A DNA stretch of 64,000 nt from Verrucomicrobiota bacterium (GTDB lineage Bacteria > Verrucomicrobiota > Verrucomicrobiia > Opitutales > Opitutaceae). Location: assembly GCA_016222805.1 (NCBI GenBank), contig JACRQG010000005.1, forward strand, positions 176,141-240,140, written 5' to 3'. Below are positions 1 to 64,000 of this stretch, one piece after another. The notes below the pieces were generated by a model, which ran no database searches, had not been told where the DNA came from, and saw only the letters and a program-made list of their open reading frames with translations. The first letter of the stretch is position 1, and every line of letters starts with the position of its first letter. A program made the translations under genes and the position numbers.

Positions 1-1135
1 TGGATTGGCGGACGAGGGTGCGCGGCGAGTCGAGGAGCCGGTAGGTCTGCAGGAACGGCCGGCCAGGGGTCGCGCCGGTGCCGGCGGCGGAGGTGTTGTA
101 GGTCTTGTAGGAGTAGTGGAGCTTGGCGTACCGCTCGGTGGCGGCGCCGGTCATGACGATGCCGAAGCGCGACCCGAGGGGCAGCGTGAGATCGAAGTTA
201 CCGCCCGGTTTCAGCTTGTAGATCCGCTCGTCGGTGGTGTGCGGCGTCCGGCGCAGGTCGAAATTCTCGCTGTTGGCGGCGAAGTTGAGGTTGTAGCGGA
301 ACTGCATGCTCTTCCGCTCAAACGCGCTCTTGCTCACCATGTTCACCGAGCCGGACAGGGAGTCGGCGCGGTTGGCCGGGGTCGGGACCTTGGCCACCTC
401 GATGCGGGAGATGTTGTTGATCGAAGCCTGATTGAAGGAGAACGCCCGCGAGTCCCCCATCGCGTTGGAGGTGTTCGCCATCTGCGCACCGTCGTTCGAG
501 ATCGCCACCATGTGCGGCGCAAACCCGCGGATCGACACCGTCGCCACTGTGGTGCCGTCCTCGTAATCGTACTCGGGGGTGACGCCCGGCACGTACTTGA
601 GGAACTCGCCGATGTTGCCGTCCATCACGTCGCCAAGGGAGTCGGCGGCCACCACGTTCTTGAGGTTGGGGGCGAAGCGCTGCTCGTTGGCGGCGATGGC
701 GTCGTTGTCGGTCTCGCGGGCGGTGGCGACGGTGAAGGCGTCGAGCCTCACCACCTCGCCCGTCCCGTAACGCGCCGCGCTCGTGAGATCGAAGTCGCGC
801 GTGACGGCCTGGCCGGCCACCACGCTGACCACGGCCGACTGCGGATCCAGGCCGGTGAAAAACACCTCGAGGGTCACGTTGCCGGCCGGGACCGCCGGCA
901 GCCGGTAGGTTCCGGTCTGGTCGGTGAACGCGACGAGCCCGGTGCCGCGCACGCTGACGCGGGCATTGTTCAGGTACTGGCCGGTGGCGACATTCAGCAC
1001 CCGGCCGGAGATGGTCGCGTCCGCGGCGACGTTGGCCGCGGAGGTCTGCGCCGGCAGCGGTCGGCCGGGGAGGACCATCAGCCCGAAGGCGGAACACAAC
1101 GGCAACAGGACCGGAAGAACACGGGGACGGCGCAT
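1..1135 (-). CDS. TonB-dependent receptor, N-terminal part (cut by left edge)
   Basis: This is the first 378 residues of an outer-membrane receptor that imports large ligands using TonB energy; the beta-barrel lies beyond the left edge. The ATG at 1135 is followed by a signal peptide (MRRPRVLPVLLPLCSAFGLM, cleavage near LPAQT). Next comes a carboxypeptidase-regulatory-like beta-sandwich (about residues 40-115, ATISGRVLNVATGQYLNNAR) and then the plug domain (LGDVMDGNIGEFLKYVPGVT, VSIRGFAPHMVAISNDGAQM, RIEVAKVPTPANRADSLSGS). This order is standard for Bacteroidota and Opitutaceae receptors. The genes upstream on the same strand encode a glycosidase-like protein and an oxidoreductase, which suggests a carbohydrate ligand, but the substrate cannot be read from this part. 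Confident as to family. Confidence 0.9.
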   Translation of the reverse strand, partial: MRRPRVLPVLLPLCSAFGLMVLPGRPLPAQTSAANVAADATISGRVLNVATGQYLNNARVSVRGTGLVAFTDQTGTYRLPAVPAGNVTLEVFFTGLDPQSAVVSVVAGQAVTRDFDLTSAARYGTGEVVRLDAFTVATARETDNDAIAANEQRFAPNLKNVVAADSLGDVMDGNIGEFLKYVPGVTPEYDYEDGTTVATVSIRGFAPHMVAISNDGAQMANTSNAMGDSRAFSFNQASINNISRIEVAKVPTPANRADSLSGSVNMVSKSAFERKSMQFRYNLNFAANSENFDLRRTPHTTDERIYKLKPGGNFDLTLPLGSRFGIVMTGAATERYAKLHYSYKTYNTSAAGTGATPGRPFLQTYRLLDSPRTLVRQS

Positions 1136-1422
1136 GCGGAACGGGGTTTCGGGAGGAAATAGGCACGCGAGCACGGTCCTCCAAGCGCGGATTGGCGGTT
1201 CCCTTCGGAGACCGCGGACCGGCAAACCACCGTCCCAAAGACGCGAGGACCCCGGGGCACCTCCCACCGGATCGGAATCGGATCTTCCTGTAGGCGGGGC
1301 GACCCCGCCCCGCGCGACCCATCTACGCGCGTCGGACACGTCAATCCGGTGGCGCGCCACGCCACGAGGAACGCAAAGGTGCGGGGCGGGGTCGCCCCGC
1401 CTACAGGGCCGGAGGACCCGGG
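1136..1422. repeat. Intergenic region with inverted family-A hairpin repeat
   Basis: No gene is visible in these 287 bases. They carry two arms of the GC-rich family-A repeat in opposite orientation: 1289-1314 (TGTAGGCGGGGCGACCCCGC) and 1381-1406 (GGGGTCGCCCCGCCTACAG). The arms are complementary over roughly 25 bases with a loop of about 65 bases. The same motif recurs at 17131-17600, 22109-22135, 23646-23724 and 39766-40007. Confidence 0.75.
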
Positions 1423-3675
1423 CTACGGTGCGGCGAGTTCGATGAGGCACGCCCCATCGGCCGGCAGGGCCACGCGCAGCCGACCTTCCCGCACCTCCCC
1501 GGCCGCCCCGCGCCGACCCGACTCGTCGATCCGGATCGCGCGCGCCGCCGGAGGCAACCCATAGCCCGCCGGGTCGAAGGCGAGGACCACGTCCTGCGGC
1601 TCGGTCAGCACGCTCGCCACCACCAGGGCCACGCGTCCGTCCGGGGCGCGCCAGGCTCCGGCATAGGCCGGCGGCAGCGCTTTCACGAAATGCGTCAGCC
1701 CGCCTTTCTGGCCCGCATAGATCGAGAGTCGCGACATCGGCGTTTCCACGGGGGCGGCGAGGACCTCCGGCGGCCGCAGAAACTCGCCGTGGAGCAGGTA
1801 GTCCACGCCGTGCCGCCGCAGCCGCGCCAGGCGCAGCACGTAGGCGATTTCCGCGGCGCGCTCCTCGAGTTGATTCGGCCGGAAGTTGGCGAGCATCGGC
1901 TGCTGCCCCCAGACCAGCGCCCGCGCCTGTTCGACCCGAAACTGCCGGGAGTACTGGCGATCGAGCAGCGCCAGCGGCACCTTCGGTGCCGTCGCCGCCG
2001 GCCACAGGTCATCGTACGGCGGCATGGTGAGCGACGAATAGTTGCCGAACTGCACGGCGTAGGGATGGTACACCGCCGGGAAAAACGGGATCGCCTCCCA
2101 CCCTTCCGCCGGCGCGGCATAACGCTCGCGACTCACCTGCAGGCTCAGCATCAGGTCGAGGTACGGCAGCCAGGCCTCACCACTGCCCTCCCCCGCGAGC
2201 GCCGGCGGCCGCACCCCGGCGGCCCGCTGTCGAATGTCCGTCGAGAGCACACGGAAGCCGTCCATCCAGAAGCGTCCGCCTCCGAGTGGGTGACCATGGG
2301 ATGCGTCATGGCAGGCGAGGCTCGTGCAGGCCTGGTCCATATAGATGCCATCGACCCGGAACTGCCGAATCACCTGCTCCGCGAGGCCCGCGTATTTTTC
2401 GCGCCAGAACTCGGTTCCCATGCACATCGACACGCAGGCCTCGCCCGTGAAGGTGTTGTACACTTCCTTCCGATACGTGCCGTCCGCGCCCTTGACGGCA
2501 AAACGCTCCGCGCCCTCCGCCGTCCAACTCGGCGTGGTCAGTCCCCACAGGCGCTGGTTCATGTAGACCATGGCCCTCACGCCCTCCGCCTGCGCCGCCG
2601 CCAGCGCGCGGCCAAACGACTCCGCCCCTTCGCGCGGCGGCAGGTACTCGGGAAACCCCGTGTCGTAGGCGCAGCCGTGCCACCAATGCCACAGCACGCT
2701 CACCGGCAGCCCCAGTTCCCGGCGCAAGCGTCCCGCCGGCGGCAGCACGCCCTCGGACCGCCCCCGGTTCCACACCCACAGCGCCGTGTCCGGCACCCAG
2801 GCGGGCACCTCGCCGCGGCGCAGGCGACTCTCGCGCGCCCACCTCTGCTGGGTGCCCCAGGCCCGATAGCGCTCCGCCGCCGTCACCCAGTCGCCCCGGA
2901 AAACCCCCACGACGACCGGATACGCCGGAGCGTAGCGCTCCTCTCCCCGCGCTCCCGACTCCGGCAGGTGCTCCACCTCCAGGCCGATCCCGCCCTCGCC
3001 GTCGCCCCGCGCCACGAAGGTCTTCCGGTACGCCGCCGCATCCTCGCACGCGAGGTACATCCCCGGGCCATCGCGCCGGTACAGGGCGAGGCACTGCAGC
3101 GAAAGTCGTCCCGGGTATTCCCACGCCAGCCGCCGTCCCTTGCCCTTGGCGGCGGTCAGGCCCTTCCGCGGCTCCGCGAGCAGCTCGCCCGTCCACGCCG
3201 GCACGGCCAGGAACTCCTCGGGCTGCGCCGCCAGTCCGTCGAGCAGCGGGAACCGCACCTGGGTCAACGCGGCGTCGCGCGGCTTGCTGATCGCGATGTG
3301 CCAGCGGCTGTCGGGTTCATCGCCGGCGAGCCGGGCGCGCACCTCGACCCGAAGGCCACCCGCTCCCGCCGGCGTAAACCCGCTCCAGCTCAGGCGCACC
3401 TCTCCGCCGTCCGGGCTGCGCGCGTACTCGAAGCGCGTCGCCTGCGCGGGCCCGAGCGTGTGCACCTGCCCGTCGAGGATCGCGTCGACGGACCACAGCG
3501 CGCTCGCCCCGGTGGCGAAGGGGTGGCCCGACTGCCGGTCGACGAGTGCGCGCAATGCCCCGTTGCCCGCGTCGAAGGCGATCTCGCACCGCGCGTTGGC
3601 GAGGCGCACCACCTCGGCGGCCGACGCCGACACGAGGGTCGCCCCCCAGAGCAGCAGGCAACCCAGCGGGTCCAT
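1423..3675 (-). CDS. Secreted glycosidase-like protein, DUF6259-like
   Basis: This is a 750-residue exported protein, probably a glycoside hydrolase with a TIM-barrel core. I chose the ATG at 3675 because it gives a compact signal peptide (MDPLGCLLLWGATLVSASA, then AEVVRL); an ATG at 3735 would only lengthen the n-region. The first 300 residues look like a beta-rich domain that compares a substrate residue or ring (RLANARCEIAFDAGNGALRA). The middle holds barrel-like motifs, including a strand ending in an acidic residue (FRVDGIYMDQACTSLACHD) that resembles the catalytic strand of GH-A-type and melibiase-like enzymes. The C-terminus is a small beta domain. The family assignment is from memory of similar verrucomicrobial proteins. 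The substrate is unknown. It sits between an oxidoreductase and a TonB-dependent receptor on the same strand. Confidence 0.72.
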   Translation of the reverse strand: MDPLGCLLLWGATLVSASAAEVVRLANARCEIAFDAGNGALRALVDRQSGHPFATGASALWSVDAILDGQVHTLGPAQATRFEYARSPDGGEVRLSWSGFTPAGAGGLRVEVRARLAGDEPDSRWHIAISKPRDAALTQVRFPLLDGLAAQPEEFLAVPAWTGELLAEPRKGLTAAKGKGRRLAWEYPGRLSLQCLALYRRDGPGMYLACEDAAAYRKTFVARGDGEGGIGLEVEHLPESGARGEERYAPAYPVVVGVFRGDWVTAAERYRAWGTQQRWARESRLRRGEVPAWVPDTALWVWNRGRSEGVLPPAGRLRRELGLPVSVLWHWWHGCAYDTGFPEYLPPREGAESFGRALAAAQAEGVRAMVYMNQRLWGLTTPSWTAEGAERFAVKGADGTYRKEVYNTFTGEACVSMCMGTEFWREKYAGLAEQVIRQFRVDGIYMDQACTSLACHDASHGHPLGGGRFWMDGFRVLSTDIRQRAAGVRPPALAGEGSGEAWLPYLDLMLSLQVSRERYAAPAEGWEAIPFFPAVYHPYAVQFGNYSSLTMPPYDDLWPAATAPKVPLALLDRQYSRQFRVEQARALVWGQQPMLANFRPNQLEERAAEIAYVLRLARLRRHGVDYLLHGEFLRPPEVLAAPVETPMSRLSIYAGQKGGLTHFVKALPPAYAGAWRAPDGRVALVVASVLTEPQDVVLAFDPAGYGLPPAARAIRIDESGRRGAAGEVREGRLRVALPADGACLIELAAP

Positions 3676-3889
3676 GCCCCACCACCGCGATCCTCGCTTC
3701 AAGTGCTGCTGCCCCACGAAACTGCCACGATTCATGCCGGCAGGAAATCGCACCGCCTCCGCCTCGGCGAGCCGGCAGTGAGCAGTTGCTCCGGCCCCGT
3801 TTCGCCGGGCGCGTCGAGCCCGGCCACGTCCGGATGATCGCACGTCCCTTGGCCGGCCTCACCGCGGCCGGCTACACGGCCAAGGCCGG

Positions 3890-5338
3890 TCACGCCGTCA
3901 GGTACTTTGCCGGGAACTTCCACGGCGCCCGGTACTCCGGCACCGCCAGCTTCTGCGCCTCGGGGTCGCCGACAATCTGCTGTGTCTTCGGGTCGAAGCG
4001 GATTGTCCGCCCGAGTTTCAGCGAGAGCAGGCTGAGCACGATCGGCACGTTGATCCGGCTGTGGTACTCGGGCGTGCAACTGGGCTGCCGGCGCGTCTTG
4101 ATGCACTCGATCCACTCGAACTCCTGGCCCGGCGAGGGCGGGATTCGCTCCGCCACCGGCTTCACGTCCGCGATGTTGTAGAGCGCGCGCACCGGATAGT
4201 CCGCCGCCTGCTTCTTCGCGATCGCCTCGGGTTTCAGGAACTCGTTCATCGCCTTCCCTTCGGGGACAATGCGGTGCTCGTTGTAATTGCTCCACATCGT
4301 GCCGAGCACGCCGTGGAAATAGATCCCCAGCCGGCGCTCCGGCTGCGGCCGCCCGTGCAGGTCGAAGCCGTAGCTGTTCGTCAGCGACGACATCCAGGTC
4401 ATCGTCACCCCGGGGTATCGCCACAGGACCTCGTGGTTGTCGTAGGCGTCGCCGTCGTCCTCGATCACGAACCGTCCGCCGCTCGAGCTCACTTCGGTCG
4501 GGTACTGCAGATCGAGCGCCCACACCGGCAGGTCGATGATGTGCGGCGCCATGCCCGGCGTCCAACCGCCGCTGTAGGCCATCCACGAGCCGTGGTTGTA
4601 GGATCCGGAGAAGAGGATCGAGTTGAAGGGAACCAGCGGCGCGGGCCCGCACCAGAAGTCCCAGTCGAGATCCGCTGGCGCCTTCGTGCCCGGCTCCTGT
4701 CGGCCCACGCCCTTGGGGCCCTGGTTCATCACGTTGAACGTGCGCACCGTGCCGACCTTGCCGAGGTAGCCGGCGCGGATCATCTCCACCACGCGGCGGT
4801 AGTTCTCCGAGGCGTGGATCTGCGTGCCGATCTGGCAGACGCGGCCCGTGCGTTTCACCGCGTGGCGCACGACGAGGTCCTCCCCGAGGGTGAGCGTCAT
4901 CGGCTTCTGGAGATAGACATCCTTGCCGGCTTCCATCGCGGCGACCGCCATCAGGGTGTGCCAGTGCGGCGGCGACGCGATGATCACGGCATCCACCGAC
5001 GGCTGCGCCAGCATCTCCCGATAATCCGCGTAGGTCCGGCAGGTGTCCTTGAACTGTTTCGCGATCGCCTCGCGGCGCGTCCGGAAGACATCACACGCGC
5101 CCGTGACCACCACGTCGGGGTGCTTGGCGACATTGCCGACGTTGCCCCGGCCCATGCCGTTGCAGCCGATCAGGCCGACCTGGATCTTGCCGTTGGCGCC
5201 CGGCCGCCCCGCGGCCCCGAAGGCCCCGGAGGGCAGGATGGTCGGGGCGGTCATCCCCACCGCGCCGAAGCGGCTGGCGGTCTTGAGAAATTCCCGGCGG
5301 CTGGAGGCGACCGGAGAAGCAACGGGTTTCGGATGCAT
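3890..5338 (-). CDS. Gfo/Idh/MocA family oxidoreductase, Tat-exported
   Basis: A 482-residue NAD(P)-dependent oxidoreductase of the Gfo/Idh/MocA family, acting on sugars or sugar-like compounds. The ATG at 5338 precedes a twin-arginine signal (SRREFLKTASRFGAVGMTAP), so the protein is probably exported folded with its cofactor. The Rossmann fold begins at KIQVGLIGCNGMGRGNVGNV. The diagnostic EKP-type motif appears as DVYLQKPMTLTLGEDL, with Q in place of E. The C-terminal alpha/beta domain includes GGWTPGMAPHIIDLPVWALD with a catalytic-type His. The reading frame stays open far upstream on this strand, but that extension is only antisense to the kinase at 5816. Its partner gene downstream is the glycosidase-like protein. 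The substrate is unknown. Confidence 0.9.
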   Translation of the reverse strand: MHPKPVASPVASSRREFLKTASRFGAVGMTAPTILPSGAFGAAGRPGANGKIQVGLIGCNGMGRGNVGNVAKHPDVVVTGACDVFRTRREAIAKQFKDTCRTYADYREMLAQPSVDAVIIASPPHWHTLMAVAAMEAGKDVYLQKPMTLTLGEDLVVRHAVKRTGRVCQIGTQIHASENYRRVVEMIRAGYLGKVGTVRTFNVMNQGPKGVGRQEPGTKAPADLDWDFWCGPAPLVPFNSILFSGSYNHGSWMAYSGGWTPGMAPHIIDLPVWALDLQYPTEVSSSGGRFVIEDDGDAYDNHEVLWRYPGVTMTWMSSLTNSYGFDLHGRPQPERRLGIYFHGVLGTMWSNYNEHRIVPEGKAMNEFLKPEAIAKKQAADYPVRALYNIADVKPVAERIPPSPGQEFEWIECIKTRRQPSCTPEYHSRINVPIVLSLLSLKLGRTIRFDPKTQQIVGDPEAQKLAVPEYRAPWKFPAKYLTA

Positions 5339-5815
5339 GAGAAAAAAACACGCCGCCCCGCGCCCGGAGCCGCCCCAGCGGCGACCCACCCGCGCGCCTG
5401 CGACGCGCCGAGGCTGACCGCCCGGGCGTCCCTTGGCAACGCCCGTGTCGCCAAAATCCTCCGCCTCTTCGCTTTTCGCCCCCTTTCGCCCCTTTTCGGC
5501 AACCCCTGATCCGCGGGCCGAAAAGAGCGGAAAGATCCGAAAAGCCTGGCTCGGGCCGGCACCCTTCTCGCGCCCCGCCGAGGCTGCGTCGGCGATCCGT
5601 CCGCCGATGGCTCGGGAGCGATGAAAACCTCCCGACACAGCAGCCGAACTCCTCCGCCTCCTCTTTTTCGCCCCCTTGCGCCCCTTTTCGGCAACCCCCG
5701 ATCCGCTGGCCGCAATCAACGCCCGCGCGCCGGCGGATCCTCCGCCCCCGACGCGCGAACCCGCGGAATTCTTGCGCGCCGCCGGCGGAACGCCGTAGTT
5801 TTTTCCCACGGAATC
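5339..5815. repeat. Divergent intergenic region with a duplicated 65-bp segment
   Basis: No gene is seen between the oxidoreductase (minus) and the kinase (plus). A pyrimidine-rich 65-base segment occurs twice in direct orientation, at 5456-5520 and 5648-5712, 192 bases apart; each carries CGCCCCTTTTCGGCAACCC and ends GATCCG(C)GGCCG or GATCCGCTGGCCG. Read on the minus strand the copies encode the low-complexity string GLPKRGARGRKRGG. This is typical of dispersed non-coding repeats rather than protein. Confidence 0.7.
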
Positions 5816-8800
5816 ATGGATACCCCGTCTCGCCATTCGACCGAAACTCCGAAGGAAGCGCCGGCGAATTCGCTCCCGACGGAGGGCCTGGCCTGCGAGT
5901 TGCCACCAGGCCTGCTGGCGCACGCGGAGCGACTCCGGGTCGCCCTTGCCGCCACGCCCATCGTGATCTTCAACCAGGACCGCGACCTCCGCTACACCTG
6001 GATCGGCAACCCGGCGCTGGGGCTGAAGGCCGAGGAGGCCATCGGCCGCACCGATGAGGACCTCCTCGGGAGCGAGGCCGCCCGGCCGCTGACGATTATC
6101 AAGCGCCAGGTGCTGGAGACCGGGCGAGGCGAAAGACAGGACGTAAACGTGGTCCGCGCGGGACAATCCGGCTGGTACGACCTCACCGTCGAACCACTGC
6201 GCGACACCGCCGGGGAGATTTGCGGCATCACCTGCGTCGCGGTGGATATCAGCGACCGCAAGCGCGCCGAAACCGCGTTGCAGGTGAGCGAAGCCATCCG
6301 ACACCAGGCCCTGCATGGCGCGCCGGATTCGGTCTTCGCGATCGATCGGGAGTACCGCCTCCTCTTCAACAACGACCTGCACCAGCAAATCCTCATCGCG
6401 AGCGGCGGGCGGCCGCTCCACCCCGGGGACGACGCGTTGTCGCCCGCCTATCCGCCAGAGATCCTCGCCCACTGGCGCGCCCTCTACGACCGGGCCCTGC
6501 GGGGCGAGACGTTCAGCGAGGACAACGAATGGAGAGACCGCGCGGGTAACCGCCGGTTCTTTGACAACCGGTTTGCCCCCCTGCGCGACCCCAGGGGCGA
6601 GATCTGCGGAGCCCTGATCGTCGCCCGGGAAGTGACCGAGCACCGGCTGGCGGAGGAATCCCTGCGCGAAAGCGAACAAAGGTTCGCCACGATCTTTCGG
6701 AAAAGTCCCGTGGCCATCGGGATCAGCCGACTGGCGGACGGGAGATTTCTCGACGTCAACGAGGCCTTTGTTCGCCTCTACGGGTACGCGCGCGAGGAAC
6801 TCATCGGCCACACCTCGACCGAGCTGGGGCTCTGGCATTCCGACAACCGACCCGCCGCCTTCAAGGCCTTGCACGAGCAGCCCGGGCCACAGGTGGTGGA
6901 GATGCAGGCACGCCGCAAGGATGGGACCATCCGGAGCCTGCAGGCGACCATCGATCGGATTCAGCTCGGCAGGGAAGACTGCTTTGTCGGCTTCCTGTCC
7001 GATGTCACCGACCGCCGGCAGATGGAGGTTGAACTGCGGAAGAGTGAGATGCGCCATCGCGCGGTCATCGAAGACCAGACCGAGGTCCTCTTGCGGTTCA
7101 CCGCCGATGGCACCCTCACCTTCGTCAACGATGTCTTCTGCCGCTTCTTCGGCCGGAGCCGGGGGGAGTCGATTGGGAGCCAATGGCACCCGCGCGCGGT
7201 GGCGGAAGACGTCCCGATGATCGAGGCCGAGTTGCGGACCCTCACCCCGGGAAATCCCGTGGTCACAATCGAGAATCGCGTGTACGCCGCGGACGGCTCC
7301 GTGCGCTGGATGCAGTTCGTCAACCGGGCCTTCTTCGATGCGACCGGCCGGTTGATCGAGACGCAGGCCGTCGGGCGGGATATCACGGAGCGCAAACGGG
7401 CGGAGATGGCGCTCCGCCAGAGTGAAGCGCGCTTCCGGACGGTCTTCGAGCACGGGTCGTTTGGGATCGCCCTGGGGGACCTGGGCGGACGGGTAACTTT
7501 TGCCAATCCCGCTTTTCACCAGATCCTCGGATACGACGAAGGGGAACTCGTCGGCTTGAGTTTCCAGCACTTCACGCTCGCGGAAGACTTGCCCGCGGAA
7601 CTCCCGCTCATCCAGGAGTTGATCGCGGGCAATTTGAATCAGTACGACATCGAGAAGCGCTATGTCAGAAAGGACGGCCGCGTCGTTTGGATCCAACTGC
7701 GCGGGACTGCCCTCCATGACCCCGACGGCCGGCCGGTGGGCGGACTGGCGATGGTGCAGGATATCACGGCTCGCCGGCAGGCGGAAGCCGCCTTGCGCGA
7801 AAGCGAGGAACTCTTCCGGAAAGTAATCGAAAACTCGCGGGACGGCATCAACCTGCTCGATCTCAAATCAGGGAAGTACGTCCTGCTGAGCCCGGCCCAG
7901 GTCGCGCTGACGGGATTCACCCGCGACGAAATCAACCAGATCTCCGCCGCAGAGACCCTCGAACGGGTGCACCCCGACGATCGGCTGATCTCCGTCGAAC
8001 AGCAGAAGAAAGTTGCCGCTGGCGAATTGCCGGCCGTGACGTCCGAGTACCGCTGGAAGGTCAAGAGTGGCAACTACCGCTGGTTCAGCGACAGCCGCAG
8101 TGTGATTCGGGACGAGGAGGGCCGGGCCATCGCCCTCGTGGGAGTAACCCGCGACATCACCGAACGCAAGCGGCTGGAGTTCGAGCGGGCCGAAGCCCTG
8201 GCGCGGCTGGCGGTGATCGAAGAGCAGGAACGCCACCGGATCTCGCGGGAACTGCACGACCAGACCGCCCAGCGGCTCGTGGCCCTGTCCGTGGAACTGA
8301 AAAACCTCGAGACGCACCTGGCGGCGGGAAAGGCGCCCAGCCGGCGCCTGACGTCCCTCCGGAAAACGGTGGATGAACTTCAGCAGCAGGTCCGGGATAT
8401 CGCCTGGGACCTGCGCACCGGCGAACTGGTGCAGGGCGGGTTGGATCATGCCCTCAGGGAATATGTCGAGGAATGGAGCGAACGCACGGAGGTGGCGGCG
8501 GATTTCGAGTGCCGCGGCTTCGGCGGCCGGCGGTTGCCCACCCTGCTCGAGAGCACGCTCTTCCGCGTGGCCCAGGAGGCCCTGGCCAACATCGCCAAGC
8601 ATGCCCACGCCCGCCGCGCCAGCGTCCTCCTGGAGGAGGCCGACGGCCTGGTACGGCTCACCGTGGAGGACGACGGCCGCGGCTTCGAGCCCGAGCCAGC
8701 CGCGGACACCCTCGAGGCCCGCCAACGGCTCGGCCTGCTCGGCATGAAGGAGCGGGTGCGGCTGGCGGGAGGTACGTTCCTCCTGGAATCCTCCCCCGGG

Positions 8801-8854
8801 GCGGGGACGACGGTGCTGGTGCGCCTGCCCCTGCCGAAGGAGGACACACCATGA
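5816..8854 (+). CDS. Soluble multi-PAS sensor histidine kinase, HisKA_3 (NarL-partner) type
   Basis: A 1012-residue cytoplasmic sensor kinase with no membrane segment. I place the start at the ATG at 5816 (MDTPSRHSTE); the open frame before it runs through the intergenic repeat. Six PAS/PAC modules follow, each closed by a signature such as VDISDRKRAE, REVTEHRLAE, SDVTDRRQME, GRDITERKRAE, VQDITARRQAE and TRDITERKRLE. They lead into a HisKA_3 dimerisation domain with phosphoacceptor His about residue 814 (RHRISRELHDQTAQRLV). The C-terminal HATPase has an N-box (QEALANIAKHAHA) and a G-box (DDGRGFEPE). HPK7-type kinases pair with LuxR/NarL regulators, and exactly such a gene overlaps its stop codon. 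The signal sensed is unknown. Confidence 0.92.
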   Translation: MDTPSRHSTETPKEAPANSLPTEGLACELPPGLLAHAERLRVALAATPIVIFNQDRDLRYTWIGNPALGLKAEEAIGRTDEDLLGSEAARPLTIIKRQVLETGRGERQDVNVVRAGQSGWYDLTVEPLRDTAGEICGITCVAVDISDRKRAETALQVSEAIRHQALHGAPDSVFAIDREYRLLFNNDLHQQILIASGGRPLHPGDDALSPAYPPEILAHWRALYDRALRGETFSEDNEWRDRAGNRRFFDNRFAPLRDPRGEICGALIVAREVTEHRLAEESLRESEQRFATIFRKSPVAIGISRLADGRFLDVNEAFVRLYGYAREELIGHTSTELGLWHSDNRPAAFKALHEQPGPQVVEMQARRKDGTIRSLQATIDRIQLGREDCFVGFLSDVTDRRQMEVELRKSEMRHRAVIEDQTEVLLRFTADGTLTFVNDVFCRFFGRSRGESIGSQWHPRAVAEDVPMIEAELRTLTPGNPVVTIENRVYAADGSVRWMQFVNRAFFDATGRLIETQAVGRDITERKRAEMALRQSEARFRTVFEHGSFGIALGDLGGRVTFANPAFHQILGYDEGELVGLSFQHFTLAEDLPAELPLIQELIAGNLNQYDIEKRYVRKDGRVVWIQLRGTALHDPDGRPVGGLAMVQDITARRQAEAALRESEELFRKVIENSRDGINLLDLKSGKYVLLSPAQVALTGFTRDEINQISAAETLERVHPDDRLISVEQQKKVAAGELPAVTSEYRWKVKSGNYRWFSDSRSVIRDEEGRAIALVGVTRDITERKRLEFERAEALARLAVIEEQERHRISRELHDQTAQRLVALSVELKNLETHLAAGKAPSRRLTSLRKTVDELQQQVRDIAWDLRTGELVQGGLDHALREYVEEWSERTEVAADFECRGFGGRRLPTLLESTLFRVAQEALANIAKHAHARRASVLLEEADGLVRLTVEDDGRGFEPEPAADTLEARQRLGLLGMKERVRLAGGTFLLESSPGAGTTVLVRLPLPKEDTP
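8837..8843 (+). promoter_or_regulatory. Strong ribosome-binding site fixing the response-regulator start
   Basis: AAGGAGG lies seven bases before the ATG at 8851, within the 3' end of the kinase gene. It is one of the few canonical Shine-Dalgarno sequences in the window; most other starts have none. It settles the start of the regulator. Confidence 0.75.
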
Positions 8855-9510
8855 GCCGGAAATTGCGCGTCCTGCTGGCGGAGGATCAGACCATCCTCCG
8901 CGAGGGCCTGAAGGTGCTCATCGAAAACGAGCCGGACATGGAGGTCATCGGCGAGGCCGGAGATGGAGAGGAGGCGGTGCGCCGTGCGGAGGCGGTGAGG
9001 CCGGACATCGTGGTGATGGATGTCTCCATGCCGCGCCTGGACGGCGTGCAGGCGACGCAGGCGATCAAGCGGGCGAACTCCGAGGTGAAGGTGCTGGCCC
9101 TGACGGTGCACGAGAACAAGAGCCAGATCCGACGGGTGCTCCAGGCGGGTGCCTCCGGCTATGTGGTGAAACGTTCCGCCGCCGAGGAGCTGATCCAGGC
9201 GCTGCGCACCGTTGCCGCGAAGGGAGTCTATCTGGATCCGATTGTGGCGGAGCGACTGCTGGGCCCCGCCAAACCGCCCGCGGCCGGGAGCCCCAATGGC
9301 GAGGCCTTGAGCGACCGGGAAACGGAGGTGCTCCGGCTGATCGCGCTGGGTTACGCCAACAAAGAGATCGCCGCCCAACTCGGGCTCAGTGTGAAGACGG
9401 TGGAGACCTTCAAGACCCGCTCGATGGAGAAACTCGGGCTGCGCAGCCGGGTGGACATCGTGCGCCACGCGATGAACCGCGGCTGGCTGCTGCCCAAGCC
9501 GGAGAAGTGA
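8851..9510 (+). CDS. NarL/FixJ-family response regulator
   Basis: A 219-residue two-component regulator that binds DNA when phosphorylated. The receiver domain spans about residues 4-120 with acidic pair ED11-12, phosphoacceptor Asp57 (DIVVMDVSMPRLDG) and the switch Lys in SGYVVKRSAAEE. A LuxR-type helix-turn-helix occupies about 150-212 (LSDRETEVLRLIALGYANKE, LGLSVKTVETFKTR). The ATG at 8851 overlaps the kinase stop as ATGA and has a strong ribosome-binding site (AAGGAGG, 8837-8843) inside the kinase gene. Kinase and regulator are therefore translationally coupled and almost certainly cognate. No target operator could be inferred. Confidence 0.95.
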   Translation: MSRKLRVLLAEDQTILREGLKVLIENEPDMEVIGEAGDGEEAVRRAEAVRPDIVVMDVSMPRLDGVQATQAIKRANSEVKVLALTVHENKSQIRRVLQAGASGYVVKRSAAEELIQALRTVAAKGVYLDPIVAERLLGPAKPPAAGSPNGEALSDRETEVLRLIALGYANKEIAAQLGLSVKTVETFKTRSMEKLGLRSRVDIVRHAMNRGWLLPKPEK

Positions 9511-9918
9511 GCCGGGCTGCGCGCCTCGGCCTGAACCTCTCCAATCCGGTCGCGCGCCAAGCCGCAAAGGCCGCCAAGGCAGAACCACCCGGATCCACTG
9601 CGTCTCGAGGCCGAAACCCACCGACGAGAAGTCGCCCGATGTAGCCGGCCTCGCTGAGGCCGGCCTGGAGCAGGAGATCGCCTGTGTCGGCGGCCGGGGT
9701 CACCGACCCCGGCTACAACCGCCTCGTCGCGCCACGGTCCGGAACGGATTGAGGATCGATCCCGGCTCTCTCCGGTTCGAGCGCTGCCCCCTTTCGCGGC
9801 TTCGCGCCGCGGCGTGATCCCTCCTCCGTCCGTCGCGAGGCAGGCCGCGAAGGCAGCCCAGGCGGGTTGAGTCCCTGTTTCGTATTCTCCCGACAGTGAC
9901 GTTCTCCCGACAGGGAAA
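9511..9918. repeat. Intergenic region with one family-B hairpin and a short tandem motif
   Basis: No gene is visible. A complete family-B repeat lies at 9639-9718: GTAGCCGGCCTCGCTGAGGC at one end and GGGGTCACCGACCCCGGCTA at the other, each arm being itself a short hairpin. Just before the next gene, TTCTCCCGACAG occurs twice (9885-9896 and 9902-9913) with a 17-base period. The second copy ends a few bases before the ATG at 9919. That position suits a regulatory site, but its function is unknown. Confidence 0.65.
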
Positions 9919-10170
9919 ATGCCGACGAAAATGGCATACTCTCTCCGGCGACCTTCAACGCCGCCGGATGCCATGAAAATGCCCACTCGCAAACGACCGT
10001 CTCGCAGTGTCCCCGCGCCAGGTCCCGCCCTCGAAGTCATCGCGCGCCTGGCTGAACTCATGTGGGAGAAGGAAGGCTGCCCGGAGGGCCGTGACATCGA
10101 GTTCTGGCTGCGCGCCGAGGCCGAGTTGAAGGGGACCGACGTGCCGACACTGCATGAATCCAAGCGATAA
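9919..10170 (+). CDS. DUF2934 domain small protein
   Basis: An 83-residue protein carrying a DUF2934-type segment (about residues 38-70: IARLAELMWEKEGCPEGRD followed by WLRAEAEL). This motif is common in proteobacterial and verrucomicrobial genomes and its function is unknown. The ATG at 9919 follows a weak purine-rich stretch (AGGGAAA); an internal ATG at 9973 (MKMPTRKRP) is also possible. The N-terminal half is basic and proline-rich and probably unstructured. It overlaps the next kinase gene by 17 bases in another frame, so the two are likely co-translated. Confidence 0.75.
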   Translation: MPTKMAYSLRRPSTPPDAMKMPTRKRPSRSVPAPGPALEVIARLAELMWEKEGCPEGRDIEFWLRAEAELKGTDVPTLHESKR

Positions 10171-13100
10171 TCACCCGTCCGCACCGACTGGCGCTCCTCC
10201 CCAGGTGTCCGCACCCTCCTCGGACCCGGGCTCCAGTGCCGACCGGCAAAAGGGGCGCCAGAACGTGCGCCTGGCCGCGGCTGTCGTGGTGCCGTTCCTC
10301 GCCTGCGCGGTGCAGGGAATCTTCTGGGAGTACTTCCAGCCCTATGTGTGGTTCCTCTTCTTCCCGACGGCGTACTTCTGCGCTTACTTCGGCGGCCTGC
10401 GGGGCGGGCTGATCTCGACGGTAATCTCGGCGCTGCTGGTCTGGTACGTGTTCATTCCGCCGCAGTTTTCCTTCGAACTGCCGAGGACCAGTTCCCTGTT
10501 CTCCATCGTCGTGTATGTGATCATGGGCACCCTGTTTGGCGTCGCCCACGAGCGCCATGGCCGAGCCCGTCGTCTGTCGGCGGAGGCGCAGGCTCTCGCC
10601 GAGCAGCGCGCCCGGGAGGCGGAGGCGGCCAACCGGCGGGCGGCGGAGGAGGTGGCCACTCGCGTGCGATTGGAGAATGACGCGGAGAAAAACTCGCTGG
10701 AACTGGCCGAGCGCCAGGCGCACGAACGCGAGATCGAGCGTTGGACGCGGCTCTACGCCGCGCTCAGCCAGATCAACCAGGCCGTCGTGAGGATGAAGAC
10801 CATCGAGGACCTCGCCCGGGAGGTCTCCCGCGCCGCCGTCGAGGCGGGCGGCTTCAAGCTGGCCTGGATCGGCCAGCACCACGCCCAGATCCGCGTCGTG
10901 GTACCGCTGGGCTGCGCGGGCGAACCGCAGGAGTTCATCCACCGCTTCCGCCACGGCTCGAATGCCGACGCCAGTCACCGCTGCCCCTGCGGTCATGCGA
11001 TCCGGAACGACCGCGCCTACGTGGTCAATCAGCTGTCTGGCGAGCCGGAAATGCGCGACTGGCATGCAGAAATGGAGTCGGCCGGCATCCGGGCCGCCGC
11101 CGTGTTCCCCATCCGGGTGCAGGGCGCGGTCTGGGGCTTGTTCGGCGTGTATGCCGAGGAGCCGGAGGTGTTCCAGGACAAGGAAACCGCATTGCTCGAA
11201 CAGGCGGCGATGGACATCGGCTACGCCGTCGAAAACCTGGAGAACGAGACGCGACGCCAGCATGCCGTGGAAGCACTGCGTCAGAGCGAGGCACGGCTTC
11301 GGCTCTCCGTGGCGGCGGCCGACATCGGCCTGTGGGACTGGGACCTGGCGACCAACCAGGTGATCTTTTCCCCGGAATGGAAGCGCCAGATTGGCTACGG
11401 CGACGACGAGATTCCCAACCGCTTCGAGGAATGGCAGAGCCGGGTGCATCCCGACGATGTGGGGCCGATGTTGCAGAAGATCCGCGCCTTCCTCGCGACT
11501 CCGCAGGGCCGGCACATGGGCGAATTCCGCTTCCGCCACAAGGACGGGAGCTACCGCTGGATCTACACCCACGCCGATCTGGTCCGCGACGCCAGCGGCC
11601 AGCCCGCGCGAATGCTCGGCTGCCACATCGACATTACCGACCGGAAGGAGGCGGAGGCGGACCTCGTGCGCATGCGCAACACGCTGCTGGAGGCTCAGGG
11701 GATCGCGCACCTCGGCAGTTTCGAGTATGTCGCCGCGACGCGGACGACCGTCTGGTCCGAAGAGGAATACCGCATCTACGGCCTGGATCCCGCCGGCCCG
11801 TCGCCGGCGTATGACGAGATGCTGGCGCGGTGCATCCACCCCGAGGACGCCGCCCTGCTGCACGAGGCCTTCACGAAAGCGATGGCGGGCCAGACGGTGT
11901 ATGAACTGGAACACCGGATCGTCCGGCCGGACGGCAGCGTGCGCTGGGTGCACGACCGCGCCCACCCCTACTTTGACCCGCAGGGGCAACTCGTCCGCTA
12001 CGTGGGCACGACGCTCGACATCACCGAGCGCAAACGCATCGCGGAGCAGTTGCTCGAAAGTGAGCAGAAGTACACCGTGCTGTTCCAGAAGTCCTCCACG
12101 CCGACGGTGCTGCTCAAGCTACCGGAGGTCGTGATCGTCGATATCAACGAATCCTGCGAGCGTCTGCTCGGTCTCACGCGCCAGGAAGTGGCGGGCAAAA
12201 CCGCGATCGAACTGGGGCTGACAAAAAAGGAGAACCGCCAGGAGGCGATCTCGCGCTTCATCCGCCATGGCACCCTCGACGGGCATGAGATGCACCTGGT
12301 GACCCGCAGCGGCGTAGAGCGGATCGTGGTTTCAAACACCAACCGCGTGACGATCGCCGGAACACCCTACGCGATCACCACCCTGCAGGATTTCACTGCT
12401 CTCCGGCACGCCGAAGCGGCCCTGCGCCGCAGCGAAGCCCACCTCCGCACCCTGGTGAAGACCCTGCCGGATCTCGTCTGGGTGAAGGACCCGGCGGGAG
12501 TCTATCTCGCCTGCAACACCCGATTCGAGGTCCTGTTCGGCGCGGCGGAGACCGCCATCGTGGGCAAGACCGACTACGACTTCGTCCCCCGGGAAGTGGC
12601 CGACGCCTTTCGCAGGAATGACGCGGCCGCATTGGCCGCCGGCCGCCCGCGCATCAACGAGGAGGAGGTCGTCTTCGCCTCCGACGGTCACCGCGAGCTG
12701 CTGGAGACCATCAAGACGCCGCTGCACGACGCCGACGGCACGCTCATCGGCGTGCTCGGCATCGCCCGCGATATCACGGCGCGCAAACGGGCCGAAGACG
12801 CCCTGCGCGAAAGCGAGGCCCGGCGCGCGCTGGCGCTGGATGCCGCCAAGGCGGGCACCTGGGAGTGGGAACTCGCCAGTGGAAGGAACGTCTGGTCGGA
12901 GGAACTGTGGAAGCTCTACGGCCTGGAACCGCATTTCTGCGAACCCTCGTACGAGGCCTGGCGCCGCACCGTCCATCCCGACGATCGTTCAAAGCTGGAG
13001 CAGAGCCTTCAGGTCGCCGTCCAGCGCGAAGCGGACATCAGCATCGAATGGCGGGTGCACGGCTCCGGCACCAGTCCCCGCTGGCTCATGTCGCGCGGCC

Positions 13101-14695
13101 GCCCGCGGCGCGACGCGGCCGGAAAGGTCACCCATTACGTCGGCGTGGTCTTCGACATCACCGAGCGCAAGCACGCGGAGGACGAAATCCGTGAGAGCCA
13201 GGTTCGCCGGACGCTCGCCCTGGATGCCGCCAAGGCCGGCATCTGGGAGTGGGACCTCGCCAGCGGCCGGAACCTTTGGTCGGAGGAGATCTGGAAGCTC
13301 TACGGTCTGGAACCGCATTCCTGCGAGCCCTCCTACGAGGCGTGGCGGGAGTCCGTCGCGCCCGAAGATCGTCCCCTGATGGAGAAAGCCCTGCAGGAAG
13401 CCGTCCGCAGCGAGTCGGAGATCAACCTCGAATGGCGGGTGCACGAGCCGGACGAAGCCACCCGCTGGCTCATGTCCCGCGGACGCCCCCAGCGCGACGA
13501 CACCGGGCGGGTCATCCGCTACCTGGGAGTGGTGATCGATATCACCGAACGCAGGCAGGCGGAGGAACGGGCGCGGCAGAGTACGGCCCGGCTCGACTTT
13601 GCCCTGCAGGCCAGCCACACGGGGGCGTGGTCCCTGAACACGCGGGACCGCACCGCCACGCGCACGCTCCTTCACGCGCAGATCTTCGGCTACCCCAGCG
13701 CGGACGGCGAATGGAGCCAGGAGAAGTTCCTGGCGCACGTCGTGCCGGACGACCGGGAAGCGGTCCGGCAGCGGGTGCAGGAGGGGCTGGCCACCCGATC
13801 CGGATGGAGCTTCGAGTGCCGCATCCGCCGCGCCGACGGCGAACTGCGGTGGGTTCTGATCGCCGGAGGTTTCGAGCCCGAAGGCAGCGATGCCCGGGTG
13901 TCGGGCATCATCCAGGACATCACCGAGCGCAAGCAGCTCGAACAGCAGCGGCTGGTCATGGAGGCGCAGCTCCGGCAGCAGCAGAAGCTGGAGTCCATCG
14001 GCACGCTGGCCAGCGGGGTGGCGCACGAGATCAACAACCCCATCACCGGCATCATGAACTACGCCCAGTTGATCCAGGATCGGCTGCCCGCCGCGAGCCC
14101 GCTGACCGAGTTCACCGGGGAAATCCTGCGCGAGACCCATCGCGTGGCCACCATCGTGCGCAACCTGCTCACCTTTGCCCGCAACGAGAGGCAGTCGCAC
14201 AGCCCGGCGCGCCTCATCGACATCGTCGAGGCCGTGCTCTCGCTCGTGCGCACCGTCATCCGGCGGGATCACATCGTGCTGCAGATGAACGTGCCGGAGG
14301 ACCTGCCCTCGTTCAAATGCCGGAGCCAGCAGATCCAGCAGGTGATCATGAACCTCGTCACCAACGCCCGCGACGCCCTGAACGAGCGTTTCCCCGAATC
14401 CGATCCCGACAAGGTGCTGAACCTGGAGGCGCGTCTGTTCGAGAAGGCCGGCCGACGGTGGATTCGCCTCACGGTGGAGGATCACGGCACCGGGATCGCG
14501 CCGGAGATCCGGGAACGGATGTTTGACCCGTTCTTCACCACCAAGGGACGGGAAGCCGGCACCGGCCTCGGTCTTTCCATCAGCCACGGCATCGTCAAGG
14601 AACACCACGGAGTATGGACCGTGGACACCGAACCTGGCCGGTTCACGCGCATGCACATCGATCTGCCGGTGGACAACGGATGGGACCTTAAATGA
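10154..14695 (+). CDS. Membrane sensor kinase: DUF4118-like, GAF, seven PAS, HisKA, HATPase
   Basis: A 1513-residue sensor histidine kinase. Residues about 35-130 form four closely packed membrane helices like the KdpD-type DUF4118 module (RLAAAVVVPFLACAVQGIFW, TAYFCAYFGGLRGGLISTVI). A coiled linker leads to a GAF domain (about 195-360, LYAALSQINQAVVRMKTIED). Seven PAS/PAC modules follow, then HisKA with phosphoacceptor His1291 (GTLASGVAHEINNPITGI) and HATPase_c ([19 protein letters not shown]). PAS5 and PAS6 are near copies (LALDAAKAGTWEWELASGRN and LALDAAKAGIWEWDLASGRN), 384 bases apart. There is no receiver domain; the hybrid kinase encoded 13 bases downstream may supply one. The ligand is unknown. 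Confidence 0.93.
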   Translation: MNPSDNHPSAPTGAPPQVSAPSSDPGSSADRQKGRQNVRLAAAVVVPFLACAVQGIFWEYFQPYVWFLFFPTAYFCAYFGGLRGGLISTVISALLVWYVFIPPQFSFELPRTSSLFSIVVYVIMGTLFGVAHERHGRARRLSAEAQALAEQRAREAEAANRRAAEEVATRVRLENDAEKNSLELAERQAHEREIERWTRLYAALSQINQAVVRMKTIEDLAREVSRAAVEAGGFKLAWIGQHHAQIRVVVPLGCAGEPQEFIHRFRHGSNADASHRCPCGHAIRNDRAYVVNQLSGEPEMRDWHAEMESAGIRAAAVFPIRVQGAVWGLFGVYAEEPEVFQDKETALLEQAAMDIGYAVENLENETRRQHAVEALRQSEARLRLSVAAADIGLWDWDLATNQVIFSPEWKRQIGYGDDEIPNRFEEWQSRVHPDDVGPMLQKIRAFLATPQGRHMGEFRFRHKDGSYRWIYTHADLVRDASGQPARMLGCHIDITDRKEAEADLVRMRNTLLEAQGIAHLGSFEYVAATRTTVWSEEEYRIYGLDPAGPSPAYDEMLARCIHPEDAALLHEAFTKAMAGQTVYELEHRIVRPDGSVRWVHDRAHPYFDPQGQLVRYVGTTLDITERKRIAEQLLESEQKYTVLFQKSSTPTVLLKLPEVVIVDINESCERLLGLTRQEVAGKTAIELGLTKKENRQEAISRFIRHGTLDGHEMHLVTRSGVERIVVSNTNRVTIAGTPYAITTLQDFTALRHAEAALRRSEAHLRTLVKTLPDLVWVKDPAGVYLACNTRFEVLFGAAETAIVGKTDYDFVPREVADAFRRNDAAALAAGRPRINEEEVVFASDGHRELLETIKTPLHDADGTLIGVLGIARDITARKRAEDALRESEARRALALDAAKAGTWEWELASGRNVWSEELWKLYGLEPHFCEPSYEAWRRTVHPDDRSKLEQSLQVAVQREADISIEWRVHGSGTSPRWLMSRGRPRRDAAGKVTHYVGVVFDITERKHAEDEIRESQVRRTLALDAAKAGIWEWDLASGRNLWSEEIWKLYGLEPHSCEPSYEAWRESVAPEDRPLMEKALQEAVRSESEINLEWRVHEPDEATRWLMSRGRPQRDDTGRVIRYLGVVIDITERRQAEERARQSTARLDFALQASHTGAWSLNTRDRTATRTLLHAQIFGYPSADGEWSQEKFLAHVVPDDREAVRQRVQEGLATRSGWSFECRIRRADGELRWVLIAGGFEPEGSDARVSGIIQDITERKQLEQQRLVMEAQLRQQQKLESIGTLASGVAHEINNPITGIMNYAQLIQDRLPAASPLTEFTGEILRETHRVATIVRNLLTFARNERQSHSPARLIDIVEAVLSLVRTVIRRDHIVLQMNVPEDLPSFKCRSQQIQQVIMNLVTNARDALNERFPESDPDKVLNLEARLFEKAGRRWIRLTVEDHGTGIAPEIRERMFDPFFTTKGREAGTGLGLSISHGIVKEHHGVWTVDTEPGRFTRMHIDLPVDNGWDLK

Positions 14696-14708
14696 CCAGC
14701 TCTCAATC

Positions 14709-17096
14709 ATGGCCAAAGTACTAATCGTCGATGATGAACGGAGTATTCGCCGCTCCCTGTGCGAGTTGCTCCACGATGCCGGGTACCAGGTGGCGGAGGC
14801 CGAGGATGCCGAGGCCGCGCTGGTTCACCTGCGGGCCGCCCCGTTCGATGTCGTGATCTCCGACATCATCCTGCCCCGGGTTTCCGGAGTCGAGTTGCTG
14901 CGGCAGCTCCAGGCCACCGCGCCGGAAGTGCAGGTGGTGATGATGACGGGCGAACCGACAGCCGAGACCGCCGCCTCCGCCCTGCGTCTCGGGGCGACCG
15001 ACTATCTTTTCAAGCCGATCACGAAGGCGGCCATCCTCCGCGCCACGGCCAACGCCGCGCGGATCAAATTCCTCGAGGACGCCCGCCGGCGGCTGGAGGA
15101 GGAGAACAAGGCCCACCGCGAGCGCCTGGAGCAGCTGGTCGCGGAGCGGACGTCGCAGCTGCGCGTCAGCGAAGGCCGGTACCGCAATCTGGTGGAGACC
15201 ACCTTCGACTGGGTCTGGGAAGTGGATGCCGACGCCCGCTATACCTATGCCAGCCCGCGGGTCCTGGACTTGCTGGGCTACCGGCCCGAGGAGGTGATCG
15301 GCCGCACGCCGTTCGACCTCATGCCCGAGGCGGAAGCCCGGCGCGTGCGGGCGATCTTCGAGCAGATCGCCGCGCGGCGGGATCCCTTTTCCGGGCTGGA
15401 GAACACGAACGTTCACCGCAACGGACAGCTGGTCATCCTCGAATCCAACGGCACCCCCGTGTTTTCCCCGACCGGGGAGTTTCTTGGCTACCATGGCATG
15501 GACCGCAACGTCACCGCCCGCAAACAGGCCGAGGAACAGCTGCGCAAGCTGGCCCGCGCGGTGGATCAATCTCCCGTCTCGATCGTGATCACCGATCGCG
15601 AAGGGAAGATCGAGTTCGTCAACCCGAAGTTCACCGAGGTCTCCGGTTACACGGCGGAGGAAGCGCTGGGCAACACCCCGCGGATCCAGAAGTCCGGCGA
15701 AACGCCCCTCGAGGAGTACCGCCGGCTGTGGGGGACGATCCTGGCCGGCGGGGAGTGGCGCGGCGAATTCCACAACAAACGCAAGAACGGCTCGCTCTTT
15801 TGGGAGACCGTCTCGATCTCCGCCATGCGCGATCCCGCCGGCGCGATCACCCATTTTGTCGCCGTGAAGGAGGACGTGACGGAGAAGAAGCAGTTGGAAG
15901 CGCGCTTCCTCCGCGCCCAGCGCGTGGAGAGCATCGGCAGCCTCGCCAGTGGCATCGCGCATGACCTCAACAACATGCTCACGCCGATCCTCATGGGTGC
16001 CGCCCTGCTGCGCAAGGCGACCTACGGTCCAAGGGACCAGGAACTCGTGCAGGTGATCGACTCGAGTACCCGCCGCGCCATCGACGTGGTGCGCCAGTTG
16101 CTCGGCTTCGCCCGCGGCCAGGAGAGCAGCGCGCAGCCGGTCCAGCTCCGGCATCTCGTGCGCGAGATGATCGCCATCGCCCGCGAGACCTTTCCGCGAA
16201 ATCTCCAATTCCAGGACCGCTGCGCCCCGGACTTGTGGCCGGTGCTGGCGAATGCCACGCAGATCCACCAGGTGTTGGTCAACCTCAGCGTCAACGCGCG
16301 CGACGCCATGCCCCAGGGCGGTACCCTCACCTTCCGCGCCGCCAACGTCACGCTCGACGAGCACTACGTGGCGATGCACCCGCAAGCCACCGTGGGCCGT
16401 TTTGTGCGCCTGGAGGTGCAGGATACCGGTGTCGGCATCCCCGAAGAATTGCGCGAGCGGGTCTTCGAGTCGTTCTTCACGACCAAGGGCGAGGGGCAGG
16501 GCACCGGCCTCGGCCTGACCACCGTGCTTGGGATCGTCCGCGACCACAAGGGCTTCATCTCCTTCACCTCCGAGGTTGGTCGTGGCACCACCTTCGAGAT
16601 TCACCTGCCGGCGATCCCGGGAGCCGCTTCCGGCGGCGACGCGGTCGCCGCCTCGGAAGCCCCGCGGGGGCAGGGTGAACTCATCCTGGTCGTGGACGAT
16701 GAACTGCCCGTCTGCGCCGCCACCTGCCTCACCCTCGAGGGGCATGGCTACCGGACCCTGCGGGCGCACAACGGCATCGACGCGCTTGCCGAGTTCTCCC
16801 GGCATCTGGGGCAGGTGCACGCCGTGGTCACCGACTTCATGATGCCGCTGATGGACGGCGTCACCCTTTGCCGGACCCTGCGGAAGCTCAGCCCGGGGAC
16901 CCCGCTGATCGTGTCGAGCGGGGGCCTGTTCGGAAAGGGTGGCGCCCGGACAATGGAGTCCTACCGCGAAATCGGCGTCCGGCACATCCTGCACAAACCC
17001 CACAATGCCGAGGTCCTCCTGCAGGCGCTGGCCGCCGAACTGCAGGTGAAGGCCGCGGTGCCGCCTCCCCCGGCGCCCGAAGAACCGAAGGCGTGA
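14709..17096 (+). CDS. Hybrid sensor kinase: REC-PAS-PAS-HisKA-HATPase-REC
   Basis: A 795-residue cytoplasmic hybrid kinase. The ATG at 14709 (MAKVLIVDDERS) starts a receiver domain with acceptor Asp52 (DVVISDIILPRVSG). Two PAS modules follow; the first holds RYRNLVETTFDWVWEVDADA and GYHGMDRNVTARK, the second SIVITDREGKIEFVNPKFTE. Then come HisKA with phosphoacceptor His418 (GSLASGIAHDLNNMLTPI), HATPase_c (FFTTKGEGQGTGLGLTT) and a second receiver (AVVTDFMMPLMDG). The terminal receiver lacks an output domain, so it probably acts in a phosphorelay or as a modulator. Its first PAS and its C-terminal half are closely related to the broken kinase at 30017-32602, which helps reconstruct what that gene lost. 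It is probably co-transcribed with the preceding kinase. Confidence 0.93.
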   Translation: MAKVLIVDDERSIRRSLCELLHDAGYQVAEAEDAEAALVHLRAAPFDVVISDIILPRVSGVELLRQLQATAPEVQVVMMTGEPTAETAASALRLGATDYLFKPITKAAILRATANAARIKFLEDARRRLEEENKAHRERLEQLVAERTSQLRVSEGRYRNLVETTFDWVWEVDADARYTYASPRVLDLLGYRPEEVIGRTPFDLMPEAEARRVRAIFEQIAARRDPFSGLENTNVHRNGQLVILESNGTPVFSPTGEFLGYHGMDRNVTARKQAEEQLRKLARAVDQSPVSIVITDREGKIEFVNPKFTEVSGYTAEEALGNTPRIQKSGETPLEEYRRLWGTILAGGEWRGEFHNKRKNGSLFWETVSISAMRDPAGAITHFVAVKEDVTEKKQLEARFLRAQRVESIGSLASGIAHDLNNMLTPILMGAALLRKATYGPRDQELVQVIDSSTRRAIDVVRQLLGFARGQESSAQPVQLRHLVREMIAIARETFPRNLQFQDRCAPDLWPVLANATQIHQVLVNLSVNARDAMPQGGTLTFRAANVTLDEHYVAMHPQATVGRFVRLEVQDTGVGIPEELRERVFESFFTTKGEGQGTGLGLTTVLGIVRDHKGFISFTSEVGRGTTFEIHLPAIPGAASGGDAVAASEAPRGQGELILVVDDELPVCAATCLTLEGHGYRTLRAHNGIDALAEFSRHLGQVHAVVTDFMMPLMDGVTLCRTLRKLSPGTPLIVSSGGLFGKGGARTMESYREIGVRHILHKPHNAEVLLQALAAELQVKAAVPPPPAPEEPKA

Positions 17097-17130
17097 TTTC
17101 CCCCTCCGGCCCCGCCATCCACACCCCACT

Positions 17131-17600
17131 GTAGGCGGGGCGACCCCGCCCCGCGCCCTTCGTAACGGAGCCAGCTTCCCGCGGGGCGAGGTCGCCCCGC
17201 CCACACCCGACCTCTTCGGAGAGACGCACCGCCCTCATCGAACCAGACCCGGGCACTCTCCACCTCACTGCGACACGGACGATCCTTCCGTACTCCACTG
17301 TAGGCGGGGCGACCCCGCCCCGCGCCCTTCGTGACGGAGCTCGCTTCCCGCGGGGCGAGGTCGCCCCGCCCACACCCGGGCTCTCCGGAGAAACGCACCG
17401 CCCTCACCGAGCCAGACCCAGGCGCTCTCCACCTCACCGCAACACGGCCGATCCTTCCGCACTCCGTTGTAGGCGGGACGACCCCGTCCCGCGCCTTTCG
17501 TGACGGAGCCCGCTTCCCGCGGGGCGAGGTCGCCCCGCCCACACCCGGCCGCTCCTGAGAAACGCACCGGCCTGACCGAACCAGCTCCGGGCGCTGTCAT
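17131..17600. repeat. Three tandem copies of a 169-bp unit built on family-A hairpins
   Basis: Units begin at 17131, 17300 and 17469, so the period is exactly 169 bases both times; the third copy fades near 17600. Each unit has a forward family-A arm (GTAGGCGGGGCGACCCCGCC), a short spacer, an inverted arm (GGCGAGGTCGCCCCGCCCAC) and about 90 bases of unique filler that is conserved between copies (for example the segments around GAGAAACGCACCGCCCTCA). The rest of 17097-17639 holds nothing else. The array lies between the convergent hybrid kinase and hydrolase genes. Confidence 0.9.
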
Positions 17601-17639
17601 CTTCGGCCCGGGCGCGACTCCCGGAAGAACGACCGCACG

Positions 17640-19520
17640 CTACACCGGCACGTAGCACACCGTGTTCGAGAGCAGGATCGTGATGAAGATCAGCCCGGTC
17701 GTCATCGGCCCGGCGTAGATGCGTCCGGTGAGGCGGAAGAAGAGCCGGTGGTAGTACGGCAGCACAAACATGATCGGCACCACCGCGAAGAGCAGGTTGA
17801 TGTAGAGCCAGCCGTCGGTCCAGTGCACCGTGCCGGTCGCGGCAAACGTCGCGTACTGCACGACCACGATGAAGAGCAGGCCGAGCGAATTCGCGAGGCC
17901 GCCGAGCAGCATGCCCCTTCCCTCCGACTCCCCCTCGAGGCGCATGGCGCCGTTCACGCGGAGGGAATTCGAGAGGAAGAAGAGGAAGAACATCGGCGCG
18001 TACATCAGCAGCAGGATCAACACCGGGGGCTGGAACACCCTCGCCCCGAAGAACAACACGCGGTAGTCGACGTGGAAGAAGTAATACACACCCGCCAGCA
18101 GCAGGAAGAACCCGAGCCAGATGGCCACCGCGAGCAGGAACGACCGCCAAAGCTCCCGGCCGGTCGTCGCCGCTCCCCACATCTCCGGGCGCACGCCGCG
18201 ATGCCGGCCGAAGAACCGGTAGGTCAGGAAGAACAGGGCGTACCCGACCAGGCTGTTCAGCACCGCCCAGAGCATGACGGCGTTGTTCATGCGCTGGGGA
18301 AAGAACCAGGTCTGCTCCCGGCCGGAGGCGGCGACGAACAGCTTCTGCGAGAGTTCCGCCATCGGGATGTAGGTGAAGCAGGCAATCAGGGCCCCGAGCA
18401 CGAAGAGCGTCCAGTACACCAGCCGCCCCACCCCCTGCGGCCGGGGCTGCGCCGGTGGCACGGGATGCACCAGCGCCCCGAAGTACGGCACCCCGGCCAG
18501 GAGGACCCGCGCCAGCGGCACAATCGCCAGGAAAGCCGCCACCAGCGCCACGAGGCAGAGGAGTTCCTTCCAGTACCAGACCTGATCGCCCGGAGGCGGC
18601 ACGTCGGCCAGGCCGAAGACCTTGATGAAGAAGGCCAGCTGGTTGGCCATCGCCACCGTGCTGTAGGGCTGGAACGGATGCAGGAGCGGCTCGTTGTGCA
18701 CCACCCGCGCCGTCCGCGCGGCCAGATCCCCGTACCAGCGGTCCATCTCGACCTCCTGCAGGCCGGCGCCCTCGCGGCCCAGGCCCGACTGCACCAGCCG
18801 CAACGCCTCCGGGGCGCGCCGCAGATCGCCGTGTTTCAATTCGTTCCGATACGCCCCCTCGTCGTGGAGCGCGTAGCTGATCCCGACGTTGGAACGGACG
18901 GTACGCAGCGTGCGCTCGGTCAGGGTGAGCACGTAGCCCGAGACGAAGGCCGAATGCACCTTGCTCGGCCGGCCGCTCTGCTGGGCTTCCCGGCCAAAGG
19001 TGCTCGCGGCCTGCAGGGCGGCGTTGCCGCCGGCGGAGTGGCCGGTCACCCCGAGGCGGGCCTTGTCGACATAGTTCAGGACCCCGGTGCTGGCCGCATA
19101 TTCGATCACCGCAAACGCCCCGTACCCTTCCTCGGTGGCGGAGCGCGGACTGGTGGAGGAACTCGACCCGCCCTGGGCGTAGGGATCGATCGCGATCACC
19201 ACGACACCGCGGCGCGCCAGTTCGATCGAGAGGTTGGCCTGCGTCTCCTTGGATCGTTGGAACCCCGGCACCACCACCACGAGCGGAGCCGGTTTTTCCG
19301 CCGTCGCGGTGCGCGGGCGGAACAGGTCCGCGACGAGCCACTGCCCGTTCTGCGTGGGAATCTTGAGGCCCACCACCTGCACGGCTCCCCCGGAGGTCTG
19401 GACGCGCGACGCCAGGAACCCGGCCAGCAGCACCACCAGGACACATCCGCACAACCAGCGGAGTCCGGGCGAGACCGGGTGTTCGGAGGGTTCGGGAGCC
19501 GCAGCGCGCACGTCGCTCAT
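17640..19520 (-). CDS. Alpha/beta-hydrolase fused to a polytopic membrane domain
   Basis: A 626-residue inner-membrane protein. The ATG at 19520 (MSDVRAAAPEPSE) gives a short cytoplasmic tail and then a first membrane helix (WLCGCVLVVLLAGFLAS). Residues about 55-230 form an alpha/beta-hydrolase domain: PLVVVVPGFQRSKETQA strand, an oxyanion-type loop, RGVVVIAIDPYAQGGSS, and a nucleophile elbow GHSAGGNAAL. The rest, about residues 300-625, carries roughly eight to ten hydrophobic helices (for example LLCLVALVAAFLAIVPLARV and FLLAVAIWLGFFLLLAGVYY). I know no named family with this layout. The hydrolase should face the periplasm if helix one is a signal anchor. It follows the HEAT-repeat gene by 73 bases on the same strand. 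The substrate is unknown. Confidence 0.8.
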   Translation of the reverse strand: MSDVRAAAPEPSEHPVSPGLRWLCGCVLVVLLAGFLASRVQTSGGAVQVVGLKIPTQNGQWLVADLFRPRTATAEKPAPLVVVVPGFQRSKETQANLSIELARRGVVVIAIDPYAQGGSSSSTSPRSATEEGYGAFAVIEYAASTGVLNYVDKARLGVTGHSAGGNAALQAASTFGREAQQSGRPSKVHSAFVSGYVLTLTERTLRTVRSNVGISYALHDEGAYRNELKHGDLRRAPEALRLVQSGLGREGAGLQEVEMDRWYGDLAARTARVVHNEPLLHPFQPYSTVAMANQLAFFIKVFGLADVPPPGDQVWYWKELLCLVALVAAFLAIVPLARVLLAGVPYFGALVHPVPPAQPRPQGVGRLVYWTLFVLGALIACFTYIPMAELSQKLFVAASGREQTWFFPQRMNNAVMLWAVLNSLVGYALFFLTYRFFGRHRGVRPEMWGAATTGRELWRSFLLAVAIWLGFFLLLAGVYYFFHVDYRVLFFGARVFQPPVLILLLMYAPMFFLFFLSNSLRVNGAMRLEGESEGRGMLLGGLANSLGLLFIVVVQYATFAATGTVHWTDGWLYINLLFAVVPIMFVLPYYHRLFFRLTGRIYAGPMTTGLIFITILLSNTVCYVPV

Positions 19521-19593
19521 GGCCGTTTGTCCGGCACGGCGCACCGCGGAGGCGAGCCTAATTCACGGAGGCGACCCACGCAAAGCCGCCCGC

Positions 19594-22083
19594 TCACTCC
19601 AGGTCGACTTCGGGGTTCACCACCAGATCCGGAATCCGCGCACCGCTTCGATCCGTGATCTTCAGGGCAAACAGCGCCGGCTTCCCCGGCTGGGCCAGCT
19701 TCACCAGGACGAGATTCCAGCCTGCCTGCAGTTCGACCGGGGCCGTCGCCGGCGATCGCGGAGGCAGGCGCGCGGCGGTATTGGCCCGGAACACCTCCCG
19801 GTCGTTCACCCAAACCCGGATGCCGTACTCGTGGCCGACCTCCAGTTGGGCCGGCTGCGCCACGGGCACCTGCACCCACGTGCACGCATAGGCCACCCCG
19901 AGGGCCGCCGGCGCGTCGCTGCGCAGCACCATCGGGTTCCTTGCCTCCAGCCCCACGGACATCGGCGCCCAGGTGCCCAGTCGCGCCCGACCGGTCGCCG
20001 TGCGCAGTTCCCGCGACAATGTCTCCGGACCAAATTTCGCCTCGATCAGCTCCGCGACTCCGCGTCCCGTCACCCGCAAGTGGCCCGTGCCCAGCCAGGA
20101 CGTCACGTGCCCGGCGCGGGCGTCGACGGCCTTGTGGGCGGCGGCCAGTTCCCGGCGCCACTCGTCATCGCCCTCGACGGTCGCCACGGCCGCCAGGGCC
20201 TGGCGGGCCCGCTCCGCGTCCCCCACCCGGGGCGCGACCTTCACCACCGCCGACGCCGCTTCGAGACGGAGTTCCCTCTCGTCCAGCCAACCAAGAATCA
20301 ACGCGAGGTCCTCCGCTCCCCGGGCACCTGCCAGGGCTGCCAGCACGGTGCGCTTCTGCGCCACGCTCGACGCACCCCGTGCGAGGTTCCGCAACATCTC
20401 GCGGCGGTCGCGATCGGCCACTCGCGTCCCCTCCCGGGAGGCCAGCCGCACTGCCGCGCGCGTGGCCTGTTCGCGCACTTCCTCATCCGAGTCGGCACCC
20501 GCCGCTTTCACCAACCCGGACCACAGCCCCTCGTGTGGGCTCCGCATCGCGGCCCGCACCGCCGCGCGCCGCACGGCGGGATCCGCCTCCTCCAGGGCCG
20601 AGCGCAAGACGGCGGCGGCGGCGTCCCCCGGAAGGACTCCCGCCACCGCCAGCAGCGCGACGCGCCATGTCGTCGGTCCGGCCATCACCTCCTGGCGCCA
20701 GCGCCGCAGGGCCGGGTCGTCGGCCGTCAGCTGTAGCCGCTCGCACGCCAGGGTGAGGGCCCGCACCGCCTCGCCGCGCCGCCCCTCGTCGGGTGCCTGC
20801 TGCGCGAGCCGGACGAGTTCATCGAGCTGCCGTGGTTCCACGACCAGGGAGAGGGCGCGCAGCACCGCGACGCGGACGGCCGGTTCGGCGGCTTCGGCCA
20901 TCGCGAGCAGATGCCGCGCGGCACTGCGTTCGCCCCGCTCGCCCAGTGCGCGGGCGGACTCCACCCTCACTTCGGCCGACGAAGCCTGCAACGCGTCGAT
21001 CAATCGGGCCGACACCCTCCGCGCCCGCAAATCCACCAGTGCCTGCCGCGCCGCCTTCTGCTCCGGCCCGGCCGTGGCGGCAAGGGCCAGCAGGCGTTCG
21101 ACGTCTCCCGCCTCCCCCACCCGTCCCAGGGCTGCCACCGCCCCGCGGCGCACCTCCTCGTCCGGGCTCGCGAGCAGGCCAAGGACGTCCTTTCGGTCCG
21201 GCCATTCCGCGCGCCGCAGCCAGGCGTCCAGGACGGCCACCTGCCGCTCCGGGGCGAGCACCGGAAGCCTGGCCCGCAGGACCCGGCCGGTCTGGGGTGC
21301 CGTCAGCTCCGCCGTGGTTCGCAAGGCCGCATCCAGCTCCGGCCCCGCCGGACCGGCAATCGCGCCCTCCCAGAAAGCCAGCGCCTCCGCGGGCGGCGAA
21401 GTACGAATCCATCCCTCGATGGCCGCGGCGCGGTGCGCCCGCACCGTCGCGCCGTCCCGCACTCGCACGAACAGGCGCTGGGCTTCGCTCTTCCTGCCGT
21501 CCTGCGCCCGTCGCTGCGCCTGCTGCAGGAGCGCGTCCGCAACCCTTGGCCGCAGGCTGGCCGGCACCGTGCCCCACGCCTCCTCCAGCAGCGGCACCAC
21601 CACGGGATGCTCCAGTTCCCCGAGCGTCTGGAAAACGGCGGCGGCCGTCGCCACCACCTCCGGTGAAACGGCGCCGCCTTCGCGCGCCAGGCCCGGCTTC
21701 AGCTCCGCCCAAAGCTCCGCGAGCAGCGGCGCCGCCTCGGGTTCCCGACGCACGGCCAGGGAGGCCAGCAGGCCCAGCCGGGCGTCTCCCGAGCTGGTCC
21801 GCAGCGCCGCCACCAGCGCCTTTCCGGCCGCGGGCACCGGCATCGACTCGAGGGCGGCCCTGGCCGCGTGCGCCAGCGAGGGATCCGAGAGCAGCGCGGC
21901 GAGAGCCGGGATGACCCGCTCCGACCCGATGCGCTGCAGCCGCACGCAGGCCGCCTCCCGCGCGGCCACGCCTCCTCCCGCGGCCAGCACGTCGAGGAGC
22001 CGTTCCTCCTCGTCGTCCCAGACCACGGCCGGCACCTCCGCCGCACGCATCCCCGCCAACCCGACCACGCCCGCGAACCACAC
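19594..22083 (-). CDS. Exported HEAT-repeat protein with C-terminal beta-sandwich
   Basis: A protein of about 829 residues made mostly of HEAT-type helical repeats (for example ACVRLQRIGSERVIPALAAL, RRGAVAALGRVGEAGDVERL, AVRVAVLRALSLVVEPRQLD). It ends in a roughly 130-residue beta domain (HEYGIRVWVNDREVFRANTA, VELQAGWNLVLVKLAQPGKP) like the PA14 or carbohydrate-binding modules attached to such proteins. The start is uncertain: no ATG lies before the repeats except at 22050. A GTG at 22083 gives a signal-like N-terminus (VWFAGVVGLAGMRA) and a CTG at 22095 would add a positive charge. The longer open frame upstream runs through a family-A hairpin and is not coding. Probably a periplasmic scaffold; no enzymatic motif seen. 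Confidence 0.78.
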   Translation of the reverse strand: MWFAGVVGLAGMRAAEVPAVVWDDEEERLLDVLAAGGGVAAREAACVRLQRIGSERVIPALAALLSDPSLAHAARAALESMPVPAAGKALVAALRTSSGDARLGLLASLAVRREPEAAPLLAELWAELKPGLAREGGAVSPEVVATAAAVFQTLGELEHPVVVPLLEEAWGTVPASLRPRVADALLQQAQRRAQDGRKSEAQRLFVRVRDGATVRAHRAAAIEGWIRTSPPAEALAFWEGAIAGPAGPELDAALRTTAELTAPQTGRVLRARLPVLAPERQVAVLDAWLRRAEWPDRKDVLGLLASPDEEVRRGAVAALGRVGEAGDVERLLALAATAGPEQKAARQALVDLRARRVSARLIDALQASSAEVRVESARALGERGERSAARHLLAMAEAAEPAVRVAVLRALSLVVEPRQLDELVRLAQQAPDEGRRGEAVRALTLACERLQLTADDPALRRWRQEVMAGPTTWRVALLAVAGVLPGDAAAAVLRSALEEADPAVRRAAVRAAMRSPHEGLWSGLVKAAGADSDEEVREQATRAAVRLASREGTRVADRDRREMLRNLARGASSVAQKRTVLAALAGARGAEDLALILGWLDERELRLEAASAVVKVAPRVGDAERARQALAAVATVEGDDEWRRELAAAHKAVDARAGHVTSWLGTGHLRVTGRGVAELIEAKFGPETLSRELRTATGRARLGTWAPMSVGLEARNPMVLRSDAPAALGVAYACTWVQVPVAQPAQLEVGHEYGIRVWVNDREVFRANTAARLPPRSPATAPVELQAGWNLVLVKLAQPGKPALFALKITDRSGARIPDLVVNPEVDLE

Positions 22084-22108
22084 CCCACGGATCAGGGCCG
22101 TTCTTCCC

Positions 22109-22135
22109 TGTAGGCGGGGCGACCCCGCCCCGCGC
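22109..22135. repeat. Single family-A hairpin arm
   Basis: TGTAGGCGGGGCGACCCCGC followed by CCCGCGC lies between the HEAT-repeat gene and the oxidoreductase. Only the forward arm is present, and it is self-complementary around GGCGGGGcgaCCCCGCC. It creates a false N-terminal extension of the HEAT-repeat reading frame (GRGAGSPRLQG). Confidence 0.7.
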
Positions 22136-22192
22136 CCAAATGGAACCACCCACGAAAGGAAAGTCATCGAAGTCGTCCGCCTCCTCGGTGGT

Positions 22193-23554
22193 TCATGTCC
22201 GCCACGGGGCGCGCTTCGCCAGGCGCAGGAACCGGTTCGCCTCGTCGTCGCCCGGGAACCGCTCCGCCAGGGGATCCCAGCGCAGCGGACGTCCCACCTG
22301 TTTCACGATGCCGCCGAGGAGCAGCGCACTCGCCGAACGGTGGGCCACTTCCGCATCGCAGATCGGGCGCTGCCGCGTGCGCACACAGCGGAGGAAGTTG
22401 TCCGCGTGCCCGTGGTTGCGCGGCAGGTGGACTTCGTCGGGCCGCAGCGGCTCGCGCGCCAGCGACGCCGGTGTGGAGATCAACGTCTCGCGATCCACCG
22501 CGATCCGCCCCGCCGTGCCCACGAAGCAGGCCCCGCCCGACCCGCCCACCCGCTCCTCCGGATGCGGGCGACCGTACACGGTCACGCCGCTCGCATAGCG
22601 ATAACCCGACCGCCCGTCCTCGAGGAACAACTCCACCGGGCCGGTCTGATCCGCCTCCGCGGCCCACTGGATGATGTCGTAGTGGTGCTGCCCCCAGTTC
22701 AGTTCGCCGACGTCGAAACGGTGCGCCCCGGCGTTGCCGTCGAAGGGAATCCAGGGCGCCGGGCCGAGGTAAAGTTCCCAGTCGAGATCGTCCGGCACCG
22801 GCCGGATCGCCGCCTCCGCCGGCCGCGAGGGCCACGCGATCGCCCCGCCATCCCGATGGCAGTAGATTTCCCGCAACCGGCCAATCCGCCCGCTGCGGAC
22901 CAGTTCGCAGGCCAGCCGGAACTTGCCGCCGTATTCGCTCCGCTGTTGCGTGCCCGCCTGGTACACGCGGCCGTGGCGCCGCACGGCGTCGCGCACCGCC
23001 TGGCTTTCCTGGATCGTCACGGCCGTCGGCTTCTCGCAGTAGATGTCCTTCCCCGCGGCGGCCGCCATCACCGCCATCGTCGCATGCCAGTGCGCGGGCG
23101 TGGCGATGAGGACCGCGTCGATGTCCGCGCGATCCAGCACGTGCCGGAAATCCACATACGCCTGGCACCCGGCGGAACCGGGGCCGCGCGACTCCGCGTC
23201 GTGGGCGTTGACCCGTCGGACCGCGTCCTCGCGCCGCCCGCGCCGCACATCGCACACCGCCAGCACCTGCACATCCGGCCGGCCGGCGAACCCGCCGACC
23301 ACATAAGTCCACGCCCCGCCGAACAGGTGGCCGCCGCCCTGCCCGCCGACCCCGATGAAGCCCATGGTGATCCGTTCACTGGGCGGCACGGCTCCGCCGC
23401 GGCCGAGCACCGAGGCCGGCATCACCGAGGGAAAGCCGATCGCGCCCAGCGCCGTCGCCGCGGTGCGGACAAACTGGCGGCGGCTCACTCGCGAGGGGGA
23501 CAACGGGGCTTGGGGCAGGCGGGGCACCGGAGAGGGGAAAGCGCCACTCTCCAC
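22193..23554 (-). CDS. Gfo/Idh/MocA family oxidoreductase, Tat-exported (second copy)
   Basis: A 453-residue NAD(P)-dependent oxidoreductase. A twin-arginine signal (SRRQFVRTAATALGAIGFPS) begins about 25 residues after the GTG at 23554; later GTG codons are also possible starts. The Rossmann nucleotide site is GFIGVGGQGGGHLF, and the family motif is intact as GKDIYCEKPTAVTIQ with Glu-Lys-Pro, unlike the Gln seen in the copy at 3890. The C-terminal domain contains DVGELNWGQHHYDIIQWAAE, the usual position of the catalytic His. Such exported oxidoreductases are very numerous in Verrucomicrobiota and Planctomycetota; substrates are mostly unknown. It precedes the HEAT-repeat and hydrolase genes on the same strand. 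Confidence 0.9.
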   Translation of the reverse strand: MESGAFPSPVPRLPQAPLSPSRVSRRQFVRTAATALGAIGFPSVMPASVLGRGGAVPPSERITMGFIGVGGQGGGHLFGGAWTYVVGGFAGRPDVQVLAVCDVRRGRREDAVRRVNAHDAESRGPGSAGCQAYVDFRHVLDRADIDAVLIATPAHWHATMAVMAAAAGKDIYCEKPTAVTIQESQAVRDAVRRHGRVYQAGTQQRSEYGGKFRLACELVRSGRIGRLREIYCHRDGGAIAWPSRPAEAAIRPVPDDLDWELYLGPAPWIPFDGNAGAHRFDVGELNWGQHHYDIIQWAAEADQTGPVELFLEDGRSGYRYASGVTVYGRPHPEERVGGSGGACFVGTAGRIAVDRETLISTPASLAREPLRPDEVHLPRNHGHADNFLRCVRTRQRPICDAEVAHRSASALLLGGIVKQVGRPLRWDPLAERFPGDDEANRFLRLAKRAPWRT

Positions 23555-23975
23555 GCCCCCACGCGGGAGGCAAGACTCGGCGCGGAGCCGCCCCCGGCAG
23601 GCACGGGGTGCGCCCGACCAGACACCGCGTCATAAGTCCGGTGCGCTGTAGGCGCGACGATCTCGTCGCGCGGGCGAATGCGTCGACCGTACCCTGACGC
23701 GGGGCGGGGTCGCCCCGCCCACAGCGGTGACGCTCACTTACGACGTTCTGAATGGTTCCTCCCGGAAGCGGCGATCCATCGGCAGTTGTAGCCGGCCGCG
23801 TTGAGGCCGGCCCCGGGATGCACGCACGGCCAGAACGGCCCGGGGTCGCCGCCCCCGGCTACAGCGGACCAGGCACCGTGGCCAGCAGAGGTGTCCGAGT
23901 CCGCCCGCACGGCTACATTTGGTTGCAGCTTCGAGGCGTCGCGGAGAACCTCCCGGCCGCCCCCTCCCCTTCGCC
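23555..23975. repeat. Intergenic region with one family-A and one family-B hairpin
   Basis: No gene is visible. A degenerate family-A element lies at 23646-23724, with arms TGTAGGCGCGACGATCTCGT and GGGGTCGCCCCGCCCACAG. A complete family-B element lies at 23785-23864, from GTTGTAGCCGGCCGCGTTGA to GTCGCCGCCCCCGGCTACA. Both families together in one gap, 60 bases apart, is unusual. Confidence 0.7.
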
Positions 23976-24944
23976 ATGGCCAAACCCACCCTCAAGCGCC
24001 TGCCGGCCAAGAAGCGGCCCCGTCAGGCCAAGTCCAACTCCCGCGGCTTCGCCGCCGCCGACACCGCCCTGCCCGAGCTAACCGGCGACGCCCTCGCCGC
24101 CAAAACCGCCGTCGAGGGCTGTGGCGGCCGGGTGACCGGCAGCTACCTCGATCCGCTTGGCGGCCAGCCGCTCCTCCTCGCGGTCCTGCCGATCGATCAG
24201 GTCGAACCCACTCCCTTCCAGCGCGACGTTTCAGATGCCCATCACAAGCGCCTCGCCGACGTCATCCATCGCACCGGGATCTTCCTGGATCCGATCATCG
24301 CGATCACGGCGCCGAAGGGTTTCTGGACCCCCAACGGCGGCCATCGGCTCGCGGCGATGCGCCGGCTCGGCGCGAAGGCGATCACGGCGCTGGTGGTGCC
24401 CCGCCGCGAGGTGGCCTGGCAGATCCTCGCCCTCAACACCGAGAAGGCGCACAACTTGAAGGACAAGTCCCTGGAGGTGATCCGCATCTACCGGCACCTG
24501 CTCCAGGAAGGCGCCGGCCAGCCGGAGCGCGAGTACGGCTTCTACTTCGAGGAGGCGTCCTACATCAAGATGGGCCTGTGTTATGAGCAGAACGCGCGCT
24601 TCAGCGGTGCCGTTTACCACTCCTTTGTCCGTCGGCTGACGGACTTCGGCGGGGACACCCTGACCCAGTCGCTCGCCGGCCATGAGCGCCACGCCGCAAC
24701 CCTGATCGAACTGGACCAGAAGGTCGCCGAGGTCGTCGTCAAACTGAAGGCCAAGGGGCTGGTGAGCCCGTACCTGAAGACCTTCGTCGTCGCCCGCTGC
24801 AATCCGCTGCGCTTCATGGCGGAGCCGCCGACCCTCGATGAACTGCTGCGCACGATCCGCGGCAAGGTGGAGCGGTTCAACGTCGACAAGATCCGCCAGG
24901 AGGACATCGCCAGTTCCGGCGGCGGCGGCGCGGACGAAGAGTAG
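23976..24944 (+). CDS. Orphan ParB-like N-terminal-domain protein
   Basis: A 322-residue protein with a ParB/Srx-like domain at about residues 60-160. The key motif GxHR appears as FWTPNGGHRLAAMRRLGAK, preceded by PIDQVEPTPFQRDVSDAHHK and followed by WQILALNTEKAHNLKDKSLE. The N-terminus is a basic tail (MAKPTLKRLPAKKRPRQAKS) and the C-terminus ends in SSGGGGADEE. No ParA, helix-turn-helix typical of ParB, or parS-like repeats are seen nearby, so a role in chromosome partition is unlikely. Proteins of this type occur as orphans in many genomes and may be CTP- or nucleic-acid-binding regulators; that is inference. I chose the ATG at 23976 rather than the upstream TTG/GTG-type starts. Confidence 0.8.
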   Translation: MAKPTLKRLPAKKRPRQAKSNSRGFAAADTALPELTGDALAAKTAVEGCGGRVTGSYLDPLGGQPLLLAVLPIDQVEPTPFQRDVSDAHHKRLADVIHRTGIFLDPIIAITAPKGFWTPNGGHRLAAMRRLGAKAITALVVPRREVAWQILALNTEKAHNLKDKSLEVIRIYRHLLQEGAGQPEREYGFYFEEASYIKMGLCYEQNARFSGAVYHSFVRRLTDFGGDTLTQSLAGHERHAATLIELDQKVAEVVVKLKAKGLVSPYLKTFVVARCNPLRFMAEPPTLDELLRTIRGKVERFNVDKIRQEDIASSGGGGADEE

Positions 24945-25119
24945 GCCGAATCGATCCCGGCCCTTCCGCACGCAGGGGATTTCCCCGGCAACCGGCCGCC
25001 CGACCGCCGGCGCCCGCCCCCATTGCCCGCCGTACTAGCGCCGATTAGGATTTCGTTCTTCCTCTGAACGCCCCGGCTGGCCCCTTGTTCGTCTCCCGGG
25101 CTCGGGCAGAATCCCGCGT

Positions 25120-28100
25120 GTGAAACGCACGCTGTCCGGCCTGCTGGCCATCGCCATCACCGGTCTCGCGCTGCGCGGACAAACCACCGCCGTGCCCGCA
25201 GCGCAGACGGTGATCCGCGACACCGCCTGGACCAGTGACGTCTCCACCCTCGTTTCCGCCAATCCGCGCTCGGCGCGCGGCACGGCGCGCCTGACCAACA
25301 TCTCGGTCCGGGCGCAGGCCGGCAGCGGCGCGGGCAGCATCATCGCCGGCGCCGCCGTGCAGGGCACCGGGAGCCTGCCGGTGCTCGTGCGGGCCATCGG
25401 ACCCGGCCTCGCCCAGTTCGGGGTCAACTCCTACCTCCGCAACGTCAACCTCGAGGTCTACCGCGGCTCCTCGCTCCTGGCCCAGACCAACACCACCGGC
25501 AACGGCTGCGCCGCTGCGTCGTCCTACGTCGGGTCGTTCCCCCTGCGCGAGCGCTCGGTCACCGCCGCCGGCGACGCGGCCCTCGCCGGCCAGGTTCCCG
25601 CGGGCACCGTGACCGCCCACTGCAACCCGGGCACGGGCGCCGCCGGCGTCGCCCTGTTGGAATTCTACGATGCCACCTGCACCCCGGGCCTCGCCTCGCC
25701 GCGTTTCGTCAATATCTCGGCCCGCGCGCGGGTGGAACCCGGCGAAGGGCTCATGGTGCTGGGCTTCGCCGTCACCGGCGAAGGCACCGTCACGCTCCTG
25801 TTGCGCGGCATCGGCCCCAGCCTCCAGCAACTTGGCGTCACCGACTGCGTGCGCGATCCCGTGATCGAACTCTACTCCGGCACGACCCGGATCGCCTCGA
25901 ATAACAACTGGCGCGGCACCGATGCCGCCGAGGCCAACCGCCTCGAGGGCGCCCGGATGACCGTCGGCGCCTTCGCCCTGACCAGCGACAACGACGCCGC
26001 CCTCCTCGTCACCCTTTCCCCGGGCGCGTACACGCTGCAGGTGCGGGGCGGCAGCGCCACCGACAGCGGCGTCGCGCTCGCGGAGATCCACGAGATCATG
26101 CGCAGCGGGCCCGACCTCCTGCCCGCCGGCGTCGAGGCCAACGAGGTGCGATTCACCGACGCCGGCACCACCGGCCTCGGGACGTGGCGCGCCGAGGTGA
26201 TCACCTCGCCCGCACGCTGGAGTCCCGGGTTGCCCCTCAAGGTGCAGGCGCGGCTCACGTTCAGCGACGCCCTGCTCGCCGGGCTCGCCGCCAAGGGCGT
26301 CACGCCGGACTCCTTCCTTCTCCTCGTGACCGCCGAACGTGTCTTCGACGCCGACGGCCTCCTCCGCCTGCCGAGCGACGAGCGCATGTCGACCCTGCTC
26401 ACGCCGACGGGCCTTGCCATCGAGGGCGGCGTGCAGGGCGCCGTGACCACGCGCTACGGCTACCGCTTCCGGACGCCCGTCGACGAACTGGTGACGGTGC
26501 CGCTGGCGGCCACGCAGGTCGTGGACGGCGGCCGCGCGGTGACGTTCAACGTGCCGACCCGCCTGCCGGAAAACCTGCCGCCCGGCATCTACCGCCTGCG
26601 GCTCGACTACGGGGTCGCGATGAAAACGAAGATCACCAATCTCAACGCCGAAACCTTCGCCCGCCGCGGCTTTCCGGTCGGGCCCTGCGACACCGAGAGC
26701 TACTCCCCGCTCTTTCCCGCCAGCGCCCGGCACGTGACCGGCCGGATGGTCGACGCGAGCACGATCCGGCCGCGGATTCCGTGGGTGCTGCTCTACGCCT
26801 ACAACTCCAACGGCTACCGCGGCGCCGTCGCCGCCGAGGACGAGGCCACCTTCGCTCTATCGGCGCGCAACCTGATCCAGGACGACGTGATCCTGGCGCG
26901 CTTCAGCGAGACCACGACCACCTCCGTCAACGCCTACTCCCTCGAGCCGCAGTTCCCGACCGACACGATCTTCCTGCGCCAGAACATTCCCTGGGACTAC
27001 ACCAAGGGTGAACTCTCGGTCCAGATCACGCAGCCGGACGGCAAGGTGGTGGACCTCGGCACGGCGCCGTTTGTCGGCCAGTCGGGCCAGTGGCCCACGA
27101 CAAGAAACACCAAGTTCACCCAGTGGCGCCCGCCGATGTACGGCCAGTACACGGTCCGCGCGACCGGCTGGACGCAGGACATCTGGGGCAACCGGTACGA
27201 AGGCGGCGGTACCTACCGGTTCTGGATTGCGAAGCGCATGACACTCGCCACCGCCACGTTTCAGGGGCAGCCCTACCCCGTGGGCAACCGGTACGGCCGC
27301 GACATCGGCCTCGCGCCGGCGGTGCCGGCGGACATCACCGTGACCGCCACCCTCCTCGTCAATTCGGACCGGGCCAACGCCCGCACGATCTCCTACTCCG
27401 GCAAGGCCACCGCCGGCGGGGTCTTCGGCGCGGCGCAGGGCATGAAGCCCCTCGCCTTCGATGCCCCCGGCGAGTATCACGCGCACGTCCTCGCCAAGTA
27501 CACCGACGCCGACGGGCACCTCTGGGTCGAGTCGATGCGGCACGCCGGCGTGATCTATCCGACCGACTCGCCGATCGTCGCCCACGGCAAGATGCTCAAC
27601 GTCAATGGCCGGCTGGTGGAGCGCGGGGAGACCGGCAAGGAGGGTTACCTCGATCCCGTCACCGGGGTGCAACGGCTCGAGCACATCGACTTCCCCTACA
27701 ACGCCGGCGACGTCCTGCTGATCGCCACCGAGCAGCACTCCGCCAACAAGATCGAGCCGGTGTTGAGCTGGGCCCAGAAGGTCAACCCCGCGCCCTACGA
27801 CTCCAAGATCCAGTCGATCGGCTACTCCAACGTCCGGATCCAGACCTCCAACGGCTACACGCCGCATCTGTTCCCCGAATACATCACCGACCTGCAGTAT
27901 TTCTACGCCGCCGCGCCACGGCCGGGTTTCATGGGCCGGTTCCTCGTCAGCGAGGACGGCGTCCGCGCGCCGTACTGGCAATTGAGCCCGCAGAGTTTCG
28001 GCGGCCAGATCGGCGCCTCGAGCAACGGCGACTCGCCCGGCGAGATCTACCGGCTGCTCGGCGGCGTCGTGCTCCGCAACCAGGGCCAGGCGCCGGTCTA

Positions 28101-28884
28101 CGCCGGCTACATGGCCAACGCCGTCACCCTGCCCGCGGACAGCCGCAACAACCGCGTGATTGCCCCCGGCTCCGAGGACATCATGGGGCCGACCGGCGAG
28201 AAGGCCCGGATCTTCCTCGCGATGAACGCGCGCCCCGGGATGGTCTACGATCAGGGCGTGAACTTCACCCCCGCCTTCCAGATCGACCCGATGCTGCCGG
28301 TGGCGATGAAGTTCACGATGACCTACCCGGACGGCCGCCAGGTCACCGCCCAGGGCACCGGCGACGGCAGCGGCTCCTGGGCCGGCGTGCCGTGGAATCT
28401 GGATACCCCGGGCGTGTATCGCTATTCGGTGGACGGCACGTGGAGCGGCTACAAGGCCCTCGTGCCCGGCCTGCCCACCGACGGCGGCATGATGTTCGTC
28501 ATCGACAAGGATCGGCCCGCCACGGTGCCGACGCTGACCTTCAACCTGCCGCCGACCTCGAAGTTCGACGCCGCGAAAGGCACGGTGTTCAACGGCACGA
28601 CCACCGCCAGCGTCGTCTACTTCGCGGCCGTCATCCCCGGCTCCGTGATCGGCCAGGGCACGCTCCCGGTCACGGCCGGGAAGTTTTCCTGCACCTTCGA
28701 CCCGGCCGCGATCCGTCGCACGAACCCCACCTACGACACCAACAATGTCACCACCGGCGCCGCGGAGTTGGGCGACGTGGTGCACTACACGTTCTTCTCC
28801 CCGCAGAAGGGCGCCGACGGCCAGGCGTGGTGGTCCTTCGTGCGCCTGATCATCCGCGGCAACACGGTGCACTACGCGCGGTAG
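25120..28884 (+). CDS. Large secreted protein with two verrucomicrobial GP-(S/G)-L beta modules
   Basis: A 1254-residue exported protein. The start is a GTG at 25120 giving a clear signal peptide (KRTLSGLLAIAITGLALRGQ). Residues about 55-190 and 190-325 are two copies of a beta module often seen in Opitutaceae surface proteins, with signatures VRAIGPGLAQFGVNSYLRN and LRGIGPSLQQLGVTDCVRD, each followed by a VxxGAFxLxxxxDAAL-like strand. The remaining 900 residues are rich in Tyr, Asp, Gly and short beta strands (for example YGQYTVRATGWTQDIWGNRY, AGVPWNLDTPGVYRYSVDGT) that resemble Ig- or quinoprotein-like folds, but I recognise no enzyme. There are no membrane anchors or sorting signal. It stands alone between an orphan ParB-like gene and a repeat-filled gap. 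Function unknown. Confidence 0.8.
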   Translation: MKRTLSGLLAIAITGLALRGQTTAVPAAQTVIRDTAWTSDVSTLVSANPRSARGTARLTNISVRAQAGSGAGSIIAGAAVQGTGSLPVLVRAIGPGLAQFGVNSYLRNVNLEVYRGSSLLAQTNTTGNGCAAASSYVGSFPLRERSVTAAGDAALAGQVPAGTVTAHCNPGTGAAGVALLEFYDATCTPGLASPRFVNISARARVEPGEGLMVLGFAVTGEGTVTLLLRGIGPSLQQLGVTDCVRDPVIELYSGTTRIASNNNWRGTDAAEANRLEGARMTVGAFALTSDNDAALLVTLSPGAYTLQVRGGSATDSGVALAEIHEIMRSGPDLLPAGVEANEVRFTDAGTTGLGTWRAEVITSPARWSPGLPLKVQARLTFSDALLAGLAAKGVTPDSFLLLVTAERVFDADGLLRLPSDERMSTLLTPTGLAIEGGVQGAVTTRYGYRFRTPVDELVTVPLAATQVVDGGRAVTFNVPTRLPENLPPGIYRLRLDYGVAMKTKITNLNAETFARRGFPVGPCDTESYSPLFPASARHVTGRMVDASTIRPRIPWVLLYAYNSNGYRGAVAAEDEATFALSARNLIQDDVILARFSETTTTSVNAYSLEPQFPTDTIFLRQNIPWDYTKGELSVQITQPDGKVVDLGTAPFVGQSGQWPTTRNTKFTQWRPPMYGQYTVRATGWTQDIWGNRYEGGGTYRFWIAKRMTLATATFQGQPYPVGNRYGRDIGLAPAVPADITVTATLLVNSDRANARTISYSGKATAGGVFGAAQGMKPLAFDAPGEYHAHVLAKYTDADGHLWVESMRHAGVIYPTDSPIVAHGKMLNVNGRLVERGETGKEGYLDPVTGVQRLEHIDFPYNAGDVLLIATEQHSANKIEPVLSWAQKVNPAPYDSKIQSIGYSNVRIQTSNGYTPHLFPEYITDLQYFYAAAPRPGFMGRFLVSEDGVRAPYWQLSPQSFGGQIGASSNGDSPGEIYRLLGGVVLRNQGQAPVYAGYMANAVTLPADSRNNRVIAPGSEDIMGPTGEKARIFLAMNARPGMVYDQGVNFTPAFQIDPMLPVAMKFTMTYPDGRQVTAQGTGDGSGSWAGVPWNLDTPGVYRYSVDGTWSGYKALVPGLPTDGGMMFVIDKDRPATVPTLTFNLPPTSKFDAAKGTVFNGTTTASVVYFAAVIPGSVIGQGTLPVTAGKFSCTFDPAAIRRTNPTYDTNNVTTGAAELGDVVHYTFFSPQKGADGQAWWSFVRLIIRGNTVHYAR

Positions 28885-29150
28885 AAACCGGCCGAGCCGG
28901 GGTCACCGCCCCCGGCTACAACGCCGACAGACACGTCCGACATAAGGAAGCCCAGTTGTAGCCGGCCACGTTGAGGCCGGCCCACCGCACGATCGCACCC
29001 GGAACCAAACCGGGGTCACCGCCCCCGGCTACATCGTAGGCAGGCAGGTCCGACAGGCGGGCCCCCCGGCCGGCCGCGTGTCTGGCCACAAATTCATGAT
29101 CGGCGACTGGACTCGCAAGGGGCGCGACGGCAGCATGCCGGGCAGCCAAC
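28885..29150. repeat. Intergenic region with one and a half family-B hairpins
   Basis: No gene is visible. A half element at 28891-28922 (GGGGTCACCGCCCCCGGCTA) is followed by a complete family-B element at 28954-29033, from TTGTAGCCGGCCACGTTGAG to GTCACCGCCCCCGGCTACA. The two right-hand arms are almost identical, as if one element had lost its left half. Confidence 0.7.
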
Positions 29151-30020
29151 ATGCACCGCCGCATGATCTTGTCTGCCTTCGGCTTCCTGGCCGTTCTGGG
29201 GCTCGTCGCGCTCTGGCGGACGGTCGCAGGCCGGGATGACTCGCTGGCACGGCTGCAGCGCTCCGGAGAGATCCGAATCGGATACGCCGCCGAGGAACCC
29301 TACGCCTTTGTCCGTCCCGGCGGCGAAGTCACCGGGGAAGCTCCGGAGATCGCCAAGGTCGTGGTGGCCCGCCTCGGCATCGCCCGGATTTCCTGGAGGT
29401 TGATCGCTTTCGAGGAGCTGATTTCCGAGCTGGAGGCCGGACGCATCGATGTGATTGCCGCCGCGATGTTCATCACGCGCGAGCGCGCCCGGCAGGTGCG
29501 CTTCTCGATCCCCACCTTCCAGGCCCGGCAGGCCTTGCTCGTTGCTCCGGGCAACCCCCTCCAGCTCCACTCCTATCAGGACGCGGTCGCACATCCCACG
29601 GCGCGGATCGCCTTGCTGGCGGGATCGGTGGAGGCGCCCTTGCTGCGCCTCCTCGGCCTGCCGGGTGATCGCCGAATCGCCGTTCCCGATGCCATCACGG
29701 GACGGGTGGCCGTGGAGTCCGGGCTGGCGGATGGCCTGGCCCTGTCCTCGCCGACCGTGCGTTGGATGGTCCGGTCGACGCCGAGCCCCACCACCGAAAT
29801 CGCCCAGCCGTTCCGACAGACCGCCGCCCCTTCCGGCGAGCTGCCCGGCGAAGGCGCGTTCGCCTTCCGGCACTCCGACCTCGCCCTGCACGCGGCGTGG
29901 AACCAGGTTCTTCAGGGCTTCCTCGGCAGCCGGGAACACCGGACGCTCGTCGCCGGCTTCGGGTTCACCCCGGACGAACTGCCCCGCGGAGCCAGCTCGA
30001 CGTCAATCGCTCCCCAATGA
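29151..30020 (+). CDS. Family-3 solute-binding protein coupled to a sensor kinase
   Basis: A 289-residue periplasmic binding protein of the HisJ/GlnH (SBP_bac_3) type. The ATG at 29151 starts a signal or signal-anchor helix (MILSAFGFLAVLGLVALW). The two-lobed binding domain follows: GEIRIGYAAEEPYAFVRPGG, the conserved EAPEIAKVVVARLG, and the hinge-proximal DVIAAAMFITRERARQVRFS, which matches the family pattern for polar amino acid or compatible-solute binding. No ABC permease or ATPase is nearby. Instead the stop codon overlaps the start of a membrane sensor kinase (ATGA, 30017-30020), so the protein probably presents a ligand to that kinase rather than feeding a transporter. That sensory role is inference. 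Confidence 0.85.
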   Translation: MHRRMILSAFGFLAVLGLVALWRTVAGRDDSLARLQRSGEIRIGYAAEEPYAFVRPGGEVTGEAPEIAKVVVARLGIARISWRLIAFEELISELEAGRIDVIAAAMFITRERARQVRFSIPTFQARQALLVAPGNPLQLHSYQDAVAHPTARIALLAGSVEAPLLRLLGLPGDRRIAVPDAITGRVAVESGLADGLALSSPTVRWMVRSTPSPTTEIAQPFRQTAAPSGELPGEGAFAFRHSDLALHAAWNQVLQGFLGSREHRTLVAGFGFTPDELPRGASSTSIAPQ

Positions 30021-31573
30021 CACCGGTCGCCGACTCGCCGTCATCCGCCGTCCCCTCCGGTCCAGGATCCACCGTCGTCGTCTACCGTTGGTTCTGGGCC
30101 GCCCTGGCCGCCGCCCTGCTGGTGACCGGCCTGGTCGGCTGGCTGCACTTCCAGCAGCGCCAGACGTTCGAACGCGAAACCGCCCAGCAGCGCCACGTCC
30201 GCCAGGCACGGGTCAATCTCAACCGCGGATACCTCCTCGCCAGCCTGACCTCGGACCCGGCCTTCCCTTTCAACCGCGACGAAGGCCTGGCGCTCATCCG
30301 GCAGTCGATCGCGGATTTTGCGTCGACGCTGAAGGATGTCGCACCCGACGTCCGGCAGACGGCCGCGGCGTTTCGAACCCTCGCGGGGGACCTCGATACC
30401 GCCCTGGCCCGGTGGGAAACCGAAGGCAGCCCGGAGAATGCCGCCGCGTTGCGCATCGCGTTCGGCCGCATGGACCGCCAGGCCGCCCTGCTCGACGCCG
30501 CCAACGAACGCCAGCTCCGCGAACTCTCCGCGCGGCAGCTGCGGACCTTCGTGCTGGCCGTGGGCGGCGCGGCCCTGCTCTTCGCCTCCGGCCTCGCCGC
30601 CATCGTGGTGGCGGCCCGGGCCAGTGGGCGGGAGGAAGCCGCGCGCCGGCGCGGCGAGGAACAGGCGGCCGCGGCCCACGCCGAGCGCGCGCGCCTTCTG
30701 GTCGAGGCCGAGCAGGCGCACCAGGCCCTGCTCAAGGTCGTCGCCGAGCAGCAGGCCGCGGAAGCCGCGCTGCGCAAGAGCGAGACGCGCTACCGCGGCC
30801 TGGTGGAAACCTCGTTCGACTGGGTGTGGGAGGTCGACACCGACTGCCGCTACACCTACGCCAGCCCGCGAGTGCGCGAACTGCTCGGGTACGACCCCAC
30901 CGAGGTGTTGGGGCGGACCCCGTTCGACTTCATGCCCGAGGCCGAGGCCCAGCGCGTGCGGCGCGCCTTCGAAGCTCTCATCCCCGGCCGGCAACCCATC
31001 ATCGCCCTCGAAAACACCAACCTTCATCGGGACGGCCGGCTCGTCGTGGTCGAAACCAACGGGGTGCCCATCCTCGGTCCCGACGGGACCTGGCTGGGCT
31101 ACCACGGCATGGACCGCGACATCACCGCGCGCCGGGCCGCGGAAAAGGTTCTCCGCCTGCGCGGCGCGGCCCTTGAGGCGGCGGCAAACGCCATCGTGAT
31201 CACGGACCGTTCCGGCGTGATCGAATGGGCCAACCCAGCCTTTACCGCGTTGTCGGGCTGGACCCTGGCGGAGGCCGCGGGGCACAACCTGCACGAGCTG
31301 GTCAACTCGGGCCACCACGACGCGGCCTTCTTCAGCCGGATGTGGGACGACATCCTGGCGGGGAAGGTCTGGCGGGGAGAAGTCGTCAACCGCCGCCAGG
31401 ACGGCGTCGTGCGCACGGAGGAGATGACCCTCACGCCGCTGGCCGACGAGAACGGCGTCGTGCAGTACTGCATCGCAATCAAGCAGGACATCACCGAGCG
31501 CAAGACCCTCGACACCCAAAGCCGCCACGCGCAGCGGATGGAGGCGATCGGCACCGCTTCGGTCGCGCCGTAG
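30017..31573 (+). pseudogene. Membrane hybrid sensor kinase, 5' part, cut in HisKA
   Basis: This is the front half of a two-component kinase closely related to the hybrid at 14709. It has a membrane helix (WFWAALAAALLVTGLVGW), a periplasmic helical sensor of about 130 residues, a second helix (TFVLAVGGAALLFASGLAAI), a coiled linker and two PAS modules (RYRGLVETSFDWVWEVDTDC and NAIVITDRSGVIEWANPAFT). The HisKA domain begins normally (HAQRMEAIGT) and then ends abruptly as ASVAP and a stop at 31571-31573, because the following 275 bases are foreign antisense sequence. The phosphoacceptor His, which follows GTLASG in relatives, is missing. The gene start overlaps the solute-binding protein stop. 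As it stands it cannot work as a kinase; an assembly chimera remains possible. Confidence 0.88.
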
Positions 31574-31830
31574 GGGGTGTGGATCTCGGCGCCTTCGGCG
31601 AGCAGGGGCTGAAAAAGCGCGATGGTGCGCGCCTGCACCGGCGCCCCGGCCGAGATCACCCGCTTCAAAGAGGGCAGCCGCAGGCCCCGCGAGCTTCCGT
31701 AGGCGCCCAAGCGGTCCAGCAGCGCCGGCGAGGCGAACATGTTGGTGACGCCCTGATCGGAGATGGCCTCGATCAGCCGCTCGGGGTTGGCCCGGGCCGG
31801 CCGGGTGGGGTCCATCTCCGGCACCACCAA
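31543..31830 (-). pseudogene. Antisense fragment of an OleC-like AMP-dependent acyl ligase
   Basis: Read on the minus strand, about 90 residues match the middle of OleC/fatty-acid AMP-ligase proteins: [60 protein letters not shown] and EIHTPYGATEAVPIASI. The last holds the YGATE adenylation motif. Neither the beginning nor the end of such a protein (normally well over 500 residues) is present, so this is an insert, not a gene. It sits exactly where the HisKA and early HATPase of the surrounding kinase should be. At the left junction, the 12-18 bases ending at 31554 fit both the kinase motif MEAIGT on plus and the ligase motif VPIASI on minus. Confidence 0.8.
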
Positions 31831-32602
31831 CCTCTGCGTCAACGCCCGCGACGCGATGCCGGAGGGCGGTCATCTGACCCTGCGGGCCGCCGTGGTAAAC
31901 CTGCCGGCGGGCGCCCCGGAATTGCCGCCGGGCGTCAGTCCGGGGACCTTTGTCCGAATCGAGGTGGACGACACCGGTCGCGGGATCCCGCTGGAGATTC
32001 GCCACCGCATCTTTGATCCCTTCTTCACCACCAAGCCCCTGGGCAAGGGCACCGGCCTCGGGCTGTCGACCGCGCAGGGCATCGTCCGCGGCCACGGTGG
32101 CTTCATCACGCTCGATTCCGAACCCGGACAGGGCTCCACCTTTGGCGTGTACCTGCCGGCGGACGCGGACGCCGAAGCCGCCCCGGCCATCGAAGCCGCT
32201 CCGCGGGCAACGACGGGGGCGGGGCGCACCCTCCTCGTGGTCGACGACGAGCGGCCAGTCCGTCGGGCGTTCAGCCTGCTGCTCGAGCAGCACGGCTACC
32301 GCGTCCTGACCGCGGTCAACGGCAAGGATGGGCTCGCGCAGTTCCTGGAACACCGCGCGGCGATCCGTCTCGTGCTCACCGACCTGATGATGCCCGTGAT
32401 GAACGGCCTCGCCCTCGTGAAGGCCATCCGCGCCGTGGATCCCGACATCCCCCTCGTGGCGGCCAGCGGCCTCGGCGATCTGGAGAAAGGCCCCGAGCTG
32501 GCCGCGCTGGGGGTGAGGCGCATCCTGTCCAAGCCTTGTTCCGCGGAGACGCTCCTGGAGGCGATCGAGGAGCAACTCGGCGCCGGAGAGACACCGCGCT
32601 GA
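31827..32602 (+). pseudogene. Hybrid sensor kinase, 3' part: HATPase core and receiver
   Basis: The second half of the kinase begun at 30017. It resumes in the N-box of the HATPase domain ([14 protein letters not shown]), continues with [10 protein letters not shown] and [17 protein letters not shown], and ends in a receiver domain with a normal acceptor site ([13 protein letters not shown], conserved Lys in [11 protein letters not shown]). An open frame from 31763 would give a 279-residue product, but its first 22 residues are antisense ligase sequence. Compared with the paralogue at 14709, about 113 residues are lost, including the phosphoacceptor His. The receiver itself looks intact and could still be made if translation restarts. 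Confidence 0.85.
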
Positions 32603-32733
32603 CGGCGGCCTCGCCCTCCGCGTCTCCCGCGCCGCGATCCCGGGCGCCGCCCGACGCTCCCGGGGGTCGAGCGGCTGCGATCGAAGGGCTCGACAACCGG
32701 GCCCGCTCTGCCACCGACTGAGCAGGTTCCGCC

Positions 32734-33909
32734 ATGCGCCCCTCCCCGCTCCTGCCTCGCTACCTCCCTGCCCTCCTTGCCCTCCTCGTGGGGATTCTCC
32801 CGACGTCCAGTCGGGCCGCGCCCCGACCGGTGGTGCTTCGTTCCGGTCCCGCCGAGGCCGTGGGAATGGATGCCGCGACCCTGGCCCAAGGGGTCGAACT
32901 CTATCGGCGGGCGGTCGCGCGCGGGGAGTTGCGCGGCGCGGTTTTGATGGTCGCGCGCCGCGGCACCATCGTCCTCCACGAGGCAATCGGCTGGAGAAAT
33001 GTCGAACAGCGGCTGCCGATGGAGAAGGACACGCTCTTCCGGATGGCCTCCAACACCAAGCCGGTGGTCGCCTCCGCGATCCTGCTGCTCGAACACGAGG
33101 GACGGCTGAGCGTCGATGACCGCGTGGGGCAGCACCTCCCCGCCTTCGCCAACGACCGCTGGCGGGAGGTCACCCTCGCCCACCTCCTCTCCCATTCCTC
33201 CGGGCTGCGCCTCAACCGGATCTTCCTGCCGTTTGATGATGACGAAGGCCGGGGCCTGCCCCGCACACTCCAGGCCGCCGTCGGACGCTTCGCTGCGATC
33301 GGGCCCGAAGTCGCGCCCGGCACCTCCTACAGCTACAACAACGCCGGCTACAATACCCTTGGGGCGGTGATCGAGGTCGCGGCGGGCCAGCCGCTCGAGG
33401 ATTTTCTCCGCGCCCGGTTCTACGAACCCCTGCGCATGCGCGACACCCTGAACCACGAGGATCCGGACAAGCTGGACCGCATGGCCACCGTGTACCGGGG
33501 CACCAAGGGCAAGGACGGCAAGATTGCCTGGAAGCGGGGTTTCACGCCGGGCGACCCGCCCGACTTTCCCGTCATCCGGGCCTCCGGAGGGATGATCTCC
33601 ACCGCGATCGACTACGCGCGCTTTCTCCAGATGTACCTGAATGGCGGCGAGTATGACGGCGTCCGCGTGCTGCCGGCCGGCATCGTCGCAAAGGCCACGC
33701 AGCCCCGCATCGCCGCGGGCAAGGAGGGTTCGTACGGCTACGGCTGGATGGTTGCCAGTGACGGCGTGCACGGGCACGGCGGCTCCGACGGCACCTATGC
33801 CTGGGTCGATCCCCGGCGTGAGCTCTTCGGCCTGATCTTCACGCAGAGCCCCGGCGGTCTCAACCCGCGCGACGAGTTCAAGCGCCTCGTCGCCGCCGCC
33901 GTGCGATAG
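32734..33909 (+). CDS. Secreted serine hydrolase, beta-lactamase/esterase (class C-like) family
   Basis: A 391-residue exported enzyme of the beta-lactamase-related family, which contains esterases, D-aminopeptidases and penicillin-binding-protein-like hydrolases. The signal peptide is MRPSPLLPRYLPALLALLVG with cleavage near SSRAAP. The nucleophile motif SxxK is S106-N-T-K109 (LFRMASNTKPVVAS), the second motif YxN is Y201-N-N203 (SYSYNNAGYNTLG), and the third, KTG-like box appears as HGHGGSDGTYAW. These place it closer to EstB-type esterases than to true beta-lactamases. It stands alone after the broken kinase. The physiological substrate is unknown. Confidence 0.9.
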   Translation: MRPSPLLPRYLPALLALLVGILPTSSRAAPRPVVLRSGPAEAVGMDAATLAQGVELYRRAVARGELRGAVLMVARRGTIVLHEAIGWRNVEQRLPMEKDTLFRMASNTKPVVASAILLLEHEGRLSVDDRVGQHLPAFANDRWREVTLAHLLSHSSGLRLNRIFLPFDDDEGRGLPRTLQAAVGRFAAIGPEVAPGTSYSYNNAGYNTLGAVIEVAAGQPLEDFLRARFYEPLRMRDTLNHEDPDKLDRMATVYRGTKGKDGKIAWKRGFTPGDPPDFPVIRASGGMISTAIDYARFLQMYLNGGEYDGVRVLPAGIVAKATQPRIAAGKEGSYGYGWMVASDGVHGHGGSDGTYAWVDPRRELFGLIFTQSPGGLNPRDEFKRLVAAAVR

Positions 33910-33950
33910 GCGCCCGCGAGCCTCCGGCCGTCAACGCCGCGGCCCTGCCT

Positions 33951-35324
33951 TCAGTCGAGCCTCACGCGCGCGTAGCAGATCGTGTTCGCCGCTCCCCCGC
34001 GCATGCCGAGCAGTTCCAGCCACGGTGAGGGCGCGCTGCCCGCCCGCTCGGTCGCGGTGAAGAAGCTGCGGAAAGGCTGCGCCAGGGGCAATCGCACGAC
34101 CTTTCCCGCCGTGCCGTCGGCCGGGATTTCCTCCAGCCGATTCTCCGCCACCCGTCGTCCGTCCGCCAGGCCGGCGACATGATACACCGCGAACAGCCGG
34201 CCGTCCGGGGTGGCGTGGAACCGCCCGGAGGCCGCGATCAACCCCGGACGATCCTCGTTCGACTCCACCAGCGCGCGCCGGTGCACCACCCGACCTTCCT
34301 TCACGACGGCGTGCACGAGCGCGTGGCTCTGTTTCGCTTCCGGGAAGAACCGCGCCCGCAGGCGCTCGTCGAGGGCCCGCTCACTCCAGAGGAGGTGGAC
34401 TGCCCCGTCCGGGGAAAGCCAGAGATCGCACGGGGACATCCAGCCGCAGGTCCGGTCGCGGCTGGCGACTTCAACCCACTCCCTGAACGGCTCACCGGCG
34501 ATGTCCCGCGTCCAGGTGTAGAAGAGGCGACGGAAATCATAGTCCCATTCCCGGCCGGTCAGTTCCCGCTTGTACGCGCGCCAGGCCGTGTACGGCTCGA
34601 CGATGTCGCTGACCCCGAAGAAGTGCACGGCGCGACCGCGCAGCGCGACGGCCGGATAGCAGATGCGAATCGGCTGCGGCTTGTCGTAGCCCGCGCCCCA
34701 CGGCCACGGCAGCCGCCCCTGCGCACTCCACCGGCCCGACCGATCCCGAAAGGTCCATTCCGCGTGCGTGTAGCCGATGTTCTGGAAGAGCACACACTCC
34801 CCCGCCGCACCGTCCGCGGCGAAGCTCCGGTACGAGTGTTCGGTGAAGGCCGGTGTGCCGGCCCAGACGGGGCCCAGCGCAACGGGTGCCGCCCGGGGCT
34901 CCGCCGCGGCAAAGCGCCACACCTCCGGTCGCGCGGGCCCGCCCCGGCCCGGCGGCGTTTCCCCGATCGCGGGATTGGCGGAGAGAAGCACGCTGCCGTC
35001 GCGAAAGATCGCCAGCGGGGCGGGTTCGCGCGTCCGCGCCCCATCCTCGTGCACCCGCTCCCAGCCCGCCGCTCCGCGGCGCAGCAGGAACCAGCGGCAG
35101 TTGTTCAACGGCTCCACGCCCGGGATGACCTCGATCCCGCTGGCGAAGACCGTCTCGCCCACCCGCACCAAACAGGTCGACCCCGCGCACCAGAGGGGGC
35201 CGGCCCCGTTCCGGGCGTCCGTGAACGCATACACCTCCTCCTCCACCTCGACGACCGGCTTCAGCTCGCGCGCCGGCAACCCGCCGGCGACCACCAGTCC
35301 GAAAAGCACCGCCCGGAACCACAT
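33951..35324 (-). CDS. Secreted protein of unknown function, possible beta-propeller
   Basis: A 457-residue protein with a short signal peptide from the ATG at 35324 (MWFRAVLFGLVVAGGLPARE). The open frame continues 78 codons upstream, but that part is translated from a MITE-like repeat. The mature protein has repeated tryptophan- and aspartate-rich strands (GPLWCAGSTCLVRVGETVFA, HSYRSFAADGAAGECVLFQN, DLWLSPDGAVHLLWSERALD, GRFHATPDGRLFAVYHVAG) spaced like blades of a sialidase- or BNR-type propeller. No catalytic Asp-box set could be confirmed. It converges with the serine hydrolase gene, 41 bases away. Function unknown. Confidence 0.75.
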   Translation of the reverse strand: MWFRAVLFGLVVAGGLPARELKPVVEVEEEVYAFTDARNGAGPLWCAGSTCLVRVGETVFASGIEVIPGVEPLNNCRWFLLRRGAAGWERVHEDGARTREPAPLAIFRDGSVLLSANPAIGETPPGRGGPARPEVWRFAAAEPRAAPVALGPVWAGTPAFTEHSYRSFAADGAAGECVLFQNIGYTHAEWTFRDRSGRWSAQGRLPWPWGAGYDKPQPIRICYPAVALRGRAVHFFGVSDIVEPYTAWRAYKRELTGREWDYDFRRLFYTWTRDIAGEPFREWVEVASRDRTCGWMSPCDLWLSPDGAVHLLWSERALDERLRARFFPEAKQSHALVHAVVKEGRVVHRRALVESNEDRPGLIAASGRFHATPDGRLFAVYHVAGLADGRRVAENRLEEIPADGTAGKVVRLPLAQPFRSFFTATERAGSAPSPWLELLGMRGGAANTICYARVRLD

Positions 35325-35379
35325 CCCGACAGCAGAAGGTCCTCCCCCGGCCCTGTCGAGCCGGAGGAATTTTGTGGAA

Positions 35380-35506
35380 AACCACGACGGGACACGAATC
35401 GCCACGATGGATCGCCCGGCACGCCGCGTTCGCCTTCGGGTGGGCGGCAAGACCTCCGTCTTCGCCGGGCACCTCCATTCGTGCTTGTTCGGGTCCATGC
35501 GTGGTT
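35380..35506 (-). mobile_element. MITE-like 127-bp element, copy 1 (minus orientation)
   Basis: The element has ends AACCAC...GTGGTT and is 127 bases long. It is the reverse complement of, and the same length as, the element at 53478-53604. Shared internal blocks include the 20 bases read on minus as CGTGCCGGGCGATCCATCGT (CGCGCCGGGCGATCCTTCGT in copy 2). It encodes no protein. It lies between divergent genes, 55 bases before the 33951-35324 gene start and 144 bases before the TonB-dependent receptor start. Confidence 0.7.
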
Positions 35507-35553
35507 CAACTGCCGGGAGACGGATCGAGCCCTCGGCACCCGGGCCAAAGACG

Positions 35554-35571
35554 TTCAACAGCTTGATTAAG
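35554..35571 (+). promoter_or_regulatory. Possible operator TTCAACAGCTTGATTAAG upstream of receptor gene
   Basis: An 18-base sequence, 79 bases before the TonB-dependent receptor start, recurs with one change (G for T) at 40899-40916, in the divergent promoter region of the GH28 operon. Its core TCAAcagcTTGA is a partial inverted repeat. Both sites flank genes around the LacI-type regulator at 38689, so this may be its operator. Inference from two sites only. Confidence 0.4.
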
Positions 35572-35649
35572 GGGGAGGTTTACCCTGACTTTCCACCCTA
35601 CACGCTCGGGGACGGCACCCGCCCGTCCCCCCTCCCCACCCCATCCGCC

Positions 35650-38574
35650 ATGAACCTCCCCCTGTCTTCCGCCCGCCGGCTTCGCCGCCAGGTCCGCGCC
35701 GCCGTGCTGCTCGCGCTCATCTCCACTCCCTGCTTTGCCGATGGTTCCGTCGCCGGCAGCCTGCGCCACGCCACGCACGGCACGCCCCTGCCGGGCGCCG
35801 CCGTGCGGCTGCTCCCGGGCGAACGGGAGGTCGCCACGGATCGCGAGGGTGCCTTCCACCTCTCCAACGTCCCCGCGGGGACCTACACCCTCGAGGCCAC
35901 CTATCTCGGCCTCGAACCCCACCGTGCCACGGTGCGGGTCACCGACGGACAAACCGCCCGCGTCGACGCCCGCCTCGGCGAAGGCGCGATCGTGATGGAG
36001 GCCTTCACGGTGGAGAGTCTCCGCGAGGGCCAGTCTCGCGCCATCAACCAGCAGCGGACCGCCAGCACGATCTCCAACATCATTTCCTCCGACGCCATCG
36101 GCAACCTGCCCGACCGCACGGTCGGCGAGGCGCTCGCCCGGCTGCCGGGCGTGAACGTCGTCGACGATCAATGGGCCAACATCCGCGGCACTCCGGCGGA
36201 ACACAATGCCGTCACCCTCGACGGTGATCGCTTCACCACCGCCGGCGGCAGTGTCGATGAAACCTCCGTCCAGTACGACAACCGGGCGGTCGATCTCTCC
36301 CTTATCCCCGCCGAAATGGTCGGCGGCATCGAGGTGATCAAGGCGCTCAGTCCCGACATGGATGCGGACTCCTTCGGCGGCACGATCAACCTGGTGTCCC
36401 GCAGCGCGTTTGACCTGAAGGAACGAAGCCTTAACGGCAAGTTCGAGTACATCCGCAATTCCTTCCGGCGCCAGCCCGGCCATTCCGGATCCATCACGTA
36501 TATGGACGTCCTCGACAAGGCGCGCACGCTTGGCCTGGCCGCGACGCTGACCTACCGGAAGGAGGACCGGATGATCAATGATTACGAGTTCGCCTACTAC
36601 GACGCCGGCGCGCTTCCGGTCGGAACCTCGGGCAGCGGCACCGCGGGCGCCCTCCCGGCGGTCGGAGATCAGGGCATGGAAGCCTACGACACCCGCCTGA
36701 AGTTCCAGACGCTCGAGAAGATCGGCGCCACCGTGAACCTTGACTGGAAAGCGTCGGACGCGACCGAACTCCACCTCCGCACCTTCTACCAGGATTCCGA
36801 CAACCAGGGTGGCCGCTTCCGCAACCGTGTCCGCGCCACCTCACGCTGGAACGCCACCTCCACCGCCGCGCTGCAAAGCGGGGCCCAAGTCCGGTTCCAA
36901 AACTACTTCGAGGACGGAAACCGAGACCAGCAGTCCCTCCGCCTCGGGGTCGAGGGCAAGACCCGCCTGCTTTCCGGAGGCACGCTGAAGTACGGAATCC
37001 GCTACGGCGACTCGGAGGAGACCGCGGAGCGGACCCGGTACATTTTCGACTTTCCGAGTAATACGGAACGCCGGGCCTACGGCTGGTCCATCGACCGATC
37101 CAACCCGCAGCTTCCGGTGGTCTCGATGACGCACCTCGCCACCGGCCGAAACGGGTTCCTCTACAACCTCACGGATCGCAAGCTTTCCTCCCTGCGCTTC
37201 CTCAACGGCAAGGAGACCGAGGAGGACCTCACCGGTAACCTCGACTACTCGTTCCCGCTCGCCCTGGGCCCACAAGCCGTCGACTGGAAGGTGGGCGCCA
37301 AGATCCGCGGCAAGGACCGCCGCTCCCGTCCCCGCATCCAGGACTTCAGCCCGCCCGCCAGCGCGGTGCCCACGATGGCGGACTTTCCGGTCTCGACGGA
37401 GCCGCAGGGCCTGCTGCGCGGCTCCCAGGCCACGATGGGAACCTACGTCTCCCTCCCGGCCATCGTGCAGTACTACAACGCCAACCGCGCCAGCTTCGCC
37501 GTCCTGCCCGGCTCGGAGATCCGCATCCTCGACGCCCGCACCTACGACGTGAACGAGGATGTCGCCGCCGCCTACGCGATGGGCACCACGAAGTTCGGCC
37601 GGCTCGAGGTCATCGGCGGCGCCCGCTGGGAACAGACCAAGACCGGCTACAACTGGATTTCCGATCCCCTCGGCGCGTCGCGCGGCTCGCAGCGCTACGA
37701 CAACTTCCGTCCCAGCCTGCTCGCCAACTACCGCTTCGACCGCAACGTCGTCGCGCGCTTCGCCTACACCCACACGCTCTCCCGCCCGGCCTATGGGGAC
37801 CTCATCCCGTATCGGGCGATTGACGACACCCAGGGCGAGTCCGGCAACGGCGGACTGGAACCCGGCGATTATCCAGAGACGAACAAGGTCTACCTCGGCA
37901 ACGCCAAGCTCAAGGCCCAGCGCTCGGAGAACTTCGACCTCTCGCTCGAATACTACCTGCCGCGCTCCGGCGTGGTGTCCGCCGCGGTGTTCCGGAAGAA
38001 CCTTCGCGACGTCATCTTCCGCAGCCAGTGGAAGCTTCCGACCGACCCGTCGACAATCTACTTCCAGGAGCGCAATGGCTCCTCCGGCCGCGCCACCGGC
38101 CTCGAACTGGCCTGGCAGCAGGCGCTCACCTTCCTGCCGAAGCCCCTGGACGGCTTCGGGGTCAACCTGAACGCCACGTTCATCCGCGGCTCCTCCGTGC
38201 TCGACGAACTCGTGCCCGGCACGACGGCTTCCTATCGCGCGCTCTCCGTCGGCTTCCTGCCGGAACAACCCAAGAAGGTTTTCAACGCCCAGCTCTGGTG
38301 GGAGAAGTTCGGATTCACGGCCCGCGTGGCAGTCAACTACATCGACGAATTCGTGCGCACGTCCGGCGGCCTCACTGCCTTCTCCGTGAACGACGAGGCC
38401 ACCCGCGTCGATGCCTCGCTCAGCTACCGGCTGAGCAAGCATTTCACCCTCTACCTCGAGGGACGCAACCTGACCAGCGAGGTCACGTCCTGGTATGCCA
38501 CGACCAAGAACCGGCCCGAGGACTACACCTACACCGGGGCCATCTACACCGGCGGGGTGAAGTTCCGCTTCTGA
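35650..38574 (+). CDS. TonB-dependent receptor of a uronan-type glycan locus
   Basis: A complete 974-residue outer-membrane receptor. The ATG at 35650 begins a signal peptide (RRQVRAAVLLALISTPCFAD). A carboxypeptidase-regulatory-like domain follows (residues about 33-115, GSVAGSLRHATHGTPLPGAA). The plug domain contains SDAIGNLPDRTVGEALARLP, RGTPAEHNAVTLDGDRF and EVIKALSPDMDADSFGGTIN, and the rest is a 22-stranded-type barrel ending in an aromatic-basic strand (YTGGVKFRF), as required for BAM-mediated insertion. The plug motifs are those of the TIGR01782-type receptors common in Opitutaceae and Caulobacter. A LacI regulator follows 114 bases later, and the nearby lyase and GH28 genes suggest an acidic polysaccharide ligand (inference). 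Confidence 0.93.
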   Translation: MNLPLSSARRLRRQVRAAVLLALISTPCFADGSVAGSLRHATHGTPLPGAAVRLLPGEREVATDREGAFHLSNVPAGTYTLEATYLGLEPHRATVRVTDGQTARVDARLGEGAIVMEAFTVESLREGQSRAINQQRTASTISNIISSDAIGNLPDRTVGEALARLPGVNVVDDQWANIRGTPAEHNAVTLDGDRFTTAGGSVDETSVQYDNRAVDLSLIPAEMVGGIEVIKALSPDMDADSFGGTINLVSRSAFDLKERSLNGKFEYIRNSFRRQPGHSGSITYMDVLDKARTLGLAATLTYRKEDRMINDYEFAYYDAGALPVGTSGSGTAGALPAVGDQGMEAYDTRLKFQTLEKIGATVNLDWKASDATELHLRTFYQDSDNQGGRFRNRVRATSRWNATSTAALQSGAQVRFQNYFEDGNRDQQSLRLGVEGKTRLLSGGTLKYGIRYGDSEETAERTRYIFDFPSNTERRAYGWSIDRSNPQLPVVSMTHLATGRNGFLYNLTDRKLSSLRFLNGKETEEDLTGNLDYSFPLALGPQAVDWKVGAKIRGKDRRSRPRIQDFSPPASAVPTMADFPVSTEPQGLLRGSQATMGTYVSLPAIVQYYNANRASFAVLPGSEIRILDARTYDVNEDVAAAYAMGTTKFGRLEVIGGARWEQTKTGYNWISDPLGASRGSQRYDNFRPSLLANYRFDRNVVARFAYTHTLSRPAYGDLIPYRAIDDTQGESGNGGLEPGDYPETNKVYLGNAKLKAQRSENFDLSLEYYLPRSGVVSAAVFRKNLRDVIFRSQWKLPTDPSTIYFQERNGSSGRATGLELAWQQALTFLPKPLDGFGVNLNATFIRGSSVLDELVPGTTASYRALSVGFLPEQPKKVFNAQLWWEKFGFTARVAVNYIDEFVRTSGGLTAFSVNDEATRVDASLSYRLSKHFTLYLEGRNLTSEVTSWYATTKNRPEDYTYTGAIYTGGVKFRF

Positions 38575-38637
38575 TCCCGGGCGCCCCCGGCCGGAATGCA
38601 GCCGCGCGCGGCGGGCCCGGCCGGGCGTGATCTCCCG

Positions 38638-38648
38638 GCGCAATTCCG
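38638..38648 (+). promoter_or_regulatory. Possible operator half-palindrome GCGCAATTCCG before the LacI gene
   Basis: GCGCAATTCCG lies 41 bases before the LacI-type regulator start. A near-identical, fully palindromic version (CGCAATTGCG, 40871-40880) lies in the divergent lyase/GH28 promoter region. LacI regulators often bind such CG-flanked palindromes and control their own gene. Two sites only, so tentative. Confidence 0.3.
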
Positions 38649-38688
38649 ATTGGCACCGCGGAGGCCGGAATCCACGCTCCGCGGCGTT

Positions 38689-39738
38689 GTGACGCCTGCT
38701 CCCGTCCGCCGAGTCACCCTGCGCGATGTCGCGCTGGCGGCGGGTTGCCATTACAGCACGGTCTCCCTCGCCCTGCGGGACCATCCCCGCCTGCCCGCGG
38801 AAACCCGCGAACGGGTCCGCCGCGTGGCCCGGCAGCTGGGCTACGTCGCCGATCCCCTGCTCTCGTCGCTGTCGAGCTACCGGACGGCCCGCCGTCCGCC
38901 CACGTTTCACTCGAACCTGGCGTGGATCACCAACCATCCCACCGCCGACGGCTGGCGGGAGGCCGACGTGTTCCACCACTACTACCTCGGCGCCGAGGAA
39001 CGGGCGCGGGCCCTCGGGTATTCGCTGGAGATTTTTTGGATGCGCGAGCGCGGCATGACTCCCGCCCGCGCCAGCCAGATTCTGCGCTCCCGCAACATCA
39101 CCGGCCTCCTGATCTCGCCCCAGCCGGGCCCCGGTGGCAAACTGGAGCTCGACTGGCCGTCCTTCTCCGCCGTCGCCCTCGGTTACACCCTCGCCAGCCC
39201 TGGCCTGCACCTGGTGAGCACGCACCAGTACCGCTCGATCAAGCTCGCCCTGCAGCGGCTCGCCGAGCGCGGCTACCAGCGCATCGGGCTGGTCATGCCG
39301 GACCTCAGCGACGCCCGCGTCGACCGGAACTGGCTGGCCGGCTACCTCGTCGCGCAACAAGCCCTGCCCCTGCGCCAGCGTGTGCCGCACCTTTTTCCGT
39401 CTGCATGGGACGAGAACGCCTTTGGCGCGTGGCTGCGGCGGCACCGGCCGGACGCCATCGTGACGAAGAACCTCGAAGTGCTGCCCGCGCTCCGCCGTCT
39501 CCGGCGGCGCGTGCCGGAGGATCTCGGGGTGGCCTTCCTGACCCTGCCCCAGGTCGACGGCCGCCTGTCGGGCATCGATGAGAATCCGCGCGAGGTCGGC
39601 GCCGCGGCCGCCGACTACTTGGCCGGCATGATCCACCGCAACGAACGCGGCGTCCCCGCCATGCCGCAACGCGTGCTGATCGACGGCTCCTGGATCGAAG
39701 GAAGCACGGTGCGGCCGGCGACCCGCACCCTCGCGTAG
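38689..39738 (+). CDS. LacI-family transcriptional regulator
   Basis: A 349-residue sugar-responsive repressor or activator. The start is a GTG at 38689, which puts the LacI helix-turn-helix at the N-terminus as usual (VTLRDVALAAGCHYSTVSLA, then ERVRRVARQLGYVADPLLSS). The rest is a two-lobed effector domain of the periplasmic-binding-protein fold (LAERGYQRIGLVMPDLSDAR, AWLRRHRPDAIVTKNLEVLP, AFLTLPQVDGRLSGIDENPR). The longer open frame upstream to 38596 adds a poor N-terminal extension. It follows the TonB-dependent receptor and precedes the uronan-acting genes, so it probably controls both. Candidate operators are noted at 35554, 38638, 40871 and 40899. Confidence 0.92.
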   Translation: MTPAPVRRVTLRDVALAAGCHYSTVSLALRDHPRLPAETRERVRRVARQLGYVADPLLSSLSSYRTARRPPTFHSNLAWITNHPTADGWREADVFHHYYLGAEERARALGYSLEIFWMRERGMTPARASQILRSRNITGLLISPQPGPGGKLELDWPSFSAVALGYTLASPGLHLVSTHQYRSIKLALQRLAERGYQRIGLVMPDLSDARVDRNWLAGYLVAQQALPLRQRVPHLFPSAWDENAFGAWLRRHRPDAIVTKNLEVLPALRRLRRRVPEDLGVAFLTLPQVDGRLSGIDENPREVGAAAADYLAGMIHRNERGVPAMPQRVLIDGSWIEGSTVRPATRTLA

Positions 39739-39765
39739 CCCGTTTCTGGCGTTCCCGCGTGGGAA

Positions 39766-40007
39766 GCGGGGCGGCCTCGCCCCGCGACTCCCGCCGGCGA
39801 CACGCCAGCCCGCGCGGCGGGGTCGCCGCGCCCACAGACATCGCGAATTCCTGACGTAGTGCCCAAGCCATGAAGCGGGCGCAGCCGAGCAGCGGCACGC
39901 GTCACCGAACGTCGAACTTGTCCTCCCGCGTTGTAGGCGGGGCGACCTCGCCCCGCGACTCCCGCCGGCGACACGCCAGCCCGCGCGGCGGAGTCGCCGC
40001 GCCCACA
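39766..40007. repeat. Two direct family-A-type copies, 171 bp apart
   Basis: A 71-base segment occurs at 39766-39836 and again at 39937-40007 with only a few changes. It runs GCGGGGCG(G/A)CCTCGCCCCG, a constant middle (CTCCCGCCGGCGACACGCCA), and GTCGCCGCGCCCACA. The 171-base period is close to the 169-base period at 17131. The copies lie between the convergent LacI and lyase-like genes; nothing else is seen in 39739-40029. Confidence 0.85.
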
Positions 40008-40029
40008 ACTGCCCCCGCTCCGCCCGGCC

Positions 40030-40827
40030 CTATCGCAGCTGCAGTCCTTCGCGCGTCGCCGCGAACCGAATTGCGTCGTAGTACAACGTCGCCGCCCCCA
40101 GGCCCGGCGCCGCATCGCGATAGATGCCGAACCGCGGCTGCGTGTCGATGTGCCCGAGCCCATGGCAGACGTAGCCCATGATCCCCTGGTAGCGGCCCAG
40201 TCGCTCCCCATCGATCCACACCTCCACGAAGCCACGGGCGTCGTGCGCCGGCCGGGTGTGCACCACGATCTCATGCCACCGACCCGGCACGATCGGCCGC
40301 ACGCCCAGCTCGTGCCGGGAGTGATCGCAGTCCACCGATGACGCGACCAGGGCGGCCAGTTCCCGACCCCCTCGCAGGTAGAGCGCGAACGCCGGGCTCG
40401 CCTTCTCGCAGTGCTTCACGCCGGGCGCCAGCTGTGGCGGTCGCGGGCGCACGTTTTCCTTGAACTGATGGATCAGCGTGCGCGGACCGCCGGTCGGAAA
40501 ATCCGCCGGCACCCGCAGCGCAAAGGCGTACCACACCTCCTCGCCAAGACGCACCTCCACGGGGCGCAAGGTCAGTTCGAAGCGCTCGGTGAGATTGCCC
40601 TGCCGCCCCTGCATCGCGTTGTCGCCGGGTTCCACCGTCACCTTCAGGCAACGCCCCCCGTGAAACGCCGGCACCTCCGCGGTCGTCACCGCGCGGCCCG
40701 GCTGCGGTCCGGAGGGACGCCAGCGTGCGCCGTCGACTGCGGATGCTTCAAAATCATCCCTCGCCGGTTCGCGGGCCATCGCCGGACTCGCCACGAGCAG
40801 ACAGAGCGGAAAGAGCGCCACGCGCAT
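40030..40827 (-). CDS. Secreted polysaccharide lyase-like protein (heparin lyase I / PL20 type)
   Basis: A 265-residue exported protein with the jelly-roll pattern of the heparin-lyase-I/glucuronan-lyase (PL20-like) superfamily. The ATG at 40827 gives a signal peptide (MRVALFPLCLLVASPAMARE). Characteristic strands are NLTERFELTLRPVEVRLGEE, VWYAFALRVPADFPTGGPRT, IHQFKENVRPRPP, and near the end RWHEIVVHTRPAHDARGFVE, WIDGERLGRYQGIMGY and PRFGIYRDAAPGLGAATLYY. This layout (TER..LR, E-V-W-Y, FGIYR, YYD) fits the family well. It would act in the periplasm or outside on uronic-acid-containing chains. It is divergent from the GH28 operon and shares its promoter region. The exact polymer is not determinable. 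Confidence 0.8.
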   Translation of the reverse strand: MRVALFPLCLLVASPAMAREPARDDFEASAVDGARWRPSGPQPGRAVTTAEVPAFHGGRCLKVTVEPGDNAMQGRQGNLTERFELTLRPVEVRLGEEVWYAFALRVPADFPTGGPRTLIHQFKENVRPRPPQLAPGVKHCEKASPAFALYLRGGRELAALVASSVDCDHSRHELGVRPIVPGRWHEIVVHTRPAHDARGFVEVWIDGERLGRYQGIMGYVCHGLGHIDTQPRFGIYRDAAPGLGAATLYYDAIRFAATREGLQLR

Positions 40828-40870
40828 GAAGCCAGTGGAGCGGGTCGATCCTTCCAGGACAATCCCGCAG

Positions 40871-40916
40871 CGCAATTGCGGCACCGCCCGGGCGGGATTC
40901 AACAGCTTGAGTAAGG
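40871..40916. promoter_or_regulatory. Divergent regulatory region: palindrome CGCAATTGCG and repeated operator-like motif
   Basis: The 235 bases between the lyase-like gene and the GH28 gene hold a perfect 10-base palindrome (CGCAATTGCG, 40871-40880) and TTCAACAGCTTGAGTAAG at 40899-40916. The latter matches 17 of 18 bases of the site at 35554 before the receptor gene. The location suits a LacI-type operator controlling both directions. Tentative. Confidence 0.4.
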
Positions 40917-41062
40917 CCGCCATCGCGTTCCCGCCCGCCCGGGCGCAAGACCGACTCCACCAGATTCAACCTCGCCGGCCGGAGAAGCGGCCCGCCATTG
41001 GGCGGCGGGGCCCGGAAGTCTCGCCCCCCTCGCGGATCCACAACTCCCACCGTCGGCTGACG

Positions 41063-42496
41063 ATGATCCTCCACGTCTCCCCCATGCCCTTGCCGCCACC
41101 CGCGCCTCCGCCCTTCGCTCCCCGCCTCTCGCGGCGCCGGTTCCTCGGCGTCGTCGGTGGCGGCGCCGCAGGGTTCCTCGCAACCTCCTCCGTCGCCGCC
41201 CCGCCTGCCGCCCCGTGGCCGGACCTGGCGAGCCTGCCTGAGCGCCTGCCGCCGCCCCGAATCCCGTCCCGCCAGTTGCGCCTCGATGCGCTCGGCGCGT
41301 CCGCGAACGGCACGGCGGATGCCCTCCCCGCCCTGCGGAAGGGACTCCAGGAACTGGCCCGCGCCGGCGGCGGACGGCTGATCGTGCCCCCCGGCACGTG
41401 GCGGCTCGACGGACCGATCCACCTGACCAGCGGCATCAATCTGCACCTGGATGAAGGCGCCGTGCTGCGCTTCACTCCGAATCCGCCGCTCTACCTGCCG
41501 CCCGTCCTGACCCGCTTCGAGGGCACGGAGCTCTTCAACCACTCGCCCTGCCTCTACGCCTACCAGGCCCATCACATTGCCATCACCGGCCGCGGGATCA
41601 TCGATGGCAACGGCGCCAAGGTCTGCACCGAGTGGCGCCAGCAACAGCGCCCGGACCGCGACCGGCTGCGGGCCATGGGAGCCGAAGGAGTGCCCGTCGC
41701 CCAGCGCGTCTTCGGGGCCGGCCATTTCCTGCGCTACGGCCTGATCCAGTTCTTCGGCTGCTCCCAGGTGCTGCTCGAGGACTTCACCGCCCTCAATTCG
41801 CCGTTCTGGTGCATCCACACCGTCGCGTGCTCGCAGGTGCGTGCCCGGCGCCTGCGCGTGGAGGGCGACCACCTCAACAACGACTGCTTCGATCCGGAGT
41901 CCTCGTCCGAGGTCCTGATCGAGGACTGCTTCTTCCGGAGCGGCGATGACTGCATCGCGATCAAGTCCGGCCGCGATCAGGACGGGTGGAGGCTTGGCCG
42001 GCCCTCCGAGGACATCCTGATCCGCAACTGCGAGCTTCACAGCACCGGGGCCGCGGCCATCGCCATCGGCAGCGAAATGTCGGGCGGGGTCCGGCGGGTG
42101 CGGGTGGAGAACTGCCGGATCGGGCGCGCCCGCCAGGGGTTCAACTGCAAGGGCAACCTCGACCGCGGCGGCGTGGTCGAACAGGTGCGCGTCCGCGGCC
42201 TCACGGCGGAGTCGGTGGACGAGTTTATCCAGCTTACCCTCGACTATCAGGGGCTGCGGGTCGGCGGCCATGCCCCGCGGTTTCGCGATTTCGAATTTCG
42301 CGGCCTGCACTGCCGCGAAGCCGTGACCGGGTTCTCGGCGCTGGGAGTCGCGGGCGCGGAGTTTGCCGACCTTCGCCTGGAGGACGTGACGGTGGACCGG
42401 GCCCGACAGCCGACCGTGATCCGGCATGCCCGATCGCTGCGTTTCGATCGCGTCCGGATCAACGGCACCGAGATGCGCCCCCCGCCCGCCGGCTGA
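41063..42496 (+). CDS. GH28 family glycoside hydrolase (polygalacturonase-like), Tat-exported
   Basis: A 477-residue right-handed beta-helix enzyme that hydrolyses alpha-linked galacturonides or related glycans. The ATG at 41063 precedes a twin-arginine signal (SRRRFLGVVGGGAAGFLATS). An N-terminal GH28 lead-in (LDALGASANGTADALPALRK, GGRLIVPPGTWRLDG) is followed by the catalytic cluster NNDCFDPESS and SGDDCIAIKSG, which supply the three active-site aspartates. A distal motif IGSEMSGGVRRVRVENC replaces the GHG of endo-enzymes and is typical of exo-acting GH28 proteins. The substrate-binding Lys is in GFNCKGN. It begins a four-gene run with tight spacing (4 bases to the next gene). It probably acts in the periplasm. 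Confidence 0.92.
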   Translation: MILHVSPMPLPPPAPPPFAPRLSRRRFLGVVGGGAAGFLATSSVAAPPAAPWPDLASLPERLPPPRIPSRQLRLDALGASANGTADALPALRKGLQELARAGGGRLIVPPGTWRLDGPIHLTSGINLHLDEGAVLRFTPNPPLYLPPVLTRFEGTELFNHSPCLYAYQAHHIAITGRGIIDGNGAKVCTEWRQQQRPDRDRLRAMGAEGVPVAQRVFGAGHFLRYGLIQFFGCSQVLLEDFTALNSPFWCIHTVACSQVRARRLRVEGDHLNNDCFDPESSSEVLIEDCFFRSGDDCIAIKSGRDQDGWRLGRPSEDILIRNCELHSTGAAAIAIGSEMSGGVRRVRVENCRIGRARQGFNCKGNLDRGGVVEQVRVRGLTAESVDEFIQLTLDYQGLRVGGHAPRFRDFEFRGLHCREAVTGFSALGVAGAEFADLRLEDVTVDRARQPTVIRHARSLRFDRVRINGTEMRPPPAG

Positions 42497-42500
42497 GATC

Positions 42501-43304
42501 ATGCGCCGCTCCGCACCCCTCTTCCGCACCACGGCCGGACGGCTCGCGGTGGAGGTGTATCGGGATCCCGCTCACGCCGCGTCCGCGGCGGCCACCCTCT
42601 GCCTCCGGCAGCTCCGGCGGACGATTTCGGCCCGGGGCAGCGCGCGGATCGCCTTCGGCGGTGACCCGGCCCCCGCCGCGGTGTTCGCCCACCTGATCCT
42701 ACGGGCGCGCGCCGGCCGGCCCTTGCCGTGGTCCGCCGTCCAGGTGGTGCCGCTCGAGGAGTTCGAAGGACTCGAACCCGCGGATCCCCGCAGCGCCGCC
42801 GCCCGGCTCCACGCGCAGTTTCCGCACGCGCTGCCGGCACCGCACTTCGTTCCGCTGCCCCTTCCCGATCCGCCCGGCGCCGCGATCCCGGATGAGTTCA
42901 CTCCCCTGCGTGCCGGAGAACGCCTCGACCTCGTCTGCCTCGAAGTCGGGGACCAGGGGCGGCTGGGTTTCAATCTCCCGACCGTGGCGGATTTCGCCGA
43001 CCCGGCGACGGTGAAGCGGGTTGCCCTGCCGCCCGGACTCCGCGCGGCGGGGCGGGACGATTCGCGTCACCTCCCGCTCGCCCCGGCGCCAAGCCACGGG
43101 CGCACCCTGTCCCTTCCCGTGCTGCGCTCCGCCCACCGACTGGTGGCCCTGGCCTGTGGCGCGGACCGAGCGACCCTCGTCCGCGCCGTGGTACAGAGCC
43201 CGATCACGACCGCGTGCCCGGCCACGATGCTGCGGCTCCACCCGCAAGCGTGCCTGATGCTCGATCTCTCCTCCTCCACCCTCGCGTTTCCCTCACTCGC
43301 CTGA
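42501..43304 (+). CDS. NagB-like protein (glucosamine-6-phosphate deaminase fold) lacking catalytic residues
   Basis: A 267-residue cytoplasmic protein with the NagB/6-phosphogluconolactonase fold, 4 bases after the GH28 gene. The fold is clear from VQVVPLEEFEGLEPADPRSA, GDQGRLGFNLP and the C-terminal PATMLRLHPQACLMLDLSSS, which aligns with the [20 protein letters not shown] stretch of Escherichia coli NagB. The active-site residues differ. By that alignment Asp72 is Glu86, Asp141 is Gln152, His143 is Arg154 and Glu148 is Leu159, and the phosphate-loop GGTP reads GGDP. It is therefore unlikely to be a deaminase. It may be a pseudoenzyme, a regulator or an enzyme for another phosphosugar. The ATG at 42501 is favoured over the longer frame from 42426. 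Confidence 0.78.
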   Translation: MRRSAPLFRTTAGRLAVEVYRDPAHAASAAATLCLRQLRRTISARGSARIAFGGDPAPAAVFAHLILRARAGRPLPWSAVQVVPLEEFEGLEPADPRSAAARLHAQFPHALPAPHFVPLPLPDPPGAAIPDEFTPLRAGERLDLVCLEVGDQGRLGFNLPTVADFADPATVKRVALPPGLRAAGRDDSRHLPLAPAPSHGRTLSLPVLRSAHRLVALACGADRATLVRAVVQSPITTACPATMLRLHPQACLMLDLSSSTLAFPSLA

Positions 43305-43355
43305 CTCCCGCCTTCCGGCGGCCGGCCGGCACCCACTCCCCTTTCCTTCCGCCTC

Positions 43356-44582
43356 ATGACTGCTCTCCGCTCCCTCACCTGGATCGCCCTCGGCTGCCTC
43401 GTCGCCCGCGGCGCTGACCAACCGGAACGCCTCATCCTCAACCTGACCGCGCAGCCGGCCACCAGCATCGCGATCACCTGGCGCACCTCCGGTCCGCACC
43501 CCGACGCCCGCGTCGAGATCGCCGTCGCCACCGACACAGCCGAGTTTGCTCAGCAGGCCCGCACCGTTCCCGCCCGCAGCGAGGTGTTCGCGCCGGACCG
43601 CGGGGCGCCGGTGCATCATCATTCGGCCCTCCTTGACGGCCTCACCCCGGCCACTCGTTACGCCTACCGGGTTGGGCACGCGAAGGAATGGAGCGAATGG
43701 AACCAGTTCGAGACCGCCGCCGCTGCGACCGCCCCCTTCCGGTTCGTCTGGTTTGGCGATCCCCAGGACAACATCGCGGAGCACTGTTCGCGAACGTTCC
43801 GGGAGGCCGCCCGCGCCGCCGGCGATGCCCGGCTGTGGCTGTTCTCCGGCGACCTCTGTTCGGAACCAGAGGACGGGCGCTGGGGCGAGCTGTTCCAGGC
43901 CGCCGGTTTTGTCTTCCGGCAGGTGCCGGTCCTGATGACGCCGGGCAACCACGACCTCGCCTACTTGAGGAAGGACGGCGCCATCGTGCTCGACGAGAAA
44001 GGCAAGAAGAAGCGCGGCCGGGAGGTGTCGGCGATCTGGCGCGCCCACCTGACCCTGCCCGAAAACGGTCCCCCGGGAGAGGCCGAGACCTCCTATCTGG
44101 TCGACTACCAGGGGGTGCGCTTCGTTCTGATCAACAGCAACGCCCCCCTCGAGGCCAAGGCCGCCTGGCTCGATCGCGTGCTCACGGAGAACCGCCAGCC
44201 GTGGTCGATCGTGGCGTTCCACCATCCGCTGTACTCCTCCGGCCGCACGCGGGACGACAAGGCGACCCGCGCCGCCTTCGAGCCGATATTCGACCGCCAC
44301 GCCGTGGACCTCGTCCTCACCGGGCACGACCATGCCTACGCGCGCTCCCACAAGCTGCAGGCGGGAAAGATCGTCCCGGCCGCCGCTCGGGGCACCGTCT
44401 ACGTCGTCTCCTCGAGCGGTCCCAAGACCTACGCGGCCCAGCCCCTCTACCATCACCTGATGGCGAAGACCGGCGAGGGACTGATGCTCTTCCATCCCAT
44501 CACCGTCGACGGGCGCACCCTGCGCTTCGAGGCCCGCACCGCCGCCGGCAACCTCCATGATGCCTTCACGCTCACCAAGTAG
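43356..44582 (+). CDS. Secreted metallophosphoesterase with N-terminal fibronectin-like domain
   Basis: A 408-residue calcineurin-like phosphoesterase of the purple-acid-phosphatase type. The signal peptide is MTALRSLTWIALGCLVARGA. A fibronectin-III-like domain (residues about 24-125, NLTAQPATSIAITWRTSGPH) precedes the metal site: FVWFGDPQDN, LWLFSGDLCSEPEDG, MTPGNHDLAY, IVAFHHPLYSSG and VLTGHDHAYARSH carry the full set of ligands (GD, GDxx, GNHD, H, GHxH). It should act in the periplasm on phosphate esters. It is the third gene of the GH28 operon (51 bases after the NagB-like gene) and its end overlaps the next gene by 26 bases. The substrate is unknown. Confidence 0.92.
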   Translation: MTALRSLTWIALGCLVARGADQPERLILNLTAQPATSIAITWRTSGPHPDARVEIAVATDTAEFAQQARTVPARSEVFAPDRGAPVHHHSALLDGLTPATRYAYRVGHAKEWSEWNQFETAAAATAPFRFVWFGDPQDNIAEHCSRTFREAARAAGDARLWLFSGDLCSEPEDGRWGELFQAAGFVFRQVPVLMTPGNHDLAYLRKDGAIVLDEKGKKKRGREVSAIWRAHLTLPENGPPGEAETSYLVDYQGVRFVLINSNAPLEAKAAWLDRVLTENRQPWSIVAFHHPLYSSGRTRDDKATRAAFEPIFDRHAVDLVLTGHDHAYARSHKLQAGKIVPAAARGTVYVVSSSGPKTYAAQPLYHHLMAKTGEGLMLFHPITVDGRTLRFEARTAAGNLHDAFTLTK

Positions 44583-46443
44583 GCTTCGCGCCGCCTGGCT
44601 CGTGCTGCTGCTGCCGATGCTGCCGGCGGCCGAGGTGTCGCTTCCCGACGAATACGGGCGCACCCTGGCCGTGCTGACGGAGTCGCTGGAGCGGCGGCAA
44701 CTCGGCCCGGAGGCCGGCCCCGACGCCGGCGCCCTGTCGTGCCCGCACTGCCGTGTGCTGCACACGCGGGCGGCCGAGGCGGTCTGGCCCATGGCCATGC
44801 ATTTCTCGCGAACCGGCGAAGCCCGCCACCTCCAGGCACTGCGAGCGCTCGCGACCTGGCTCTTCCAGCAGCAACAACCGGACGGCAGCTGGAAGGAGAC
44901 GCCCGAGGAGTGGACCGGAACAACGACCGACCAGCTGCTGATGCTGGTCCTGGCCTTCCAACAGGTGGGCTCCAGATTCGATCCCGGGGAACAGAAGAAC
45001 TGGCGGCAGGCCATCGAGCGGGCCGCGGACTATCTAACCCGAGTGATGAGCCCCGAGTTCGCCAGCATCAACTACTGCGCCACGACGACCGCGTCGCTCG
45101 CGGCCGCGCACCGTCTGGTCCCCAAACCCGCCTACCTGGCCAAGGCGCGTGAGCTCGCGCGTCAGACGGTTGCGCTGATGGACGAGGAGGGGTTTCTCAA
45201 CGGCGAGGGCGGCAAGTGTTTCGACCGCAAGATGGGCGTCGACCTCGGCTACACCCTGGAGATGTCGTTCTGGGGCCTGGGTTACTATGCGCGGCTGACC
45301 GGCGACCGGCGGGTGGATGAACTCGTCCGCGCCGCCCTGCGCCGGCACCTCGCGTTCATCTATCCGGACGGGATGATGGACGGCTCGTGGGGCATCCGCT
45401 CCAACAAGTGGACCACCTACGGCAGCGCCACCTCCGACGGCTGCCAGGTGCTGTTTGCCCTCTACGCCGATGACGATCCGGCCTACCCGACCGCGGCGTG
45501 GCGCAACCTCCAGTACCTGCGCACGTGCCTGCACGACGGCCTGATCACCTACGGTCCGCACCATGCGCTCGTGCTCGGGCAGCCCCCATGCCTGTATCCA
45601 ACGTTTGCCAAGGCCAAGAACCTCGCGCTGGCGCTGCATCTCGATTCGCGGCCGACGCGCACGCTGGCGCCGCTGCCGGCGGATCGTCCCGGCTGGAGGG
45701 AGCACTTTCCCACGATCGACGTGGTGACCGCCCGCACCCGTTTGTTCATGGCCACCCTCACGGCGTATGGCTACAAGGACATCGCGAAAGGCGCGGACTC
45801 CAAGTACATGTTCCGTCCGACCGGTGGCGCGATCTCCTGTCTCTGGGTCGAGGGTCTGGGCCTGGTGCAGGCCTCCAGCCAGACCGAGTATCACCGCTGG
45901 GAGCCGATGCATTTTCCCGCGGCCGAGGGCGTGCGCCCCCTGACCCCGCGCATCGAGTTCACCCGTGGCCCGCACTACTTCACCAACCTCTTCGAGTTCG
46001 ACGGCCGCCTGCGCACGGAGACCGGCCCGGGCGGAGGGTTCGTGGTGTCGACCTACGGCGAATTGAAGGATCGCCGCTGGCACTACGGCGGCGTGAGCTA
46101 CCGCCTCACGCACACGTTCCGAGACACCTCGCTCACGAAGGAAGTGACGCTGTTCTACCGTGGCGCCGAGCCGGAGGTGCGGATCGTCGAGCCAATCGTG
46201 CACCACGACGGCATGACCTTCCGCCAAATCGACGCCCGCACCATCGTCGTCCGCCGCGGGGCCCGCGGCCTCCGCCTGCACCTGGAATCCGGCCCCGCCA
46301 CCCTCGCCTTGGGCCCGGACGCCGACAAGCACTGGTCGCCCTACCCCGCGCTGCGCGCCATGCCGGTGGTCATCACGGTCCCCTCCCCGGCGGCCGAGCA
46401 GCGGCAGCAGAAGGTCGTGTTCACGCTTGCACCCATGGAGTGA
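44557..46443 (+). CDS. Secreted two-domain protein, possible unrecognised polysaccharide lyase
   Basis: A 628-residue exported protein I cannot assign to a named family. Its start overlaps the metallophosphoesterase gene by 26 bases (MMPSRSPSRL, then AAWLVLLLPMLPAAEVSLPD). Residues about 25-400 are helical with a toroid-like pattern (LQALRALATWLFQQQQPDGS, TGTTTDQLLMLVLAFQQVGS, EFASINYCATTTASLAAAHR, MSFWGLGYYARLTGDRRVD). Residues about 400-625 are beta-rich (GPHYFTNLFEFDGRLRTETG, RWHYGGVSYRLTHTFRDTSL, AEPEVRIVEPIVHHDGMTFR). A helical toroid followed by beta-sheets is the plan of several lyase families (PL8, PL12, PL21-like), and the operon context fits. Conserved-looking Asn, His and Tyr are available, but no catalytic set can be proved. 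A CPHC motif lies near residue 62. Confidence 0.7.
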   Translation: MMPSRSPSRLRAAWLVLLLPMLPAAEVSLPDEYGRTLAVLTESLERRQLGPEAGPDAGALSCPHCRVLHTRAAEAVWPMAMHFSRTGEARHLQALRALATWLFQQQQPDGSWKETPEEWTGTTTDQLLMLVLAFQQVGSRFDPGEQKNWRQAIERAADYLTRVMSPEFASINYCATTTASLAAAHRLVPKPAYLAKARELARQTVALMDEEGFLNGEGGKCFDRKMGVDLGYTLEMSFWGLGYYARLTGDRRVDELVRAALRRHLAFIYPDGMMDGSWGIRSNKWTTYGSATSDGCQVLFALYADDDPAYPTAAWRNLQYLRTCLHDGLITYGPHHALVLGQPPCLYPTFAKAKNLALALHLDSRPTRTLAPLPADRPGWREHFPTIDVVTARTRLFMATLTAYGYKDIAKGADSKYMFRPTGGAISCLWVEGLGLVQASSQTEYHRWEPMHFPAAEGVRPLTPRIEFTRGPHYFTNLFEFDGRLRTETGPGGGFVVSTYGELKDRRWHYGGVSYRLTHTFRDTSLTKEVTLFYRGAEPEVRIVEPIVHHDGMTFRQIDARTIVVRRGARGLRLHLESGPATLALGPDADKHWSPYPALRAMPVVITVPSPAAEQRQQKVVFTLAPME

Positions 46444-46600
46444 GTCAGCGCGTCGAGTTTCGTCGCGCGGACTCGCGCGGGCTGCGGGTCAAAACTGCCG
46501 TCGCGCCAACGGCAACGCGGATCCAGGTCGAAGCCGGAGGCGCGCTCAGCTCGCGTCCGGTCCCTGGACACGACCTTACAACCTAGCGCCACTACCCGAG

Positions 46601-46638
46601 AAAACAAAGCACCCCTCCCGGCCGGAAGCCGGGAGGGG
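46601..46638 (-). terminator. Rho-independent terminator, 11-bp stem
   Basis: A perfect 11-base stem (CCCCTCCCGGC at 46612-46622, GCCGGGAGGGG at 46628-46638) with a five-base loop. On the minus strand it is followed by a T-rich run (GCTTTGTTTTC), as expected for a terminator of the VPDGG-CTERM gene; in the plus direction it could also stop the GH28 operon. The rest of 46444-46707 holds no gene. Confidence 0.8.
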
Positions 46639-46707
46639 CGGAAGATCCTGGATTGATGCGGGGCGGCGCAGGTCGGAACCGCCGCACCCCGGCGATACGG
46701 CCGCCGC

Positions 46708-47271
46708 TTAGTTGCGCGCGAAGACCGTCCTGCGCGCGGCCAGCAGGCCGATCAAGCCCAGGCCCGTCAGCATCAGCGACCACCCGCCGTCCGGTACTAA
46801 GGAAGTCGTCCCCACCACCGTGCCGCCGGTGAGGCCGCCGTAGTAGTCCGGGTTCGGCTGATAGATGTAGGAGATCAACGGCCCGGCCGTCTGAATCGCA
46901 AACGAGCCGGTCGATCCCAGCAGTCCAAGCCCGATCGGCGCGCAGACGATGTGCTGCGAGAACGTATTGTCCGTCGCGATGATGATCTGCAATTGGCCGC
47001 CCCAGTTGACCACGGCTTCCGGAGTATCGAAGACGTTGGCATTCAGGCCCGCGAGGTTTCCGTTGGTGACGAGGTTGGCCGACGAGATGGCCCCCAACGT
47101 GTGATCAAACACAAAGGAGCCGGTAACCGTTCCGCCGCCGGACACGGTGACTCCATTGAATTGATACGTCGTGATGAGCCCGGCCTGGGCAGACGGCGAG
47201 GCCAGGCCGAGGACGGTGGCCGCCAGGAGGAGGGCGGCCATCCCGCGGGAGGAAGTGATTCGGGCGAACAT
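46708..47271 (-). CDS. VPDGG/PEP-CTERM sorting-domain secreted protein
   Basis: A 187-residue exported protein. The ATG at 47271 begins a signal peptide (MAALLLAATVLGLASPSAQA). The mature part is a small beta-rich domain (TYQFNGVTVSGGGTVTGSFV). The C-terminus is a sorting signal: the motif VPDGG, a hydrophobic helix (WSLMLTGLGLIGLLAA) and a basic tail (RRTVFARN), matching the VPDSG/PEP-CTERM class handled by exosortase. Such proteins are processed at the membrane and linked to exopolysaccharide or the cell surface. No exosortase is in the window. Unlike its neighbours it is rich in Asn and Thr. It has its own terminator downstream. Function unknown. Confidence 0.85.
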   Translation of the reverse strand: MFARITSSRGMAALLLAATVLGLASPSAQAGLITTYQFNGVTVSGGGTVTGSFVFDHTLGAISSANLVTNGNLAGLNANVFDTPEAVVNWGGQLQIIIATDNTFSQHIVCAPIGLGLLGSTGSFAIQTAGPLISYIYQPNPDYYGGLTGGTVVGTTSLVPDGGWSLMLTGLGLIGLLAARRTVFARN

Positions 47272-47743
47272 AGGTTCGAGACAGTTAACGCGATGTGGGT
47301 GGTTGTGGGTTAATGCCCGGGGCAGCGCCAACCTCCCCGGCCGGGAAGCAGCCGCGCAGGATGCTCGCACCTCGCCAGCCTGACCGAACTCCAACGCCGG
47401 CTCGATGCTCGCACGCAGGCTGCTGCCGCTCGGACGCAGAAGCGAAACTGGGTGTGGGCGCCGGCTCCACGCAACCTACGTGCCAATACTTATGCACCCG
47501 ATGAGACAATACATATCTCGCTAACTATAAGCCTTATCCAACACCCCCACTTTTCTCGAGATAGCAAGCGCTCTTCGTACCACTACGTAGACTGTAAGCT
47601 CCTCCGACGTTCGACCCGACGGACGACTTCCTCCCGACGTTCCCCGGCGACACGGTGGCAGCGCGTGGTTTCAACATGCCTTCCCGGTGAAGCGGGGCTT
47701 TCTCGTTGTCGTTCTCTGCCCGGAGGCGCGAAATCCTGTCCAC
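47272..47743. promoter_or_regulatory. Divergent intergenic region with an AT-rich patch
   Basis: No gene is seen between the VPDGG-CTERM gene (minus) and the acylase gene (plus). The bases at about 47478-47600 are strikingly less GC-rich than the rest of the window (for example ATACATATCTCGCTAACTAT and AACTATAAGCCTTATCC). This is where promoters for the two divergent genes would be expected, but no clear -35/-10 pair can be fixed. Confidence 0.45.
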
Positions 47744-49981
47744 ATGGCCCGCCCCAAAACCTCTACCGCGCTTCCGTCCCCGGTCGGCGCACTCGCGTCG
47801 CTGCTGCTCGCCACGCTGCCCCTCCCGCTCGCGGCCGCGCCAGCACCGGTGGAACTCGCCCGCTGGGAGCAACACGCCCGCCAAGTCACCGTCCGGCGCG
47901 ACTCCTGGGGGATCGCCCATGTCGAGGGGCGTACCGACGCCGATGCCGTCTTTGGCCTGATCTACGCGCAGGCGGAGGACGACTTCAACCGCGTCGAACT
48001 CAACTACGTCGACGCCCTCGGCCGCGCCGCCGAGGTCGAAGGTGAAGCCGCCGTCTGGCGCGACCTCCGACAGCGGCTGTTTGTCGATCCCGTCGACCTG
48101 CAGAACAAGTTCACCGCCAGCCCGCCTTGGCTCCAGGATCTGATGCGCGCCTGGGCCGACGGCCTGAACTGCTTCCTGCATTCGCATCCGGCAGTGCGCC
48201 CCAAGGTCCTGACGCGTTTCGAGCCCTGGATGGCCCTGTCGTTCACCGAGGGCAGCATCGGCGGGGACATCGAGTCGATTGCCACCGAACCGCTGGCGGA
48301 GTTTTACGGCCGACCAGCCGCCGCGCCCGCCCGCCCCGCCGGCCTTCCCGAGCCGCGCGGATCCAACGGTTTCGCCATCGCCCCGGCCCGCAGTGCCACC
48401 GGCCATGCCCTGCTGATGATCAATCCGCACACGTCCTTCTATTTCCGTCCGGAAATCCACGTCGCGAGCGAGGCCGGCCTCAACGCCTACGGCGCGGTGA
48501 CCTGGGGACAGTTCTTCGTCTACCAGGGCTTCAACGACCGGGCCGGCTGGATGCACACTTCCGGGGGTGCCGACGTGATCGACGAGTACGCTCTCACCGT
48601 GGTCGAGCGCGAGGGCCGCCCGCACTACCGTTACGGCAACGCCGAGCGGCCGTTCACGGCCCGCCCGATCACGCTGGCCGTCCGCCGTGGCGCCACCACC
48701 GAGTCGCGCACCTTCACGGCCTGGTACAGCCACCAGGGGCCGATCATCCGCCGCGAGCAGGGCCGCTGGATCGCGGTCCGGCTGATGCAGGAACCCATCC
48801 AGTCGCTGATGCAATCGTACCTGCGGACCAAGGCGCGAACCTACGCCGACTTCGTGCGCACTCTGGAACTGCGCACCAATTCCTCGAACAACACCGTCTA
48901 CGCCGATGCCGACGGCAACATCGCGTACTTTCACGGCAATTTCGTCCCCGTGCGCGACCCACGCTTCGACTGGACCCGGCCGGTCGACGGCGGCGATCCC
49001 GCCACCGAGTGGCAGGGACTGCACCCGATCGACCAACTCATCCGCCTGCACAATCCGGACAGCGGCTGGATCCAAAACACCAACAACTGGCCCTTCAACG
49101 CCGCCGGCCCCTCCTCGCCGCGCCGCGAGGACTACCGCGCCTACCAGTGGACCACCTTCAATCCCGCCTACGCCGCCGAGAATCCCCGCGGCCTCCACGC
49201 CGCGCGCCTCCTGGCCCGCGAGGAGCGCCTCACCCTGGAGAGCCTGATTGCCCTGGCTTACGATCCTTACCTGATCGCCTTCGAGACGCTTTTGCCGCCG
49301 CTCTTCGCCGCCTTCGACGCGCTTCCGGCCGGGGATCCCCTGCGCGCGACCTGCGCCGATCCGGTGGCGGAGCTCCGCGGGTGGGATCGCCGCACCGGCG
49401 TCGCCTCCGTGCCGGCGGCCGTCGCCCTCCTCTGGGCCCAGGACCTGGCCGATCACTTTTCCGGGGCGATCCGGAGCCAGCGGGCACTCGTGCACGAGTT
49501 CCTCGCCACGCGGATCACGCCCCGTGAGCGCCTCGACGCCCTCGTCCGCACGCGCACCCGCCTCGAACGGGACTTCGGTTCCTGGCGCACGCCGTGGGGT
49601 GAGATCAACCGCTTCCAGCGGCTCACCGGCGAGGTCCGGCCGGCGTTCGACGATGCGCGGCCCAGCCTGCCGGTCGGCTTCGCCCCGTCGAACTGGGGCT
49701 CCCTCGCCGCCTTTGGCACCGGTTCCGCGGCCTCGACGAAGACCAAGCGCCTCTACGGCACGCGCGGCAACAGCTTCGTCGCCGCCGTCGAGTTCGGCCC
49801 GCAGGTGCGCGCCAAGAGCGTGCTCGCCGGCGGCGTCAGCGGCGACCCGTCATCTCCGCACTTCAGCGACCAGGCCGAGCTCTACGCCCAGGGACGATTC
49901 AAGGACGTCCTCTTTCACCGCGAGGAGGTGATGCGCGGCGCGCGGCGCACCTACCACCCGCGGACGACACCGGCCCCGTAG
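47744..49981 (+). CDS. Penicillin acylase family amidase (Ntn-hydrolase)
   Basis: A 745-residue exported N-terminal-nucleophile amidase, of the family that contains penicillin G acylase and acyl-homoserine-lactone acylases (PvdQ, AhlM). The ATG at 47744 begins a signal peptide (SPVGALASLLLATLPLPLAA). The alpha chain follows (WGIAHVEGRTDADAVFGLIY). The autocatalytic cleavage site is at Ser207 (EPRGSNGFAIAPARSATGHA), which becomes the N-terminus of the beta chain. The beta chain has the oxyanion-hole Asn region (ELRTNSSNNTVYADADGNIA, IQNTNNWPFNAAGP). All expected landmarks are present. It acts in the periplasm; an acyl-homoserine lactone or other acyl amide is a plausible substrate, but this is not shown by the sequence. 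Likely monocistronic. Confidence 0.92.
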   Translation: MARPKTSTALPSPVGALASLLLATLPLPLAAAPAPVELARWEQHARQVTVRRDSWGIAHVEGRTDADAVFGLIYAQAEDDFNRVELNYVDALGRAAEVEGEAAVWRDLRQRLFVDPVDLQNKFTASPPWLQDLMRAWADGLNCFLHSHPAVRPKVLTRFEPWMALSFTEGSIGGDIESIATEPLAEFYGRPAAAPARPAGLPEPRGSNGFAIAPARSATGHALLMINPHTSFYFRPEIHVASEAGLNAYGAVTWGQFFVYQGFNDRAGWMHTSGGADVIDEYALTVVEREGRPHYRYGNAERPFTARPITLAVRRGATTESRTFTAWYSHQGPIIRREQGRWIAVRLMQEPIQSLMQSYLRTKARTYADFVRTLELRTNSSNNTVYADADGNIAYFHGNFVPVRDPRFDWTRPVDGGDPATEWQGLHPIDQLIRLHNPDSGWIQNTNNWPFNAAGPSSPRREDYRAYQWTTFNPAYAAENPRGLHAARLLAREERLTLESLIALAYDPYLIAFETLLPPLFAAFDALPAGDPLRATCADPVAELRGWDRRTGVASVPAAVALLWAQDLADHFSGAIRSQRALVHEFLATRITPRERLDALVRTRTRLERDFGSWRTPWGEINRFQRLTGEVRPAFDDARPSLPVGFAPSNWGSLAAFGTGSAASTKTKRLYGTRGNSFVAAVEFGPQVRAKSVLAGGVSGDPSSPHFSDQAELYAQGRFKDVLFHREEVMRGARRTYHPRTTPAP

Positions 49982-49995
49982 GCGCGGCGCCGCGC
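49982..49995. terminator. Palindrome filling a convergent gene junction
   Basis: GCGCGGCGCCGCGC is a perfect 14-base palindrome that fills the whole gap between the acylase stop and the stop of the small membrane protein. It could form a short hairpin that ends transcription from both sides; no T-run follows. Tentative. Confidence 0.3.
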
Positions 49996-50199
49996 TCAGC
50001 GCTTCCGGGCGCGACGCACCAGCCAGAGCATTACGGCGCCAAAGAGGGCGAAGATGACACCCCAGAGCAGGTTTACGTTCTGGCCGAGCGAATGGCGGAC
50101 ATAGATGGCGGGATCGGCCTGCAGCCCAAAGACGATCAGGATCACGCCGAGGACGAGGAACAGCAGACCCATGGGCAGGCGGATATCGAGTGATTGCAT
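49996..50199 (-). CDS. Small membrane protein paired with sugar symporter
   Basis: A 67-residue protein with two membrane helices (LPMGLLFLVLGVILIVFGL and VNLLWGVIFALFGAVMLWLV) joined by a short polar loop and ending in a basic tail (RRARKR). It starts 11 bases after the sodium/sugar symporter stop, so the two are co-transcribed. Similar short two-helix proteins accompany SSS-type and other sodium symporters in many genomes and may assist their assembly or stability; that role is inference. Confidence 0.75.
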   Translation of the reverse strand: MQSLDIRLPMGLLFLVLGVILIVFGLQADPAIYVRHSLGQNVNLLWGVIFALFGAVMLWLVRRARKR

Positions 50200-50210
50200 G
50201 GCGGGAAGGG

Positions 50211-51974
50211 TTACCAGAAGAGAACGTTCAAGCCGGCCGTGAGGATCAGAACCACCCCGCCCAGCATCGCCGGCCGCGCGTACCAGGGCACGGAGTCGTC
50301 ATCGCGGATTCGCTCGGTCAGCGAATAGACGAGCCCCCGCAGTTCCTCGTCGGAACGGGTCGGGGCGGTCGCCAGCGAGATCACGATCGTGCTCACGAAG
50401 CAGCCCGTGAACGCGAAGATCGCCATCCAGAAATTCTGCGCCATCGAGCTCGCGAAGGTGTGGTGGACCGTGATCCATCCTCCCTTGAGCAGCCCGGCCG
50501 TCTCGCCAGTCGGAAGCGTGAGACCGTGCATCAAGCCGGCGGAGGCCGTGCCCGTCAGCAACCCGAAAAAGGCCCCGTGGCCGGTGGCGCGGCGCCAGAA
50601 CATGCCGAGCAGGAAGATGGCGAAGAGCGGGGCGTTCACGAAACCGAACACCAGCTGGAGCATGTCCATGATGTTGTTGAACCGCGTGGCCGCATACGCG
50701 CAGGCGGCGCTGATCAGCAAGCCGACGACCGTCGTGATCCGGCCCACGCGGATCAGGTGGGCATCGCTGGCCTCCGGCTTGAACCAGCGCTGGTAGAGAT
50801 CGTAGGTCCACACCGTGTTGAACGCCGTCACGTTGCCCGCCATGCCGGACATGAACGACGCCATCAGGGCCGTGAGCCCGACTCCCAGCAGACCGTTGGG
50901 GAAGTACTTCGCGAGCATCGCCGGGACGACCATGTTGTAGTCCGGATGGCCATCCGCGCCCATCGGCAGGGCGATGTCCTGCGGCGCGCGGTGGTAGAGG
51001 GCGATGGCGAGCATGCCGGGCAGGATGACCAGGGCGGGAAACAGCATCTTGGGCACGGCCGCAATGAGCGGGGTCCGCCGCGCGGCGTTCATGTCGCGGG
51101 CGGCCATCGCCCGCTGGATCACGAGGAAGTCGGTGCACCAGTAGCCGAACGACAGGACAAACCCGAGGCCGGCCACCAGGCCGAACCACTCGATGCCGAT
51201 CGGGTTGGCCTGCGCGTCGCCGAGGTGGCGCCACGAGTGGCTCCACGCCCCGGGCATGCCTTTGGTCTCCGCATAGGCGCCAAGCTGCCGCATCAGACCC
51301 TCCCAGCCACCGATATCCTGGAGCCCCAAGATGACCAGCGGGAGGAACCCGAGCACGATGAGGAAAAACTGCAGGACTTCGTTGTAGATCGCCGAGGTGA
51401 GGCCGCCGGTGTAGATGTAGACCAGCACGATGGCGCTCGAGATGAAGATGCAGGCGTCGAAGTTCCAGCCGAGGATGGCGTTCAGGAGCTTTGCCAGCGC
51501 GAACATCGAGATGCCCGACGAAAACACCGTCATGATCGCAAACGACAGCGCGTTGAACGTGCGGGTCTTCTCGTCGAAACGGAGCTTGAGGTACTCCGGC
51601 ACGGAGCGCGCCTTCGAGCCGTAGTAGAACGGCATCATGAACACGCCGACGAATACCATCGCCGGAATGGCGCCCACCCAATAGAAGTGGCTCGTGGCGA
51701 TGCCGTACTTGGCGCCGGAAGCCGCCATGCCCATCACCTCCTGCGCCCCGAGATTGGCGCCGATGAACCCGAGCGCGCAGATCCAGGCTGGAAGGGAGCG
51801 TCCCGACTCGAAGAAGTCGGAGCTCGTCTTGAGCTGCGTGCGCAGCACCCAGCCGATCCCGAGCACAAACGCGAAGTACGTCGCGAGGATCAGATAGTCG
51901 ACCGTGGCCAGTTGCAGGGTGACGCCGCTGGCCGAGGATGCCACGGCGGTCGTGGAGGCGAGGAACGTGATCAT
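50211..51974 (-). CDS. Sodium/solute symporter (SSS family), galactose- or glucose-type
   Basis: A 587-residue inner-membrane transporter with about 14 helices, of the solute:sodium symporter family (vSGLT-like). Diagnostic parts are VDYLILATYFAFVLGIGWVL, the GRSLP loop (FFESGRSLPAWICALGFIGA), AQEVMGMAASGAKYGIATSH, AIVLVYIYTGGLTSAIYNEV, and ASFMSGMAGNVTAFNTVWTY, which supplies the sodium-2 site. Its position next to galactokinase and aldose epimerase points to galactose as cargo. The start is the ATG at 51974, 73 bases after the galactokinase stop. The length and motifs are complete. Confidence 0.92.
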   Translation of the reverse strand: MITFLASTTAVASSASGVTLQLATVDYLILATYFAFVLGIGWVLRTQLKTSSDFFESGRSLPAWICALGFIGANLGAQEVMGMAASGAKYGIATSHFYWVGAIPAMVFVGVFMMPFYYGSKARSVPEYLKLRFDEKTRTFNALSFAIMTVFSSGISMFALAKLLNAILGWNFDACIFISSAIVLVYIYTGGLTSAIYNEVLQFFLIVLGFLPLVILGLQDIGGWEGLMRQLGAYAETKGMPGAWSHSWRHLGDAQANPIGIEWFGLVAGLGFVLSFGYWCTDFLVIQRAMAARDMNAARRTPLIAAVPKMLFPALVILPGMLAIALYHRAPQDIALPMGADGHPDYNMVVPAMLAKYFPNGLLGVGLTALMASFMSGMAGNVTAFNTVWTYDLYQRWFKPEASDAHLIRVGRITTVVGLLISAACAYAATRFNNIMDMLQLVFGFVNAPLFAIFLLGMFWRRATGHGAFFGLLTGTASAGLMHGLTLPTGETAGLLKGGWITVHHTFASSMAQNFWMAIFAFTGCFVSTIVISLATAPTRSDEELRGLVYSLTERIRDDDSVPWYARPAMLGGVVLILTAGLNVLFW

Positions 51975-52047
51975 GAAGAGAGTCGCGGGAAGCGGCCCGC
52001 CTTGTCCGGTCGCGGGCCGGCACCCGTTGGCAAGGGCGGCCGCGGTC

Positions 52048-53277
52048 TCATGCCTTTGCGCCCGGATTCACCGGGGTCGCGCCGCCGCCAGCGGCCAGGG
52101 CCATCGATTCAAGACGCCCGCCAAGACGCGCGGCGTACTCGCGCTGCAACCGTGCCGCCGCATCTGGGGAGAAGGAGGAATCCGTCAGGGCCATCACCGC
52201 CCCGCCAAAGCCGCCGCCCGTCAGGCGCGCCCCCAGCACCCCGGGAAGCGCCGTCAGCTTCTCCACGAGGAAGTCGAGCTCGGCGGTGCTGTTCTCGAAC
52301 AAATCCCGCGAACTGGCGTGCGACTGCAGCAGCAGGCGCCCCAGGCTCCGGGCATCCCCCGCCCGCATCGCCTTCGCGGCCGCCTGCACCCGGGCGATTT
52401 CGGAAACCACATGCCGCGCCCGGGCCCGCTGGACGGCGGTCAACCGGTGCTCGTGGCGATCCAGCGCGGCAGGAGTCACGTCCGCCAGCACGCGCACGCC
52501 CAGCCGCTCCGCGGCCTGCCGGCACTCCCGGTGGCGCTGGGCATAGAGACCGTCCACGAGCGCATGGCGCGTGTGGGTGTTGAAGACACGGAACTGCACG
52601 CCCGCGGGCAGCCGCAGGGGCTGGAACTTCAGGCGCGTGCAGTCGATCCACACGGCGTGTCCCGCCCGCCCGAACACCGATACCCCCTGATCGAGGATCC
52701 CGCAGGGCACGCCGACGAAGTGGTTCTCCGCCCGCTGTCCGAGCTGGGCCAGACGCACGCGCGAACAACGCTGCCGGGTGAGCTGCAGGAAGCAGAGGGC
52801 CGACGCCACTTCGATCGCCGCGCTGCTGCTCAGGCCGGAGCCGAGCGGGAGGTCGCCGGTCACGAGGTAGTCAAAACCCGGAGGCCCGCGCAGGTCGAAA
52901 GCCTCCAGGGCATCAACCACTCCCAGGGGATAATTGGCCCACGCGCGCCCGCCGGTCTGTCGCCGGAGTTTCGCCCCGATGGCCGGCACTTCGACGGCCA
53001 CGGCGCCCGTCTGCGTGCTGGAAAGACAGGCCCGGCCGTCCTCCCGGGCGGCAACCGCCACCCACGTGCCGCGATCGATCGCGACCCCAATCACGGGGCC
53101 TCCGTTGTAGTCGGTGTGGTTGCCGATGAGTTCGATTCTTCCGGGCGCGTAGGCCAGGGCGTCCGGCTCCCGTCGGAAAGCCACGCGGAAGCGCGCCACC
53201 ACCGCGACGGCCTCCGCCGGCCAGCCCCGGCTGGCCGGGAGCGAGGGGACGGATTTTCCTCTGCTTTGAATCTGCAT
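52048..53277 (-). CDS. galK: Galactokinase
   Basis: A 409-residue GHMP-family kinase that phosphorylates alpha-D-galactose at C1 in the Leloir pathway. Motifs in order: the galactokinase signature APGRIELIGNHTDYNGG (about residues 44-60), the ATP loop LPLGSGLSSSAA, the catalytic Asp196 in GVPCGILDQGVS, and the C-terminal glycine motif GGGFGGAV. In the signature, Asn53 replaces the Glu found in E. coli and human enzymes (GEHTDYN), which contacts galactose; I have the impression this variant also occurs in other Verrucomicrobiota. The ATG at 53277 is preferred; an ATG at 53301 would add eight residues. It is followed by the symporter gene. Confidence 0.93.
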   Translation of the reverse strand: MQIQSRGKSVPSLPASRGWPAEAVAVVARFRVAFRREPDALAYAPGRIELIGNHTDYNGGPVIGVAIDRGTWVAVAAREDGRACLSSTQTGAVAVEVPAIGAKLRRQTGGRAWANYPLGVVDALEAFDLRGPPGFDYLVTGDLPLGSGLSSSAAIEVASALCFLQLTRQRCSRVRLAQLGQRAENHFVGVPCGILDQGVSVFGRAGHAVWIDCTRLKFQPLRLPAGVQFRVFNTHTRHALVDGLYAQRHRECRQAAERLGVRVLADVTPAALDRHEHRLTAVQRARARHVVSEIARVQAAAKAMRAGDARSLGRLLLQSHASSRDLFENSTAELDFLVEKLTALPGVLGARLTGGGFGGAVMALTDSSFSPDAAARLQREYAARLGGRLESMALAAGGGATPVNPGAKA

Positions 53278-53898
53278 CAGTGTGTGAGTGCCGATCCCCA
53301 TGGTACCGTTACGCGTCGGTTCGGTTGAATCCGGGGGCGCCGACCCCAGCCGAAGAGCTCCATCTCACCGTCCTGGCCGGCCTCAGCGAGGCCGGCTACA
53401 TCGGGCAAGGTCGTGTCGATCGTTGGCAGCCACACCCGCGCTGCGGACACCCCTGTGGAGCCGTATCCCTGCAAGCGAACCACAAAGAGACACGAACCAA
53501 CCCGAAGGGGCATACTCTGCGACGGCGGAGGCCTTACCGCCCACCGAACGGTCAACGCGGCGCGCCGGGCGATCCTTCGTGGCGATTCGTGTCTCTTCGT
53601 GGTTTTCCGCTGAATGGCCCCGACTGGAGCGGGGACCTCCCGGAGTTCCCTTTTGCCTAGGTCCCCTCTCGAGAGGGGTGTCGCGCCAGCGACGGGGTGT
53701 GCCTGCCGGGCTGCGCCGGAACCTCGCGGCGCGGAAACTGGCCGCATCCGCTCGTCGCTGGGTGTTGGATCTCCGCAAGGCATCAGGAGTGGCCGCGATT
53801 CTGATGTTCAGGAATTCCGCCCGTTCACCGGGGATTTCGGGTTTTCGATCTTTCCGTGCTTCGCGAATTGGGTTTCGGAGGGGCGCAACCCCCGGCGT
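53278..53898. repeat. Repeat-filled gap splitting the galactose operon
   Basis: No gene is visible in these 620 bases. In order: an inverted family-B element (53322-53400, with GCCGGCCTCAGCGAGGCCGG), the MITE-like element at 53478-53604 listed separately, and a perfect 16-base palindrome CCCCTCTCGAGAGGGG (53663-53678) that begins another dispersed-repeat type (followed by TGTCGCGCCAGCGACGGGGT). The gap separates galactokinase from aldose 1-epimerase, which elsewhere are often adjacent, and suggests an insertion hotspot. Confidence 0.75.
53478..53604 (+). mobile_element. MITE-like 127-bp element, copy 2 (plus orientation)
   Basis: Terminal inverted repeats AACCACAAAGAGACACGAA and TTCGTGTCTCTTCGTGGTT match in 18 of 19 bases. 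The element is 127 bases, exactly the length of the copy at 35380-35506 in the opposite orientation, and the right half is nearly identical between them. No open reading frame of note and no clear target-site duplication. Its termini are better preserved than those of copy 1, so it may be the younger insertion. Confidence 0.75.
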
Positions 53899-55083
53899 CT
53901 ATCGCGTGCGGAAGCGGTAGCTGGTGACGGTGCGGTAGGTCTTCCCCGGGCGCAGGATGGTGGTCGGAAAGGCTGGCTGGTTTGGCGAGTCCGGGAAATG
54001 CTGGGCTTCAAGGCAGAAGCCGTGGCGATGTTGGTAGGCCCGCCCGCTTTTCCCGACGTTGGAACCATCGAGGAAGTTGCCGCAGTAGAACTGCAGGCCC
54101 GGCTCGACCGTCCACACCTCCATCACGCGACCGGAGAAGGGCTCATAGACGGTCGCGGCCAGGCCTGATTCGCCCGGAGGATGATCCAGCACCCAGTTGT
54201 GGTCATAACCGCCGCCGAAGCCGAGTTGTTCGTCGGCAACCGTCACGCGGTCTCCGATCGCGTGCGGCGTGGTGAAATCGAAGGGCGTCCCCTTCACCGC
54301 GACGATCCGCCCCGTGGGAATCAGGCCGGCGTCGACCGGTGTCATCCGGCTCGCCTGGAAGGTCAGCACGTGGCCGAGGATGTCGCCGCTGCCCTCCCCG
54401 CGCAGGTTGAAGTAGGAGTGGTTGGTGAGGTTGACCGGCGTGGACCGGTCCGTCGACGCCTCGTACTCGATCCGCAGGGTGGTATCGGCCTCGAGCCAGT
54501 AGTGCACCGTGACGTCGAGGTTGCCCGGATAACCCTCCTCGCCGTCGCGGCTGCGGTAGCGCAACCGGAGCCCCGCCCGCTCGCCCTCCACCACGGGCTC
54601 CGCCTGCCACAGGACCTTGTCGAAGCCGCGAAGGCCGCCGTGCAGATGGCAGGGCCGGCCACCCGGCGAGTTGTTGGTCGCCAGAGTGTAGGTCTGGCCG
54701 TCGAGCGTGAACCGCCCCTGGGCGATTCGGTTGCCGTAGCGGCCAACGATTGCGCCGAAGTACGGCGTGGCCCGCACGTAGTCCTCCACCCGCGGGTAAC
54801 CGAGGACGACATCGTCGAGCCGCCCGGCGCGATCCGGCACCAGCAGCCGCACGACAATGGCCCCGTAGTTCGTGATCTCGACCCGCGCGCCGCGGGCGTT
54901 GGTCAGTCGGTACAACGTGGCTTCACGGCCATCGGGGAGTCGCCCAAAGGAGGTCATTTCGATCGCGGGAGAGACAGGAGCCGGCGCGGGCGCCGCGGCC
55001 AGGGTTGAGGCCAGCAGCAGGCCGCCCAGCAGCCCCAGGCGGCTGCTGGACGCCCGGAAGCTGCCAGAGGTGGATGGGGTCAC
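53899..55083 (-). CDS. galM: Aldose 1-epimerase (mutarotase), exported
   Basis: A 394-residue mutarotase that interconverts alpha and beta anomers of galactose or other hexoses. It has a signal peptide (SRLGLLGGLLLASTLAAAPA), so it works in the periplasm, unlike the cytoplasmic GalM of E. coli. Catalytic landmarks are present: RYGNRIAQGRF, the first His region NSPGGRPCHLHGGLRGFDK, the second His in NLTNHSYFNLRGEG, GGYDHNWVLD, and the C-terminal catalytic Glu in HGFCLEAQHFPDSPN. The start is a GTG at 55083 that overlaps the stop of the GH2 gene (GTGA), so the two are translationally coupled. A role in converting galactose released outside for uptake is inference. Confidence 0.93.
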   Translation of the reverse strand: MTPSTSGSFRASSSRLGLLGGLLLASTLAAAPAPAPVSPAIEMTSFGRLPDGREATLYRLTNARGARVEITNYGAIVVRLLVPDRAGRLDDVVLGYPRVEDYVRATPYFGAIVGRYGNRIAQGRFTLDGQTYTLATNNSPGGRPCHLHGGLRGFDKVLWQAEPVVEGERAGLRLRYRSRDGEEGYPGNLDVTVHYWLEADTTLRIEYEASTDRSTPVNLTNHSYFNLRGEGSGDILGHVLTFQASRMTPVDAGLIPTGRIVAVKGTPFDFTTPHAIGDRVTVADEQLGFGGGYDHNWVLDHPPGESGLAATVYEPFSGRVMEVWTVEPGLQFYCGNFLDGSNVGKSGRAYQHRHGFCLEAQHFPDSPNQPAFPTTILRPGKTYRTVTSYRFRTR

Positions 55084-57029
55084 GGTTTTCCCTCCTGGAT
55101 CTTCTGGTTGAGCTCCCGCAGGGCCGCCGGCGTGATTTTCTCGCGGCGGCGATCATAGGTCAGAAAGCCGTTCACCTCGCCCTCGACGTCCGTGGTCTGG
55201 GTGTAGACCGCGGCGGAAAGTCCCTGGTCCCGGCGTTGGGTGGCGATGCCGGAGAACTTCACCTTCAACGCGGCGACGAAGGCCCCCTCGTCCTGAAAGG
55301 TCTGGTAGCCCCAGTTGCGCTTGGACGAATCCCAGAGGTGGCCCGGGATCGGCCAGCCCACGCCGCCGTATTCGCCAATCACGATGGCGCGATCCTGCTT
55401 GGCCACCGGCACGAGCGGGGTGGGCTCGTACGTATGGATATCATACACGTCCCCGCGATGCTGTTCCAGCCAGCCGGAGATGGCGTTGCACCAGCGCGAG
55501 GGATCGATCGCCTTGACCCAGCCCGCGAGGGCCGCCGTCTCGTACTGCCCCCACCCCTCGTTGTGGATCACCCACATCACGATGCTCGGGTGGTTGTACA
55601 GGGCCCCGATCATCCGCCGCAGCTCGAGTTCATGCTGCTCGCGGCTGGCCGCCAGCCGGATCGGCTCGCCCTCATCCTCGCGATGGTTGCGCAGGTGCCG
55701 GTTGAAGCCGGAGGGCATGTCCTGCCAGACGAGCAGGCCCAGCCGGTCGCAATGGAAGTAGTACCGGGCGGGCTCCACCTTGATGTGCTTGCGCAGCAGG
55801 TTAAACCCGGCGCGCTTCAACCAATCGATTTCCCAGGCCATCGCGGCATCACTGGGCGGCGTGAGCAACCCATCGGGCCACCAGCCCTGGTCCAGCGGAC
55901 CGTGCTGAAAAATGGGGCGGCCGTTGAGCCGCAGGTGCGGCTGGTCGACTTTCGGACCGGCCCCCAGGCTCACCGAGCGCAGGGCGAAATAGGAGGTCAC
56001 GGTGTCCAGCGGCGCGCCGGGCAACACCTCGGCCTGCGCATAGGCGGCCCGCTCCTGGGCGCCGAAGGCCGGCAACTGGGCCCGCTCCTTCGGCCGGCTC
56101 CGATCCCCGTGCGGGCTGCGGACCCGCACCAGTTCCGCCTGCAAATCGTACAGGAAGGGATCCTCGGGCGACCAGAGGCGCGCGTCGGGCACCGCCAGCC
56201 AGCCCTCACGATTCACGCGCACCACCGTCGTGGCGACGACGCGTCCCTGGGTGCTCGCCGTCAGGCGAACCGCCAGGGCATGGTCCTCCACCGCCGCGTT
56301 GACCAGGGTCGCCACCCGCAGGCGGGAGTTCTCCACGTCGGGCGTCAGACGCAGCTCGGCGAGATGCACCTCCGCAGGCACCGGCTCCACCCAGACGGTC
56401 TGCCAGATCCCCGACACCGGCGTGTACCAGATGCCGCGGGGATCGAGCTGCTGCTTGCCGCGCGGCTGCTCCCCGGTGTCGGTTGGATCGGTCACCCCCA
56501 GGACCAGTTCGTTGGCCCCCTCGCGGAGATAGCCGGTGAGATCAAACTGGAACGCATCCGACCCACCGGTGTGCGCTCCGACGAGGCCGCCATTGACCCA
56601 GAGGGAACAGGCGTAGTCGACCGCGCCAAAATGCAGGAGCACCCGCTGCCCCTTCCATGCGGCGGGAACCGTCCAGGTGCGGCGATACCAGACCCGATCC
56701 TCCGGAGTCACCTTGCGGGCAACGCCGGAAAGAGCCGACTCCACCGCGTACGGCACCAGGATCTTGCCTTCGTACTGCGCCGGTGCCGGCGCGGTGCGAC
56801 GCGTGATCGCATAATCCCAGAGGCCATTGAGGTTCTCCCACCGCTCGCGGACGAACTGCGGGCGCGGGTACTCCCGCCAGGCGTTTTCCGGGGTGACCTG
56901 GTCGCCCCAGGAGGTGGTCAGTCGGCCGGGCACCAGGCGCCAGCCGGAGTTTTCGGCGGCGGCCAGGGCCGGCAGGAGAAGCGCCGCCACGCTGGCGGCG
57001 GCCCACAGGGAAGGTTTTCGGATGTTCAT
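55080..57029 (-). CDS. GH2 family beta-galactosidase-like enzyme, exported
   Basis: A 649-residue glycoside hydrolase family 2 enzyme. The ATG at 57029 starts a signal peptide (LWAAASVAALLLPALAAAEN). The sugar-binding domain (ENLNGLWDYAITRR, DRVWYRRTWTVPAAWKGQRV, DYACSLWVNGGLVGAHTGGS) is followed by an Ig-like domain and the TIM barrel. The acid/base is Glu491 (IVMWVIHNEGWGQYETAA) and the nucleophile Glu553 (AIVIGEYGGVGWP). It lacks the long C-terminal domains of LacZ, so it resembles the shorter glycan-locus enzymes. It should cleave beta-galactosides or related beta-glycosides in the periplasm. It follows the sulfatase gene by 23 bases and overlaps the epimerase gene by 4. Confidence 0.92.
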   Translation of the reverse strand: MNIRKPSLWAAASVAALLLPALAAAENSGWRLVPGRLTTSWGDQVTPENAWREYPRPQFVRERWENLNGLWDYAITRRTAPAPAQYEGKILVPYAVESALSGVARKVTPEDRVWYRRTWTVPAAWKGQRVLLHFGAVDYACSLWVNGGLVGAHTGGSDAFQFDLTGYLREGANELVLGVTDPTDTGEQPRGKQQLDPRGIWYTPVSGIWQTVWVEPVPAEVHLAELRLTPDVENSRLRVATLVNAAVEDHALAVRLTASTQGRVVATTVVRVNREGWLAVPDARLWSPEDPFLYDLQAELVRVRSPHGDRSRPKERAQLPAFGAQERAAYAQAEVLPGAPLDTVTSYFALRSVSLGAGPKVDQPHLRLNGRPIFQHGPLDQGWWPDGLLTPPSDAAMAWEIDWLKRAGFNLLRKHIKVEPARYYFHCDRLGLLVWQDMPSGFNRHLRNHREDEGEPIRLAASREQHELELRRMIGALYNHPSIVMWVIHNEGWGQYETAALAGWVKAIDPSRWCNAISGWLEQHRGDVYDIHTYEPTPLVPVAKQDRAIVIGEYGGVGWPIPGHLWDSSKRNWGYQTFQDEGAFVAALKVKFSGIATQRRDQGLSAAVYTQTTDVEGEVNGFLTYDRRREKITPAALRELNQKIQEGKP

Positions 57030-57052
57030 GAAGAAAGACCGGCCGTTCGGGC

Positions 57053-58432
57053 TCACGGCGCGCGCACCGGGGCGGGGACCGGCAGCCGCCCGGTGTCGCC
57101 TTGCGCCGCCATCCAGGCGTCCACCTCGGCCCGGAGGGACGCCAGCTGCGCGGCGTGCCGCGGATCCGCCGCGAGATTGTGCTGTTCGTGCGGGTCGCGG
57201 CGAAGATCGTAGAGTTCCTCCGCCGGGCGAACGTGGTAGCGGGCCACCGCGGCCGCCGCGGCGGGCGAGGTGCGCCCGGCCTCGACCCAGCTGGCGAAAT
57301 AGCCGGCCCCATCCACCGGCTTGCCCAGGTCGATGTGGGTCGTGAACCGGACGTCGGGAAGGAGGTTGCGCAGGTACTTCCATTCGGCCGTACGAACGGA
57401 GCGGATCGGATAGCGGTTCATCTTCCCGTCGCTGCTGTGGGTGGTGAAGATCCGGTCGCGATGCCGGCTCGTTTCCCCGCGCAGCACCGGGGCGAACGAG
57501 CGCCCGTCGATCCCGGCCGGAGCCGGCCCGCCGGCCACCTCCACCAGGGTGGGCAGAAAGTCGATCCAGCTTACCATCGCATCGGTGCGCCGGCCCGCGG
57601 CGATCCGCCCGGGCCAGACGGCGATCAGGGGAGTCCGGATTCCGGCCTCGTAACAGTTCCACTTCGCGAACGGCCACTGCGCCCCGTGGTCCGAGCTGTG
57701 GAGGAAGAAGGTGTCCTCGCCCAGGACCGACCGGGCGGCATCGTAGATCGTGCCGAGATCAGCATCCATGCGCTCGACGGCCGCATAATACTTCGCCCGC
57801 ATGGCCCGGGTCTCCGCCGTGTCGACGTGCCCCGCCGGAAGCCGCAGCTTTGCCGGGTCGTAGCCGGCCCCCTGCTCCGGCCAGGGCACATGCGGCCAGT
57901 TGCTTCCGACCAAGAGGCAGAGCGGGCGGGAACTGCGCCGGGCCCGGAGCCACTCGACCGCCGCGGGGATCGCGGCGTGCTCGTGAAACTTGTCGTGGGC
58001 GAAGTGATCGAAGCCGTAATCGGCCGTGTGCTGGTAGTGGGAGACCTTGCCGAAAGCCACGACCTCGTAACCGAGCGCCTGGAGGAAAGCCGGGAGTTTC
58101 TTCAGTTCCGCGCGGGGCTTGCTGTGGTTGATCTCCGCGCCGTTGCGGGCGGGCATCAGCCCGGTGAGCAGGGCGGCCCGGCTCGGCGCGCAGCTGGGTG
58201 AGGCGACGAAGGCCCGATCAAACGTCAGTCCGGCCGCCGCCAGGCGGGCCATGTTGGGCGTGCGGACATCCGTCGCGCCGTAGACCGTCGAGTCCAGGAG
58301 GCTGTGGTCGTCCGAGAGGATCACCACGAGGTGCGGTCGGGAACCGGGGGCGGCAGCGGCTCCGGCGCCGGCGAGCATGGTCATCGCCGCGAAGGCTGCC
58401 GCCCGGCGGTACAGGGGAGAAATGGCGCGCAT
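57053..58432 (-). CDS. Exported sulfatase (type I, formylglycine-dependent)
   Basis: A 459-residue arylsulfatase-family enzyme that removes sulfate esters. The signal peptide lies before APGSRPHLVVILSDDHSLLD, whose two Asp residues bind the metal. The formylglycine precursor is Cys81 in SPSCAPSRAALLTG (CxPxR), so maturation would need an anaerobic- or aerobic-type formylglycine-generating enzyme, not seen here. Further metal and active-site parts are AFGKVSHYQH, GSNWPHVPWP, and FFLHSSDHGAQWPFAKWNCY. It starts 16 bases after the TonB-dependent receptor stop and precedes a beta-galactosidase, so a sulfated galactoside is a likely substrate (inference). S1 subfamily not determined; the layout recalls heparan-N-sulfatase-like members. 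Confidence 0.93.
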   Translation of the reverse strand: MRAISPLYRRAAAFAAMTMLAGAGAAAAPGSRPHLVVILSDDHSLLDSTVYGATDVRTPNMARLAAAGLTFDRAFVASPSCAPSRAALLTGLMPARNGAEINHSKPRAELKKLPAFLQALGYEVVAFGKVSHYQHTADYGFDHFAHDKFHEHAAIPAAVEWLRARRSSRPLCLLVGSNWPHVPWPEQGAGYDPAKLRLPAGHVDTAETRAMRAKYYAAVERMDADLGTIYDAARSVLGEDTFFLHSSDHGAQWPFAKWNCYEAGIRTPLIAVWPGRIAAGRRTDAMVSWIDFLPTLVEVAGGPAPAGIDGRSFAPVLRGETSRHRDRIFTTHSSDGKMNRYPIRSVRTAEWKYLRNLLPDVRFTTHIDLGKPVDGAGYFASWVEAGRTSPAAAAAVARYHVRPAEELYDLRRDPHEQHNLAADPRHAAQLASLRAEVDAWMAAQGDTGRLPVPAPVRAP

Positions 58433-58448
58433 GGGGAGAGCGGTGGGT

Positions 58449-61400
58449 TCAGAAGGTGAACGTGCTGGTGAAGAGGATCTGCCGCGGGCGCACCATCGCG
58501 ACCGCCCCCCAGGTGCCGTCGCTCAGGGTGTCGAGCGGCGTCAGCCCGCCGCGATCCAGGGCATTGCGGACGTTGATCTGTCCCTTCCACATCAGGTGTT
58601 TCGCCAGCCGGCGCTGGAACGACACCATCAGGTCGGTGTAGAACTCCGACCCGGTCATGTAGGGCCGCTGCACGTCAAAGACCTGCTGCTCCTCCGGCGT
58701 TCCGGCATTGATGGTCTTGAGCGGAAAGCCCACCGCCGCGCCGCTGCGATACCGGCAGCCGCCCCCGACGGTCAGCCCCTTGACCACGGCGCGAAGATCG
58801 TAGGTGGAGAACAGATTCACCCGCCACTCGCGCTGATCCTCGCGCACCTGGCCGTCAATGGCCCGGTTGTAGTCGCCTCGCGACTTCACCTCGGCGATCC
58901 AGTGCTGGTGGATCGTCAGCGCGCTCGAGTCGGAGATCCGCAGGTTGTCCCAGCCGCGGACCCCGAAGGTCGCGCTGCCCGGCCGCCGGTCGGTCACGTT
59001 TTCCCAAACGGAGCGCCGCCGCTCCTCCCAGATGAACCAGTCGCGGCCGATGTTGCTCTCGGTCGTCCGCTGCCGTCCGGCGGTGACGGACACCCGCCAG
59101 CGATCACTCGGATTCGCCACGACCTCGATGTCCAGCCCGCGCGCCACGCTGTCGCGGACGAAGTTGTAGCGGGTCACCGGGTACGCCACGGGGTCGAAGA
59201 CATCGGCCGGGATGGAGGGATCCAGGCCGCCCACACCGCGAATCCGCTGCTCGATCGTGGCCATGCCGCCGCGGTAGGCGACGATGTCGTTGGGCGGCGT
59301 GATCCCCTTCTCCGAGTTCTCGAACCAGTTCACCCGCAGGGAGAGTTTCCGTTCGCCCCAGTCGATCCGCAGCCCGTAGTCCCGGCCAGTGCCGTTCGTG
59401 CCGGCAGAGGGCTCCCCGGTGAGCACGTCGACGTTGCCCGTGGGAATGCCGTAGTTTTCCGACTGGCTGAAGTGGAAGGAGAACCACGGCAGCGGTCGCA
59501 GCACGAGCCCGCGGTTGTCCGACGTGCCCGCAGCAAATGTCGTGTATCCCTCGAAGGTCGCCTCGCGGCTCGTGGGGAACAGCCCGTTGGGTTGCCGCAC
59601 CGTGAACCGGGGGTCGACCTTGGCGACGCTGATGTCGTCGCGCCGCACGCCGTAGAAGGCGATCAGGCGATCCTGGAGAAAGTGGCTCTGCCACGCCCCC
59701 ATCGTGGATTCCACATGCTGCAGCGTGCCGGTCGGGGCGCTGAAGGCGCCGTCCGGATGATCGACAAACTGCACCGTCGACACCCGGCCCGTCACCGGAT
59801 CCGTAATCTGGAAGGGCCCGTTGCGGCGCCCCTGGAGCGGCGCCGCGGAGAAATCGCCCCCCGCCCCCGGATTTGCCGGATCGCCGAGGTAGTACCGGAC
59901 CCGCAGCAGCCGCGACGGGTCGCTGAAGCTCGCGGCGCGCGTGAACGAGAGGTTGTCGGTCACGACCGCCCGGAAGGCGCTGCCGTTGAGCGCGGTGATG
60001 GAGTTCGACCGCGACCGCATCCCGGCGAGGGTGTGCCGGCCCGCCCAGCGGGCCCAGTCGCGGCGGCGGGTGAAGTCGAATTCGTAGGAAGCGGTCAGCC
60101 GGGCCTCCTCCTCGCGCAGCAGCGTCGAGAACCCACGCAGCTCCCCTTCGGTGTAGTATTTGCCCGCGTTCGGATTGGGCGTGACGCGGTCCGGCAGGTA
60201 GCGGTTCGCATCGACATACACATTATAGAATGTGTTGTCGCCGAGGTACTCCCCCTTGAGTTCCTCGAGGTCCTCGCGGTTGTAGGCCAGCTCGACAAAG
60301 AGCCGGTCGAAGACCCGCTGCTCGAGGGAGAAGGTGTGCAGCCGGGAGGTGATCTGGTTGCCGCGGTGGTTGCCCCACAGCGAGGTGTCAAAGGGGAAGA
60401 CGGCCGGGTTCACCAGGCTGACGCGCCGGTTGAGGTCCTTGGGATTCTCGTCGCCCTGCTGGGTCGGCGACTTGGTGGTGACGGTGCCGTTCCACGGCGT
60501 GGTCAGCACGCTCGGGGTATTGCCGATCGAGATGATCGGATAGAGGGCGTTGGTCGCCGTGAAGACGCGCGCACTGGCTCCGGTCACGGCGTTGCCGCGC
60601 GAGTTGTCGAACAGCGGCCGGCCCGCCTCGATCCAGGGCGTGACGAAGTCGAAGGGCAGCTTGGCCTGGGTGCGCGAGGCGTCGCGCCGGGCGTGCTCGA
60701 AGAAATAGCGCGCCGTGGTGTGGGTGAACGGCTTGACCGTGAGGGTGCCGTAGTAGCGGTTCTGCCGGTCGTGGTTCGGCTTGATCCAGTCGCGGCTGTC
60801 GTCGTACAGGGCGGCGACGCGCAGGGCGACGCGGCCGGGGACAAGCACGCGGTTGAGGTCGAGGGCGCTGCGGGTGGAGTCGTGGTTATCGGCGCGGAAC
60901 GCCACTTCGGCGCGGTTGGCAAAGTTCGCCCGCTTCAGTGTCGAGTCCACGATGCCGCCCGGCGAACCGAGGCCGAACAGCACCGAGTTCGGCCCGCTCG
61001 CGAAGGTCAGCCGCTCGGTGTTGTAGCCGTCGACCACCGCGAGGGTGCGGAAGAAGTTGCGCGAATTGGTCGCGGTGTTGAGGCCGCGCACGCGGGTGTC
61101 GACCCGGATGTTGAGGGTGCCGAAGGCGACATTGGAACCCGGGGTGTGCTCGTAGGTGCCCTCGGTGTTGGTGGAATAGAGGTAGGCTTCCGCCAGGCTG
61201 GTGGCGCCGACGTCGGAGAGGAATTCCGGCGTCATCACCGAAATCTGCGCCGCGACATCGCGGAGGGAGGAATTGATCCGGCTGCCGGCCATCGTACTGG
61301 TGGCGAGGTAACCGCGATCCTCGGAGGCGCTGATCTCAAAGGGCGACAGCGTGACCACCTCACCGGCGGCGGCGGAGGCGGCCGGAGCGGCGGAGGTGCT

Positions 61401-61484
61401 TTGCGCTGGCAGCGTCACGGGGACGCCCAGCCCGAGCCAGGCGGCGATCCAGGGAAGCGGACGGAGGAGAGAGGAGGGGGTCAT
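58449..61484 (-). CDS. TonB-dependent receptor of the galactoside locus
   Basis: A complete 1011-residue outer-membrane receptor. The ATG at 61484 gives a signal peptide (LRPLPWIAAWLGLGVPVTLP). Unlike the other two receptors in the window it has no carboxypeptidase-like domain and goes straight to the plug (EVVTLSPFEISASEDRGYLA, MAGSRINSSLRDVAAQISVM, FLSDVGATSLAEAYLYSTNT, GPNSVLFGLGSPGGIVDSTL), a form very typical of Opitutaceae. The barrel ends in a terminal aromatic strand (RPRQILFTSTFTF). It heads the operon receptor, sulfatase, GH2, epimerase. A divergent XylR-type regulator lies 179 bases away. The ligand is probably a sulfated galacto-oligosaccharide (inference). Confidence 0.93.
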   Translation of the reverse strand: MTPSSLLRPLPWIAAWLGLGVPVTLPAQSTSAAPAASAAAGEVVTLSPFEISASEDRGYLATSTMAGSRINSSLRDVAAQISVMTPEFLSDVGATSLAEAYLYSTNTEGTYEHTPGSNVAFGTLNIRVDTRVRGLNTATNSRNFFRTLAVVDGYNTERLTFASGPNSVLFGLGSPGGIVDSTLKRANFANRAEVAFRADNHDSTRSALDLNRVLVPGRVALRVAALYDDSRDWIKPNHDRQNRYYGTLTVKPFTHTTARYFFEHARRDASRTQAKLPFDFVTPWIEAGRPLFDNSRGNAVTGASARVFTATNALYPIISIGNTPSVLTTPWNGTVTTKSPTQQGDENPKDLNRRVSLVNPAVFPFDTSLWGNHRGNQITSRLHTFSLEQRVFDRLFVELAYNREDLEELKGEYLGDNTFYNVYVDANRYLPDRVTPNPNAGKYYTEGELRGFSTLLREEEARLTASYEFDFTRRRDWARWAGRHTLAGMRSRSNSITALNGSAFRAVVTDNLSFTRAASFSDPSRLLRVRYYLGDPANPGAGGDFSAAPLQGRRNGPFQITDPVTGRVSTVQFVDHPDGAFSAPTGTLQHVESTMGAWQSHFLQDRLIAFYGVRRDDISVAKVDPRFTVRQPNGLFPTSREATFEGYTTFAAGTSDNRGLVLRPLPWFSFHFSQSENYGIPTGNVDVLTGEPSAGTNGTGRDYGLRIDWGERKLSLRVNWFENSEKGITPPNDIVAYRGGMATIEQRIRGVGGLDPSIPADVFDPVAYPVTRYNFVRDSVARGLDIEVVANPSDRWRVSVTAGRQRTTESNIGRDWFIWEERRRSVWENVTDRRPGSATFGVRGWDNLRISDSSALTIHQHWIAEVKSRGDYNRAIDGQVREDQREWRVNLFSTYDLRAVVKGLTVGGGCRYRSGAAVGFPLKTINAGTPEEQQVFDVQRPYMTGSEFYTDLMVSFQRRLAKHLMWKGQINVRNALDRGGLTPLDTLSDGTWGAVAMVRPRQILFTSTFTF

Positions 61485-61618
61485 GGGGTGCGGAGGGGAA
61501 AGGGAGAAAGGAGGAGGCGTCGAGGGACCGGCCGCGGCGCCGGGCCCGCCGCGGGCGCAAAACCGGATGATCCGCAACGGGGCTTCTGGTGTATCCGATC
61601 TTCGCGTGCGTGGCCATG

Positions 61619-61654
61619 AGAGATCCGGTTAGACTTTGTAGAGATCCGGTCTCT
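61619..61654 (+). promoter_or_regulatory. Direct-repeat operator before the XylR-type regulator
   Basis: AGAGATCCGGTT at 61619-61630 and AGAGATCCGGTC at 61640-61651 are direct repeats with a 21-base period, about two helical turns. The second is extended to AGAGATCCGGTCTCT (61640-61654), an inverted repeat of AGAGA and TCTCT. They end 10 bases before the regulator ATG at 61664 and lie in the divergent promoter region of the galactoside operon. XylR-type proteins of this architecture bind paired direct sites, so this is a good operator candidate. Confidence 0.6.
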
Positions 61655-61663
61655 ACTCCCGCC

Positions 61664-62848
61664 ATGGCCCGTTCCGCCACCGTCCGCCCGTCGTCGCCCG
61701 CCACGCCCCATGTCGCCCTCTTGGTCGAGACCTCCCTCGCCTCCGGCCGCGACATCCTCATGGGCATCGCCCGGTACGTGCGGGAGCACCGTCCCTGGTC
61801 GCTTTTTCACGAGGCCCGCGGCCTGGAGGAGCGGCTGCCGCGCTGGCTCGAGGGCTGGCGGGGCCACGGGATCATCGCGCGCGTGCAGTCGCCCGCCATG
61901 GCGCGCGCCCTCCGCCGCACCGGCCTGCCCGTGGTTGATGTGCTCGGCATCGTGCCCGGCTCCGGATTTCCCGTGGTGCACGTCGACGATGCGGCCATCG
62001 GCAGCATGGCGGCGAACCACCTGCTCGACCGCGGCCTGCGGCACTTTGCCTTCTACGGGCTCGAGCGGGAGAACTGGTCCACCGCGCGCGAAGCCGCCTT
62101 CTGCGCCACCGTCGGACGCGAGGGCTTGCCGGTCGAGGTTCGGCGCGACCGCCGCCACGCGGTCAACGACCAGACGTGGGAACGACACCAGGAGGCGCTG
62201 ACCCGCTGGGTGGCCGGCCTGCCCAAGCCGGTCGGCATCATGGTCTGCAGCGATCAACGGGGCAGCCTCCTGCTCGACGCCTGCCGTCGCGCCGGCACCG
62301 CCGTTCCCGACGAGGCTTCGATCATCGGCGTGGACAACGACGAACCCCTCTGCAGCGTGTGCCACCCTCCGCTGACCAGCGTCTGGCCCAACCACGCCCT
62401 CGTCGGCTACGAGGCCGCCGCCCTTCTGCAGGGCTTGATGTCCGGCAGCGCCGCCTCCCCGGCCCGGGTGCGCACGCCGCCCAAGACCATCGTCACGCGG
62501 CAGTCGACCGACACCCTCGCGGTGACCGACGAGATCGTCGCCCGCAGCCTGCGGGTGATCCGCGACCGCGCCTGCGCCCGGCTCCGCGTCGACGACCTCG
62601 CCCGGGCGGTTGGCGCCTCGCGCAGCGTGCTGCAGCGCCGGTTCCGCGCCGCCCTCCACTGCAGCATTAACGAGAAGCTAATCGGGCACCGCCTCGACAC
62701 CGCCCGCCGGCTGCTGACCGAGACCACCCTGACCCTGCCCGATATCGCTGAGCGCAGCGGCTTCGAACACGCCGAGTACATGGCCTACGTCTTCCGCCGT
62801 CGCGTCGGGATTTCCCCCGCCCAGTTTCGGGCGCGAACGCACCACTGA
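61664..62848 (+). CDS. XylR-type transcriptional regulator (LacI-like sensor plus AraC HTH)
   Basis: A 394-residue regulator with the XylR layout common in Verrucomicrobiota. Residues about 15-285 form a LacI/PBP-type sugar-binding domain (PHVALLVETSLASGRDILMG, GHGIIARVQSPAMARALRRT, GFPVVHVDDAAIGSMAANHL, GIMVCSDQRGSLLLDACRRA). The C-terminal 110 residues are an AraC-type double helix-turn-helix (LRVDDLARAVGASRSVLQRR, LPDIAERSGFEHAEYMAYVF). The ATG at 61664 directly follows the repeated operator. It is divergent from the receptor-sulfatase-GH2 operon, so it probably activates it in response to galactose or a galactoside, and autoregulates. Effector not determinable. Confidence 0.93.
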   Translation: MARSATVRPSSPATPHVALLVETSLASGRDILMGIARYVREHRPWSLFHEARGLEERLPRWLEGWRGHGIIARVQSPAMARALRRTGLPVVDVLGIVPGSGFPVVHVDDAAIGSMAANHLLDRGLRHFAFYGLERENWSTAREAAFCATVGREGLPVEVRRDRRHAVNDQTWERHQEALTRWVAGLPKPVGIMVCSDQRGSLLLDACRRAGTAVPDEASIIGVDNDEPLCSVCHPPLTSVWPNHALVGYEAAALLQGLMSGSAASPARVRTPPKTIVTRQSTDTLAVTDEIVARSLRVIRDRACARLRVDDLARAVGASRSVLQRRFRAALHCSINEKLIGHRLDTARRLLTETTLTLPDIAERSGFEHAEYMAYVFRRRVGISPAQFRARTHH

Positions 62849-62877
62849 GCGGCCGGAGCGAAGCCCCGCTCCGCTCA
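62846..62877. terminator. Shared hairpin over two convergent stop codons
   Basis: TGAGCGG-CCGG-AGCG on the left pairs with CGCTCCGCTCA on the right (an 11-base stem with a four-base bulge). The stem includes the stop codons of both the XylR-type gene (62846-62848) and the GH43 gene (62875-62877). It is suited to stop transcription from both sides; no clear T-run follows. Confidence 0.45.
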
Positions 62878-64000
62878 GAACTGAAACTGCTGCACCTCGT
62901 CCGGGCCGGGAGAGGCGTAGCGGGGATCCTTCGCCCGGATGGAGACGTCCCCAGTGGGGAGTTGCCGCACTTCCAGGGGCACGATGGTCGTGCCGCGCTG
63001 GTTGATGGTCTGCGCCTCCGCGCGAAGGTCCCGCGACTCGATCCCCGCGCTGGGTACCGGCGGCACATTGCCGTTGAAAAACGCCGTGCACCACCACTTG
63101 CCATCGCGCGTCTGGAAGGGCGTGCCGTGGCCAAGGAAGCGCCCCGCAAACCGGCGGGGACCGAACGGACCGGTGGGTTTCGCCGCCGTGCAATAATAGA
63201 GGTTGTAGCTGCCCTTCCGCGGGAGATCCGTGGACCAGGCGGTGCCGAAGTGGACGTACTTGCCGAAGACCTTGGCCATGGTGGCGCCTTCGTGGCCGAT
63301 CCGGGAAATCGCAGTGCCGTTGGGCCCCGGCCGCGTTCCCGCCGGATCGATCCGCACGGCCTCGGCGGTGAAGCGCGTGAAGTCGCGGCTCAGCGGAGCG
63401 ATGAGCGTGTTCTCCCAGAGCAGATACCAGGTGCCGTCGTCATCCTTGAAGAGCGACGGATCATGGCGGGCCCCGAGGTTGAGCCCCATCGGATGCGTCC
63501 AGGGTCCCTTGAGCTCCGGGCCCGCGGAGAGCGCCAGGCTGGCCACACCCTTCGGGCAGTGCACGAGGGCCCAACGGTCGCCCGTCCAGTGAATTTCGGG
63601 CGCCCAGATCCGCCGCTGATCCGGACCGTCGCGGTCGATGCTCGCGGGATTGGCCCGGAAGTGCGCGGTGTCCTCGAGCGTGAACGGCACCCCGACGTAG
63701 TCCCAGGTGGCGAGGTCGCGCGAGCGCCAGACCTGAACCTTCGAGCCGACGATCGAGGTCTTCCACAGGCCCACATTGTAGGGATCGCTCTGCTCGCGGG
63801 GATCGCCGGGATTCGGCGTCGTGCCCGTGAGGTAGTAGTAGTCATCCGGACCGAGCACAATGTACGGATCGCGAATCCAGCCTTCTTTGACGTAGAGCGC
63901 CCGGTCGTGGGACTTGAGGCCGGCGAGGATCTCCGACTTCGGCTGGGCCGGCACCACCCCGGGAGGAAGCCCGGCGGCCGGGACCGTCAGGACGGCCAGG
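62875..64000 (-). CDS. GH43 family glycosidase, N-terminus cut by right edge
   Basis: At least 375 residues of an exported five-bladed beta-propeller glycosidase of the GH43 type; the start codon lies beyond the right edge. The frame continues to the edge through what looks like the end of a signal peptide (LAVLTVPAAGLPPG). Catalytic-type acidic positions are visible: WIRDPYIVLGPDDYYYLTG, RRIWAPEIHWTGDRW, GARHDPSLFKDDDGTWYLLW and ISRIGHEGATMAKVFG. GH43 enzymes remove arabinose, xylose or galactose branches, often exo-acting. It converges with the XylR-type gene and could belong to a neighbouring operon in the same sulfated-glycan system. The related GH32/GH117 propellers are less likely by motif. 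Confidence 0.85.
   Translation of the reverse strand, partial: LAVLTVPAAGLPPGVVPAQPKSEILAGLKSHDRALYVKEGWIRDPYIVLGPDDYYYLTGTTPNPGDPREQSDPYNVGLWKTSIVGSKVQVWRSRDLATWDYVGVPFTLEDTAHFRANPASIDRDGPDQRRIWAPEIHWTGDRWALVHCPKGVASLALSAGPELKGPWTHPMGLNLGARHDPSLFKDDDGTWYLLWENTLIAPLSRDFTRFTAEAVRIDPAGTRPGPNGTAISRIGHEGATMAKVFGKYVHFGTAWSTDLPRKGSYNLYYCTAAKPTGPFGPRRFAGRFLGHGTPFQTRDGKWWCTAFFNGNVPPVPSAGIESRDLRAEAQTINQRGTTIVPLEVRQLPTGDVSIRAKDPRYASPGPDEVQQFQF

Follow-up and report, generated by a model that had tools for sequence, protein, structure and literature searches.

An inverted OleC-type gene fragment in place of the phosphoacceptor region of an Opitutaceae hybrid histidine kinase, a probable case of microhomology-primed illegitimate replacement

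In double illegitimate recombination of Acinetobacter baylyi and its short-patch form (SPDIR), part of the chromosome is exchanged for a short non-homologous segment, with little or no homology at both ends. Double illegitimate recombination in this species was reportedly the subject of Hulter and Wackernagel in 2008, and the main report of SPDIR is said to be a PNAS paper of 2016. The 2008 paper is cited in the reference lists of PMC7371106, PMC13344027 and PMC8116780, and the term SPDIR was not found in the main text of PMC5312590 and PMC8116780. According to PMC7371106, ompA of Acinetobacter baumannii contains a short, foreign-looking, high-GC fragment ascribed to illegitimate recombination.

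Here we describe a locus in a 64,000-nucleotide stretch of an Opitutaceae assembly (the window, positions numbered from its first base), in which 273 bp of non-homologous DNA stand where 339 bp are expected in a PAS-PAS hybrid histidine kinase gene. Short replacement by non-homologous DNA is common to this patch and SPDIR of A. baylyi; the patch differs in its junctions (up to 18 bp and 1 bp), its 273-bp length, its host family and in being inferred from one assembly. The A. baumannii ompA fragment, as described in PMC7371106, belongs to the protein, occurs in many strains and is thought beneficial, whereas the kinase patch breaks its gene and was seen once. As a kind of event, the patch would be a further case of the capture of a short fragment without long homology.

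The kinase locus (30017-32602, plus strand) consists of two halves in one reading frame. Its start at 30017 overlaps by four bases the stop of a gene for a family 3 solute-binding protein (29151..30020, plus strand; taken from the ORF list, PF00497, 6.5e-22), probably its operon partner; this gene and one for a beta-lactamase-fold protein were the neighbours tested. The sensor half (30017..31555, plus strand) comprises an N-terminal region and two PAS domains (PAS_4, PAS, PAS_9) and ends in QRMEAIGT, the start of HisKA. The frame then enters ASVAP and is closed by a TAG (31571..31573, plus strand), the first of four in-frame stops. The catalytic half (31829..32602, plus strand), in the same frame as the sensor half, contains HATPase_c from the N box onwards and a receiver domain. 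Pfam searches (E up to 0.1) with the pieces 30017-31570 and 31763-32599 matched PAS domains in the former and, for the catalytic half, HATPase_c (PF02518, 4.5e-20), entered at profile position 11 of 111, and the receiver (Response_reg, PF00072, 1e-21). HisKA with its phosphoacceptor His was matched in neither piece. Pfam and frame thus confirmed the initial annotation, by which the kinase stops within HisKA (MEAIGT, ASVAP, stop) and resumes at the HATPase N box.

Since the phosphoacceptor domain is lost and four stops inside the patch interrupt the kinase reading frame, the patched gene would be a pseudogene, encoding a truncated sensor at most. Its predicted products would be a sensor stopping five residues past MEAIGT and a catalytic half without the DHp region. 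A working split kinase was rejected, HisKA being in neither piece, and a working hybrid kinase is not supported on the same ground and on account of the in-frame stops.

The DNA between the two halves is an inverted fragment of an OleC-type gene (31556..31828, minus strand). The 102 residues read on the minus strand from 31537-31842 matched AMP-binding (Pfam, 3.2e-11), the PRK09274 fatty acid CoA ligase model (9.2e-38) and the OleC models NF045786 (2.7e-31) and NF045785 (1.5e-28); as the piece is so short, the scores on the OleC models fall far under the cut-offs set for whole proteins. The patch covers OleC model positions 232-335, and its minus strand encodes, free of stops, the central part of an OleC-type ligase. 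A seven-state codon-usage HMM, for which a different region of the contig (C44:1-120000) had served as training sequence and which was not told of the patch, gave the same layout without recourse to homology: a minus-strand coding block at 31534-31789, flanked by two plus-strand blocks that share a frame. AMP-binding, PRK09274, OleC models and codon HMM all agree with the inverted OleC fragment that had been proposed in the kinase; its extent, given as 275 bases, is corrected to a patch proper of 273 bp. To OleC (olefin beta-lactone synthetase) the patch is related by homology; unlike a complete oleC gene, it has only about 100 of the roughly 550 positions and lies inverted within a different gene. 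Its GC content is 0.72 (third-position GC 0.93), against 0.71 and 0.70 (0.90 and 0.87) in the kinase halves. Neither the halves nor the patch show decay, and the sequence is free of Ns across the 64-kb window, patch included.

The lost kinase sequence was gauged on three PAS hybrid histidine kinases of the same genome, at C38:183431 (L056), C6:218340 (L057) and window position 14709 (L059). PAS, HATPase_c and receiver domains are common to these paralogues and the patched kinase, and HisKA is found by Pfam in the paralogues only. Residues 256-513 of the sensor half are 69, 65 and 53% identical to them, and a search of the own genome with the sensor half returned 45 PAS-protein matches, with the same three among them as close paralogues (67, 61 and 51%). 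In each paralogue 113 residues (339 bp) lie between IGT/IGS and NLxV, where the patched kinase has 273 bp, in agreement with the loss of about 113 residues, including the His, noted initially. The kinase flanks of the patch are collinear with all three. The nearest paralogue is L056 for the sensor half (69%) and L057 for the catalytic half (57%). A catalytic half derived from a different kinase was also considered; there was no sign of this, both halves being far from all three paralogues.

At the left junction, kinase identity includes the ACC at 31555; it is taken up again with the kinase codon AAC at 31829. The 18 bases ATGGAGGCGATCGGCACC (31538..31555, shared by both strands) encode MEAIGT of the kinase on the plus strand and VPIxSI of OleC on the minus strand, residues that many members of the nearest OleC clade show after YGATEA. 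This 18-mer is matched at 18/18 positions in L057, 16/18 in L056 and 13/18 in L059. Since it is unchanged in the unpatched L057, the microhomology on the kinase side is older than the patch. At the equivalent place, eight OleC relatives, hand-picked from the 80 loci described below, agree with the 18-mer at 13, 11, 12, 12, 13, 13, 11 and 10 of 18 positions. A score of at least 12/18 was thus reached by five of the eight, versus 32 of 136,464 pairs (2.3e-4) in a null in which the same OleC 18-mers were compared, position by position and in both strand orientations, with the genes of the three paralogues, the true site still included. Judged from these alignments, a usable left microhomology of up to 18 bp will have stood before the event. 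At the right junction, the C at 31828 is both the last base of OleC similarity and the first of kinase similarity, which leaves 1 bp common to kinase paralogues and OleC relatives. In SPDIR terms, the junction microhomology is up to 18 bp on the left and 1 bp on the right, as scored against OleC relatives. The long left microhomology of the initial annotation therefore stood (18/18 in L057), its boundary moving from 31537-31554 to 31538-31555, while the 6-7 bases claimed on the right were reduced to a single one.

The host genome (G000; 7,906,178 bases in 51 contigs, 95.6% complete, 2.75% contamination) was searched for a donor. No second copy of the 294 bases 31537-31830 is present in the own 7.9 Mb assembly. 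The identical intact oleC that the initial annotation had thought of elsewhere in the genome was not found, the own OleC at C38:218473 being 46% identical over the fragment. A donor in the own genome was rejected on protein matches of only 46% and 36%; at the DNA level there were just two short matches, of 34 and 45 bases, of which one falls in the own OleC and the other in an unrelated frame. By eye, the own OleC frame (L058, C38:217000-221500) is directly followed by an OleD-like frame.

Wider searches gave only distant relatives. The fragment was matched in 24 of 27 genomes of the genus (own included), with best identities of 40-49% in the others, and in 238 of 252 genomes of the family (own included), where the best other by E-value reached 57% among the matches listed. 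Of 387 genomes drawn from the phylum, 130 had a match, and the highest other identity was 55%. A plasmid-borne donor was rejected, nine plasmid records being matched, all below 60% identity. A contig scan of GTDB r220 yielded at least 588 candidate stretches, of which 567 were confirmed and the best 80 kept; Desulfobacterales and 'Deltaproteobacteria' MAGs came top among these 80, with L061 at 72%. For the identified donor that belongs to SPDIR, this locus thus offers no near copy in its own genome, 57% in the family among the matches listed and 72% in GTDB among the best 80 of 567.

To place the patch, we used an OleC tree of 63 rows and 97 columns, which held 54 of the 80 GTDB loci, hand-picked, and from which eight further family and genus rows were absent. 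The patch fell in a 32-row clade, mostly Desulfobacterales by title (100/96), in a tree whose bootstrap had not settled and whose rows titled only Deltaproteobacteria are Myxococcota in taxonomy. Within this clade its neighbours were L061 and L062 (88/69), and its own branch had a length of 0.57. Tree and searches together ruled out the family's usual OleC as donor. The other 31 clade loci have GC contents of 0.31-0.61 versus 0.72 in the patch. This host-like GC counts against a simple Desulfobacterales donor and points either to a GC-rich genome with an OleC of the clade type or to a resident, host-adapted copy.

On a remnant or resident-donor reading, either a longer, laterally acquired ole segment would once have interrupted the kinase and been cut by deletions to 273 bp, or an intragenomic template switch would have been made from an oleC that is lost or unassembled. 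The host-like GC and the long branch (0.57) would suit such a host-adapted copy, the donor may be missing at a completeness of 95.6%, and the family member G443 has a second OleC. Yet nothing beyond 273 bp is left, both ends abut kinase codons, and among the 27 genus genomes no other match exceeds 49%; we consider a remnant or resident donor very unlikely. G443 thus carries two OleC genes, the usual one and a second, more distant one, with 57% and 45% identity to the patch; in the tree the second groups with a large multi-phylum set and not with the usual family OleC. Over 3,294 bp, the G443 locus L164 does not differ from L102, a locus of an Opitutus MAG. No clear unpatched orthologous locus was found with the sensor half as query in 19 genomes, with the solute-binding gene in 27 or with the kinase N-terminus in 252 (own included each time; best other 34% with the N-terminus).

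The initial annotation had left the choice between true replacement and chimera open, and rightly so. In an assembly or library chimera, the kinase would be intact and the oleC of another organism would have been joined to it via the common left stretch, by a short k-mer walk, a template-switched library molecule or a mis-closed gap. The absence of the donor from the genome, with the nearest clade being that of another phylum, speaks for a chimera, as do the lack of decay in patch and kinase halves and the similar lengths inserted and lost (273 and 339). So does the 16S gene of the same assembly. The one 16S match in the genome (1799 bp; L168 2180-3299, C27:225089-226208) contains 27 Ns between two copies of one stretch (76/85 identical), and a perfect 122-bp tandem duplication. 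This gene is misassembled. Perhaps 16S copies from two organisms were mixed. Their divergence hints that the sample itself was mixed, and such a sample could contain oleC DNA of foreign origin.

Against a chimera, two joins would be needed, which together lead back into the same gene with order, orientation and frame all preserved, and the 1 bp at the right join is too little for a k-mer collision. The behaviour of the assembler was surveyed in stretches totalling 1,585,766 bases (1.586 Mb, 20% of 7.9 Mb), which contained ten N runs of 5-92 bases. At six of the ten the flanks overlap exactly, by 6, 7, 9, 10, 18 or 33 bases; the others comprise one with a 19-base overlap at 95%, the 16S gap with its diverged copies and two without overlap. 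Among 1000 control sites, a single one had an overlap of at least 5 bases. Directly before window base 1 lies a scaffold gap (C44:176049-176140), a run of 92 Ns between flanks with a 6-base overlap. It appears from the gap flanks that the assembler left short overlaps as Ns, neither merged nor filled, and a chimera has to contend with seven gaps of the ten at which overlaps of 6-33 bases, exact in six and at 95% in one, were kept as Ns. No scaffold gap or merged overlap is seen at a patch junction, the window holding no N and the right join a 1-bp overlap. Since the patch is N-free, its right join has 1 bp in common and overlaps elsewhere were kept as Ns, spanning reads are the simpler cause, presuming that no other gap closing was done. 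A scaffolding origin of such a join is unlikely.

The surroundings of the gaps likewise speak against a chimera. The codon HMM placed an opposite-strand tail beside none of the nine non-rRNA gaps; a same-strand frame change lies 219 bases from the gap at C44:267621, and the gap at C38:348682 is in weakly coding sequence. In the 1.586 Mb the HMM flagged 18 opposite-strand blocks of 60-800 bp, of which only the kinase patch is gene-breaking. Read by eye, the other 17 represent small genes, sequence between genes, or unusual parts of a single gene that stays open. Many patches of the kinase type were thus ruled out for opposite-strand coding blocks in the 1.586 Mb, the class that the scan covered. 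Overall the assembly evidence leans to a real replacement, and a chimera seems rather unlikely, though clearly less so than a resident donor.

A dispersed GC-rich repeat with the cores GTAGGCGGGGCGACC and GAGGTCGCCCCGC and their complements was also seen in the window, at 1290, 1390, 17131-17526, 22110 and 39933, its copies partly 169 bp apart. In C44, 17 of 18 matches lie in HMM non-coding sequence, versus 11% of C44 overall. We take this repeat to be REP-like.

Our favoured reading, which we hold to be probable, is a real event of double illegitimate replacement, primed by microhomology, in which a short oleC fragment that was foreign (or has since been lost) left a dead kinase behind. The patched molecule would then exist in the cell. 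The source would be a short single-stranded piece of a Desulfobacterales-type oleC, absent from the assembled genome. This strand may have annealed at the MEAIGT codons of the kinase via the microhomology of up to 18 bp, so that transfer would run from oleC into the kinase. After 273 bp of copying or incorporation, it would have been rejoined to the same kinase gene at a point 339 bp along, where the two share about 1 bp. Against this reading stand the near lack of microhomology at the right end, the host-like GC of the patch and the failure to find a clear unpatched orthologue. By analogy with double illegitimate recombination in A. baylyi, the layout (unequal lengths, one long and one minimal microhomology, an inverted startless fragment) fits microhomology-primed template switching or short-single-strand incorporation. 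ComEC has one match in the genome (C50:66368-67219) and was also found in 10 of 14 control genomes; being common in bacteria, it does not show DNA uptake by the host. More tentatively, and with somewhat less than even confidence, the patch may be the fossil of a cross-phylum capture, in which about 270 bases of environmental oleC from a donor with a Desulfobacterales-type OleC took the place of part of a chromosomal gene in an Opitutaceae-family genome by microhomology alone.

If the patch were an artefact, it would be a warning that chimeric patches without Ns can lie behind hybrid or split genes when an assembly has been scaffolded. If the replacement is real, it would show cleanly, with one microhomology and the two junctions in view, how a short foreign fragment takes the place of chromosomal DNA without long homology. 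Such short-fragment replacements can create mosaic genes that are hard to recognise. Should the cross-phylum capture be true, short-patch double illegitimate recombination with foreign DNA would occur outside the laboratory and among the Opitutaceae.
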